The position numbers were made by a program, and so were the translations under genes. Below are positions 1 to 37,354 of a stretch of 37,354 bases of DNA, piece after piece (the first letter of the stretch is position 1; each line of letters starts with the position of its first letter). Origin of the DNA: Candidatus Saccharibacteria bacterium. GTDB lineage: Bacteria; Patescibacteriota; Saccharimonadia; JAGOAT01. The stretch spans positions 1 to 37,354 of the forward strand of contig JAGOAT010000004.1 of the NCBI GenBank assembly GCA_017983775.1, given 5' to 3'. Under the pieces are notes generated by a model. That model saw only the letters and a list, made by a program, of their open reading frames with translations. It was not told the DNA's origin and ran no database searches.

Positions 1-81
1 GCTAGAAGGAAGCAGTACGAATATTATCGTAGTCAACTTTTGACATTTGATGATTCGAGAGAGAGAGAGTCAGATGGCTAG
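1..81 (+). CDS. hsdS: HsdS specificity subunit, end of first half (partial, frame-terminated)
   Basis: The frame is open from the window edge and reads ARRKQYEYYRSQLLTF, then a short SRERE tail, and stops at TAG 79-81. ARRKQYxYYxxxLLTF is the conserved helical region of type I restriction-modification specificity subunits. It occurs twice in an intact HsdS, once between the two target-recognition domains and once at the C-terminus. The second copy sits near 589-630, so this stretch is the middle of a normal HsdS and not its end. The stop lies just after a GA-dinucleotide tract. Losing one GA would carry this frame directly into the next segment. HsdS chooses the DNA site for the HsdM methylase and HsdR nuclease; hsdM is not in the window and is expected upstream. 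Confidence 0.85.
   Translation, partial: ARRKQYEYYRSQLLTFDDSRERESDG
57..69 (+). repeat. GA-dinucleotide tract inside hsdS (candidate phase-variation switch)
   Basis: Six GA units plus a final G run from 57 to 69, exactly where the first half of HsdS goes out of frame. Removing one unit (2 nt), or adding two, joins the upstream frame to the downstream one and gives ...DDSRERVRWLELGEC. The VxWxxLGE pattern is what normally begins a second recognition domain. The arithmetic is read directly from the sequence; the switching role is inferred. Confidence 0.7.
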
Positions 82-653
82 AATTAGGGGAATGTATCGA
101 CAAGAATACTGGAGGAGGTACTCCCTCAAAGGCAGTCTCTGCATATTGGAACGGCGATATACCTTGGGCTTCAGTAGGCGATCTAAATGTAGAGGGAAAT
201 ATGATTAGCACCACAAGAAACTTCATAACTACAGAGGGCTTAAACAATAGCTCAACTAGTCTGATTCCTAAAGGGGATGTGATTGTGGCTGTTAAGATTT
301 CTCCCGGCAAAATGAAAATTGCTAATACTGATTTAGCCATCAATCAAGATTTACGAGGGCTATCTTTAAAGCCTTTTTTGAATAGCAAATTCCTGACTTA
401 TTATTTTCAAACAATAAATATCATTGGCAATGGCACGATAGTCAAAGGAATTACTGTGGATGCATTGAATCGTGTTAAAGTTCCTGTTCCGTCTATCGAA
501 GAGCAAAATCGAATCGTAGACATTCTTGATAAGTTCGACAATCTCCTTCATGGAATAAGTTCGGGTCTGCCAGCTGAACTATCTGCTCGCCGCAAGCAAT
601 ACGACTATTACCAAACCAAATTACTGACATTTAGGAGGCTACAGCGTGAGTAA
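69..653 (+). CDS. hsdS: HsdS specificity subunit, second recognition domain half (out of frame with first half)
   Basis: The frame is open from 69 and reads VRWLELGECIDKNTGGGTPSK, then SAYWNGDIPWASVGDLN. This is a typical HsdS target-recognition domain start (GGTPS..., YWxGxIPWxSxxDL). It continues through VPVPSIEEQNRIVDILDKF to the closing ARRKQYDYYQTKLLTF helix. No ATG, GTG or TTG lies in frame before ATG 201, and starting there would remove the beginning of the domain. The segment is therefore probably made only as a fusion with the upstream half, after a change in the GA tract. Alternatively a free half-subunit starts at 201. It ends in TAA, overlapping the hsdR start by 8 nt, so translation is probably coupled. 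An AGGAGG at 633-638 inside its end serves hsdR. Confidence 0.85.
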   Translation, partial: VRWLELGECIDKNTGGGTPSKAVSAYWNGDIPWASVGDLNVEGNMISTTRNFITTEGLNNSSTSLIPKGDVIVAVKISPGKMKIANTDLAINQDLRGLSLKPFLNSKFLTYYFQTINIIGNGTIVKGITVDALNRVKVPVPSIEEQNRIVDILDKFDNLLHGISSGLPAELSARRKQYDYYQTKLLTFRRLQRE

Positions 654-3600
654 GTATAGTATGGTGGCAGAAAATTCCAACAGCACTGTTGTAGGTGAAT
701 TTACTCCTGCAAAAACCCGTGCGACCAATTACCAGAGTGAAGCGGATTTAGAAAAAGCATTTGTAGAGTTATTACAGGCTCAAGCCTATGACTACCTACC
801 TATTACCAGTTCGTCCGACCTCACAGATAATCTACGAACTCAGCTGGAGAAGCTTAACAGCTACCAGTTTAGTGATAGTGAATGGAAGCAGTTCTTTTAT
901 GAACATATCGCTAACCCGAACAGCAACATTGAAACCAAAACGGCAACAATTCAGGAAGATCATGTCAAGAATCTGTACGACGAACACGGTCAATTCAAGC
1001 GCAATATCTATCTTATAGACAAGAAAAACATTCACAATAATAGCCTCCAAGTGATTAACCAATACGAAGTGGACGGTGCAAGGTCTAACCGCTATGATGT
1101 CACGATTCTCGTGAACGGCTTGCCACTTGTACATGCTGAACTGAAGCGTCGAGGCGTGGCTCTGCAAGAAGCCTTCAATCAAATTAACCGTTATCAACGT
1201 GATAGTTTCTGGGCGGATAGTGGGCTATACGAATATGTACAGCTATTTGTTATTAGCAACGGAACGTACACAAAATACTACAGCAATACTACACGGTTCC
1301 AGCACATTAAAGAGGCCAGCGAGACTCGTGCTAAACGAACAAAGAAAACCAGCAACAGCTTTGAGTTTACGAGCTGGTGGGCAGATGCAAATAACAAGCC
1401 TATTTTTGATCTTATGGACTTTGGTCAAACATTCTTTGCAAAGCACGCGATCTTAAACGTCCTAACAAAATACTGCGTGTTTACCAGCGACCGATTACTG
1501 CTTGCAATGCGACCCTACCAGATCGTTGCAACTGAGCGAATATTGAATCGGGTTGAAGTTTCAACGAACTATAAAAAACTAGGCACAATCGAAGCTGGCG
1601 GATACATTTGGCATACCACTGGATCGGGCAAAACGTTGACTAGCTTCAAGACGGCTCAACTTGCCAGTAAATTGTCATCCGTTGATAAAGTACTATTCGT
1701 TGTCGACCGTAAAGATCTCGACTATCAAACCATGAAGGAGTATGACAAGTTTGAGAAAGGCGCGGCTAATAGCAATACGAGCACTGCCAAACTTACCAAA
1801 CAACTTGAAAACGACAATGCTCGAATCATAATCACAACCATTCAAAAACTAGATAAGTTCATAAAGAAGAACGAAGGACACAAAGTATTTGATGGTCACG
1901 TCATAATCATCTTTGATGAGTGTCACCGATCACAGTTCGGTGATATGCACCATGCAATCACAACCAGCTTCAAAAACTACCACCTCTTTGGTTTTACGGG
2001 TACCCCTATCTTTGCTAAAAACTCTTCTAGCGGTGGTCGTGTTGATCTCAAAACGACCGAACAGGCTTTTGGCGAAAAGCTACACACATACACAATAGTC
2101 GATGCTATTACTGACAAAAACGTATTGCCTTTTCGCATTGACTACATCCGAACCATAAAAGAGGCTGACGATGTCGATGACTCACAGGTACGTGACATTG
2201 ACCGCGAAAAAGCACTGGCTGCACCCGAACGCATCTCAAATGTCACACAATATATTCGTGATCACTTTGATCAAAAGACTAAGCGCAACAGTAAGCCGTA
2301 CGCATTCATCGCTTTAGCAAACGTCCATGAAGCCGCATCGGCAAAAGACCGTTCGGCCGTTGAAGAAATCAAGCAAAAGATTCGACTAAGCGGGTTTAAC
2401 TCCATATTTGCCGTCAGCTCTATCGATGTTGCAAAGCTGTACTATACAGAGTTCAACAAGCAACAAGAAGATGTACCAGAGTTAAAGAAATTAAAGATAG
2501 CCACAATATTCAGTTACGGTGCTAATGAAGTCGATGATGAAATGGATGGGCTCGAGGACGAAAACTCCGACAATACAGATGGTCTAGATAAAAACTCACG
2601 CGACTTCCTCGAAGCTGCGATAAAAGACTACAACAAAATGTTCGGGACTAACTACGATACATCATCCGATAAGTTCCAGAATTATTACAAAGATGTCAGT
2701 TTGCGCATGAAGAACCGCGAGATTGATCTACTCATCGTAGTGAACATGTTCCTGACAGGCTTCGATGCCACAACTTTAAATACACTCTGGGTAGACAAGA
2801 ACTTGCGAATGCATGGACTACTCCAGGCCTATTCACGAACCAACCGAATTTTAAATTCAATTAAGACATTCGGCAACATTGTTACTTTCCGTAACCTAGA
2901 GAAGGCCACCAATGACTCTCTGTCACTCTTTGGCGATAAAGAAGCTAGCGGAATCGTACTACTCAAGTCATTCCGTGAGTATTACGACGGTTATGAAGCT
3001 GAAGGTAAGCAGGTACGCGGATATGCCGAGCTTGTTAATGAGTTGATTGAACGATTCCCAGTTGGCCAGCCTATAATCGGTGAGCAGAATAAAAAGGATT
3101 TCATTAAACTCTATGGTGCAATCCTAAAGGTGCGCAACATTCTCTCTACATTCGATGACTTTACGGGTAACGAGATCCTATCAGAGCGTGATGTACAGGA
3201 TTACCACAGTATGTACATTAACTTTTACGATGAGTTCCGAAAAGTTGAAGAGAGCGACAAAGAAAATATCAATGATGACATCGTCTTTGAGATGGAGCTT
3301 ATCAAACAAGTCGAGATAAATATTGATTACATCCTTGAACTCATCCGCAAATATCATGCAAGTAACCAAGAGGACAAAGAACTACTTGTTGATATTAACA
3401 AAGCAATCGATTCAAGCATTGAGCTTCGGAACAAGAAGGAGCTTATCGAACAATTCATCAGCAGTATTAATGCTGACTCATCTGTTGATGATGACTGGCA
3501 GTCATTTGTGAATTCCAAGAAGATAGAAGAGCTTGATCGAATTATCTCTGAGGAAAATCTTGACCGTGACGAAACCTACAAGTTTATTGAAAGTGCATTC

Positions 3601-3771
3601 CGTGACGGCGGTGTACAAACGAGTGGTACTGCTATCACAAAAATCATGCCCCCTGTCTCTCGTTTCAGCCCAGACCAAAGCCGTGGCAAGAAGCGAGAAA
3701 CAGTGTTAGATAAATTAGCCTCATTCTTCAATAAGTTCTTCGACATTTCAAACGGAAAGCTCCAAGCCTGA
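646..3771 (+). CDS. hsdR: Type I restriction endonuclease, R (translocase/nuclease) subunit
   Basis: HsdR cuts foreign DNA after ATP-driven translocation within the R2M2S complex. The protein is 1041 aa, a usual length. It has an N-terminal PD-(D/E)xK nuclease with D151 and E165-L-K167. The superfamily-2 motor follows: Walker A TGSGKT at about 325-330, the DECH box at about 424-427, GFTGTP near 449-454 and motif VI QAYSRTNR near 727-734. The GTG start at 646 has an AGGAGG 8 bases upstream and overlaps the end of hsdS, which indicates one operon. An ATG at codon 6 is a possible alternative start. All catalytic motifs look intact, so the nuclease should be active if a functional HsdS and HsdM are made. 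Confidence 0.95.
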   Translation: MSKYSMVAENSNSTVVGEFTPAKTRATNYQSEADLEKAFVELLQAQAYDYLPITSSSDLTDNLRTQLEKLNSYQFSDSEWKQFFYEHIANPNSNIETKTATIQEDHVKNLYDEHGQFKRNIYLIDKKNIHNNSLQVINQYEVDGARSNRYDVTILVNGLPLVHAELKRRGVALQEAFNQINRYQRDSFWADSGLYEYVQLFVISNGTYTKYYSNTTRFQHIKEASETRAKRTKKTSNSFEFTSWWADANNKPIFDLMDFGQTFFAKHAILNVLTKYCVFTSDRLLLAMRPYQIVATERILNRVEVSTNYKKLGTIEAGGYIWHTTGSGKTLTSFKTAQLASKLSSVDKVLFVVDRKDLDYQTMKEYDKFEKGAANSNTSTAKLTKQLENDNARIIITTIQKLDKFIKKNEGHKVFDGHVIIIFDECHRSQFGDMHHAITTSFKNYHLFGFTGTPIFAKNSSSGGRVDLKTTEQAFGEKLHTYTIVDAITDKNVLPFRIDYIRTIKEADDVDDSQVRDIDREKALAAPERISNVTQYIRDHFDQKTKRNSKPYAFIALANVHEAASAKDRSAVEEIKQKIRLSGFNSIFAVSSIDVAKLYYTEFNKQQEDVPELKKLKIATIFSYGANEVDDEMDGLEDENSDNTDGLDKNSRDFLEAAIKDYNKMFGTNYDTSSDKFQNYYKDVSLRMKNREIDLLIVVNMFLTGFDATTLNTLWVDKNLRMHGLLQAYSRTNRILNSIKTFGNIVTFRNLEKATNDSLSLFGDKEASGIVLLKSFREYYDGYEAEGKQVRGYAELVNELIERFPVGQPIIGEQNKKDFIKLYGAILKVRNILSTFDDFTGNEILSERDVQDYHSMYINFYDEFRKVEESDKENINDDIVFEMELIKQVEINIDYILELIRKYHASNQEDKELLVDINKAIDSSIELRNKKELIEQFISSINADSSVDDDWQSFVNSKKIEELDRIISEENLDRDETYKFIESAFRDGGVQTSGTAITKIMPPVSRFSPDQSRGKKRETVLDKLASFFNKFFDISNGKLQA

Positions 3772-3795
3772 AACTGCCGAGAGGGTCATAGCAAT

Positions 3796-4098
3796 ATGAG
3801 TAGTGAGCAACTTTCTCGTTTTTTAGATACTGATGGCAAGGTTAAGATTTGGCCGACCAAGCAAGCACATAAAGAGATTGTTCTCGAATACCTGTCTAGC
3901 AAGTTCGATGCAAGCAATACTTATACAGAAAAAGACGTAAACGAAATACTAAAGACTTGGCATACGTTTACTGACTGGCCGTTATTACGCAGAGAATTGA
4001 TTGACAGGGGTTATATGGCACGGGACCGAGGCGGATATAAGTATTGGAAAATTAAGGCTAACAAAAATGGCATACAAGCCGAAACCGCCCATAGTTGA
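3796..4098 (+). CDS. DUF2087-like small protein
   Basis: A 100-aa protein starting 24 nt after hsdR on the same strand, with a GAGGG upstream of its ATG. The pattern (KIWPTKQAHKEIVLEYLSSKF at the N-terminus, then WHTFTDWPLLRRELIDRGYMARDRGGYKYWK) matches DUF2087. These are small winged-helix-like proteins, sometimes fused to regulators. No biochemical role is established. Its place directly behind hsdR suggests a regulator or accessory of the restriction locus, but this is position only. Its end overlaps the next gene's start by about 32 nt, so the two are probably translated together. Confidence 0.75.
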   Translation: MSSEQLSRFLDTDGKVKIWPTKQAHKEIVLEYLSSKFDASNTYTEKDVNEILKTWHTFTDWPLLRRELIDRGYMARDRGGYKYWKIKANKNGIQAETAHS

Positions 4099-5398
4099 GC
4101 CGGGTGACGGTGATGATAAAAAACGACACAGAGCTTTTTTAGACATACCACTTAAAGGTGCTGGGCAACTACGCAATAAGTCACGTTGGGATTATAGCTC
4201 GTATCACTTTATGTATGGTCCCAGTGCGTATGACCCAAAAGGCTACTACCTATTTGGTGCTTTAAACGAGGTTGAAAAAGCTGGTATTAGTATGATGCAA
4301 GTGTCAGAGTTTATTATCGAGAGCCGAGCCAACGACGTGCCTGACGGATTAGACGACGAGCAGCAACGGATAGCTGATAATGTGCTGCAATCCCGAATTG
4401 ATGAGTTTGTTTTGTGGCAGCGTAAAATGACTGAAATTATAGTTGATTTGGTTGGCTTTCGAGGCACAAACTCAAAAGAATACTATCAGCATTACCTGAT
4501 ATTACAGGAGCTTGCGTCGTTGCATCGTACACAAGCCGACATAAAAGAATACTATGGTGCTGTAAATGAAAACTATGCCTATCAAGAAGCCGACCTTGTA
4601 AAACAAGCTGACCAGCTCGCAGCAAAGCTAGACCCTAATAAGTGTTGGTATGCCATTGTGAAAAATGGTCGTATCACGCATAGATTGCGTTCGTTTGAGG
4701 ACAAGTTCAAGGCAGTATTTCCAAAAATGAAAGTTGCTCAACGTGCAGTAATGCGGACACACTACGTCTCTTTTGGTAGCCAAAGTAAGTCATTACACCC
4801 AGGTAGCTCGGCTGGCGACAGGAACTTAAAGCTAGATGACGTTGATGCACATTTGCACCGTGTTGGCTTACTCACACTGCACGTCGTAAATGCCGCAAAG
4901 GACCTAATGCGAATACACAATACTAAAGGTTTCTTAAAGATGTGTGCCGACCTGGTAAAGAAGAACGATTACCCAGTTGAGCTGCACACCAAAAAGACAC
5001 GTCCTGATATTGAGGTTGGCGACTTTGTAATTGCTGGCGGCGACCTGTGCCAAGTAGTAAAAGTCATTAGGAGTAAATACGGTTATAGGTCATTCCGTGT
5101 TAAGTATTTGGAAAAACCGCCGTTACCCTCAACGCCAGAGGACGAGTTTATTGGTGAGTTGGTGCGACTTTACTACAAGCGGAAACCACTCGTCGAGCAA
5201 GTAAAGAAACTACTATCCGAGGACGGTGCAAAAGAACCGCTAACCAGACAAGTAAACGTAGCAGCTAGACAAACCATTTTAGACTTTTGGGCGAATATGG
5301 GCGGTAAAGAGTTTGCTTACGGCAAAAAGGACCAGGGTTATCAAAAAATGGGCGAATATCTTGAACAGCAAAAATCAAAGTGTAGAGGTAAAAAGTGA
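4067..5398 (+). CDS. Unrecognised 443-aa protein in the restriction operon
   Basis: I do not recognise the family. The chosen ATG at 4067 gives a start MAYKPKPPIVEPGDGDDKKR; an earlier in-frame ATG at 4001 lies deep inside the DUF2087 gene. The protein is soluble and rich in charged residues, with no signal peptide or membrane segment. It has a polar centre containing THYVSFGSQSKSLHPGSSAG, whose Ser/His-rich pattern could be a binding or catalytic patch. A later segment, VGDFVIAGGDLCQVVKVIRSKYGYRSFRVKY, reads like a small beta-barrel. It overlaps the DUF2087 gene upstream, and its TGA overlaps the next ATG (TGATG), so it is expressed as part of the hsdR operon. A role in defence is inferred from context only. 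Confidence 0.7.
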   Translation: MAYKPKPPIVEPGDGDDKKRHRAFLDIPLKGAGQLRNKSRWDYSSYHFMYGPSAYDPKGYYLFGALNEVEKAGISMMQVSEFIIESRANDVPDGLDDEQQRIADNVLQSRIDEFVLWQRKMTEIIVDLVGFRGTNSKEYYQHYLILQELASLHRTQADIKEYYGAVNENYAYQEADLVKQADQLAAKLDPNKCWYAIVKNGRITHRLRSFEDKFKAVFPKMKVAQRAVMRTHYVSFGSQSKSLHPGSSAGDRNLKLDDVDAHLHRVGLLTLHVVNAAKDLMRIHNTKGFLKMCADLVKKNDYPVELHTKKTRPDIEVGDFVIAGGDLCQVVKVIRSKYGYRSFRVKYLEKPPLPSTPEDEFIGELVRLYYKRKPLVEQVKKLLSEDGAKEPLTRQVNVAARQTILDFWANMGGKEFAYGKKDQGYQKMGEYLEQQKSKCRGKK

Positions 5399-5751
5399 TG
5401 GGTAAAGAGATTGACGGCTCGCAATCTGCTTTTGACGAGCTAAAGGCTTTTACCGATAACTATTATGCTGGCAAGATGCCAAAAAAGAATGTTTTCAAAG
5501 AGGGTTATAGGCAGCTATTTAGCCGTGGAATAAAGCTACGACAAGATGACGGAGTAGACCCAAAGATGACCCTAAGCGTTCCAAAGGTCGGTAATATGCT
5601 TGTTATTGGTATCAGATATAAAAAAGATAACGGTCGCAATACAGAGGACCACTTTATTTTTCGTCCTAACACTAACATTTATAACTGCAAGGGTAAGGAG
5701 CTGGATAAGATTTACCCTGAATATACTGGCTCGCATACTCTGCAACTTTGA
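5398..5751 (+). CDS. Unrecognised 117-aa protein coupled to the 443-aa protein
   Basis: It starts at ATG 5398, which shares one base with the TGA of the gene before (TGATG), a classic sign of translational coupling. A GTG at 5395 in the same frame is also possible. It is a small basic protein with no membrane segment. A beta-rich C-terminal half (VPKVGNMLVIGIRYKKDNG, then EDHFIFRP) suggests a compact domain. No family is recognised. The strict pairing with the 443-aa gene suggests that the two products act together. Confidence 0.65.
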   Translation: MGKEIDGSQSAFDELKAFTDNYYAGKMPKKNVFKEGYRQLFSRGIKLRQDDGVDPKMTLSVPKVGNMLVIGIRYKKDNGRNTEDHFIFRPNTNIYNCKGKELDKIYPEYTGSHTLQL

Positions 5752-5870
5752 CAAAAATGCTTGCTCATTCTACCCCCATAAATACGGCATTCATACGGCG
5801 GAGTGTATTTTGTGAGAAATAAAGGGGACTACCCCCCGCCTATCATTAAGTAAAATGTGTGGCATAGAGA

Positions 5871-6332
5871 CTAGTCGGCTGGTTCAACTAGATATTCAGA
5901 GTAATTTACACCTTGAGCTATATCAGTTAACACTCGCCTTACAAAGGGCAGCATATTTTCAGGCAAATCTTTGATATCAAACCAAGACAAATCGTCACAC
6001 TTTTCAGGTTCAGCATTTATGATTTTTCCCTGCCACTCTCTTAGTTCATAGAATAAATCTATTCGCTCCTGACCGACTTGATTACGACTTAGTCGGTGTG
6101 CAACGTGTACAAACCTTAAATTAGCAGGGTCTATATCTATACCTGCCTCTTCTTTTGCCTCACGCACCATCGCTGTAGTACCTAGCTCATCGCCATCAAG
6201 ATGACCAGCAACTAAGCCATATTTTCCGTCTTGATAACCAGTATTTGCACGTCTAAGTAGTAGCACCTCGTCGCCTCGTCTTAATACTAGATACACTGCT
6301 GGAATTAGTTTAAATCTTTCTTTTGTTGTCAT
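5871..6332 (-). CDS. Nudix hydrolase
   Basis: A 153-aa protein with a Nudix box: GHLDGDELGTTAMVREAKEEAGI fits GX5EX7REUXEEXGU in spacing, with D in place of the first conserved E. Nudix enzymes split nucleoside diphosphates linked to another group, often damaged or surplus nucleotides. The substrate cannot be read here. Later residues (FYELREWQGKIINAEPEKCD followed by LSWFDIKDLP) are typical of NUDIX-box ADP-sugar/8-oxo-dGTP-type proteins. I place the start at ATG 6332 and not at the longer ATG 6398, because TATACT lies 7 nt before 6332. The longer version would put its extra 22 codons across that promoter. Confidence 0.85.
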   Translation of the reverse strand: MTTKERFKLIPAVYLVLRRGDEVLLLRRANTGYQDGKYGLVAGHLDGDELGTTAMVREAKEEAGIDIDPANLRFVHVAHRLSRNQVGQERIDLFYELREWQGKIINAEPEKCDDLSWFDIKDLPENMLPFVRRVLTDIAQGVNYSEYLVEPAD

Positions 6333-6339
6333 GCAGTAA

Positions 6340-6345
6340 AGTATA
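6340..6345 (-). promoter_or_regulatory. -10 element (TATACT) for leaderless Nudix mRNA
   Basis: TATACT on the minus strand ends 7 nt before the ATG at 6332. Transcription normally begins about 7 nt past a -10 element, so the mRNA would begin at or next to the start codon. No Shine-Dalgarno sequence is present. Confidence 0.55.
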
Positions 6346-6497
6346 GCACAGTTAGGGTTTGCCGAACGACAGTGCAAGGCTAGGTTCATACTTCTCAACA
6401 GCAGCTGCTAAATCCTCAAATTCGTAATCCTCAAAGTTATTGCTGGCAGTTCGTAGAGTTTCCACTAGACGGAGCCAATTTGAAGATTGGACACATG

Positions 6498-6523
6498 AAA
6501 AGACCGTTTCGAACGGTCTTTTT
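6498..6523. terminator. Palindromic hairpin AAAGACCGTT-TCGA-AACGGTCTTT with T-tract on both strands
   Basis: A near-perfect inverted repeat with A-rich and T-rich flanks, which could terminate transcription in either direction. It lies in a stretch with no intact gene, between a transposase scrap and the Nudix promoter, so it may be left over from a lost gene. Bases 6346-6638 otherwise hold only a 93-codon minus-strand open frame that runs through this hairpin and is probably not a gene. Confidence 0.6.
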
Positions 6524-6638
6524 AATTTCCACCCCAGTAAATCTCCGTCATGAGTTAAGTTCTGAAGTGCACTATCTACATTGTCTATTCGCCTACGTAG
6601 TACACGTTGTCCCCCTCCCCAAATCACAAACACCCTAT

Positions 6639-6773
6639 CTATTCTCTAAGTCTGGTTGGCTTCTCTCTGCTAGCTAACTGAGGTACATAGTCTGATGAAC
6701 TCATTTTAAGTGAGGTATGAATACGTTTATGATTGTAGTAATAGATAGTAAGAGTAATACCCCCATAAACCCC
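6639..6773 (-). pseudogene. C-terminal scrap of a DDE (rve-type) transposase
   Basis: The minus strand reads ITLTIYYYNHKRIHTSLKMS, then PQLASREKPTRLRE and a stop. YYNxxRIHTSL is the signature just past the catalytic Glu of IS3/IS481-type integrase cores. The frame closes upstream after only 44 codons, so this is a remnant. The 250 bases before it (6774-7007) contain no intact gene and may be decayed element or flank. Confidence 0.6.
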
Positions 6774-7007
6774 TTAGGGTATTTGTCATCCAATGATAAA
6801 GCAAAAGAAGATAACCAACCACTCCTCAAGCCAAGGCAAAACAAGTGTTAAATGCATTAAGATAGCTGCTCATTGAGTGGAGGGCTTTGCAGGTTTTACG
6901 ATTTTAAGTCATTTTAAACATGGGATTGTTGATGACCGAATCTCTAATCAACAACCAAAATACTTCCTGTTTTCTGGTATGCTTATACGACTATATTGAA
7001 TCTTTGC

Positions 7008-7013
7008 TACAAT
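7008..7013 (+). promoter_or_regulatory. -10 element (TACAAT) for leaderless mRNA starting at GTG 7020
   Basis: TACAAT ends 6 nt before GTG 7020, and no Shine-Dalgarno sequence precedes that codon. This supports GTG 7020 over the in-frame TTG at 6996, which would lie upstream of the promoter. Confidence 0.45.
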
Positions 7014-7019
7014 ACTAAA

Positions 7020-7415
7020 GTGAAGATTTATGTAACATCACGATTCAAGGGCTCGTCTGAGAGTAGAGACGAAATTGAAAAACTTTGTTCTGCTGTAAGA
7101 GATGCTGGGATGGAAGATTTTCATTTTATCCGCGACGTAGAGCATTATCAGTCCAATTTTTTTAAAAGCCAAGATGAATTATGGGCTGCGGCTCTTCAAT
7201 ATTTAATCGGATGTGATGCTCTTTTAATAGACATTAGTGATGCACCTAGTGGAGGTCGCTTAGTTGAAGCTGGAATGGCATATTCGTTAAACAAACCAAT
7301 CTATGTGATTGTAAAAAATGGTGTTGTATACAAAGATCTTTATAATGGCATAGCAACTTCAATACTAAAATACGATGAGGTTGCTGACATTACAAAGCAA
7401 CTTAAATTTTCCTGA
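7020..7415 (+). CDS. Nucleoside 2-deoxyribosyltransferase-like protein
   Basis: A 131-aa Rossmann-like protein. It starts KIYVTSRFKG, has DELWAAALQYLIGCDALLID in the middle and GGRLVEAGMAYSLNKPIYVI later. This order (an IYV strand, an xxCDxLLxDxS strand, then SxGxxxExGxAxxxxKPI) is that of the nucleoside 2-deoxyribosyltransferase family, in which the Glu of the ExG motif is the nucleophile. Members act in nucleotide salvage or cleave N-glycosidic bonds, and relatives occur in defence loci. The family assignment is good; the substrate is unknown. The gene stands alone and faces the msrA end. Confidence 0.7.
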   Translation: MKIYVTSRFKGSSESRDEIEKLCSAVRDAGMEDFHFIRDVEHYQSNFFKSQDELWAAALQYLIGCDALLIDISDAPSGGRLVEAGMAYSLNKPIYVIVKNGVVYKDLYNGIATSILKYDEVADITKQLKFS

Positions 7416-7481
7416 AGCGAATCCATGTGCTTAGTCACCTGTTCATTATATTGGATCCAGGATAGTCATCTTTCGACATTT

Positions 7482-7541
7482 CGAGGCTAGACCTTGCATT
7501 TTCATATCTGTTAGCTCGGTCAATTTCGAGGTTAGACCTCG
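7482..7541 (-). repeat. Bipartite REP-like unit 1
   Basis: Two 15-bp palindromes at 7482-7496 (diverged) and 7527-7541 (CGAGGTTAGACCTCG), with starts 45 bp apart. The central AACAGAT reads on the minus strand. The unit lies between the ends of two convergent genes. A 70-codon minus-strand frame from 7647 (a hydrophobic stretch, then repeat-encoded residues) runs into it and may be a small membrane ORF cut by the repeat. The rest of 7416-7709 shows nothing else. Confidence 0.85.
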
Positions 7542-7709
7542 AAACATCAATTAGAACAAATAACCCTGATAATAGCCCTCCAGCCACCAACTCAAACGTC
7601 TTCACCCCCTCTGCGGTGCACTTACCACCGAATGCAAGGCCTGCCAATTATTAATGAATCTCAGTGAACTTATAATCCTCAATAAAAATCTACTCAGACT
7701 ATCAATCTG

Positions 7710-8201
7710 CTAATGCAATGGTTCTTCTGATCGAAGGTAATGACAACTATATCCGCCGGGGTTCTTCTGCAAATAGTCTTGATGGTACTGTTCAGCCTGA
7801 TAAAAAATACCAAGTGGCTCAAGTGTTGTCTGGACTGGCTTCGGATAGAGACCAGAATTGTTGACGGCCTCTATCACCTTCTTAGCAAGTTGCTTTTCTT
7901 GCTCACTAGCATAAAAAATCGCCGAACGGTAACTAGTCCCAGTATCATTTCCTTGTTGATTCTTAGTCGTAGGATCATGAATTCTAAAAAAATAATCTAG
8001 TAATTGATCTCTATTAGTTATCTTCGGGTCATATTTGATCCTGACGGCCTCTGCATGACCTGGGTGGTTATTATAATCTGGATTATTGTTTTGCCCACCA
8101 GTATAACCTACTTCCGTATCCACTACGCCTGGCTGATTACGGATCAAATCCTCTATACCCCAAAAACAACCGCCCGCCAAAACAAGCTCCTCTGTCTTCA
8201 T
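7710..8201 (-). CDS. msrA: Peptide methionine-S-sulfoxide reductase
   Basis: Reduces the S-form of methionine sulfoxide in proteins, repairing oxidative damage in the cytoplasm. The protein is 163 aa, with the active-site motif GCFWG (C12) near the N-terminus. It also has the family signatures [42 protein letters not shown] and the C-terminal [19 protein letters not shown]. Its ATG overlaps the TGA of msrB (ATGA), so the pair is translated in series from the promoter in front of msrB. Confidence 0.96.
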
Positions 8202-8581
8202 GACTTCTTCCCTTCTCTCGGATCAAAATCAAGCGCTAATGAATTGATACAATAACGCATCCCAGTAGTCTCTTCAGGTCCATCAGGAAATAAATGCCCC
8301 AGATGACCACCACACTTCGCGCAAGTCACCTCCGTCCTCTTCATGCCATAAGAGGTGTCTTCTACTTCCCTGATTGCACCACTGATTGCCTGATCAAAAC
8401 TTGGCCAACCCGATCCTGAATCAAATTTTGCACTAGAGTCAAACAAGATTGCATCACAACCAACACAATGATAGCTGCCATCAGCTTTGTTATTCAGTAA
8501 CTTACCGCTAAATGGAGCTTCGGTACCCCTGTCCAACAGAATTGCCTTCTGCTCTGCACTTAGTTTATATTGCCCTGTCAT
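8198..8581 (-). CDS. msrB: Peptide methionine-R-sulfoxide reductase
   Basis: Reduces the R-form of methionine sulfoxide, completing the repair set with MsrA. The protein is 127 aa, with two zinc-binding CxxC pairs (C39/C42 and C87/C90) and the catalytic Cys in MRYCINS (C111). The family patterns GSGWPSF and [11 protein letters not shown] are present. It is the first gene of a two-gene operon with msrA. A TATAAT lies 8 nt before its ATG, so the operon mRNA is probably leaderless. Confidence 0.96.
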
Positions 8582-8589
8582 CTAATAAG

Positions 8590-8595
8590 ATTATA
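8590..8595 (-). promoter_or_regulatory. -10 element (TATAAT) for leaderless msrB-msrA mRNA
   Basis: A perfect TATAAT on the minus strand ends 8 nt before the msrB ATG at 8581. No Shine-Dalgarno sequence fits in the gap. It lies back to back with the ATPase promoter at 8603-8631. Confidence 0.6.
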
Positions 8596-8602
8596 TCGAC
8601 TT

Positions 8603-8631
8603 TTGTTTTATCTTGCTACATAAGATAAAAT
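8603..8631 (+). promoter_or_regulatory. Promoter for the P1B ATPase gene
   Basis: TTGTTT at 8603-8608 and TAAAAT at 8626-8631 are separated by 17 bases, the optimal spacing. The expected start leaves a leader of about 40 nt with AAGGAG before ATG 8679. This gene is therefore leadered, unlike its divergent neighbour. Confidence 0.5.
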
Positions 8632-8678
8632 TAAATTTAGCTTCCAGCAATGGACAATCAAGAAATAAGGAGTTTATT

Positions 8679-10529
8679 ATGAAGAAAGTTATCAATTTTA
8701 GCAAAGAATACCCATTCGTAGCTGGAGTAGTAATAATAATCCTACTAGCAATCATCCTTGACCTTACTGGCTTCATCGATCAGGCAAACTTATTACTCGG
8801 AAGTTTCTCTATATTGATGGCATTACGGCTCAGCATCGATATGGTTAAGTCACTTCGTGAAGGACGCTATGGGATAGATATCCTAGCAGTAGTAGCGATC
8901 ATTAGTACTGTAGTAGTCAATGAATACTGGGCATCAATTGTAATAGTCTTGATGATGACTGGCGGTGAAGCCCTGGAAGATTACGCCTCTAGTAGAGCCC
9001 AAAAAGAGCTCAATGCCTTGCTCGACAGAGCTCCCAAAACCGCCCATTTGGTTATTGGTGATAAATTCAAAACTGTAGCACTTTCTACTATTAATCCTGG
9101 AGATACTCTACTAGTCAAGCCAGGTGAAGTTGTTCCAGTCGATGCGATATTACTAGATCAATCAGCGGAATTCGACGAATCCTCCCTGACCGGTGAGAGC
9201 CTGCCTGTCGAACATCAAAAAGGAGAAGAGCTCCTCAGTGGTTCAATCAATGGTGGTGAGGCAATCAAAATCGAAGCGCTCAGATCTTCAAAGCAGAGCC
9301 AGTACCAACAAATCATTGAGCTAGTCAAATCAGCAACTGGCACCGAAGCTCCCTTCGTCAGGCTGGCTGATCGCTATGCTGTACCTTTCACTCTTGTCTC
9401 ATTTACTATTGCCGGAATAGCTTGGATCATCTCGGGTGATGCATTAAGATTTGCACAGGTATTAGTAGTAGCTACTCCCTGCCCTCTTCTCCTTGGTGCA
9501 CCAATCGCTCTAGTATCTGGTATGAGTCGAGCTGCCAAACATGGAATCATTGTCAAAAGTGGCTCAATATTAGAGCGTCTTGCTACCATCAAAAGTGTGG
9601 CCTTTGACAAAACTGGTACTCTGACCAGCGGTGAACCAGTAGTAAGTAAGATTAGTCCTCAGCCAGGGTTTCAGGATCAAGATATTTTACTCTATGCTGC
9701 TAGCGCCGAGCAACAATCTGCTCATATCCTAGCACGCGCATTAGTTAAAGAAGCAACAAATCAAAAACTTGCCCTGGTCTCACCCAAAAAACTTCAAGAG
9801 ACTACTGCCCATGGTATATCAGCAATCATCGAGGGTAAGAAAATTCTGATCGGCAAACAAAGCTTTTTAGACAGCCATCATATTGATCTGTCCAATCAAA
9901 TCAATCAGGCCGGTGAGACTATTGTCTATCTGGCTATTGATCAACAATTCGCAGGAACAATTGCCTTTCGGGACGAAATTCGACCTGAAACCAAGCAAAC
10001 TTTGAAGGATATACAATCTCTTGGCATAAATAATACCCTGATGTTGACTGGCGACAATCAAGCTACTGCCAAACGGATAGCTAGGGAAGTCGGGATTACT
10101 GACTTCCAGGCTGATTGCTTACCTATTGACAAGGTAAATTCGATCAAAAGTGCTCCAGTCCATCCGATCATGATGGTTGGTGATGGTGTCAACGATGCAC
10201 CTGTCCTAGCCGCAGCAGATGTTGGTCTAGCGATGGGAGCTCGTGGCTCAACAGCAGCCAGCGAGACTGCTGATGTCGTAGTTCTGGTCGATGATTTATC
10301 CAGAAGTTACCAAGCAATTCGGATCGCCAAAGACACTATGCAGATCGCAACTCAAAGTATCTGGATCGGTATCGCCATCAGTGTGGGGTTAATGCTAGTC
10401 GCTTCTACCGGAGTCTTGCCTGCCGTGGTTGGCGCTGGACTTCAGGAGCTAGTTGATGTTACAGTGATGATAAATGCCCTGAGAGCACATGGGTCTTGGT
10501 CAACCCAAAATGTCAATCATGATGATTAA
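8679..10529 (+). CDS. Heavy-metal (P1B-type) translocating ATPase
   Basis: Pumps metal ions across the membrane using ATP. From ATG 8679 (preceded by AAGGAG) the protein is 616 aa. It has the actuator motif SLTGESLPV, the membrane motif TPCP (C268) in the fourth core helix, the phosphorylation site DKTGTLT (D310) and the hinge GDGVNDAP (about 501-508). There is no N-terminal metal-binding domain. TPCP replaces the common CPC, and the nucleotide-binding His-Pro dipeptide appears as SAHILARA (His-Ile), so the metal cannot be named with confidence. It is divergent from msrB-msrA and followed by a TspO-like gene. A longer frame from 8613 exists but lies within the promoter region. Confidence 0.9.
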   Translation: MKKVINFSKEYPFVAGVVIIILLAIILDLTGFIDQANLLLGSFSILMALRLSIDMVKSLREGRYGIDILAVVAIISTVVVNEYWASIVIVLMMTGGEALEDYASSRAQKELNALLDRAPKTAHLVIGDKFKTVALSTINPGDTLLVKPGEVVPVDAILLDQSAEFDESSLTGESLPVEHQKGEELLSGSINGGEAIKIEALRSSKQSQYQQIIELVKSATGTEAPFVRLADRYAVPFTLVSFTIAGIAWIISGDALRFAQVLVVATPCPLLLGAPIALVSGMSRAAKHGIIVKSGSILERLATIKSVAFDKTGTLTSGEPVVSKISPQPGFQDQDILLYAASAEQQSAHILARALVKEATNQKLALVSPKKLQETTAHGISAIIEGKKILIGKQSFLDSHHIDLSNQINQAGETIVYLAIDQQFAGTIAFRDEIRPETKQTLKDIQSLGINNTLMLTGDNQATAKRIAREVGITDFQADCLPIDKVNSIKSAPVHPIMMVGDGVNDAPVLAAADVGLAMGARGSTAASETADVVVLVDDLSRSYQAIRIAKDTMQIATQSIWIGIAISVGLMLVASTGVLPAVVGAGLQELVDVTVMINALRAHGSWSTQNVNHDD

Positions 10530-10542
10530 AATTAACAAACAG

Positions 10543-10548
10543 AGGAGG
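10543..10548 (+). promoter_or_regulatory. AGGAGG ribosome binding site that points to an ATC start
   Basis: A perfect AGGAGG lies 4 bases before an in-frame ATC at 10553 and 76 bases before the first in-frame ATG (10625). It is hard to explain unless translation begins at or very near 10553. Confidence 0.6.
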
Positions 10549-10552
10549 CAAA

Positions 10553-11374
10553 ATCAAACAACTAATTAAAGTCTTAACAAAAACCCCGGTATCAGCTTAT
10601 AGCCTAGCCTTAAGCTACTGCATTATGTTGATAGTCAACGGCCTAGCTGGCTCAACAACCTTCATTAATCATCGGAATACCGCCGATGTATCCAATGCCA
10701 ATCTAACCCTCTTCACGCCGGCTGGTTTGACATTTGCCATCTGGGGAATAATCTACCTACTACTTGGAGTATACATCTTGTTTGCACTTGGCGTCATTAA
10801 GTTGCCCAAAGTCAAGCCAACCTCTGTGGTCTACCAAAAGATCAATGGGCTACTCACAATCTCTTCAATCATTAATATATTATGGTTATTATCCTGGCAA
10901 TTCGAAGTATTCTGGCTAACAATAGTCCTAATGATCCTACTCTTGTTGACCCTGATTAGGATACATACACTAGTTTTTGACCTGAAACTAAATACTCAGA
11001 AATCCCTTATACTTCGCATGCCCTTCAGTATTTATTTTGGCTGGATTAGTATAGCAACTGTAGCAAATATCTCTACGGCAATCGTAGCTTGGGACTGGGC
11101 AATGTTTGATAATAATCAAGCAATATGGATGATCGTCACAACCATTACTGCGACTCTTATTGGGCTAACCGTTGGCATTAACAGACAAGACCCTTGGTAC
11201 TTGCTTGTATATGTCTGGGCTTATTTGGGTATAATCATCAGACATCTTAATAATGCTCCTGAAGGATTTGATCAGCAATACCCAGAAATAATCATAGCAG
11301 TTAGCATAATGCTTGTGATTATCCTGGCAGTAATCACAAAATTAATTTTCAAGAGACATAAACCCAAGAAGTAA
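10553..11374 (+). CDS. TspO/MBR-like tryptophan-rich membrane protein, apparent ATC start
   Basis: A polytopic membrane protein of 273 aa if it begins at ATC 10553, or 249 aa from ATG 10625. The extra 24 codons read KQLIKVLTKTPVSAYSLALS, a positively charged head running into a hydrophobic helix, which fits a proper first membrane segment. The pattern LFTPAGLTFAIWGIIYLLL with many later Trp residues (LSWQFEVFW, VAWDWAMF, QDPWYLLVYVWAYLGI) is typical of TspO-like tryptophan-rich sensory proteins of bacteria, which bind tetrapyrroles or take part in stress responses. It follows the ATPase by 23 nt and probably shares its transcript. The ATC start is unusual; a sequencing error or a mutated start is possible. 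Confidence 0.7.
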   Translation: MKQLIKVLTKTPVSAYSLALSYCIMLIVNGLAGSTTFINHRNTADVSNANLTLFTPAGLTFAIWGIIYLLLGVYILFALGVIKLPKVKPTSVVYQKINGLLTISSIINILWLLSWQFEVFWLTIVLMILLLLTLIRIHTLVFDLKLNTQKSLILRMPFSIYFGWISIATVANISTAIVAWDWAMFDNNQAIWMIVTTITATLIGLTVGINRQDPWYLLVYVWAYLGIIIRHLNNAPEGFDQQYPEIIIAVSIMLVIILAVITKLIFKRHKPKK

Positions 11375-11481
11375 TCCATTAGCCTGATTTCTCAAAACTA
11401 TATATGGCTAGATAATTCTTAATAAAACTTGATCAAATAGTGTAATTAGTCCATCAACCCAACGACCTTAGGGCTTAAATT

Positions 11482-11979
11482 CTATGGCCAAATTGATTTT
11501 TGGGCAAACAACCAGCTGTAGATCTGACATGTTGAACCCAAGACCTGACCTTCCCTATTCATCTTACCCAATCTCTCTTGATCTACCCACTCAAACTCTT
11601 GAGACTCTCCTATATCAGGTCGAATCTGATCAGTATAACTCTTTAGGGCATAGCTCATATCAATATGCCGATGTGAGCCATCAGGGGGAAGATCATGCAC
11701 TTCATAATGAAAAGGAATTGGTAGAGTCTTATGACCCTTGCTAACCACCCTTGGTTGATCTGGCTGCAATAATAACTGACACTTCTGAATTATTAAGCCG
11801 GCTTCCTCCAAAAGCTCATGGCTCAAAGCTTGCCAGGGATCCTCATTAAGCTCAATGTGCCCCCCAACTTGCATTAGTTTACCAAGTTTTTTATGTTTGA
11901 CTAGCAAAACTTTCGCTTGATTTGGATGCAAGATAAATACACTAATAGTATAATCATATTCTTTGTGGATATGTGGCAT
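11482..11979 (-). CDS. Nudix hydrolase
   Basis: A 165-aa protein with a Nudix box, GGHIELNEDPWQALSHELLEEAG, which fits GX5EX7REUXEEXGU with HELLEEAG at the core. After the N-terminal ISVFILHPNQAKVLLVKHKK strand pair, this matches the Nudix fold. The substrate is unknown. The start at ATG 11979 is supported by a TATAAT 7 nt upstream. The longer frame to 12045 begins inside a REP-like repeat and should be discarded. The 11375-11481 gap before its end shows no clear terminator. Confidence 0.85.
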   Translation of the reverse strand: MPHIHKEYDYTISVFILHPNQAKVLLVKHKKLGKLMQVGGHIELNEDPWQALSHELLEEAGLIIQKCQLLLQPDQPRVVSKGHKTLPIPFHYEVHDLPPDGSHRHIDMSYALKSYTDQIRPDIGESQEFEWVDQERLGKMNREGQVLGSTCQIYSWLFAQKSIWP

Positions 11980-11986
11980 ATTGGAA

Positions 11987-11992
11987 ATTATA
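11987..11992 (-). promoter_or_regulatory. -10 element (TATAAT) for leaderless Nudix mRNA
   Basis: A perfect TATAAT on the minus strand ends 7 nt before ATG 11979, with no room for a Shine-Dalgarno sequence. Confidence 0.6.
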
Positions 11993-12026
11993 TACCAAGC
12001 TAATAATCCCTCCAAAATCCACGATT

Positions 12027-12086
12027 CGAGGTCAGACCTCGTCAATTTTGATCTGTTGCACTACCCAAATTCAAGGTTAGACCTCG
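12027..12086 (-). repeat. Bipartite REP-like unit 2
   Basis: Palindromes at 12027-12041 (CGAGGTCAGACCTCG) and 12072-12086, with starts 45 bp apart. AACAGAT lies between them on the minus strand. The unit sits between divergent gene starts, so it is not a terminator. Confidence 0.9.
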
Positions 12087-12163
12087 AAAATACTAGATGG
12101 CTATTTTGATAGTCTTCTTGATGATAAGATATTGATATAGACCAATTAATAATAAGGAGAAAA

Positions 12164-12625
12164 ATGACAAAAGAAATTGTTCCAAATCTATGGTTTGATG
12201 GAAAAGCCAAAGAGGCTGCTGAATACTATATATCGGTATTCCCGAATAGCAAGATTCTATCAATCGAGTATTACCCGAATAGTACAGAGGATGGCTTGGC
12301 TGAATTTCAATTGGAGTTAGCCGGACAACCCTTGGTAGTAGAATTTGAATTAAATAATCAACACTTTACTGCAATCAATGCCGGCCCTGAATTTAAATTT
12401 AGCGAAGCAATATCCTTTGCCGTGTTTTGTAAAGATCAGGAAGAAATAGATTACTACTGGAGTAAATTATCTACAGTGCCAGAAGCAGAACAATGTGGCT
12501 GGTGTAAAGACAAGTATGGTCTAAGCTGGCAAATCGTACCTGAGAATATTAATCAGCTTATGAAAAAACCGGATGCCTATAGTAAGATGATGGGGATGAG
12601 AAAGTTGATTATTGCAGAATTTTAG
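12164..12625 (+). CDS. VOC-superfamily protein, PhnB/YjdN-like
   Basis: A 153-aa protein beginning KEIVPNLWFDGKAKEAAEYY. It has the typical FPNSKI, FELNNQHFTAINAGPEFKFSE and CGWCKDKYGLSWQIVP segments of the PhnB-like branch of the vicinal-oxygen-chelate fold (older annotation: 3-demethylubiquinone methyltransferase-like). Such proteins are metal-binding or resistance-type enzymes, and the reaction cannot be told from sequence. AAGGAG precedes the ATG. It is a single gene divergent from the Nudix gene across repeat unit 2. Confidence 0.85.
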   Translation: MTKEIVPNLWFDGKAKEAAEYYISVFPNSKILSIEYYPNSTEDGLAEFQLELAGQPLVVEFELNNQHFTAINAGPEFKFSEAISFAVFCKDQEEIDYYWSKLSTVPEAEQCGWCKDKYGLSWQIVPENINQLMKKPDAYSKMMGMRKLIIAEF

Positions 12626-12666
12626 GAGCCCTTACCAAGCCCCTAGCACAGTACCCCTCTAGCTGT

Positions 12667-12672
12667 TAGAAT
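12667..12672 (+). promoter_or_regulatory. -10 element (TAGAAT) for leaderless UBP-type zinc finger mRNA
   Basis: TAGAAT ends 6 nt before ATG 12679, and no Shine-Dalgarno sequence is seen in between. Confidence 0.45.
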
Positions 12673-12678
12673 AAAATA

Positions 12679-13035
12679 ATGAATCAATATAATCTCTCCA
12701 ACCCAACTCCAGCACCCAGTGGTGATGGCTGTAAAGACTGCCTATCTAGTGACGGCTGGTGGGTACACCTTCGTCGTTGTCTAGAGTGTGGTCAGATTGG
12801 TTGCTGTAATAGCTCACCAAGTCAACATGCAAAAAAACATTGGCAAGAATCAGGGCACAAGCTGATTATGACTTACGAGCCGGAACAAGCTTGGTTTTAT
12901 GACTGGTCAAATGAACAAATGGTCAATCCACCATCAGAAAAAATAACTCCCCCTTTGAGTCACCCCATCGATCAATCTGCACCTGGCCCAGAATACCGCG
13001 TACCAGACAATTGGGAAGGCTTTCTCAATTATTAG
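12679..13035 (+). CDS. UBP-type zinc finger protein
   Basis: A 118-aa protein with CKDCLSSDGWWVHLRRCLECG, then CCNSSPSQHAKKHWQESGH. The Cys/His spacing is that of the ZnF-UBP domain, with WVHLRxCxxCGxxxCCdsS and xHAxxHxxxxxH as its signature. In eukaryotes this fold binds the ubiquitin tail. In bacteria it occurs as small stand-alone proteins of unknown role, often with C-terminal segments like the WFYDW...NPPSEKITPPLSHP here. No partner is visible nearby. Bases 13036-13232 downstream hold no gene or clear terminator. Confidence 0.88.
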   Translation: MNQYNLSNPTPAPSGDGCKDCLSSDGWWVHLRRCLECGQIGCCNSSPSQHAKKHWQESGHKLIMTYEPEQAWFYDWSNEQMVNPPSEKITPPLSHPIDQSAPGPEYRVPDNWEGFLNY

Positions 13036-13232
13036 ACTGATCATTATTGAAGCTTACTTTGATCATCAACCCAATAACTGAGTTGCTTTCATTCTCTATA
13101 GGGGCTTTACTATCACCAAAATATCAAAAATTGATTTATGGGCAAAAATTACATCATATGCCCACTACAAGATAGTGGTCGACTTATTTTCTTAGTTTAC
13201 CACTTTTACCGAGCTAATAATTCATTTATTTA

Positions 13233-13970
13233 TTACTTCCGTTCCTCTAGTAGATGCTCACGACATTGATATAAATACTGGGTTATTCTCTTATATAATT
13301 CATCTTCTCTCTCTAAACTTATGCGCTTCAGATTTCCCCAAAGTGGTTCACCTCCACGTAGGTATGCAACCATCTGGTTATAGAAAAATGCTGCGTTGTA
13401 CGACTCGAGCCCACATGGGATATTCCCACCTCCTATAATCTGTATAATATTAGCTTCATCACGTTCAGGGCTTTCACCTTTCAAGAAAATAACTTCCCTA
13501 TCTCTACTGCTTAATATCTCATTAATAGTATCTGGTGTTGGTATACCAGTAATCACATCTTGTCCGATTCGATTACAGCCTATCTCCACCCCCATTTCTT
13601 CAAGTGCAGGTCTTACTCTCCCAGCCACAACAATATCCCTATATGGCAATGCGGGCACTTCTAAACATGGCCTCATGCTCTCTACTCCAATTACTAAGCC
13701 TCTAGGAGAAACTCTGATAACAACTTCCTTAATAGGATCACCAGTAGCAACACCCCATACTTGATACTCTCCTGGAGGTATCTTCTTAAAATCTTCGGGA
13801 TTAACTAAATAGGAAACTAAAGCAGGCCGAATTTCTTTAGAACTCTCATAAGGCGATATTGGAGGTATCAGTCTAACATCTTTAGGTAAATCTGTTATAT
13901 ACTCAACACCCCCAATCTCAACCTTTCTTAAGTCCCAACTTCTCGCACATTCTTCAGACGGATTATCCAT
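13233..13970 (-). CDS. Unrecognised 245-aa protein
   Basis: I do not recognise the family. I start it at ATG 13970, which has an AGGAAG 8 bases upstream; an in-frame TTG at 13991 is less likely. The protein is soluble. It has a beta-rich first half (EVVIRVSPRGLVIGVES, then VPALPYRDIVVAGRVRPALE), a central IIQIIGGGNIPCGLESYNA segment and a charged helical C-terminus. No membrane segment or signal is seen. The roughly 110-base AT-rich stretch between it and the next minus-strand gene (13971-14082) could hold its promoter. Confidence 0.6.
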   Translation of the reverse strand: MDNPSEECARSWDLRKVEIGGVEYITDLPKDVRLIPPISPYESSKEIRPALVSYLVNPEDFKKIPPGEYQVWGVATGDPIKEVVIRVSPRGLVIGVESMRPCLEVPALPYRDIVVAGRVRPALEEMGVEIGCNRIGQDVITGIPTPDTINEILSSRDREVIFLKGESPERDEANIIQIIGGGNIPCGLESYNAAFFYNQMVAYLRGGEPLWGNLKRISLEREDELYKRITQYLYQCREHLLEERK

Positions 13971-14082
13971 GCTGCCCACTTCCTGTATCAAAACTTCCCC
14001 CTTAGCAAGTTAATGTTTGTAATCTATAAAAACATAGTAGTTTTACAATAACATGGATATCATATTATTGTAATATTATATA

Positions 14083-14514
14083 CTAACCAAAAAGTAGCTT
14101 ACCTGATTGATAATGTGCATCCAACCCTTCCAACATCTCAGCCAAGTTCGTCAAATCCAAGTCCCCAAATCTCTTAAATCTAATGCAACTCTTCCCTACG
14201 CTAACCTTGCCAAGTCTATCCGCATAGCGCTCTGCAACATATTTGCCATCTATTACTGCACAGGCATATATCGCCATATAATTCTTTTGATTGGCCAAAC
14301 CAATGATGGGCCATTCTCCTGGGGTTTTCATACTTCTGCTTTGATAGCTCATCATCCCATACCCCAAACCTGCTCCACCCCCCATGCCTTGATAAAGCGT
14401 CGGCTTACAATGTGGCGCATATTTTCGAATTAATTTATCAGCTTCACGCAAGTCCAACTCTCGCTCTCCAGCTTTCTTAAAATATTCTTCTATAGTGCTA
14501 GCCTCAATCTTCAT
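14083..14514 (-). CDS. DUF1801 (YdhG-like) protein
   Basis: A 143-aa protein with EASTIEEYFKKAGERELDLR at the start, then MGGGAGLGYGMMSYQSRSMK and WPIIGLANQKNYMAIYACAV. This layout fits the DUF1801/YdhG family, whose Bacillus member has been described as an iron chaperone. That function should not be assumed here. The C-terminal CIRFKRFGDLDLTNLAEMLE fits the family's conserved end. It is divergent from the DUF1697 gene across repeat unit 3. A second DUF1801 gene lies at 22629. Confidence 0.75.
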   Translation of the reverse strand: MKIEASTIEEYFKKAGERELDLREADKLIRKYAPHCKPTLYQGMGGGAGLGYGMMSYQSRSMKTPGEWPIIGLANQKNYMAIYACAVIDGKYVAERYADRLGKVSVGKSCIRFKRFGDLDLTNLAEMLEGLDAHYQSGKLLFG

Positions 14515-14567
14515 ATACCTAGCTTACTACAAAACATGACTAATTAAAATCATCCATAGTGGCATTA

Positions 14568-14627
14568 CGAGGTTAGACCTCGTCAATTTTAATCTGTTCG
14601 GATAGTGCAAATCGAGGTCAGACCTCG
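14568..14627 (-). repeat. Bipartite REP-like unit 3
   Basis: Palindromes at 14568-14582 (CGAGGTTAGACCTCG) and 14613-14627 (CGAGGTCAGACCTCG), with starts 45 bp apart. AACAGAT lies between them on the minus strand. The unit sits between divergent gene starts. Confidence 0.9.
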
Positions 14628-14676
14628 ATTTTTGACTAGTGAAGTTGGGGAGCAATCTAAAATGCTTGATTTGATA

Positions 14677-14682
14677 TATAAT
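14677..14682 (+). promoter_or_regulatory. -10 element (TATAAT) for leaderless DUF1697 mRNA
   Basis: TATAAT ends 8 nt before ATG 14691, with no Shine-Dalgarno sequence between. Confidence 0.6.
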
Positions 14683-14690
14683 GTATTCAT

Positions 14691-15230
14691 ATGAAATTTA
14701 TTACATTGCTACGTGGGATCAATGTCGGTGGTAAGAATAAAGTAGCAATGCCTGAGCTACGACAATGTCTTGAAAATGCAGGATTTGACAATGTAGTGAC
14801 CTATATAAATTCTGGCAATATCATCTTTGAATCAAACGAAACCAACCTAGAAAAACTAACTAATATCATCGAATTATCTATAAAAGATCGTTTTGACCTA
14901 CAAATTCCCTGTTTGGTTATCCAGGCAGACGAACTAATAACCACCCTTGTCCAGGCACCAGAATGGTGGGATAAGGAAGGTGGCAAACATAATGCCATAT
15001 TTGTAATGGCCCCAATGGATGCCAAAACAATAGTTGAAACAATTGGTGAGATAAAACCAACCTATGAAAGGGTTGCGATATCTGGTCGGATAATATTCTG
15101 GTCAGCTCCTCTTGAGACCTTTAGCAAGACCAGATACTCAAAAATTGTTAAGTCAAACTACTACCAGTATATTACCATCCGAAACTCCAAGACGACCAAG
15201 AAACTCTCCCAAATTTGTCAATCTAATTAA
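14691..15230 (+). CDS. DUF1697 family protein
   Basis: A 179-aa protein starting FITLLRGINVGGKNKVAMPE, followed by AGFDNVVTYINSGNIIFES. This is the exact DUF1697 opening (LLRGINVGGxNxxxMxxLR, then YINSGNxxF). The family is widespread in bacteria, and no biochemical function is established. It is 16 nt upstream of the MauE/DoxX-like gene and probably co-transcribed with it. Confidence 0.93.
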   Translation: MKFITLLRGINVGGKNKVAMPELRQCLENAGFDNVVTYINSGNIIFESNETNLEKLTNIIELSIKDRFDLQIPCLVIQADELITTLVQAPEWWDKEGGKHNAIFVMAPMDAKTIVETIGEIKPTYERVAISGRIIFWSAPLETFSKTRYSKIVKSNYYQYITIRNSKTTKKLSQICQSN

Positions 15231-15246
15231 TTAACCTAGGAGAAAT

Positions 15247-15780
15247 ATGCCTCACGACAACCAAAATTCAACCCCAACAGACAATCTAGCCTTACCAAAA
15301 AGACCATGGACAGATTGGATACCCTTACTGATAGTCATAGCCTACATTGCAGGACTTAGTCTAATAACTGCTCAATTAACATCCATCAATATTGCCAACC
15401 TAATGAATTACATGATGGGTTATTTCTTTATAATATTCTCATTATTCAAACTAATTGATTTGCCAGGCTTTGCCATGGGTTATAGTAAATATGATCTAAT
15501 CAGCAAGCAATGGTACAATTGGGGCTATATCGCACCCTTTATCGAACTGTCCCTGGGGGTTTGGTATATCTTATGGCCTAATAGTATTATCCTAAACTTG
15601 GTTACTCTACTCTACTCTCTGATTATTGTTATCGGAGTCAGTAAGAAGCTAGCTAAACGAGAAATTTTTATCTGTGCTTGTCTCGGTACAGTCCTAAAGG
15701 TACCCCTGACAAAAGTTAGCTTGATTGAATACTTGATTATGGCTATCATGGCTAGCTACATGCTAATTAGCTTAATATAG
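15247..15780 (+). CDS. MauE/DoxX-like redox-associated membrane protein
   Basis: A 177-aa protein with about four to five membrane helices, a short polar N-terminus and AGGAG before its ATG. The C-terminal CACLGTVLKVPLTKVSLIEY resembles the MauE/DoxX superfamily pattern found in small membrane partners of thiol or metal systems. The paired central FFIIFSLFKLIDLPGFAMGY segment also fits. Its role is presumably electron or sulfur handling in the membrane, by family analogy only. The nearby msrAB and P1B ATPase genes give a loose redox/metal context. Confidence 0.7.
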   Translation: MPHDNQNSTPTDNLALPKRPWTDWIPLLIVIAYIAGLSLITAQLTSINIANLMNYMMGYFFIIFSLFKLIDLPGFAMGYSKYDLISKQWYNWGYIAPFIELSLGVWYILWPNSIILNLVTLLYSLIIVIGVSKKLAKREIFICACLGTVLKVPLTKVSLIEYLIMAIMASYMLISLI

Positions 15781-15879
15781 CTAGAAATATTAGCCTCTAT
15801 CATACCTGTTTTCAATAATTATTAGTTTTTTTCTGCAAAGGCGCACCCCGCAAAACCTCCAAAACTAATGTTGGAAATA

Positions 15880-17085
15880 CTATTGCTTGTTGTTTTCAAT
15901 AAAAGTTAGCGCGTAACCAATTCTACCTGCCCTGCCAGTTCTACCAATACGATGAACATAATTATCATAAGTTTGGGGCAATGAATAATTGATCACATGA
16001 GAAATATCAGAAACATCAAGCCCCCTAGCTGCTACATCAGTAGCGACCAAAACCTTGACCTCACTACGCTTGAACCGGTGAAGAACTTTTTGACGTTGAG
16101 ACTGGTTGCGGCCTCCATGAATAGCATCCGCCAAGAATCCCCTACTCGCCAATTCCTTCGAGAGAGACTCGACACCACGTTGAGTGTCTTCAAATATTAT
16201 CGTCTTCGTCGTGGTTTCTTTGACCAAGACAGCGTGTAGCATATCAAGCTTATTATCAGATCTGTGACTGATGATATTTTGCTCAATATTACTACTCGTG
16301 TCTCCAGATTTTACAGAAATATGGACGGGATTATTTGAGAATTTCTCTATAATGCCTTGCACCCTCTGGTCCAAAGTAGCTGAGAAATATAGATTCTGCC
16401 GTCGTGGATCAGTGTGAGACAAGATTAGTGATATATCTTTGACAAAACCCATGTCCAGCATCCTATCGACTTCGTCCAGAACTACCATATTACAATCATT
16501 AAGCCTAAGTGATTTGCGCTCCAGATGATCTTTGACTCTACCTGGTGTGCCAATAATTATCCTGGGGTTGCGGCGTAAATCTCGAAGCTGCAAACCTATT
16601 GGCATTCCGCCTATTAGCAAAGCGCTATCCAGTTGACTCGTTTTGCCAATCTCTCTACAAGCCTGCTCTATCTGCTCTGCCAATTCTCTTGTCGGTGCAA
16701 TAATTACAGCCTTTGATCTGGAGTCATTGAGCAATCTATGGATTACGGGAATAGCAAAAGCTGCTGTTTTACCCGTACCAGTATTGGCAATACCAATCAC
16801 ATCCTTGCCTATCAAAGCTGGAGGTATTGCTTGGTCTTGAATTGCGGTTGGGATCTTGTAGCCCATATTCTTAAGATTTGTATTGACCCTTGGATTCAAT
16901 TTGAAATCATCAAAATAATGCGTTGGCTGGTAAGCCTGAACTACACTAGGTCTTGCCTGACGAATAAATTTTGAGGGGTCTATATAATCTTTTTTTGGTC
17001 CTCGTTTTGATCGCCGTTGACGAGATGAGCTGAAAACTTTACCCTGACTCTTGCGAGCAGAATAGTGAGAAGATTTTTGATACAT
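15880..17085 (-). CDS. DEAD-box (DEVD) ATP-dependent RNA helicase
   Basis: Unwinds structured RNA in ribosome assembly or mRNA turnover. The protein is 401 aa. It has a basic 50-residue N-terminus, the Q-motif region (PTAIQDQAIP), NTGTGKT (101-107), PTRELAEQ (131-138), GTPGR near 179-183, DEVD (204-207) in place of DEAD, then SATL. The C-terminal RecA domain carries ATDVAARGLDV and HRIGRTGRAGR. The DEVD change keeps the Mg-binding Asp-Glu and should not kill ATP hydrolysis. The start at ATG 17085 has a TAAGGA site. An unusually long leader (about 100 nt) with a hairpin precedes it, suggesting regulation such as cold response or autoregulation. Confidence 0.94.
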   Translation of the reverse strand: MYQKSSHYSARKSQGKVFSSSRQRRSKRGPKKDYIDPSKFIRQARPSVVQAYQPTHYFDDFKLNPRVNTNLKNMGYKIPTAIQDQAIPPALIGKDVIGIANTGTGKTAAFAIPVIHRLLNDSRSKAVIIAPTRELAEQIEQACREIGKTSQLDSALLIGGMPIGLQLRDLRRNPRIIIGTPGRVKDHLERKSLRLNDCNMVVLDEVDRMLDMGFVKDISLILSHTDPRRQNLYFSATLDQRVQGIIEKFSNNPVHISVKSGDTSSNIEQNIISHRSDNKLDMLHAVLVKETTTKTIIFEDTQRGVESLSKELASRGFLADAIHGGRNQSQRQKVLHRFKRSEVKVLVATDVAARGLDVSDISHVINYSLPQTYDNYVHRIGRTGRAGRIGYALTFIENNKQ

Positions 17086-17119
17086 GATAATAAATCCTTA
17101 CATGATTAGATAATAATTA

Positions 17120-17145
17120 GTCGATTGTCTACAATGAAAATCGAC
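17120..17145 (-). promoter_or_regulatory. Hairpin in the helicase mRNA leader
   Basis: GTCGATT and AATCGAC form a 7-bp stem with a 12-nt loop. It lies inside the predicted leader between the -10 at 17188-17193 and the start codon at 17085. RNA helicase genes are often controlled through their leaders; the role here is inferred. Confidence 0.4.
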
Positions 17146-17187
17146 CCAATCCTCGTATGTCTGGATTCATTAGAAACAATATTAATG

Positions 17188-17193
17188 ATTATA
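17188..17193 (-). promoter_or_regulatory. Extended -10 promoter (TGATATAAT) for the helicase gene
   Basis: A perfect TATAAT with the upstream TGn extension on the minus strand. It would give a leader of about 95-100 nt, unlike the leaderless pattern of most genes here. Confidence 0.55.
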
Positions 17194-17292
17194 TCACAAT
17201 ACTTTAGATTTTTCTAATTTTTATATCCCTTACAGGGAATTGATACTAAATCAGATCTGAGAAATTTCTGAACCTAGAATAATTCTAAAAAG

Positions 17293-17326
17293 AGGGGGGC
17301 CTCGAAGAAATCTTCGAGGCCCCCCT
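17293..17326 (-). terminator. Very strong intrinsic terminator (16-bp perfect stem, AA loop, T-tract)
   Basis: A GGGGGGCCTCGAAGA arm and its exact complement, separated by two A bases, run from 17294 to 17325, with one more A-T pair outside. On the minus strand the stem is followed by TCTTTTTAG, so it terminates leftward transcription just after the 32-aa peptide gene and insulates the helicase gene. Confidence 0.85.
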
Positions 17327-17333
17327 GTTCTGA

Positions 17334-17432
17334 CTAGCGACGTTTTCTCATCACTAGCCAGAATATTACTACTGTAGGCATTACGGCAATTGCCGTAATG
17401 CCTACTAAGCTGTATATAAGCGAGGAATCCAC
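17334..17432 (-). CDS. 32-residue single-pass membrane peptide
   Basis: GTG 17432 is preceded by AAAGGAGG at good spacing, and the frame ends in TAG 8 bases before the strong terminator. The peptide is a short N-terminus (MDSSLIYS), one hydrophobic helix (LVGITAIAVMPTVVIFWLV) and a basic tail (MRKRR). It is therefore a tail-in-cytoplasm single-span peptide like those that bind larger membrane complexes. A perfect 32-bp palindrome (17374-17405) spans its codons 10-20. No family is recognised. The ribosome binding site, frame and terminator together make this convincing as a real gene. Confidence 0.6.
   Translation of the reverse strand: MDSSLIYSLVGITAIAVMPTVVIFWLVMRKRR
17374..17405. repeat. 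Perfect 32-bp palindrome inside the 32-aa peptide gene
   Basis: The 16-bp half-site GTAGGCATTACGGCAA is followed directly by its exact complement, with no loop bases. As RNA it could form a hairpin covering a third of the small gene. As DNA it could bind a dimeric protein. Confidence 0.9.
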
Positions 17433-17495
17433 GATACCTCCTTTCGCCTGTGGATCTTAATCCTATCATAACTAGAACAATCCTGATATAGCCCC

Positions 17496-18525
17496 GTAAT
17501 CATCCAGCACCTTTGCAACATAAATGGTAGGCGTCCTAAAAGGAGCCTACCATGGCTTATTCTAACAACCCTAACCTACCTAAAGCTAGAGTAGTTGCTA
17601 TGCAATTACTCTTCAAAGAGCAACTACCCTTGTTGGTTGTTGCTAACAAGTGTGGTGTACACCGTAGTACTGTCTACCGTTGGTAGCGTAAATAGAGCGA
17701 GCTCAATAAGCACGTCCAACTCACCAACGACAATCGTCCAAACAGAATACAACCCTCACCAAGTAGTACCTTCCGATTAGCAGTGTGTATATGGCGTATT
17801 CCTACCCTAACCTCCAGACCTCCTACCAACCCAACTGCCGTCAGTGAAGAGCTGAGACAACTAGTGCTTACTGTAAGAGCACAACTGAAGCGCTGTGCCG
17901 AGGTAGTCTGGCATCACCTTGTAACGGTATTGTCTGTTTCAGTAGTGTCAGACGTATCCTATGGAGGTCTGGGGTTGCTCGAGGACGAACTAACTGTATC
18001 CGTAGAGATAATCCTAGAAGGCCACACCCCACCAGACCTGGAGAACTTGTACAAACAGACACTATTCACCATCTAGACCCAAGAACAGGTAGACGGCTGT
18101 ATTGCTACACTGTCATTGATCTATTCACTAGAATGACTCATGTTGCATTAGCACCCAAACTCAGACAAGGACTAGCTGTTCAGGCTATACTGCAAGCCCA
18201 AGCTGTCTGAGGCTTTCCCATTGTCATGGTTCAAGCCGACAACGGACCAGAGTACCAAAGATACTTCGAACAGCAAATGAAGCGAGTAAATATCACTACC
18301 AGACACCGTAGACTACACCGACCCAATGACAATGCACATATTGAGAGATTTAACCGAACAGTCCAGACAGAATGCATTGGTTACTATTGGAACAGGAGCG
18401 TTTCGCTCCCGTCCCAGCAAATCAAGTTAACTGCTTGGCTTGCATACTACAACACCAGGAGAGTACACTTAGGAATACAGTTACTGACACCTATACAGAT
18501 GTTGCAAAGGTCTTGAGTTGTTTAC
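17496..18525 (+). mobile_element. Degraded IS481-like insertion sequence with imperfect terminal inverted repeats
   Basis: The left end 17496-17521 and right end 18499-18525 are inverted repeats. They share a perfect inner 12-mer (CCTTTGCAACAT and its complement) and a partly matched outer GTAA. The length is about 1.03 kb, right for the family. The enclosed transposase is broken by stops and frameshifts, so the element cannot move by itself. No target duplication was recognised at the ends. Confidence 0.75.
17552..18516 (+). pseudogene. IS481-like transposase, multiply broken
   Basis: A ribosome binding site (AAAAGGAG) and ATG 17552 open a 44-codon helix-turn-helix segment ending GVHRSTVYRW, then TAG at 17684. 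The same frame resumes later with ISRPPTNP-type residues and RAQLKRCAEVVWHHL. It then shifts by two, giving the DDE core GELVQTDTIHHLDPRTGRRL, CYTVIDLFTRMTHVAL, VQADNGPEYQ and HIERFNRTVQTE, ending LTPIQMLQRS. A TGA at 18208-18210 breaks the core. All three catalytic acidic positions are still readable, so the decay is fairly recent. Confidence 0.85.
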
Positions 18526-18680
18526 GTAGCCCCTAGCACCTTAATCCAATAATACTTCAAGATCCCTATCAAAAAATTTCTAAGATCAATCTAGGCAGAC
18601 TCTTGAATCCGAGCCATCCATATCAGTCACATATCGTGCTACTGAACCGTGAAAAATCAATTTCCGTGACTATTTTTGCT

Positions 18681-20435
18681 CTAGCTATCTAGCCCTAGCC
18701 TCACAGAAAGCTCTTGAAGCTGCCCATCATCGACTTGACTTGGGCTACTCATCATCAAATCCACTCCTGAGCCATTTTTCGGAAAAGCAATAACCTCTCT
18801 AATATTGTCCTCCCCCATCAACTCCATAAACATCCGATCAATTCCAAAAGCACACCCTGCATGCGGTGGAGCACCGTATTTGAAAGCACCAATCATTGCT
18901 CCAAATTTACTATCAACATATTCTCGTGAATGGCCAAGCACCTCAAAAGCCCTGTACATTGATTCCGGATGATAATTACGAACACCACCTGAGCAAATCT
19001 CATAACCATTCATCACCATATCATATTGATCAGCCAAGATCGCTAGCTTATCTTCTCTGTCAAAATCCTGAGGACCATTAAGTGGCATAGTAAATGGATT
19101 GTGTCCAAAATCCAGCTTACCTGTAGTAGGATCGATCTCATAAAATGGAAAATCAACTATCCAGGCTAGTGCCAAAATATTTGGATCTTTTAGGTTTAGA
19201 TCTGCGCCAAGCTTATTGCGCAAAGTCCCCAGCACCTGATTGACTTTAGGTTTATCACCAACACCAAAGAAAATTGTATCCCCCTCTTCTGCCTCGGTAA
19301 TTTGAACAATTGATTCAAGCTCTTGATCGGTGAAGAATTTGGCTATTGAAGAGACAGCAGTACCGTATTCGACTTTGAGATATGGCAATCCTCCAGCTCC
19401 ATTGAGTTTTACAAAATCAGTTAAGCTATCCAGGTCTGATCGACTAAAGCTACTTGGCGCAACGATTGCCTTGACCACGCCTCCAGATTTAATTGCATTG
19501 GCAAATACGCCAAATTCCGTACTAATCAAAATTTCTGACAAATCCACCAACTCCATCTCAAAACGCAAATCTGGCTTATCACTGCCATATCTATCTAGTG
19601 CTTCAGTATAGCTAAGTCTTGGTATCTTATCCGTTTTCAAGCTTTTGCCAGCAAAATTGCTTACCAAGTCAACGATCAACGGTTCGATAAGCTTGCGAAC
19701 CTCTTCACCATTTTCGACAAAAGACATTTCCATATCTAGCTGATAGAATTCACCGTACAGTCTATCAGCCCTGGGATCCTCATCACGAAAACAAGTAGCC
19801 ATTTGATAATACCTAGGTACACCAGCAGTCATCAATAGTTGCTTGAACTGCTGTGGGGCTTGAGGCAAAGCATAAAACTTACCAGGATGTAGCCTAGATG
19901 GCACTAGAAAATCTCTCGCACCCTCAGGACTGGAATTTGCCAATACTGGTGTAGTAATCTCTACAAAGTCTTTGGATCTCATAAAGTCTCTGATCTGATT
20001 AAAATATTCCGAACGCTTGACGAGCATCTTCTGCATCTTCTCACGCCTTAGATCAAGATAGCGATACTTCAATCTCAATTCTTCATTGACCGTCTGGGTT
20101 TCGTTGATTGGGAAAGGTAGGGCTTCTGATTTATTAAGCACTACCAAATCATCCAATATAATCTCAATTCTGCCCGTTGTAAGATTTGGGTTAATTAGAC
20201 CTTCTGCCCTATCAACTACCTTCCCAACAGCTCTGATTACAAATTCATCTCGCAAACTTTCTGCAAGTTCAAAATGCTTATGATCAGCATTGATTGTCAA
20301 TTGAACTATCCCTGTATGATCTCGCAAATCGACAAAAATTAGACCCCCATGGTCTCGACGTGAATTAACCCAACCCTCTACCTTTACGGTTTTTCCTACC
20401 TGATCTATTGTTGTATTTGCTAGTATCCTTTGCAT
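18681..20435 (-). CDS. aspS: Aspartyl-tRNA synthetase
   Basis: Charges tRNA-Asp (or tRNA-Asp/Asn). From ATG 20435 the protein is 584 aa, the usual bacterial length. It has an N-terminal OB-fold (VEGWVNSRRDHGGLIFVDLR), class II motif 2 (YQMATCFRDEDPRADR), the bacterial GAD insertion (about 300-400, SEILISTEFGVFANAIKSGG onward) and motif 3 (APPHAGCAFGIDRMFMELMG). FPKNGSGVDLMMSSPSQV near the end is also typical. Whether it is discriminating cannot be told from sequence by eye. The start is chosen because TATAAT lies 7 nt before it; the earlier ATG 20486 is upstream of that promoter. Confidence 0.97.
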   Translation of the reverse strand: MQRILANTTIDQVGKTVKVEGWVNSRRDHGGLIFVDLRDHTGIVQLTINADHKHFELAESLRDEFVIRAVGKVVDRAEGLINPNLTTGRIEIILDDLVVLNKSEALPFPINETQTVNEELRLKYRYLDLRREKMQKMLVKRSEYFNQIRDFMRSKDFVEITTPVLANSSPEGARDFLVPSRLHPGKFYALPQAPQQFKQLLMTAGVPRYYQMATCFRDEDPRADRLYGEFYQLDMEMSFVENGEEVRKLIEPLIVDLVSNFAGKSLKTDKIPRLSYTEALDRYGSDKPDLRFEMELVDLSEILISTEFGVFANAIKSGGVVKAIVAPSSFSRSDLDSLTDFVKLNGAGGLPYLKVEYGTAVSSIAKFFTDQELESIVQITEAEEGDTIFFGVGDKPKVNQVLGTLRNKLGADLNLKDPNILALAWIVDFPFYEIDPTTGKLDFGHNPFTMPLNGPQDFDREDKLAILADQYDMVMNGYEICSGGVRNYHPESMYRAFEVLGHSREYVDSKFGAMIGAFKYGAPPHAGCAFGIDRMFMELMGEDNIREVIAFPKNGSGVDLMMSSPSQVDDGQLQELSVRLGLDS

Positions 20436-20442
20436 AGCTGCT

Positions 20443-20448
20443 ATTATA
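20443..20448 (-). promoter_or_regulatory. -10 element (TATAAT) for leaderless aspS mRNA
   Basis: TATAAT on the minus strand ends 7 nt before ATG 20435, with no Shine-Dalgarno sequence between. This is the clearest case, as the protein start is fixed by homology. Confidence 0.65.
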
Positions 20449-20514
20449 ACATGCAAAGACCAAGATTTTGATGATTTTATTGCCATCGACGGAAACTCAC
20501 CGCCTCCAAGAATT

Positions 20515-20574
20515 CGAGGTCTAACCTCGAATTCACAGACCTCAACAGATCAAAACCATCGAGGTCTAACCTCG
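20515..20574 (+). repeat. Bipartite REP-like unit 4
   Basis: Two identical palindromes (CGAGGTCTAACCTCG) at 20515-20529 and 20560-20574, with starts 45 bp apart. AACAGAT lies between them on the plus strand. This is the first unit in this orientation. It lies upstream of aspS and downstream of DUF5996. Confidence 0.9.
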
Positions 20575-20594
20575 AAATGTTAGTTTTAATATTA

Positions 20595-21542
20595 CTAGAT
20601 ATGATACTTGGTAGATAGACGTTCTGGATCAATATCCAGCATAGACCTATCCCAGTTAGCCAAGTTGGCGACTATATTGTAGGTCTGACTAAAAAAATCT
20701 AGAATCATTGACTGAGGGTTATTGCTTGCTCGAACTAGTTCATAGGGGAGGATCCATTCACCTATAGATTTATCGAAATATCCAACATCTAATCTGTAAT
20801 CTGTAATTCCATCTGGTGCTGGAGAGCCGTAACTATAAAAGCTACCTTCAGTAGATCCGCCTGACCAAAAACCTACCGAAAAATTCTCTCTAAATTCTGC
20901 CTCTTGGAGTACCCAAACTGGCAGATTTGGTATAGTTGATTTACTGGAGACTAAAGCTGCTCTGCCAGAGTAACGGATCTGTGACAAATCCATAGAACCC
21001 CAAAACAACTGGACTGGACTAGATTTACCAGCAAACCCTGCTCGCCAATACTCAAGAACCTGACTAATGCCAAGACACTGATGCCAATACTTGCTAACTG
21101 AATCTTTATCATACTCTCTTACCTCTGTATCCTTAGAAAAATCTATAGCGGGATCTACTTCATTCGGCCTGGTACTAATATTTGGCTCGATGCCCAAATC
21201 CTTTAATGCTCTAAATACCTCAGTATAAAAATCAGCCACAGACATGCTCCTTAATTCAATAGTCTTGACATCTGACTGATGACTACGGATTACAAGTAGA
21301 TGATTGGAGAGATCAAATTCTATATCAAAATATATTGATCCTGAATACATGAGGCTTGTTCTGAGTCCTAGTGCGCTTACCCTGAATCCAATATTCCACC
21401 AATGATTGAGTAGGGAGCTTGAGGCCATCTGAATTTTGCCAACTACTTGCAACCATCGATGCAACCCTTCCCTAGTATCTTGCCAATCATCGCTAACCAA
21501 CTTTGGCCAATTCAGATCGTCCAAATCGGTACCTAGTATCAT
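20595..21542 (-). CDS. DUF5996 family protein
   Basis: A 315-aa protein with the family's order of segments: WPKLVSDDWQDTREGLHRWL, QVVGKIQMASSSLLNHWWNI, FDIEFDLSNHLLVI, SVADFYTEVFRALKDLGIEP, FAGKSSPVQLFWGSMDLSQI, then the GFWSGGSTEGSFYSYGSPAP region. The function of DUF5996 is not established. The ATG has a strong ACAGGAGG site, so this gene is translated from a leader, unlike several neighbours. A TATAGAAT-like box lies farther upstream. Confidence 0.88.
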   Translation of the reverse strand: MILGTDLDDLNWPKLVSDDWQDTREGLHRWLQVVGKIQMASSSLLNHWWNIGFRVSALGLRTSLMYSGSIYFDIEFDLSNHLLVIRSHQSDVKTIELRSMSVADFYTEVFRALKDLGIEPNISTRPNEVDPAIDFSKDTEVREYDKDSVSKYWHQCLGISQVLEYWRAGFAGKSSPVQLFWGSMDLSQIRYSGRAALVSSKSTIPNLPVWVLQEAEFRENFSVGFWSGGSTEGSFYSYGSPAPDGITDYRLDVGYFDKSIGEWILPYELVRASNNPQSMILDFFSQTYNIVANLANWDRSMLDIDPERLSTKYHI

Positions 21543-21617
21543 AATATTTCCTCCTGTAATTATTTTGGTTACCTTAATTCTATACGATATGCCCTATTTT
21601 TCCAATCAGCACAACTT

Positions 21618-21677
21618 CAAGGTCTAACCTCGAAATAGACTACTGCAACAGATCAAAATTGACGAGGTCTGACCTTG
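21618..21677 (+). repeat. Bipartite REP-like unit 5 (left flank of the RAYT gene)
   Basis: Palindromes at 21618-21632 and 21663-21677, with starts 45 bp apart and AACAGAT on the plus strand. It is almost identical to unit 6 (two differences over about 66 bases), which lies just past the RAYT gene, in the same orientation. Confidence 0.92.
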
Positions 21678-21797
21678 AAATAAGGTTTTTAAAGCTCTTA
21701 AGCTTGCTAAATTCTGATTTATTGACGACAATATTGTTTATACACAATATATCGCTCAATATTTTGAGCTAATAAATCTAACTAACCTATACATAGT

Positions 21798-22451
21798 ATG
21801 CCTAGTCGCAATGTAGTAAGAGAACACTTACCCAATACCTTTTACCATGTCTATAATCGTGGTAATCGTAAATCACAAATTTTCTTCAATGATAGGGACT
21901 ATTCGAAGTTCATGTCAATTATCCTATTCCTATTAACCCCCAGACAAAATCTTGCAAACGGTCTAAAAATATTTTCAAAACCAAGAACAAAGAACCAGAA
22001 TTTCAGCCAAACAATCTACTTGATCAATATCGTCTTGATGCCAAATCATTTTCACCTACTCTTATACGTTAAGGATCCTAAGGCTCTGGAAAAATTAATG
22101 CATAGATTGAGTCAAAAATTTACCAAACTAATCAATGACAACTACCTACTGACCGGTAGACTATTCCAGGGAGTCTATAGAGCTAGACCAATAATGTCAG
22201 AAGGTGATCTAATAAATACGGCTGCGTATATCCACCTAAATCCAAATGAATTAAGCCCAGATAATTCTGATTATTACCTAGAATATCCATACTCTGATCT
22301 CACAACTAGTCATCCGATATTAGAAGTTGGTAATTTTGACCTGCTCCTAAATAAAGCCCGTATCAATATAGATGAGTATAATGAGTATCTGTCCAGCAAG
22401 TCAAAAGACTTTGTCGAGAAACAATTGATCAAAAAGATCGAGCATCAATAA
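21798..22451 (+). CDS. REP-associated tyrosine transposase (RAYT, Y1/HUH family)
   Basis: A 217-aa single-strand-cutting transposase of the IS200/IS605-related RAYT group, known to act on palindromic REP hairpins. It begins with the family's YHVYNRGNRKSQIFF segment. The HUH metal-binding pair is in MPNHFHLLLY (H84, H86). The catalytic Tyr candidate is Y144 in INTAAYIHLNPNEL. All three look intact. It is bracketed by near-identical repeat units 5 and 6, and seven more units lie elsewhere in the window, so it is the likely source of their spread. No Shine-Dalgarno sequence is seen; TATACA lies 4 nt before the ATG. Confidence 0.9.
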   Translation: MPSRNVVREHLPNTFYHVYNRGNRKSQIFFNDRDYSKFMSIILFLLTPRQNLANGLKIFSKPRTKNQNFSQTIYLINIVLMPNHFHLLLYVKDPKALEKLMHRLSQKFTKLINDNYLLTGRLFQGVYRARPIMSEGDLINTAAYIHLNPNELSPDNSDYYLEYPYSDLTTSHPILEVGNFDLLLNKARINIDEYNEYLSSKSKDFVEKQLIKKIEHQ

Positions 22452-22501
22452 GCCAGTCTCCATAAGGTCAAGTCTGTCTATTATTTTTTGATGCCTGGCT
22501 T

Positions 22502-22561
22502 CAAGGTCTAACCTCGAAATAGACTGCTACAACAGATCAAAATTGACGAGGTCTGACCTTG
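22502..22561 (+). repeat. Bipartite REP-like unit 6 (right flank of the RAYT gene)
   Basis: Palindromes at 22502-22516 and 22547-22561, with starts 45 bp apart and AACAGAT on the plus strand. It lies 50 bases past the RAYT stop and is followed by the promoter of the DUF1801 gene. Confidence 0.92.
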
Positions 22562-22615
22562 AAATGTGGTATTTGATGATGTGTTATGGGGTTTGAATAA
22601 AACTAGAGAGATCGG

Positions 22616-22621
22616 TACAAT
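22616..22621 (+). promoter_or_regulatory. -10 element (TACAAT) for leaderless DUF1801 mRNA
   Basis: TACAAT ends 7 nt before ATG 22629. This supports 22629 over the in-frame ATG at 22566, which lies directly at the end of repeat unit 6. Confidence 0.5.
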
Positions 22622-22628
22622 ACAACAT

Positions 22629-22970
22629 ATGACAGTTGATAAGTATTTAGAGAATTTTAGTGGCGAGACTCATCAAAGGCTCGAAACAATCCGTGAAGCA
22701 ATCAAACAAGAAGCTCCAGAAGCAATAGAGTCTATTGCCTACGGTATGCCTGCCTACAAGTTGGAGAGAAAACCCCTAGTCTACTTTGCTGGATATTCAA
22801 AGCACTTGGGCTTCTATGCTACCCCAAATGGGCATAAGGCATTTGAAAAAAAATTCTCCAAATACAAGCAGGGCAAGGGCTCCGTCCAATTCCCCTTAGA
22901 CCAACCCTTGCCCATCGATCTAATTCGAGAAGTAATCAGATATAGAATCCAACAAATTAAAAATGGTTGA
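22629..22970 (+). CDS. DUF1801 (YdhG-like) protein
   Basis: A 113-aa protein with the compact family layout: TVDKYLENFSGETHQRLETI, AIKQEAPEAIESIAYGMPAY, then KPLVYFAGYSKHLGFYATP, ending PLPIDLIREVIRYRIQQI. The function is uncertain (a Bacillus relative has been linked to iron). The ATG at 22629 opens exactly at the usual family start. It is the second DUF1801 gene of the window, and both sit beside a REP-like unit. Confidence 0.88.
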   Translation: MTVDKYLENFSGETHQRLETIREAIKQEAPEAIESIAYGMPAYKLERKPLVYFAGYSKHLGFYATPNGHKAFEKKFSKYKQGKGSVQFPLDQPLPIDLIREVIRYRIQQIKNG

Positions 22971-23041
22971 TTTTTGCAAGCTATCCTATATCCAGGATAC
23001 CAGGATAAATCTAGTCAAGACTATCCAAGCCGAGCCTCAGG

Positions 23042-23708
23042 ATTAAATATCAAGAACTATTACTACTGGAACAAATATTTAATAGTGAACCCCCTCTAGC
23101 AACCAGAATCGAACTAGGTCGTGAGCTTATTATCAATGCCCTCCAATTATACATATCCGTAGACCTGGAGGCAGACGGAATTGCTGGCTATGGGTCTATC
23201 TTGGAAATTGCTGGAGTAAGTCCGGATGGTAAAAGTACATTCTCCAGCCTAGTCTATCCAAAAAAACCAATTATTCATTCCTGATTATCAACAATTCTGC
23301 AGTGATCATGGTCTTGACCGAGATCAACTTCTCAAGAATGGGCTAGACCCCCGTATAGCCCTCGGTCAATTTGCTGATTGGGTCAAGCTACTTCGTAACG
23401 AGCATAAAAAAGAAGCAGTCTTTACTGGGTTCAATGCCGGCTACGATAAGGCACTGTTTGATCTCTATTGCATAGAGCTAGAGGTAGATAATCCTTTTTG
23501 TACCTCGCCCTTAGATATCAAGAGTGCAGCTTTTCACCTCTTAGGCTTTCCTTGGGACTGGAATAAAACCAAAAAATCATCCCTGCCTGATAACATAAAG
23601 CCAGATAAAGAATTCAATCACAAAGCCCTAGACGATGCACAGTATCAACTAGAAATATTGTGCTTAATGGCCTATGAATCTAAGAAGCAAGCTGATTTGA
23701 TTAGATAA
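23042..23708 (+). pseudogene. DnaQ-like 3'-5' exonuclease, frameshifted at an A7 run
   Basis: The first frame reads YISVDLEADG (exonuclease motif I, DxE), then YGSILEIAGVSPDGKSTFSS, and hits TGA shortly after an A7 run at 23260-23266. If that run had six A bases, the frame would continue as LFIPDYQQF...FTGFNAGYDKALFD (motif II) and NHKALDDAQYQ (motif III) to TAA 23706-23708. No ATG, GTG or TTG start is evident; the frame opens after TAG near 23012, and ATT 23042 is only a guess at its start. All three exonuclease motifs survive, so this may be a sequencing error, recent decay, or slippage at the A7 run. It was not recovered as one open frame. Confidence 0.75.
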
Positions 23709-23737
23709 AAAGATACCTATAGCCCCCGAAAAACAAG

Positions 23738-23998
23738 TCAGGACAAATAAATCCGACAGTGCCTCAGTCTACCTAGACAATTTTGAATTGCTCTCAATAG
23801 ATTGCGATGATCTGGATAGATATCAGTATTATAATAAACCGTCAGCATTCCTTTACGTTCTTTTGCCTCCTGCACTCCGCCCAATTTACTGATATAAATA
23901 CTATCGAATCGATTAAAATAAACTTGATCATCACGAAACCAGAGCACCAAGGAGCCTGATCTATAATATTTATACTTTATACTCAGACTATTTGACAT
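23738..23998 (-). CDS. Small hypothetical protein downstream of galU
   Basis: An 86-aa basic protein, rich in Tyr and Arg, read from ATG 23998, which lies 17 bases past the galU stop. A GAGG lies a few bases upstream. The sequence (SLVLWFRDDQVYFNRFDSIY, then KGMLTVYYNTDIYPDHRNLL) looks like a small beta/alpha domain. No family is recognised. It is probably the last gene of the zinc ribbon-galU operon. Confidence 0.5.
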   Translation of the reverse strand: MSNSLSIKYKYYRSGSLVLWFRDDQVYFNRFDSIYISKLGGVQEAKERKGMLTVYYNTDIYPDHRNLLRAIQNCLGRLRHCRIYLS

Positions 23999-24015
23999 TC
24001 ATGCCTCACATAAGT

Positions 24016-24867
24016 CTAAAGTTTTTCAAAGAAGAAATTGTTGGTTTCTAACCACCCCTCCAAATTGCCACAATCCAAATGTTTACCTTCTGTGAGATAT
24101 GGGTCCAATCGATAATCCTTGGCAAATCCAAGCATTGGAATAGTAAACAAATATTCGCCCAAACCCAAATCTCCATTCCTAACTTGTCTCAAGGTGTAAT
24201 CAAAGATCCGACTATCAAAAATATAGCGAGCAAGATTGATCAGATTGGAAGGTGCCTGACCTGGCTCTGGCTTCTCTACCACATCATCGATATATAATTT
24301 GCCATCTTGCTGTCTTAGTCCAAATACTCCATAACGATAGAGCTGATCCTCAGGTCTCTCTTGGCAGACCACAAGCCCATCGCCATCTGAGCTAGCAAAG
24401 TATTCTAGCATCATTTTGATATCATTGCCGGAATTGTAGACATAGTCATCCCCCATCAACATCAAGAAGTATTCACCTTCACTAATTTGATCCTTGATTA
24501 ACTCAAAAGGAATGGTAGTCCCATGGGGTGCATCTGGACTAACATCTTGCTCGACAAAATGCAGACGAACTGATTGATAAAACTCTTCATAGCGAGCCAA
24601 TCTATCTATCTTACCATGTGCCCTAAGAAAGCTATTGATCATTGGATCAGGACTAAAGTGACGTTTTATCTGATCATTACCCTTGGCCACAATGATATAA
24701 ATATCCCGAATCCCCGCCCCAACCAAATCTTCTACGATATACTCTATCAAGGGACGATTGAGAACAGGTAACATTGGTTTGGCAATAGTCTTGGTCACTG
24801 GCAGAAATCTTGAGCCATAGCCTGCGGCGGCAATTACAGCCTTGGTCACTAGCCTAGATTGAGCCAT
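24016..24867 (-). CDS. galU: UTP-glucose-1-phosphate uridylyltransferase
   Basis: Makes UDP-glucose from UTP and glucose-1-phosphate for cell-surface glycans. The protein is 283 aa. The N-terminal nucleotide-binding loop AAGYGSRFLPVTKTIAKPML is canonical. LMGDDYVYN (metal site) and VVEKPEPGQAPSNLINLARY are the usual family signatures. It overlaps the zinc-ribbon gene by 14 bases, and a CAGGAG lies before its ATG inside that gene. A GT39-like glycosyltransferase elsewhere in the window (34188) could belong to the same surface-glycan business. Confidence 0.95.
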   Translation of the reverse strand: MAQSRLVTKAVIAAAGYGSRFLPVTKTIAKPMLPVLNRPLIEYIVEDLVGAGIRDIYIIVAKGNDQIKRHFSPDPMINSFLRAHGKIDRLARYEEFYQSVRLHFVEQDVSPDAPHGTTIPFELIKDQISEGEYFLMLMGDDYVYNSGNDIKMMLEYFASSDGDGLVVCQERPEDQLYRYGVFGLRQQDGKLYIDDVVEKPEPGQAPSNLINLARYIFDSRIFDYTLRQVRNGDLGLGEYLFTIPMLGFAKDYRLDPYLTEGKHLDCGNLEGWLETNNFFFEKL

Positions 24868-25150
24868 CTTTTACTCCTGGGTTGGTTTGCCAGCGTTGTA
24901 ATTTTGGGATCTTTCTGATCATTTGTTTGGCAACAAACCGTGGAAAATGCATCTCTACTAGTTTTTGCTCGACTATAGCCTGCATCTCCTCACAATTGCA
25001 TTCCCTCACAAACTGACCATCTTGATAACAATACTGACAATATTGATCTGTCTTGGCACCATATTGGTCGCTACCCCAATTCTCCATCTGCTTACTTAGT
25101 GGCATCCCACAACTCTGACAAAATTTCTTATTTCTATCAATAATAAACAT
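24854..25150 (-). CDS. Zinc-ribbon protein
   Basis: A 98-aa protein with two CxxC pairs (C11/C14 in CQSCGMPL and C38/C41 in YCQYCYQDG) and a further CNC at 50-52. FCQSCGMPLSK is a common opening of small bacterial zinc-ribbon proteins of unknown role. The C-terminal half is a helical segment (EEMQAIVEQKLVEMHFPRFV). AGGAG precedes its ATG. It overlaps galU and is probably co-transcribed with it. Confidence 0.75.
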   Translation of the reverse strand: MFIIDRNKKFCQSCGMPLSKQMENWGSDQYGAKTDQYCQYCYQDGQFVRECNCEEMQAIVEQKLVEMHFPRFVAKQMIRKIPKLQRWQTNPGVKDGSI

Positions 25151-25184
25151 CTTACTCCTAACCTGCTAGTGGGTAATCAAGATT

Positions 25185-25469
25185 TTAACCTTCATTATAG
25201 ATTTTATCAATATTTTTTGCCAATTCATAATCCTTGTCGGTCAATCCACCCTCTGAGTGAGTGATTGAACTGACTTCCAACTCTGCATAATCTATTACCA
25301 GCCTAGGATGATGCCCCATCAATTCAGCCAACTCAGCGATCTCAACACCGAGGCGTATAGAATCTACAAAGTTTTTGGTCTGATAGCTCTTGATCAGACC
25401 GAGCTTCTTATCAATTGCCCACCCTTCGAGCAACTGTCGTTGGCTTGATTGTTTACTTACCTTGATCAT
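25185..25469 (-). CDS. Pterin-4a-carbinolamine dehydratase
   Basis: Recycles 4a-hydroxytetrahydrobiopterin. The protein is 94 aa, the family's size. It has the active-site MGHHPRLVIDYAELEV (H53, H54, P55) and the second His in SSITHSEGGLTDKDYELAK (H71). The start at ATG 25469 is preceded by TATAAT 6 nt away. The longer frame to ATG 25568 has an unrelated N-terminus and is rejected. No aromatic-amino-acid hydroxylase is in the window, so the role is open; many bacteria carry it without one. Confidence 0.9.
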   Translation of the reverse strand: MIKVSKQSSQRQLLEGWAIDKKLGLIKSYQTKNFVDSIRLGVEIAELAELMGHHPRLVIDYAELEVSSITHSEGGLTDKDYELAKNIDKIYNEG

Positions 25470-25475
25470 AGCCCC

Positions 25476-25481
25476 ATTATA
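25476..25481 (-). promoter_or_regulatory. -10 element (TATAAT) for leaderless pterin dehydratase mRNA
   Basis: TATAAT on the minus strand ends 6 nt before ATG 25469. Confidence 0.6.
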
Positions 25482-25647
25482 CCACTGCCGAGTTAGGGAC
25501 TCGAGTACAAGCAACCTTGTACTCATCCAATTAATGATATTATTTAACTCTAGGTAATAAACCCTCAAAATTTCACAGTTATCTAATCTGCTTATGCTTG
25601 CATAGCTAGTAGCTGAGTGCTATAAGTTAGTTAGAATAAAGGAGTAT

Positions 25648-27492
25648 ATGGAAAAACTTCATAAGACTACTAGACGAGATTTTCTAGGAGCAGTTACTGC
25701 CCTAGCGGCTGGCTGTGTAATGCCATTCAATCCTGTAGCTGGGGGCAATCCTAACCCCGAAGTAGCTAGTGCTACCCCCAACGCAGAAGTAGCTAGTGCT
25801 ACCCCCAACGCAATTGGCTTCGGTCCCGAAGGCGGTGCTATTACTCCTCTACCAAGTGTTGGCATCACTAACCCAGGGCTAGTCCGGCGACAAATCGCTA
25901 GCCTGTATCCAAATACCAATCACGCGATCGAGGCAATCACCCAAGGTAAACCTTTGCCAGGGACTGTAGATGTGGCAATCCAATTTGGAAGCGAGGTTGA
26001 CCTGCAATCTGCCGTTGGTAAAGTCCTGATTATCAACCTTACCACCGGGCAACCAGAAGAAGCCAGCCTTAGACTAAGCCTCTTTGACTCAGGAGATCCC
26101 AATCGAGATGACGCTAATAGTAACACTATTCTAATCTCCAGACCTGGTAGATTATATGATCCCAATGCTCAATACTTGATAGTAGCAAAGAAGGGAATTA
26201 AAGATACCCAAGGCAACCCCTTATCACCTAGTGATAATGTTCTTCGGGCTCTTGATCCAGAATTTGGTAGTGGACCATTAAGGGAGTATGGCAATACAGT
26301 ACTTAGTCAACTGGTTGCACGCGGGATTCAACCTAGCGATGTCCTGGCCTTCACCAGCCTTAAGACATCAGATTACAAAACCGAAGCCAGAGCACACTTC
26401 TCAGCATTCGCAGATACTGTCAAGAATCATCTGCCAAATATAGTGATTGGCAAGATCGAAAGACCAAACCACCCAGGACATCCTGGTGCCATTCGAGTCA
26501 GAGGTACTTTTAGTTCTCCCCAGTTTGAAAATCTTAGTTTTGGAGCCAACAATCTCAACAAGTACCCCGAAGCAATCCCATTTATCCTAGATCTACCCAG
26601 CCCCCAGGTAGCATCTAGCCAAGGTGTTGACATCCAGAATACCCCAGTGGTGGTTCTGGCACCTGGGGTTGGTACAGGCAAAGAACTAGCCTTTAGCTAT
26701 AGTACTGTCTTGCTGCCGATGGGAATTGCTACTATCAGCATTGATCCTGCTTATCACGGAGAGCGCGGTAGCCTAACTGATCTAATCAAGCCCGACACAG
26801 CCTACAAAATCTCTCAGATCCTTGCTGGATATGGTCTCGACCTAATCGGTGCTGAAAATGCGATCTTGTCTGACGGATTCAATCAGGTACTCGCAGAAAA
26901 TGGAATAAGTATGCGACTCACTAATAACCCAACCAAAGTTGGACTGGCTGGAATCTCGCTTGGTTCGCAGGCAGCTGGAATTGCTACAGAATATCGCCTT
27001 GGCTCTGGTCCTGTCCTACTAGGCGTCAGTGGCGCTGGAGCTGTCGATACTATTGCTAGAGTCGATAATCCTCTAGGTGTGGCATTTTACAGGCTACTTC
27101 CATCCGATATTACCTCGACTGAAGCAATGGTATCAATTCAGTCCCTGATGTATTTACTGTCCCTCAGAGCAGATGTTTTGGCTGATCCAGATTCTACTCA
27201 AAAAGTTCATCACATAGTATCTCCGCAAGACACAGCGGTCAATTTTGCTACTTTTATCCGTCTGGCAACCGAGCAAGGATTTGATCCATCCCAAGGTTGG
27301 TCTAAGGGCGAAGCTGGTACTCATATTGGCAATCGAGGTACTATTACGGTCATCAATATGCCAAATGCGGATACTAACAATCAGGCTGTTCAACGGATTC
27401 AGGGGGCAATAGCCCATCTAGCGTTCAACCATTCACTAGCTAGGGATGCCGTATATCAAGCCTTTGCTGGATTAAGAGGTGGACAACAATAA
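25648..27492 (+). CDS. Exported alpha/beta-hydrolase (lipase-like), Tat/lipobox signal
   Basis: A 614-aa protein with a twin-arginine motif TTRRDFLG (R9, R10), then ALAAGC, whose C23 fits a lipoprotein lipobox, so it is probably a Tat-exported lipoprotein. A 9-residue tandem repeat (EVASATPNA twice) follows as a linker. A beta-rich N-terminal region precedes the hydrolase: VVVLAPGVGTGKELAF, PAYHGERG (H370 near the oxyanion side) and the nucleophile elbow GISLG (S437). The catalytic His is likely in the C-terminal third (for example GTHIGNRG). It resembles large extracellular bacterial lipases/esterases. AAAGGAG precedes its ATG. Confidence 0.78.
   Translation: MEKLHKTTRRDFLGAVTALAAGCVMPFNPVAGGNPNPEVASATPNAEVASATPNAIGFGPEGGAITPLPSVGITNPGLVRRQIASLYPNTNHAIEAITQGKPLPGTVDVAIQFGSEVDLQSAVGKVLIINLTTGQPEEASLRLSLFDSGDPNRDDANSNTILISRPGRLYDPNAQYLIVAKKGIKDTQGNPLSPSDNVLRALDPEFGSGPLREYGNTVLSQLVARGIQPSDVLAFTSLKTSDYKTEARAHFSAFADTVKNHLPNIVIGKIERPNHPGHPGAIRVRGTFSSPQFENLSFGANNLNKYPEAIPFILDLPSPQVASSQGVDIQNTPVVVLAPGVGTGKELAFSYSTVLLPMGIATISIDPAYHGERGSLTDLIKPDTAYKISQILAGYGLDLIGAENAILSDGFNQVLAENGISMRLTNNPTKVGLAGISLGSQAAGIATEYRLGSGPVLLGVSGAGAVDTIARVDNPLGVAFYRLLPSDITSTEAMVSIQSLMYLLSLRADVLADPDSTQKVHHIVSPQDTAVNFATFIRLATEQGFDPSQGWSKGEAGTHIGNRGTITVINMPNADTNNQAVQRIQGAIAHLAFNHSLARDAVYQAFAGLRGGQQ
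25759..25812 (+). repeat. Perfect 27-bp tandem duplication in the hydrolase linker
   Basis: Two identical 27-base copies (25759-25785 and 25786-25812) encode EVASATPNA twice, directly after the lipobox. They keep the frame, so copy number could change linker length without breaking the protein. Confidence 0.9.
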
Positions 27493-27494
27493 CT

Positions 27495-27740
27495 CTACAG
27501 GAACCAATAATTGATAAACCCTATCCCAACTATAATAGACATCCCCACAGAGGCTATTAGGATTCCGATCTGATTAGCCTCTCTATAACTCTTCCAAGAG
27601 GAATATAACCAAAAAGGTTGTGACAATAAGGCTAGTATATAGCCAAAGCTAGGATACTTTAAGGCAATCGCCAATTGACCCCCAAGCGTAAACCCTGGCA
27701 AGGCTATCTGATTGAACTTATCAAGAAATTTACTCTTCAT
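27495..27740 (-). CDS. Small membrane protein next to tRNA-Ser
   Basis: An 81-aa protein from ATG 27740. It has a polar start (MKSKFLDKFNQ) and two hydrophobic segments (LALLSQPFWLYSSW and ILIASVGMSIIVGIGFINYW) linked by KSYREANQIG. A longer frame to 27833 is an artefact of reading through the tRNA gene. No Shine-Dalgarno sequence is seen, and the ATG is only 9 bases past the tRNA 3' end, so it is probably made from the same transcript after tRNA processing. No family is assigned. Confidence 0.55.
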   Translation of the reverse strand: MKSKFLDKFNQIALPGFTLGGQLAIALKYPSFGYILALLSQPFWLYSSWKSYREANQIGILIASVGMSIIVGIGFINYWFL

Positions 27741-27746
27741 GCTTCT

Positions 27747-27839
<93 letters not shown>

Positions 27840-27855
27840 AGCAGGTAAGATTATA

Positions 27856-27889
27856 CCACATTATTCCCCCAAAAAATCCCCCACTTGAT
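27856..27889 (+). repeat. Left 34-bp direct repeat of the kinase/ART cassette
   Basis: It is identical over 34 bases to 30666-30699. The right copy encodes the last nine codons of the ABC transporter gene plus its stop and 5 bases after. This left copy is cut off from the gene, just downstream of tRNA-Ser. Confidence 0.95.
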
Positions 27890-28057
27890 TCCCAAAAGTG
27901 ATTTATATATACTCAGCTATTCTATATTTACAAGCGAATCAACCTATGCTTTAATGTAGATATTACAAAAATAAAAACATATGAAGATTAGTTCAATATT
28001 AGATACCCACAATCAAGATAGATCGAATCTACTGACTAATCTAGGGACTTATTAATA

Positions 28058-30262
28058 ATGGAGGTTGTGACTCAAGCACCCCCAGTAAAGAGCCAGGAAA
28101 TGGCCTGTATACCTAACGAGTATGTCCAGATAGGTCCCCAAGATGGCTGGTATGAGCATCCATACAGCAAGGAGCAATTCTACCTAAAATTTTATGAAGA
28201 TCCCGACCAAGCAAGGATAGAATTTATAACAAATGCAATCTACGAAAAACTTGGCATTAAAGCTGCGAGATCGAAGCTAGTAGAAGTTAACGGACATCTA
28301 GCTATAGCATCTTTGAAAATTCCTGACTCACGGGCTGTATACTTAGAGGATTTTGGTGCTAACCATGAAGTTGGAGACTGTTTTGTAGTTGACGCCTTTC
28401 TTGGCAATTGGGATGTTGTTGGTCAGAATTACGAAAACATTATTAAAGGGAGGGATGGGTTGTACCGCATAAACAATGGTGGCTCCCTAGTGTTTCGTGC
28501 TCAGGGTGGCAGAAAAACATTCAATTCATATGACATTCCTGAGTTAGAAACCATGCGAAATCCACTCTATCCAGCAGGACAAGTGTTCCAAGGAATTACA
28601 GAACAAGAAATGGCTAGACAAGCTAAGCTACTTCTAGAAAGGTTAGACAAAGATGCAATACTCTCTATCATAAGAGAATCTGGATTATCTGGTGATATTG
28701 CCAAAGAAGTAACCAGTGGGTTAGTTGGTCGGCTTGAGGTTATCAGAAATCGATTCAAAATTAGTTCGAACTATACAAATGGAATGAGTTCAAGCTTAGG
28801 TGAAGCATTAGAAAGACTAGAGACTAGCAGTAGAGAATCATCCAATTCTCTCTTCAGAAATATTCAGACAGTAATATGTGATCACAATCATATTGAAGGT
28901 CAACAAATTAATATTGTAGACAGAAGAGATCTTGGTAATATTGGTATTAACTTCAAACTAACACACGCTCAGTTTAATAAGATAATAGAAGCTCTTAATA
29001 GTATTTATGCACATGAACATCCATTAGTAAGGGTAGACGAAATCTCTTACCGCTCACTCGATAATAAACATCTAACTGTATCAGAAGCTTATTTAATAGA
29101 ATATAAAGGAGTCAAAATAAGAGTAGCTCAACCAGAACGTAATGGTGAGGTAGTTCGTTCAGTAATTGGCTTAGTTGATATTGAGATACCTTGTACTGAA
29201 GAACGAAACCTGAATGACCTAAAACTCGAAGAAGTGGTCAATGAAGTATTAAACATTTTGGGAGTTGCTGATGGTCTAACCCCCCCGACCCTCGAAGCTA
29301 TAAGAGAATATTGCATTGCAAGATATTGTTGGCACCACAAAAAATCTTATCCCGAACTAACCCCAGATGAACTAACTGAGATTGCATTTTTAGAAAGATA
29401 TGAAGTCTTTCCTGGTTATTCCACACTCGTTTCCCCAGAAAAACATCTAGAATACATGTCTAGGCATGGCGAATTTGCTTCTTTCCATCGTGTACCGACC
29501 CCAGATCGAATAATCCAGATAGTGAAATCTGGTGGCTTAATGTCTAGCACCGAACGCTTTCGGAGAGGAGCAGCCATAAATGGCATGTCTAGTATATCAG
29601 ACATAAATTCCGGCAGTGCAGATAGTGTATTCACTCGTACGATTACCAAGAATTCTAAACTCCCAGAAGACGCATCCTTTCCTGATGGGTATTACATTAT
29701 ATTTAACCCTGATCTGTATAATAGGACCGATTGGTACGCCTACCCCTGGGATAAGTTCGGCAGTACTGAAAGATCAGAATTTGATAACCGTATAACTCCA
29801 GACCAGATATTAGAAGCCTCTAAAGAACCATATAACTATACCAATGAGCAAATGTTTCGCACTGGAATATCCACTAGCTCCTTTGAGGCAATTGCCTGTA
29901 GTAGCTTACCCGGTATTAAACAGATCCTTGCTGATAACTTAGAGCTTTCCGCGGAACAAATTGACCTGGTATGGGCTGTAGGTCCCCAAAAAGTAATAGA
30001 ACTGCTTGATATATCCAATATTGAGTACATAAATGGCATGCCTGCAATTGATTTTCTCTACAAAGATCCACGAATGAATATGATTGGAAGTTTTTTAAGA
30101 TCTGGAATTACAGAAGTCAACGGGAAACCAGTGGCTCAATTTGTAATTGAAGTCGAAACACTAAAGGGTTTTGTAGATATAGCAAATGGTAGAAAACCCG
30201 GCCCGAAGCCTCTTCCTAGGACTAGTGTCCATACTGACCCATCAAATGTAGACTTAGTTTAA
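28058..30262 (+). CDS. Kinase-like / ADP-ribosyltransferase-like two-domain protein
   Basis: A 734-aa protein. The N-terminal 250 residues resemble bacterial kinase-fold proteins (HipA/PI3K-like): YLKFY (K44), GNWDVVGQNYENI (N117, D119, N124, N127), then RINNGG (137-142) where R-I-D-N-G-G is usual. The metal-binding Asp is thus replaced by Asn139. Around 477-600 are FHRVPTPDRIIQIVKSGGLM, SSTERF, GMSSISDINSGSADSVFTR and YYIIFNP, which resemble an ADP-ribosyltransferase-like fold. No signal peptide is seen. Both domain calls are by eye. With the 121-aa gene it fills a cassette bounded by 34-bp direct repeats. Confidence 0.55.
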   Translation: MEVVTQAPPVKSQEMACIPNEYVQIGPQDGWYEHPYSKEQFYLKFYEDPDQARIEFITNAIYEKLGIKAARSKLVEVNGHLAIASLKIPDSRAVYLEDFGANHEVGDCFVVDAFLGNWDVVGQNYENIIKGRDGLYRINNGGSLVFRAQGGRKTFNSYDIPELETMRNPLYPAGQVFQGITEQEMARQAKLLLERLDKDAILSIIRESGLSGDIAKEVTSGLVGRLEVIRNRFKISSNYTNGMSSSLGEALERLETSSRESSNSLFRNIQTVICDHNHIEGQQINIVDRRDLGNIGINFKLTHAQFNKIIEALNSIYAHEHPLVRVDEISYRSLDNKHLTVSEAYLIEYKGVKIRVAQPERNGEVVRSVIGLVDIEIPCTEERNLNDLKLEEVVNEVLNILGVADGLTPPTLEAIREYCIARYCWHHKKSYPELTPDELTEIAFLERYEVFPGYSTLVSPEKHLEYMSRHGEFASFHRVPTPDRIIQIVKSGGLMSSTERFRRGAAINGMSSISDINSGSADSVFTRTITKNSKLPEDASFPDGYYIIFNPDLYNRTDWYAYPWDKFGSTERSEFDNRITPDQILEASKEPYNYTNEQMFRTGISTSSFEAIACSSLPGIKQILADNLELSAEQIDLVWAVGPQKVIELLDISNIEYINGMPAIDFLYKDPRMNMIGSFLRSGITEVNGKPVAQFVIEVETLKGFVDIANGRKPGPKPLPRTSVHTDPSNVDLV

Positions 30263-30297
30263 ATCTAACGTAATAATAGGAAGTAGGAGAAATAAAA

Positions 30298-30663
30298 ATG
30301 CAACCAAAAGAATTCTTTTCAGATCGAGAAATACTACTACCCTTATCCGTTTATTTTATACAATCATATACGGATACCACTGTATTGGTGGGAATTGATG
30401 TCAAATATACATGTACTCGTATATCGTGGTTTGATACCGTAAAAGAACGTAGCATGACTATTAAACGAGTAATTAGTAATCGCCCTGAAGATTTTAAATT
30501 CCAAAGATCCGAAAAAGAAGGGGGTGGTATTTATCACCTTACTCCGATGACTCTAGAGACTTATTATGAATCAGTGAAGCCTCACCTGGCTGGAGGTGCG
30601 GATTTTACCGATCAAACGTCGATGATATCTGCTTTCTTGACAACAAAAGATAACTTCTGGTAA
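30298..30663 (+). CDS. 121-aa partner of the kinase/ART protein
   Basis: A 121-aa protein with a strong ribosome binding site (GTAGGAG) and 35 bases between it and the stop of the kinase/ART gene. It is compact and beta-rich (EILLPLSVYFIQSYTDTTVL, then VLVGIDVKYTCTRISWFD), with a helical end (MTLETYYESVKPHLAGG). No family is recognised. Its stop lies 2 bases before the right direct repeat. By position it could be an immunity or accessory protein; the sequence does not show this directly. Confidence 0.6.
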   Translation: MQPKEFFSDREILLPLSVYFIQSYTDTTVLVGIDVKYTCTRISWFDTVKERSMTIKRVISNRPEDFKFQRSEKEGGGIYHLTPMTLETYYESVKPHLAGGADFTDQTSMISAFLTTKDNFW

Positions 30664-30665
30664 TG

Positions 30666-30699
30666 CCACATTATTCCCCCAAAAAATCCCCCACTTGAT
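30666..30699 (+). repeat. Right 34-bp direct repeat of the kinase/ART cassette (3' end of ABC transporter gene)
   Basis: Identical to 27856-27889. It carries the TAA and the last nine codons of the exporter gene, so the gene remains whole on this side. Confidence 0.95.
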
Positions 30700-32488
30700 G
30701 ACTCCAGAGGTCAGCATACTTACCCTTCCTAGCGATTAGTTGATCATGACTACCCTCCTCAATAATCTCGCCAGAATCAATGTAAATGATTCGATCCATC
30801 TGTTTAATAGTGCTCAACCTATGAGCAATCACTACCGTAGTCCTATTTTTCATCAATCTAATCAATGATTCTGATATATATTTCTCACTCTTACTATCCA
30901 ATGCAGATGTGGCTTCATCCAGTAGTAAGATTGGTGAATCTATCAACATCGCTCTGGCTATTGCTACTCTTTGCCTTTGACCACCAGATAATTTTAGACC
31001 CCTTTCTCCGACCATCGAATCATATCCATCTTGAAAATTGCGAATGAAATTGTCAGCATGAGCTAGCTTTGATACTTCTACCACTTGTCGATCATTGACC
31101 TCCCGATTGCCATATCTGATATTATCACTCAAGCTACGATGAAATAGTGAAGTATCCTGAGGAACATAAGCAATACTTTGACGCAAATATTCCTGCCGAT
31201 AGTCCCGAACATCAACCCCATCAACCTTAATCGACCCCGAATCAATATCATAAAATCTCTGGATCAATTTAATGACGGTGCTTTTACCACCTCCGCTCGG
31301 ACCGACTAGGCCCACTTTCTCACCCGGCTTAATCAATAGACTAAAATCACTAAATATAGACTCTTGCTCTCCATTATAGCTAAATCCAACTTTGCTAAAC
31401 TCGATTTTACCCCTACTAACGCCTTCACTCAAGGCTCCTTCTTTATCTAAGATGTCAGGAACAAGATCAATTACTTCAAGCATCTCCCAGGATTCATGCA
31501 GGGCTTGCTCTATACCTTCTATCAACTTCCCCAAGTCCCACAGATCAGAAAATACCCTTCTGAAATAAAATTGCATTAAAATCGCCATTGCCAAGCTCAA
31601 GCTACCTCGGGATACTGCTACAACTGTTAGATACAATACCAATGTCTCAAACAACGAAAGACCTATCACCTGAATAAATCTTAATATATTACTTCTCTTC
31701 CAATACCCCAAATAAGCTGTCAGCTGTCTATCCACTACTCTAGCAAACCTCCGCTCTTCATATTCACTACTGCCAAAAGCCTTAATAGTCAAAGCATTTG
31801 TCAGATTGTCGGATAATATACCAGTAGTGATTGTGTCTTCTTCGATCACCTTATCAGCATAGCCAGAACTACTCCTGTATAGATAGACCATAATTACTGA
31901 AAAAACCATTACCCATATCGCAAATACTACCCCAATAGTCAGTGAGGCAAATGCAACCACAACCGCAGCCGAGACAATCCTGGTCATCATACTCAATATA
32001 TTAAACACAAATTCCTTATAGATGACTCGATAGTTTTTGAAAAATCGCTTATACCTATTGACCAAAGAACCTGCAAACTGATCTGTGAAGAATTGATAAC
32101 TCTGAGCTATCAACTTGTCAAAGCTATCCTGCGACAAACTTTTTGAAACCCGAACCACCAATCTATCTGAAACAAACTCAGCAATCCTCCATAGAAAATT
32201 TAAACTCATCTGAATAACTAATATCAAAATTACCATCTTAATTGATTGATAATAAATCGTACTAGCACCTTGGCCTTCCAGCAACACCAAATTATCAAGT
32301 ACTTTTGCAATCAGATAGGGATTCAGAGTATTAGATAAAAGTGTTGCTGATACTACCATCAGTATTACCAAGACTCCAGATCTCCAATGTGGTGCTGCAT
32401 ACTTCCAATATGTTTTTAGTACTATCAGATACTTAGCATTACCTGATTGACTATTTTTGACCTTTGGCACTATTCTCTCCTTTTTCAT
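30671..32488 (-). CDS. ABC exporter, fused permease-ATPase
   Basis: A 605-aa half-transporter that works as a dimer to export lipids, peptides or drugs. It has six N-terminal membrane helices and a C-terminal ATPase. The ATPase has Walker A GPSGGGKST (near 395-403), Q-loop, signature LSGGQRQRVAIARA (near 498), Walker B ILLLDEATSALD and the H-loop in IAHRLST. The substrate cannot be inferred. The last nine codons and stop are part of the 34-bp repeat that also occurs at 27856-27889, so an insertion into its 3' end left the reading frame intact. Confidence 0.94.
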   Translation of the reverse strand: MKKERIVPKVKNSQSGNAKYLIVLKTYWKYAAPHWRSGVLVILMVVSATLLSNTLNPYLIAKVLDNLVLLEGQGASTIYYQSIKMVILILVIQMSLNFLWRIAEFVSDRLVVRVSKSLSQDSFDKLIAQSYQFFTDQFAGSLVNRYKRFFKNYRVIYKEFVFNILSMMTRIVSAAVVVAFASLTIGVVFAIWVMVFSVIMVYLYRSSSGYADKVIEEDTITTGILSDNLTNALTIKAFGSSEYEERRFARVVDRQLTAYLGYWKRSNILRFIQVIGLSLFETLVLYLTVVAVSRGSLSLAMAILMQFYFRRVFSDLWDLGKLIEGIEQALHESWEMLEVIDLVPDILDKEGALSEGVSRGKIEFSKVGFSYNGEQESIFSDFSLLIKPGEKVGLVGPSGGGKSTVIKLIQRFYDIDSGSIKVDGVDVRDYRQEYLRQSIAYVPQDTSLFHRSLSDNIRYGNREVNDRQVVEVSKLAHADNFIRNFQDGYDSMVGERGLKLSGGQRQRVAIARAMLIDSPILLLDEATSALDSKSEKYISESLIRLMKNRTTVVIAHRLSTIKQMDRIIYIDSGEIIEEGSHDQLIARKGKYADLWSHQVGDFLGE

Positions 32489-32544
32489 AAATTAAACACT
32501 TTAAAAATAAAGCAGACCTCAATAACTACAAAAGTGAGCTAAAT

Positions 32545-32838
32545 TTATAGCTTATAAACAAATTTCTGCGAGCTACTAGGCTCCTTGTCCGTCCGGTGGA
32601 TACATCCAGCCCAGCAACATGGTCGACGCTTGCCTTCCTCTAGTTCTTCGATAGTTCGCCGTATCCTCTTAGCACGAGTCTGTTCTTGTTTGGCATTCTC
32701 TACCCAACAAATAAACTCGTTCCTAGCCAATGGAGTTAATCCTTGCCAGATATCTACTACTGTACTTGAATCCAATGCCTTGGCCAAGTCTTCTGGCATC
32801 TGATGGACTACTCCTCCAGATAGATCTGTGTGCTTCAT
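32545..32838 (-). CDS. YdeI/OmpD-associated-like protein
   Basis: A 97-aa protein with MPEDLAKALDSS, then WQGLTPLARNEFICWVENAK and QEQTRAKRIRRTIEELEEGK. This is the pattern of the YdeI (OmpD-associated) family, whose members have been linked to stress or peptide resistance. The C-terminus (RRPCCWAGCIHR) is Cys-rich. It starts at ATG 32838, with TATAAT 6 nt before it. Confidence 0.85.
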   Translation of the reverse strand: MKHTDLSGGVVHQMPEDLAKALDSSTVVDIWQGLTPLARNEFICWVENAKQEQTRAKRIRRTIEELEEGKRRPCCWAGCIHRTDKEPSSSQKFVYKL

Positions 32839-32844
32839 AACTTG

Positions 32845-32850
32845 ATTATA
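32845..32850 (-). promoter_or_regulatory. -10 element (TATAAT) for leaderless YdeI-like mRNA
   Basis: TATAAT on the minus strand ends 6 nt before ATG 32838. Confidence 0.6.
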
Positions 32851-32991
32851 CCAGGGTATCTACATAAAAACACCCAACCATAAAATACCACCCCCAATGC
32901 GACTAACAGTAAATCTCTGCTACTCTCACCCTAGCATGATCAGGGTCTTGTCCTCTTCCGAAGATCAAAACCGTCCCCTATCCCCTAATTC

Positions 32992-33150
32992 CTATCTCTC
33001 TTCAGTCAATAAACCAAATTTACCTAATACCCATCGAGCAAACCTTGTGAACCTGGACTTCCTGCCAGGAACTTTCTCTCCTTTACCAGAAGCCTTCAGT
33101 GCATCCATCTGATGTTTAAAACCAGTAACGGTGTCTGGATCCTTTCCCAT
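32992..33150 (-). CDS. 52-residue basic protein next to tRNA-Glu
   Basis: ATG 33150 is preceded by GAGG at good spacing, and the frame runs 52 codons to TAG 32992-32994. The peptide is highly basic (KGEKVPGRKSRFTRFARWVL, then GKFGLLTEER) with no membrane segment, and begins MGKDPDTVTGFKH. It could be nucleic-acid binding. No family is recognised. It lies 26 bases downstream of the tRNA-Glu 3' end and probably shares its transcript. Bases 32851-32991 show nothing more. Confidence 0.45.
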   Translation of the reverse strand: MGKDPDTVTGFKHQMDALKASGKGEKVPGRKSRFTRFARWVLGKFGLLTEER

Positions 33151-33175
33151 TTCTTAACCTCTATATGATAGATTA

Positions 33176-33252
33176 TGGTGACCCCAGCGGGATTCGAACC
33201 CGCGATTTCCGGGATGAAAACCCGGCGTCCTAGGCCTCTAGACGATGGGGCC
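33176..33252 (-). tRNA. tRNA-Glu (UUC), CCA encoded
   Basis: A minus-strand cloverleaf beginning GGCCCCATCGTCTAGAGG, anticodon stem-loop CCGGG-TTTTCAT-CCCGG (anticodon TTC) and T arm with GGTTCGAATCC. The acceptor end pairs back to the 5' end, with discriminator A and encoded CCA. Confidence 0.97.
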
Positions 33253-33344
33253 AAGTCTAGGAAAAATTAATTTCCACCTGACAATCTTATCAAATCCACC
33301 AGAAAATAACAAGCGAAATCCATCCGTTCCCCCAACCCCCTCTA

Positions 33345-33404
33345 CGAGGTCTGACCTCGTTTTTGACCACTCTAACAGATATAAAATTTCGAGGTCTAAC
33401 CTTG
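33345..33404 (+). repeat. Bipartite REP-like unit 7
   Basis: Palindromes at 33345-33359 (CGAGGTCTGACCTCG) and 33390-33404, with starts 45 bp apart and AACAGAT on the plus strand. It lies between tRNA-Glu and the end of the membrane-anchored gene. Confidence 0.9.
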
Positions 33405-33449
33405 AAATGGCAGAAGTAACTCAATTAAAGACTTACTACATCAACCAGC

Positions 33450-34055
33450 TTAACGTATTATTGGTGTGTATTCGATAATCTTATTGCTACTTGTTCGATA
33501 GAGGATTGCTCGATTATCAAAGACTAAATAGTAGTCCCCGATCTCTGCCCGGCTAAGCAATCCCGACTGTCCAGCACTGAGAGTATCAAGCGCCTCCTGG
33601 CTATTGATGTAAGCAATGTTGACCAATGCCTCCTCTTCTGGAATCTCGATCAAGTCTCTGACCTTTTTCTCGATATCACTCCCATCAGATTGATTAGATA
33701 CTTCCTGTTCTCTACCTTCTTCCCTATCCAATCTATTATTTAAATCTTGCTTGAGATTTAATGCTCCATAGCCAATCAAGCCAAGAATAACCAGCCCTAG
33801 GCAAATCACCAGTCCGATCAATAACTTAATCTTCCAGCTATATTTAGCTCTTGTCTGACCTAATTCATCAGAAAAAGATAATTTTACATCAGAATCACTA
33901 TTGGCCTTACGACTACTTTTTCTCGCCCGTGACATTGGTCTATCTTTAGCCGATGACTGGGACTTGGTTGCGGTCTTATTAATCTTGCTAGTCTTGCTTG
34001 CCACCAAAGTAGGCTTCTTGGGCTGAGGTTTTTTGGGTGATTTTGCTACTACCAT
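33450..34055 (-). CDS. Single-span membrane-anchored protein
   Basis: A 201-aa protein with a lysine-rich, low-complexity cytoplasmic N-terminus of about 75 residues and one hydrophobic helix (IKLLIGLVICLGLVILGLIG, near 76-98). An extracytoplasmic domain follows (NIAYINSQEALDTLSAGQSG, then GDYYLVFDNRAILYRTSSNK). No catalytic motif is seen, and the topology suggests a surface-anchored protein. TATAAT lies 7 nt before its ATG. It is between repeat units 7 and 8. Confidence 0.65.
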   Translation of the reverse strand: MVVAKSPKKPQPKKPTLVASKTSKINKTATKSQSSAKDRPMSRARKSSRKANSDSDVKLSFSDELGQTRAKYSWKIKLLIGLVICLGLVILGLIGYGALNLKQDLNNRLDREEGREQEVSNQSDGSDIEKKVRDLIEIPEEEALVNIAYINSQEALDTLSAGQSGLLSRAEIGDYYLVFDNRAILYRTSSNKIIEYTPIIR

Positions 34056-34062
34056 TTAAATC

Positions 34063-34068
34063 ATTATA
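34063..34068 (-). promoter_or_regulatory. -10 element (TATAAT) for leaderless membrane-protein mRNA
   Basis: TATAAT on the minus strand ends 7 nt before ATG 34055. Repeat unit 8 begins 15 bases upstream of it. Confidence 0.6.
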
Positions 34069-34082
34069 ACATAAGCATTGAT

Positions 34083-34142
34083 CGAGGTCTGACCTCGAAA
34101 TTGCTGATTGTAACAGATCAAAATTGATGAGGTCTGACCTCG
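34083..34142 (+). repeat. Bipartite REP-like unit 8
   Basis: Palindromes at 34083-34097 (CGAGGTCTGACCTCG) and 34128-34142, with starts 45 bp apart and AACAGAT on the plus strand. It lies directly upstream of the promoter of the 201-aa protein gene. Confidence 0.92.
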
Positions 34143-34187
34143 AAATAGAGGTTTGGGTGATGATAATAAATCTATTTTAGACAGAGG

Positions 34188-35825
34188 TTATTTGGGTACC
34201 AGTCGATAAGCTCGGGCCGCGTCATAGTCAGTCAGAAGTCTAGCATCTGGCTGGCAAACCTGTTCTACTCGATAATCGCGATAGAGTGAATCCTTGGCTC
34301 CTGGATCCTCAAACCTAGGCCAATTCCAGCTAACATACCATATATTGTTATTGTAAAAATCTATGGATCTAACAATCTCTCCTTTGCTCAGATAATTAAA
34401 GGCTCCCCTCTCATTAATAACCCTTTTCCAGGCACTACCATTAATATCTGGTTTTTCCTTGTCTCCTATCAAATAGAACTGGGAATCTTGATCTAGAATA
34501 TCTCTCAGATAATAGTCATATATCAAATAATTACTATCATCATCTATCAGATAGATATTATCTTTACCATTCTTATTATCGATACTACATTCGATAGCGC
34601 TTTTGTCCTGGTATACCGTAACCTGCTGCTCTTTCAGGAGTCTTGTGTTTCCATAAACAAAACTATAAACGACCCCGATTAATAACAAGATACCCGTAGC
34701 CAAAACAGCTAACCTCCTAGATCTATCTAATAACAAGGCACCAATTAATCCAGCAATCGTAAATACAAAAGTAAAAAAGACCGATATGCTTAAGTATCGA
34801 CCATAAAAAACCGATGTCTTAAACACCAAAGAAATCCCCAGCATCACTACTGTCACCACAAGCCCAATCCTCGTTAGTAGCAACCAATTATAATTAATAT
34901 TGTCGCTATTGGATTTCTTCTGAGTAGACACAAAAAATTTCCATATTTTCCTGTAATTAAAACCAATAAGGCAAAAAATTACAAAACCAATAGCCAATGC
35001 TGGCCATCCAAACATCAAATACTCTTCAATATTTGTCAAGAATAGCACTGGAAGATAGAAAATTGAGAATAAACTAGGCTTTGGTACCCAAAATCCACCG
35101 TTAAAACCAATTAGTCGTCCAATAAAGACGTTAATCCATGGTAGGTAGAAGATAATAGTCAGGATACCAACTCTAAAAAACCAAGAGTTCCGTACAAACC
35201 CCCAGAACTTTCTAAGATTAAATCCCCTAGCATAATCCCAATATTCAACTATTGCCAATCCGATCAATAGGAAGATTGCATAATAATGAGTATAGATTGA
35301 CAAAGCTGCCAAGATGGCAACAGCAAGAAGATTAATCCTGGTCTGGTTGCCAGACCTGTAATCCAAATAGAACCAAAATAGCAAACTGGTAATCAAAAAT
35401 GCCAAACAATACATCCTGATCTCCAAGCCTAAACGCATAGCAAATGGACTGGTAATCATAATGATACTAGTAATCCATGCAACCTTTGCAGAAAAATACC
35501 TGTAAGCTATCAGAACCATCACACTAACGGAAATCGCCACCAAGATCAATCCAAATAATCTAAGAATAAGCTCACCATTACCAAAGATATCTGCCCAGAT
35601 TTTTAATAGATAGTAATATAAAGGAGGATGAACATCTGCAGCAGTTACTTGATTTATTTTAGCAAAATCTAACTGAATTATCTGGATGCTAAATGCTTCA
35701 TCTCCCCAAACCTGAAGTCTGGTTGCCCACAAAAAACCAACTACCAAATAGCTCAAGCCTGCGATCAACGCCCCAGATATTACCTTTCGATTGATCCTAT
35801 ATCTACCCTTATCTTTTGTTTTCAT
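34188..35825 (-). CDS. GT39/ArnT-like membrane glycosyltransferase
   Basis: A 545-aa polytopic membrane protein with about 11-12 helices. Near the start are WGDEAFSIQIIQ (acidic pair in the first outer loop) and DVHPPLYYYLLKIWADIFG, the signatures of the PMT_2/ArnT group, which transfers sugars from lipid-linked donors onto proteins or lipids outside the cell. The large C-terminal outer domain (about 400-545) fits the group. Donor and acceptor are unknown. It starts at ATG 35825, with TATAAT 8 nt before. Confidence 0.8.
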   Translation of the reverse strand: MKTKDKGRYRINRKVISGALIAGLSYLVVGFLWATRLQVWGDEAFSIQIIQLDFAKINQVTAADVHPPLYYYLLKIWADIFGNGELILRLFGLILVAISVSVMVLIAYRYFSAKVAWITSIIMITSPFAMRLGLEIRMYCLAFLITSLLFWFYLDYRSGNQTRINLLAVAILAALSIYTHYYAIFLLIGLAIVEYWDYARGFNLRKFWGFVRNSWFFRVGILTIIFYLPWINVFIGRLIGFNGGFWVPKPSLFSIFYLPVLFLTNIEEYLMFGWPALAIGFVIFCLIGFNYRKIWKFFVSTQKKSNSDNINYNWLLLTRIGLVVTVVMLGISLVFKTSVFYGRYLSISVFFTFVFTIAGLIGALLLDRSRRLAVLATGILLLIGVVYSFVYGNTRLLKEQQVTVYQDKSAIECSIDNKNGKDNIYLIDDDSNYLIYDYYLRDILDQDSQFYLIGDKEKPDINGSAWKRVINERGAFNYLSKGEIVRSIDFYNNNIWYVSWNWPRFEDPGAKDSLYRDYRVEQVCQPDARLLTDYDAARAYRLVPK

Positions 35826-35833
35826 TAATGATT

Positions 35834-35839
35834 ATTATA
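35834..35839 (-). promoter_or_regulatory. -10 element (TATAAT) for leaderless glycosyltransferase mRNA
   Basis: TATAAT on the minus strand ends 8 nt before ATG 35825. Confidence 0.55.
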
Positions 35840-35865
35840 TAGCAAAATTGGCTCAAGAACTATTG

Positions 35866-35925
35866 CAAGGTCTGACCTCGATATTAAACCTCCCAACAGA
35901 TCAAAATTGATGAGGTCTGACCTCG
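35866..35925 (+). repeat. Bipartite REP-like unit 9
   Basis: Palindromes at 35866-35880 and 35911-35925, with starts 45 bp apart and AACAGAT on the plus strand. It lies between the surface protein's 3' end and the glycosyltransferase promoter. Confidence 0.9.
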
Positions 35926-35939
35926 AATAGTGATTTTTG

Positions 35940-37354
35940 TTAATCAAAATCTATCACCTCGAAATACCAATCTCGATCGACCAAGGTATTTGCTGCTGCA
36001 CCATTATCACCTTCACTGATTGCCACATCGAAGCTTCCAGTAGACTGACTAAAAACATGGGTACCAATACTATCTCTGGTTGAATCAGACTCCAGGCTAC
36101 CCAACATCACGGTATAATTCGCTGTGGTTCGTGGAGTTGTCAAAGTAACACGGTATTTACCAACCGACAGTCTGGCTACTGTCGCACCATGAACCCTGAG
36201 TCCTGTACCATTGGCTGCTACCTTACCAAATGCCCTCGTATACTCCAGGGGAGTTGATGGTAATACATTGACGCAAACCCAACTCGTACCATTGAACTGG
36301 ATAAATTGCCCAATGCTACAATTCATGCTAGCCAAAAGATCGGAATCATTACCGCATACCCAAGCATTACTGGTGATAGAAAACTTAGCTATCTGCCCAT
36401 TACTACAATTCAGACTGGATAATGTATCTGCGACATTACTACATGTCCAAACAGTTCCATTCCAACGAACTATCTGGTTAGCACTACAGTTCAGACTAGC
36501 AAGAGTATCCGTATTGGTGTCAATGTCACTCCCACATTGCCAATTGGCCCCATCAAATTTTAGGATTTGACCCTTCTTACAAGCTACTAGCTCGTACTTA
36601 ACAGTATCAACAGAGCTAACACTAGCCTTGAGTCCCGAACCTGCCAAGAAGTTGATCGTATCACCAGGCTGAACGACTTGTCCTGATGTCCCATCAGTGA
36701 TCTTGAACTCCCCACCTGAGGCCTGGTTGCCACAAATCCATCCTCCATTGCTCCAGATAATGCTTTGACTATTGGAACAACTTAATTGCGCTAAAGAATC
36801 AGTAAAGCTAGTCTTGACTCCATCCTCATTGATGTATGTATAATTGCCATTACCCTCATCAATTAATTCCGTAGTGGTTTCTAGCAATCTTATATCCGCC
36901 ACAACCGTATCTCCCTTTTCGTTGATATAGGTAATGGTTTGACCGGGTACATCCACCGTCATTGTTGTAATTGTCTCATTGATATCAACACTATCTCCCT
37001 GTTCATTGGTATACGTAGCAATCAAATTGCCAAGTTGAGTATTGGTAACGAATGTATTAATATTAAGTTCAGAATAATCCATACATTGCCAATTTGTGCT
37101 CAAATAAATTGCTATTTGCTTGTCTCCGCAAATGAGTGTTCCCAGAGTATCAGTAATTACACTAACTGAACCATCTTCACTAGTATATGAATATGTGCCA
37201 TCGTTGTTGTTTACTAAGGTAGTGACTGATTCTTTGATATCTACACTGACTCCATCTTCATTGGTGTAAGTACCAATCACTTGACCATTGGCAATGGTAT
37301 TAGTTAGATTGGTGGTAGTTTCAAGTGATTTGATATCCACTGTGGTAGTTGAAC
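35940..37354 (-). CDS. Repeat-rich surface protein, N-terminus beyond the window
   Basis: The frame is open to the window edge, so the true start lies outside; a GTG at 37340 is only an internal codon. At least 471 residues are visible. The first part has repeats of GTYTNEDGVSVDIKESVTTL and TYTNEQGDSVDINETITTM type, typical of beta-rich stalks. A second repeat, LxCSxGQIxxFNGTxWVC, occurs about six times with paired Cys. The C-terminal 100 residues (RVHGATVARLSVGKYRVTLT, then ANYTVMLGSLESD) look like a small beta head. The layout is that of a secreted or surface adhesin, but no signal is visible because the N-terminus is missing. Confidence 0.7.
   Translation of the reverse strand, partial: STTTVDIKSLETTTNLTNTIANGQVIGTYTNEDGVSVDIKESVTTLVNNNDGTYSYTSEDGSVSVITDTLGTLICGDKQIAIYLSTNWQCMDYSELNINTFVTNTQLGNLIATYTNEQGDSVDINETITTMTVDVPGQTITYINEKGDTVVADIRLLETTTELIDEGNGNYTYINEDGVKTSFTDSLAQLSCSNSQSIIWSNGGWICGNQASGGEFKITDGTSGQVVQPGDTINFLAGSGLKASVSSVDTVKYELVACKKGQILKFDGANWQCGSDIDTNTDTLASLNCSANQIVRWNGTVWTCSNVADTLSSLNCSNGQIAKFSITSNAWVCGNDSDLLASMNCSIGQFIQFNGTSWVCVNVLPSTPLEYTRAFGKVAANGTGLRVHGATVARLSVGKYRVTLTTPRTTANYTVMLGSLESDSTRDSIGTHVFSQSTGSFDVAISEGDNGAAANTLVDRDWYFEVIDFD

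What the first reader, a model, noticed from the sequence alone, without database searches (positions are those of the whole stretch)
17293..17432. 32-residue membrane peptide gene containing a perfect 32-bp palindrome and a 16-bp terminator
A peptide gene with AAAGGAGG, GTG start and TAG stop holds a loopless 32-bp palindrome across its coding part and ends just before one of the strongest hairpins in the window. The palindrome would shape the mRNA or bind a dimer, so the gene could be a dual-purpose coding/regulatory RNA.
Basis: partly seen in the sequence, partly recalled or inferred. Interest (0 to 1): 0.55.

Follow-up and report, generated by a model that had tools for sequence, protein, structure and literature searches.

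The report
Tiny membrane-peptide gene made of hairpins
A 32-codon stretch that looks like a tiny membrane-protein gene in a small-genome bacterium folds, as RNA, into three back-to-back hairpins, the last of them a terminator; what it does is untested, and the gene itself is likely but not proven.

Summary
On the minus strand lie an AAAGGAGG site, a GTG start and a 32-codon frame with a hydrophobic core and an RKRR tail. It contains a perfect 32-bp palindrome and is followed by a 16-bp hairpin with a U-run. It is the most stable stretch, for its base composition, in the 409 kb of this genome that I scanned. A second locus (contig C3) has a strikingly similar layout with unrelated sequence: hydrophobic reading-frame end, 21-bp palindrome in it, hairpin over the stop, hairpin after it. 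Two more hairpin arrays lack a convincing frame. No relative of the peptide was found, so conservation could not be tested. The frame alone is weak evidence: resampled DNA gives about one such frame per 409 kb. Best reading: a short membrane-peptide message whose codons form hairpins, resembling type I toxin messages in form; no antitoxin was established. Main rivals: an untranslated structured RNA, or palindromes left by replication template switching. A degenerate insertion sequence sits 63 bp upstream of the start.

The parts
17437..17444 (-). Shine-Dalgarno site AAAGGAGG, 4 nt before the GTG
   Evidence: with the next two bases (AAAGGAGGTA, 17444-17435) complementary to the 16S 3' end of the same genome
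17334..17432 (-). 32-codon reading frame VDSSLIYSLVGITAIAVMPTVVIFWLVMRKRR, one hydrophobic span, basic C-terminus
   Evidence: best 19-residue Kyte-Doolittle mean 2.43
17374..17405 (-). hairpin H1: perfect 32-bp palindrome inside the hydrophobic codons (14-bp stem, AAUU loop in the fold)
17328..17363 (-). hairpin H2: 15 pairs incl. 3 G-U, 6-nt loop; spans the C-terminal codons and the stop
   Evidence: on the plus strand three mismatches
17293..17326 (-). hairpin H3: intrinsic-terminator-like, 16-bp arms, then CTTTTT
17496..18526 (+). degenerate insertion sequence beside the element, between it and the aspartyl-tRNA synthetase gene; ends approximate; TAGCCCC stands on both sides (17489-17495, 18527-18533)
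   Evidence: left end shared with four other places of the genome; flanks printed; rve_3 in frame 18226-18516 (53.2 bits, cut-off 26.5), sub-threshold helix-turn-helix in 17552-17686, nothing in 17783-18076

Best explanation
A short transcription-unit end on the minus strand that encodes a 32-residue single-span membrane peptide with a basic tail, whose message folds into three consecutive hairpins (H1 in the membrane-span codons, H2 over the tail and stop, H3 the terminator). Shown: the sequence features, the predicted fold, the excess of structure over synonymous versions. Inferred: that it is transcribed and translated; that the hairpins slow or gate translation and protect the RNA, keeping a membrane-active peptide at a low level, in the manner of type I toxin messages; that the insertion sequence 63 bp upstream of the start came later and altered its supply of transcripts.
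For: Shine-Dalgarno of 10 nt matched to the genome's own 16S end; a spacing of 4 nt between GGAGG and start is common here (11 of 67 GGAGG-led frames of 120 aa or more, uncurated). Coding-region fold lower than 1,999 of 2,000 synonymous versions. Rank 1 of 20,316 strand-windows for stability given GC. A second locus, L160 8231-7942 minus, has the same order (hydrophobic C-terminal frame ...MSAKRVFIATAVAFATAVAIKAIRRA, hairpin with 21-bp arms in it, hairpin over the stop, hairpin after it) and holds rank 2; its 81-aa frame folds more stably than all 2,000 synonymous versions and shows a zinc-ribbon-like N-terminus (Pfam hits all under their cut-offs). Arrays of three or more hairpins: window, L160 and L161 in 409 kb of own DNA, 0 in three Markov resamplings. 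In these, the window and L160 are the only arrays met anywhere in which all three hairpins score 28 or more.
Against: No homolog: best E 0.0097 (for one genome) among 391 other class genomes, inside a 456-aa frame; 49 of the 391 have hits at E 0.5 or less, and the 33 hit loci held show no array of hairpins. Pfam, PHROGs and PDB none, NCBIfam one hit at E 0.11 under its cut-off (PVV-CTERM tail), phages best E 3, plasmids E 8. Markov-resampled DNA yields 0-2 short frames with AGGAGG and a hydrophobic span per 409 kb against 2 observed. Codon usage gives no support: -1.7 log-odds over 31 codons, but six reference genes score only -0.017 to 0.078 per codon, so the test has little power. Given the peptide, a stem of 14 or more pairs arises in 47 of 2,000 synonymous versions. 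A strand-blind count gave 11 G-U to 5 A-C over four arrays (window 2 to 1), not decisive. No sigma-70-like site on the minus strand upstream of the start as far as 18700. Two of the four arrays carry no convincing frame by eye. Single strong hairpins are no commoner here (47 of score 28 or more in 409 kb) than in four relatives (46 in 400 kb).
Confidence: 0.45

Rival explanations
1. An untranslated structured RNA or an elaborate multi-hairpin terminator; the reading frame is accidental. This genome has at least two similar hairpin arrays without a convincing frame.
For: L161 11231-11444 minus (5 hairpins, tail TTCCTTTT) and the L162 array (about 12620-12800 minus, ending in a 16-bp hairpin and CCTTTTTT) have no frame that looks like a protein to me. 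Markov-resampled DNA gives 0-2 comparable frames per 409 kb. The upstream neighbour beyond the insertion sequence is aspartyl-tRNA synthetase reading the same way, so H3 could simply end that unit.
Against: A ten-base Shine-Dalgarno, a stop codon just before the terminator and a hydrophobic-basic peptide all falling inside one 160-nt element would be a coincidence; a terminator needs neither H1 nor H2. No Rfam family reaches its gathering score there or in L160-L162 apart from a tRNA.
Confidence: 0.3
2. The palindromes are mutational: replication template switching turned imperfect inverted repeats into perfect ones, with little function. The frame may be real or not.
For: The mechanism is published: template switching can create perfect stems in one event (PMC8794818, abstract and opening lines seen), and perfect palindromes inside working protein genes exist in Nematomorpha mitochondria (PMC6649704, abstract seen). 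In frames of 120 aa or more I counted 7 perfect hairpins with arms of 11 or more in 468 kb here against 1 in 366 kb from four relatives; with arms of 10 or more 17 here (codon-shuffle expectation 5.7) against 1 there (3.6). One is a 17-bp hairpin inside a 235-aa gene (L166 13082-13119).
Against: Does not explain why three hairpins lie side by side and end at a terminator. The 7-to-1 excess is small-number, the expectation rests on three shuffles, and at least two of the 7 lie at the very edge of stop-to-stop frames, one of them (window 20510-20534) upstream of the gene's start.
Confidence: 0.2
3. The 32-bp palindrome is a DNA site for a dimeric protein.
For: Perfect dyad symmetry.
Against: No second copy in the own genome at E 0.001, no exact 26-bp core in viral contigs; it sits inside a frame rather than at a promoter; its neighbours H2 and H3 have the same geometry with unrelated sequence.
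Confidence: 0.05

Closest known systems
Membrane-associated type I toxins (LdrD, AapA1, Fst and others)
   Same: Under 60 residues, hydrophobic, one putative membrane helix, cationic residues usually at the C-terminus (criteria from PMC8309996, passages seen); strongly structured message
   Different: No antitoxin RNA established, no sequence relative, no toxicity data; the hairpins lie in and after the coding part, while the published hallmark is a sequestered ribosome-binding site (PMC6733600, passages seen), which here is only variably paired in the fold
Coding palindromes of Nematomorpha mitochondrial genes (PMC6649704, abstract seen)
   Same: Perfect inverted repeats inside protein-coding sequence
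   Different: There up to 284 bp in conserved genes; here 32 bp in a 32-codon frame without relatives, in a bacterium
Rickettsia palindromic elements (recalled; the term occurs in PMC10969869, search listing only)
   Same: Palindromes lying in frame inside genes
   Different: Those are repeated families (recalled); this sequence is single-copy in its genome at E 0.001
CsrA-sequestering RNAs (CsrB/RsmZ, recalled)
   Same: String of hairpins ending in a terminator
   Different: No GGA in the loops here (AAUU, AGAAAA, AUUU)

Membership tests
Type I toxin-antitoxin system | toxin peptide under 60 aa, hydrophobic, membrane helix, cationic end | tested here: met
   by sequence only: 32 aa, RKRR end; hydropathy 2.43; criteria
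Type I toxin-antitoxin system | antisense or divergent antitoxin RNA | tested here: inconclusive
   consensus scan shows one weak plus-strand site, 17107-17135 (9 of 12), that would read towards the element; 6 sites found against 4.0 expected by chance in the region
Type I toxin-antitoxin system | ribosome-binding site sequestered in the full-length message | tested here: inconclusive
   SD unpaired 0.30-0.85 and start codon 0.07-0.94 depending on the transcript ends assumed
Type I toxin-antitoxin system | sequence relatives among known toxins | tested here: not met
   no significant hit in Pfam, NCBIfam, PHROGs, PDB, phages, plasmids; such short peptides are easily missed
Type I toxin-antitoxin system | toxicity on expression | not testable with these tools
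   needs a bench test
Intrinsic terminator (H3 only) | GC-rich stem followed at once by a U-run | tested here: met
   (15 pairs, 11 of them G-C, then CTTTTT)
Repeated palindromic element (RPE, REP) | several copies in the genome | tested here: not met
   only matches to itself in the own genome at E 0.001

The most novel reading that the evidence does not exclude
This bacterium carries a small class of membrane-peptide genes whose coding sequence is itself a chain of hairpins (hydrophobic-span palindrome, stop-codon hairpin, terminal hairpin), with the layout kept while the sequence differs completely between members. The shared order at the window and at L160 would then mean that the RNA architecture, not the peptide sequence, is what selection holds.
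Probability: 0.15. Interest if true: 0.7.

Novelty: new variant of a known kind. Interest (0 to 1): 0.38.

Why it matters
If translated, it is a case of a coding sequence and a nearly continuous RNA structure sharing the same bases in a reduced genome, and a hint that such bacteria keep structured short membrane-peptide genes that annotation misses. The two-locus architecture makes a clear, cheap prediction to test.

Tried and rejected
Relatives of the peptide: the class-level protein search gave only chance-level hits. A first look at ten of the hit loci printed the locus plus strand, right for only 3 of the 10; one search read all 33 held hit loci on the strand of the hit: 7 lie in open frames of 70 codons or fewer, none of the 7 has a strong hairpin nearby, and no locus has a hairpin array. 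DNA search in 294 class genomes: 151 have a hit at E 1, own included, but the best foreign ones are short fragments of single hairpins; the one spanning H1 and H2 (G019, 75% over 61 nt, E 9e-4) lies in a long frame that I take by eye for a GroEL-like gene.

Synteny: 29 helicase homologs of the class with 1.5-kb flanks: 12 have a strong hairpin, none has two within 500 nt, none an array. 80 named helicase loci, the best 80 of 182: 14 arrays at 10 loci in 709 kb, all weaker than those of this genome (summed score at most 88.5 against 109 window, 111 L160, 153 L161); from their organisms and stem make-up I take most for GC-rich DNA, not checked. 29 synthetase loci: one weak array (L184, sum 64). 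So loose hairpin arrays are not unique to this genome; the strength of the two here is what stands out.

Rfam with permissive threshold: all 20 matches below gathering scores. Insertion-sequence end as source of the palindrome: rejected, the end shared by L014-L017 carries a different inverted repeat. The first array script (diagnosed) missed overlapping hairpins and was replaced; its control is first-order Markov resampling in 500-base blocks, not an exact shuffle. The L162 array is below the threshold and is known only from the energy scan. CsrA-sponge and DNA-site ideas rejected as above. The empty site joined was cut one base short on one side; only the printed flanks are used.

Full report
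What is there. The finding's coordinates are right and everything reads on the minus strand. From upstream to downstream: AAAGGAGG (17444-17437), four bases, GTG at 17432, 32 codons, TAG at 17336-17334, and a strong terminator hairpin at 17326-17293 followed by CTTTTT. The Shine-Dalgarno with its next two bases is complementary over ten bases to the 3' end of the 16S rRNA of the same genome, found at L168 14857-16475. The palindrome 17374-17405 is exact.

Folding the minus strand shows a third hairpin, 17328-17363, between palindrome and terminator: 15 pairs with a 6-nt loop, taking in the last sense codons and the stop. The unpaired gaps are 10 nt (17364-17373) and 1 nt (17327). On the plus strand the three G-U pairs become mismatches, which fits, but does not prove, selection on the minus-strand RNA: a strand-blind recount over four arrays gave 11 G-U to 5 A-C, for the window alone 2 to 1, against 78 to 88 for hairpins of the sample at large.

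More than chance. In the window no other perfect hairpin with a loop of at most 10 has arms over 11. In 409,191 bases of the genome (window plus 20 stretches) four hairpins with loops of at most 8 have arms of 16 or more, two of them here. In a stability scan corrected for GC content, this element ranks first of 20,316 strand-windows (z -7.45), L160 second (-7.2), L162 third (-6.62), L161 fourth (-5.57); then L160 again (-4.63), and the next new place is at -4.09. Arrays of three or more hairpins occur at three loci (window, L160, L161), at none in three Markov resamplings, at none in 400 kb from four relatives of the same class, and at none in a further 132,998 own bases. Against uniqueness: the same scan finds 14 arrays in 709 kb around 80 named helicase genes and one in 115 kb around 29 synthetase genes, all weaker (summed score at most 88.5 against 109, 111 and 153 for window, L160 and L161), and none with all three hairpins scoring 28 or more, as window and L160 have. 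Single strong hairpins are as frequent in the four relatives (46 in 400 kb) as here (47 in 409 kb).

The second locus. L160 (contig C3, positions 20001-40000) carries, on its minus strand at 8231-7986, an 81-codon frame whose N-terminus looks like a zinc ribbon (best Pfam match E 0.00089, 19.2 bits, cut-off 29) and whose C-terminus is hydrophobic with RRA at the end. A hairpin with 21-bp arms lies in the hydrophobic codons, a 12-bp one over the stop, a 13-bp one after it, and three more in the zinc-ribbon part. Its sequence is unrelated to the window element by eye, and it has no homolog in 60 relatives. An inner ATG preceded by GGGAGG could also start a 26-residue peptide; which start is used is unknown. 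Unlike H3, its last hairpin has no clear U-run (CTGATTTAC).

Is the frame real? For: the Shine-Dalgarno, the hydrophobic-basic profile, the stop just before the terminator, the parallel at L160. Against: no homologs in 391 other class genomes, no support from codon usage (a weak test here), and Markov-resampled DNA gives 0 to 2 such frames per 409 kb where 2 were seen. I put the frame being translated at roughly 0.6 (judgement). Given the peptide, the fold is stronger than 1,999 of 2,000 synonymous versions, though the longest stem is matched by 47 of 2,000.

Surroundings. The element lies between a DEAD-box helicase gene (15880-17085, minus) and an aspartyl-tRNA synthetase gene (18681-20486, minus). 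The helicase has a promoter-like site of its own in between (17216-17188, 10 of 12). A degenerate insertion sequence (an rve_3 piece and a sub-threshold helix-turn-helix in separate frames) separates the element from the synthetase; TAGCCCC stands on both sides of it and its left end recurs at four other places of the genome. Without it the synthetase stop and the GTG would stand about 210 bp apart in the same direction, so the element's terminator may have served the synthetase too. The host is, by inference from genome size (0.79 Mb, 97.4% complete) and the organisms that hold the closest named helicase relatives (Moraniibacteriota, Saccharibacteria, Collierbacteria and others), a Patescibacteria-type bacterium; I have no name for it, and the 60 relatives share only its class.

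Mechanism. Most likely, in my judgement (0.45): a message for a small membrane peptide whose own codons form hairpins that damp translation and protect the RNA. Transcription, translation and effect are all inferred. It works, on paper, like a type I toxin message, but membership is not established: no antitoxin shown, no relatives, no toxicity data (membership table).

In print. Full-text searches of one open-access library: Saccharibacteria with 'small membrane proteins' gave one paper, on secretion systems; Patescibacteria with 'type I toxin-antitoxin' none; Candidate Phyla Radiation with 'small proteins' and 'noncoding RNA' one, on Borg elements; Saccharibacteria with structured RNA, intergenic and hairpin (three of four terms) 302 papers, of which the 20 listed do not contain 'saccharibacteria' and the rest were not seen. 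I found no description of such genes, within those limits.

Noticed in passing
L161 (G000:C5:1-20000) 11231-11444 minus: Array of five hairpins with tail TTCCTTTT between two genes (a KsgA-like and a peptidase-like one, by eye); no convincing reading frame, no Rfam family.
   Followed up: partly
L162 (G000:C5:20001-40000) about 12620-12800 minus: Four hairpins in a row ending in a 16-bp hairpin and CCTTTTTT; third most stable place of the energy scan, below the threshold of the array scan.
   Followed up: partly
L166 (G000:C9:1-20000) 13082-13119: 17-bp perfect hairpin inside the coding part of a 235-aa frame, just before its hydrophobic stretch.
   Followed up: no
L159 12201-12320 and L164 7721-7840: Palindrome TCGCGGACAGTCCGCGA, two copies at each of two places: a candidate repeated element.
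   Followed up: no
window 17496-18526; L014-L017: Degenerate insertion sequence with TAGCCCC on both sides, and four other places in the genome that carry its left end.
   Followed up: partly
window 21798-22451: Protein with an IS200-like Y1 transposase domain (Pfam PF01797, 29.7 bits, cut-off 23).
   Followed up: no

Follow-up and report, generated by a model that had tools for sequence, protein, structure and literature searches.

A RAYT-like gene bracketed by palindrome doublets in a Saccharibacteria genome, and its probable pairing with a dispersed hairpin repeat family

The stretch of DNA analysed here (the window, 37,354 nucleotides of contig JAGOAT010000004.1) comes from a Candidatus Saccharibacteria assembly (G000) of 786,922 bases in 43 contigs, which is 97.4% complete. 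It contains RAYT1, a gene for a RAYT-like Y1/HUH nuclease, and nine copies of a short palindromic element, the type-I unit, two of which bracket the gene:

7480..7543, minus strand: type-I unit 1, dispersed copy
12025..12088, minus strand: type-I unit 2, dispersed copy
14566..14629, minus strand: type-I unit 3, dispersed copy
20512..20587, plus strand: type-I unit 4, in the 108-bp gap from aspS to a DUF5996 gene
21615..21690, plus strand: type-I unit 5 (palindrome P1, linker with AACAGATCAAAA, palindrome P2), upstream bracket of RAYT1
21798..22451, plus strand: RAYT1, RAYT-like Y1/HUH nuclease gene, 217 aa, H84, H86 and Y144 intact
22499..22574, plus strand: type-I unit 6, downstream bracket of RAYT1, oriented as unit 5
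33342..33417, plus strand: type-I unit 7, dispersed copy
34080..34155, plus strand: type-I unit 8, dispersed copy
35863..35938, plus strand: type-I unit 9, dispersed copy

The window also holds a DDE transposase remnant (17783-18516, with an rve_3 integrase core at 18226-18516) and a 37-nt direct repeat (27853-27889 and 30663-30699, 97% identical, ATACCACATTATTCCCCCAAAAAATCCCCCACTTGAT), which is unrelated to the doublets.

A sequence-only reading of this DNA had proposed that the gene encodes a Y1/HUH enzyme with its catalytic residues intact, and the open reading frame agrees with this: the product matches PF01797 with 29.7 bits (Pfam cut-off 23), Y1_Tnp being its sole Pfam domain. With the NCBIfam model REP_Tyr_transpos it scores 42.2 bits, under the cut-off of 80, thus by this model RAYT1 is best regarded as a divergent relative and not as an equivalog. 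The top PDB fold match of the AlphaFold model (pLDDT 91, pTM 0.87) was 4er8 (E 9.9e-6, probability 1.00), the structure of TnpAREP in complex with a REP hairpin, followed by IS200/IS605 transposases. The C-terminus of the model is a long helix (residues 191-216), and Pfam detected no C-terminal helix-turn-helix domain. The protein has the motifs NHFH, LFQ (FQ) and YIHLNP, i.e. the HUH motif and the catalytic tyrosine in Y-x-x-x-NP on a Y1 fold, which characterize the class 2 TnpAY1 enzymes (RAYT / TnpAREP). These motifs are those of the second subclass 2.1 variant (NH[YF]H, FQ, Y[IV]HLNP; Table 1, PMC6006769), to which we provisionally assign RAYT1, by motif alone and with no tree including reference members.

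Each type-I unit is built from P1 (core AGGTCTRACCT), a 34-nt linker with an invariant AACAGAT and P2, which has the same core and direction as P1 and always follows it at a phase of 45 bp. All nine units noticed in the sequence-only reading were found with this fixed phase, and shuffled sequence gave no matches. The hairpins are strong (z about -4 to -7.6); depending on the unit, the sequence folds into two separate hairpins or a single long one, and in terms of covariation the two models pair about equally well. It had also been noted that RAYT1 is flanked by same-orientation units with two differences, the remaining units being more diverged. Both observations hold: units 5 and 6 are direct repeats, 93% identical across 76 nt, with two differing core positions, and no other two of the genome's 15 type-I units are as similar (65 identical positions of 68 in the alignment, 50/68 for the median pair). 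It must be noted that near-identity by itself is not RAYT-specific, because another pair, at C1:35339 and 37657, is identical at 63 of 68 positions and brackets ordinary genes. Since this pair is nearly as similar as the one at RAYT1, the decisive tests of bracketing are independent replicates.

All nine units of the window are fully non-coding (p about 3e-9). Their intergenic position and strong hairpins could mean that they are regulatory or structural elements of the host, such as terminators, operator pairs or nucleoid sites, and that it is coincidence that two of them flank RAYT1. We consider this very improbable, as the units adjoin genes in any orientation and are missed by a terminator scan, and as the second enzyme of this genome is bracketed by a different family and 82 of 107 homologues by a repeat of their own (see below). 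Terminators were rejected as a separate candidate: the units are without T runs and the matches of the terminator scan fall elsewhere. Single genes between successive same-orientation units (20512-22574 and 33342-35938) are reminiscent of an integron, in which a tyrosine recombinase would move these genes as mobile cassettes and the units would serve as attC-like recombination sites. No integron integrase exceeded its family cut-off, the only related gene being one Xer-like gene (85.8 bits, cut-off 265), and the units on contig C1 separate housekeeping genes, e.g. tgt and the gene for fructose-bisphosphate aldolase. An integron/attC array was rejected on these two grounds, and we regard this explanation as extremely improbable.

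Genome-wide repeat counts were obtained from pattern searches together with the examined stretches. The genome has 15 type-I units, all with the exact 45-bp phase. Besides the nine of the window, C1 carries four and C18 and C22 a single unit each; the reversed control pattern gave none. The repeat that flanks RAYT1 is thus scattered through intergenic DNA, the arrangement that defines a REPtron. The units are not evenly distributed: nine of the 15 are on the RAYT1 contig, which makes up 5.5% of the genome (p about 2e-8), and the concentration persists when the flanking pair is left out (7/13, p about 2e-6). Contigs C1 and C4 together carry 13 of the 15. Clustering on the RAYT1 contig would fit short-range spread of the units, or it could reflect a tolerant region.

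The same genome contains a second bracketed enzyme. RAYT2, on contig C13, is 54% identical to RAYT1 and is bracketed in the same manner by a different unit, type II, which has CAAGGAGTCCCCTTG palindromes and whose two copies are 97% identical. The type-II family is likewise dispersed (10 intact doublets and decayed ones), and its doublets match type I in their 45-bp phase and AACAGATCAAAA (AACAGAT) linker. The palindrome centre is TCTRA in type I vs. AGTCC in type II. At both genes the flanking copies are among the closest pairs of the respective families, and each enzyme has a repeat family of its own (RAYT1/type I and RAYT2/type II), as REPtron enzymes do. When the linker + P2 pattern of types I and II was searched in 393 genomes of the class, the only match outside this genome was a chance-like one (G003), and viral contigs had none. 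Two type-II doublets of opposite orientation (C1:49829-49891 and 53348-53410, L242) enclose about 3.5 kb with proS and are identical well past the unit borders, over at least 40 bp on the upstream and about 28 bp on the downstream side. A third RAYT homologue of the genome (C10:4511-5209; L049, L244), 232 aa long, has neither HUH motif nor flanking repeat; it looks catalytically inactive and is possibly domesticated.

These results bear on the possibility that RAYT1 and its two flanking units form an IS200-like insertion sequence, the dispersed units having arisen from it by deletion, as MITE-like derivatives. The full P1-linker-P2 anatomy common to all type-I units would be in line with this, and so would a case in another genome (G057), where the palindrome of one RAYT is present solely as its two flanking copies. 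However, no tnpB-like ORF adjoins RAYT1, the motif is Y-x-x-x-NP and not the Y-x-x-x-Q of the IS200/IS605 family, and the repeats are far more numerous than the genes. The near-identical multicopy genes expected of such an element were not found here: the genes are single-copy, and the two enzymes are much less similar to each other than IS copies are. In our judgement an insertion sequence of this type is improbable. The G057 case does show that pairing need not mean amplification, because there the repeat has just two, flanking, copies.

Bracketing was tested in 107 distinct RAYT homologues taken from class relatives and named records, mostly of Patescibacteria; the nearest relatives compared are related to our genome at class level. 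A gene was counted as bracketed when the repeat shared by its upstream and downstream flanks scored above the 99th percentile of swapped flanks. This threshold was exceeded by 68 of the 107 homologues and by 5 of 428 shifted windows of the same loci, and the number rose to 82 once overlap with the gene ends was permitted, which leaves about a quarter without detectable bracket. Among HUH-bearing homologues 81 of 101 were bracketed; among the full-length HUH-less ones (L037, L038, L040, L049) none of four, which probably represent only two independent lineages. Most of the shared flanking repeats form hairpins whose loop measures about 3 nt. AGG-N5-CCT occurs in 30 of 55 extractable palindromes, the arms varying from gene to gene, and GT[AG]G was found at the hairpin foot in 1 of 55 hairpins (control 4.9%). 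The higher the identity of two proteins, the more similar their palindromes tend to be (Mantel rho 0.15, permutation p 0.014), a weak signal that has the sign expected of enzyme-palindrome co-evolution. One member of the set, the RAYT of G036 (L127), is identical to L051, which comes from a Candidatus Saccharibacteria record; G036 and our genome being of one class, this class is taken to be that of the Saccharibacteria (Saccharimonadia). Three genomes of one genus (G003, G058 and G094; L037, L038, L040) share a conserved 201-aa HUH-less RAYT-like protein without flanking repeats, a candidate for domestication.

Enzyme and repeat also tend to occur together. In a sample of 99 genomes, 18 of them RAYT-bearing, the excess of CRAGG-N5-CCTYG over the reversed pattern was higher in the RAYT-bearing genomes (Mann-Whitney p 1.2e-5; p 3e-5 with the window's own genome removed). 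The RAYT-side palindrome recurs elsewhere in the genomes G034, G042, G001 and G393, often as doublets, one of which has 45-bp spacing in G042; inverted doublets occur in G001. G393 has three RAYT homologues (L116, L119, L139), of which two have inverted palindrome doublets that differ from each other (AGGTTCGACCT in one case, AGGTGCGACCT in the other); each of these doublets is dispersed. The co-occurrence of gene and repeats, which the sequence-only reading had named as a check, is therefore seen as an excess in RAYT-bearing genomes, but the rule is not strict, and the refutation test of that reading, repeats in a genome that lacks the RAYT, has a mixed outcome. G006, a class relative, has 67 palindromes of TTGCAAGGACGTTCCTTGCAA type (L229-L232), largely as doublets about 48-60 bp apart, and two profiles detected no Y1 gene in its assembly. 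As this assembly is 90% complete, the repeats are possibly orphans after loss of the enzyme, or the enzyme is possibly absent from the assembly only, on a missing contig.

Repeats without an enzyme raise the question whether the pairing, though real, is a relic: the enzyme may have spread the units in the past and now serve another task on single-stranded DNA, the repeats persisting passively. The roughly 60 palindromes retained in G006 and the divergence of most type-I copies (median 50/68) would agree with such a history. It is at odds with the intact catalytic residues of RAYT1 and with the copies beside the two RAYTs, which rank with the most similar pairs within either family, and we think it rather unlikely.

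The reading we favour, and hold to be very likely correct, is that the locus is a REPtron-like element of Saccharibacteria, in which a class-2 Y1/HUH enzyme has its own partner family of short hairpin repeats. The presence of a second bracketed enzyme in the genome and of individual pairs in many relatives makes it look like the known enzyme-repeat partnerships. The pairing of gene and repeat, suggested from the window sequence alone, recurs with RAYT2 and type II and in the 82 homologues, and it is accompanied by the co-occurrence and the weak co-divergence described above. It is strongly supported by these comparisons, which also argue strongly that the enzyme recognizes its cognate repeat. 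Binding, cleavage and mobilization of the units by RAYT1, and the use of AACAGAT by both enzymes, are what we infer beyond this. RAYT1 may also be the parent of the scattered copies, as suggested in the sequence-only reading. In the mechanism we propose, RAYT1 would bind the hairpin of its cognate palindrome when the DNA is single-stranded, e.g. in the lagging-strand template. The recognized core would be AGG-N5-CCT, with specificity set by the central bases, which fits the observation that the main difference between types I and II is in the palindrome centre. As in TnpAREP (PMC8266576), recognition of the hairpin may depend on its loop and stem irregularities. Y144 would cut near the hairpin, and the 76-nt doublet would be copied or moved into further intergenic positions. 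Both enzymes may use the AACAGAT linker as a common cleavage or guide site. The doublets would be non-autonomous, and the gene-side copies may be kept or renewed by the activity of RAYT1 itself.

A more general proposition, to which we give about an even chance, is that a large, Patescibacteria-centred clade of Y1/HUH enzymes, belonging to a subclass described as lacking REPs, reads the central bases of hairpins that lack GTAG, with gene-by-gene co-evolution of enzyme and hairpin. The two pairs of this genome, which keep the 45-bp doublet scaffold and the AACAGAT linker and swap only the palindrome core, would then represent a naturally modular system of single-strand DNA recognition. These paralogous pairs are a ready-made specificity experiment. 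As the family contains dozens of natural pairs in which the hairpin core varies, the rule of hairpin choice can be tested by comparison and by in vitro swaps. With these results, the pairing of RAYTs and repeats reaches the Patescibacteria, whose ultra-small genomes should make any extra DNA costly, and also an enzyme subclass described as REP-free.

It is instructive to compare the system with those described previously. With the REPtron of E. coli, whose TnpAREP belongs to subclass 2.2 (Bertels group 2; the Bertels groups are cited as given in Quentin 2018), it shares a class-2 enzyme with HUH and Y in Y-x-x-x-NP and the fold of 4er8, a single-copy gene bracketed by a dispersed extragenic palindromic repeat, and the occurrence of several enzyme-repeat pairs in one genome. 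It differs in the hairpins, which lack GT[AG]G at the foot and are near-perfect palindromes with a loop of about 3 nt and an AGG-N5-CCT core, in the direct doublets of 45-bp phase, and in the motifs (NHFH / FQ / YIHLNP vs. DHLH / WE / YIHYNP in TnpAREP). Compared with IS200/IS605 elements, the Y1 HUH nuclease fold and the subterminal hairpins are alike; the absence of tnpB, Y-x-x-x-NP and dispersed repeats that outnumber the gene are not. Like REPINs and BIMEs, the units consist of two palindromes and a spacer and can also fold as one long hairpin, but both palindromes read AGGTCTRACCT on one strand, i.e. they are direct and not inverted, and the type-I spacer carries the invariant AACAGAT. 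In subclass 2.1, automatic and manual searches had found no REP-like sequences near the genes (Quentin 2018, PMC6006769), in contrast to the hairpin repeats that bracket most homologues here. The same authors suggested that subclass 2.1 corresponds to the TIRYTs of Di Nocera 2013 (PMC3733652), whose terminal repeats include self-complementary families that are dispersed and form dimers (S. maltophilia). The subclass 2.1 motifs (second variant), the non-GTAG flanking repeats and these self-complementary, dispersed, dimeric TIR families connect our system with TIRtrons; the differences are that the repeats are individual hairpins and not long TIRs, that they do not show GGGGWSAS, and that Pfam finds no HTH C-terminal domain.

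In the light of this literature two remarks of the sequence-only reading need correction: RAYT-REP pairing is known from Proteobacteria but is not restricted to them (PMC3733652, PMC6006769), and two-palindrome elements have precedents in BIMEs, REPINs and self-complementary TIR dimers. Our literature search found no earlier report of a RAYT/REP pairing for Patescibacteria or for this enzyme subclass. The TnpAREP-like fold, the hairpins without GTAG foot and the subclass 2.1 motifs taken together therefore define a system that is REPtron/TIRtron-like, and it is the enzyme subclass, the GTAG-less foot and the host group that are the more surprising points of the comparison.
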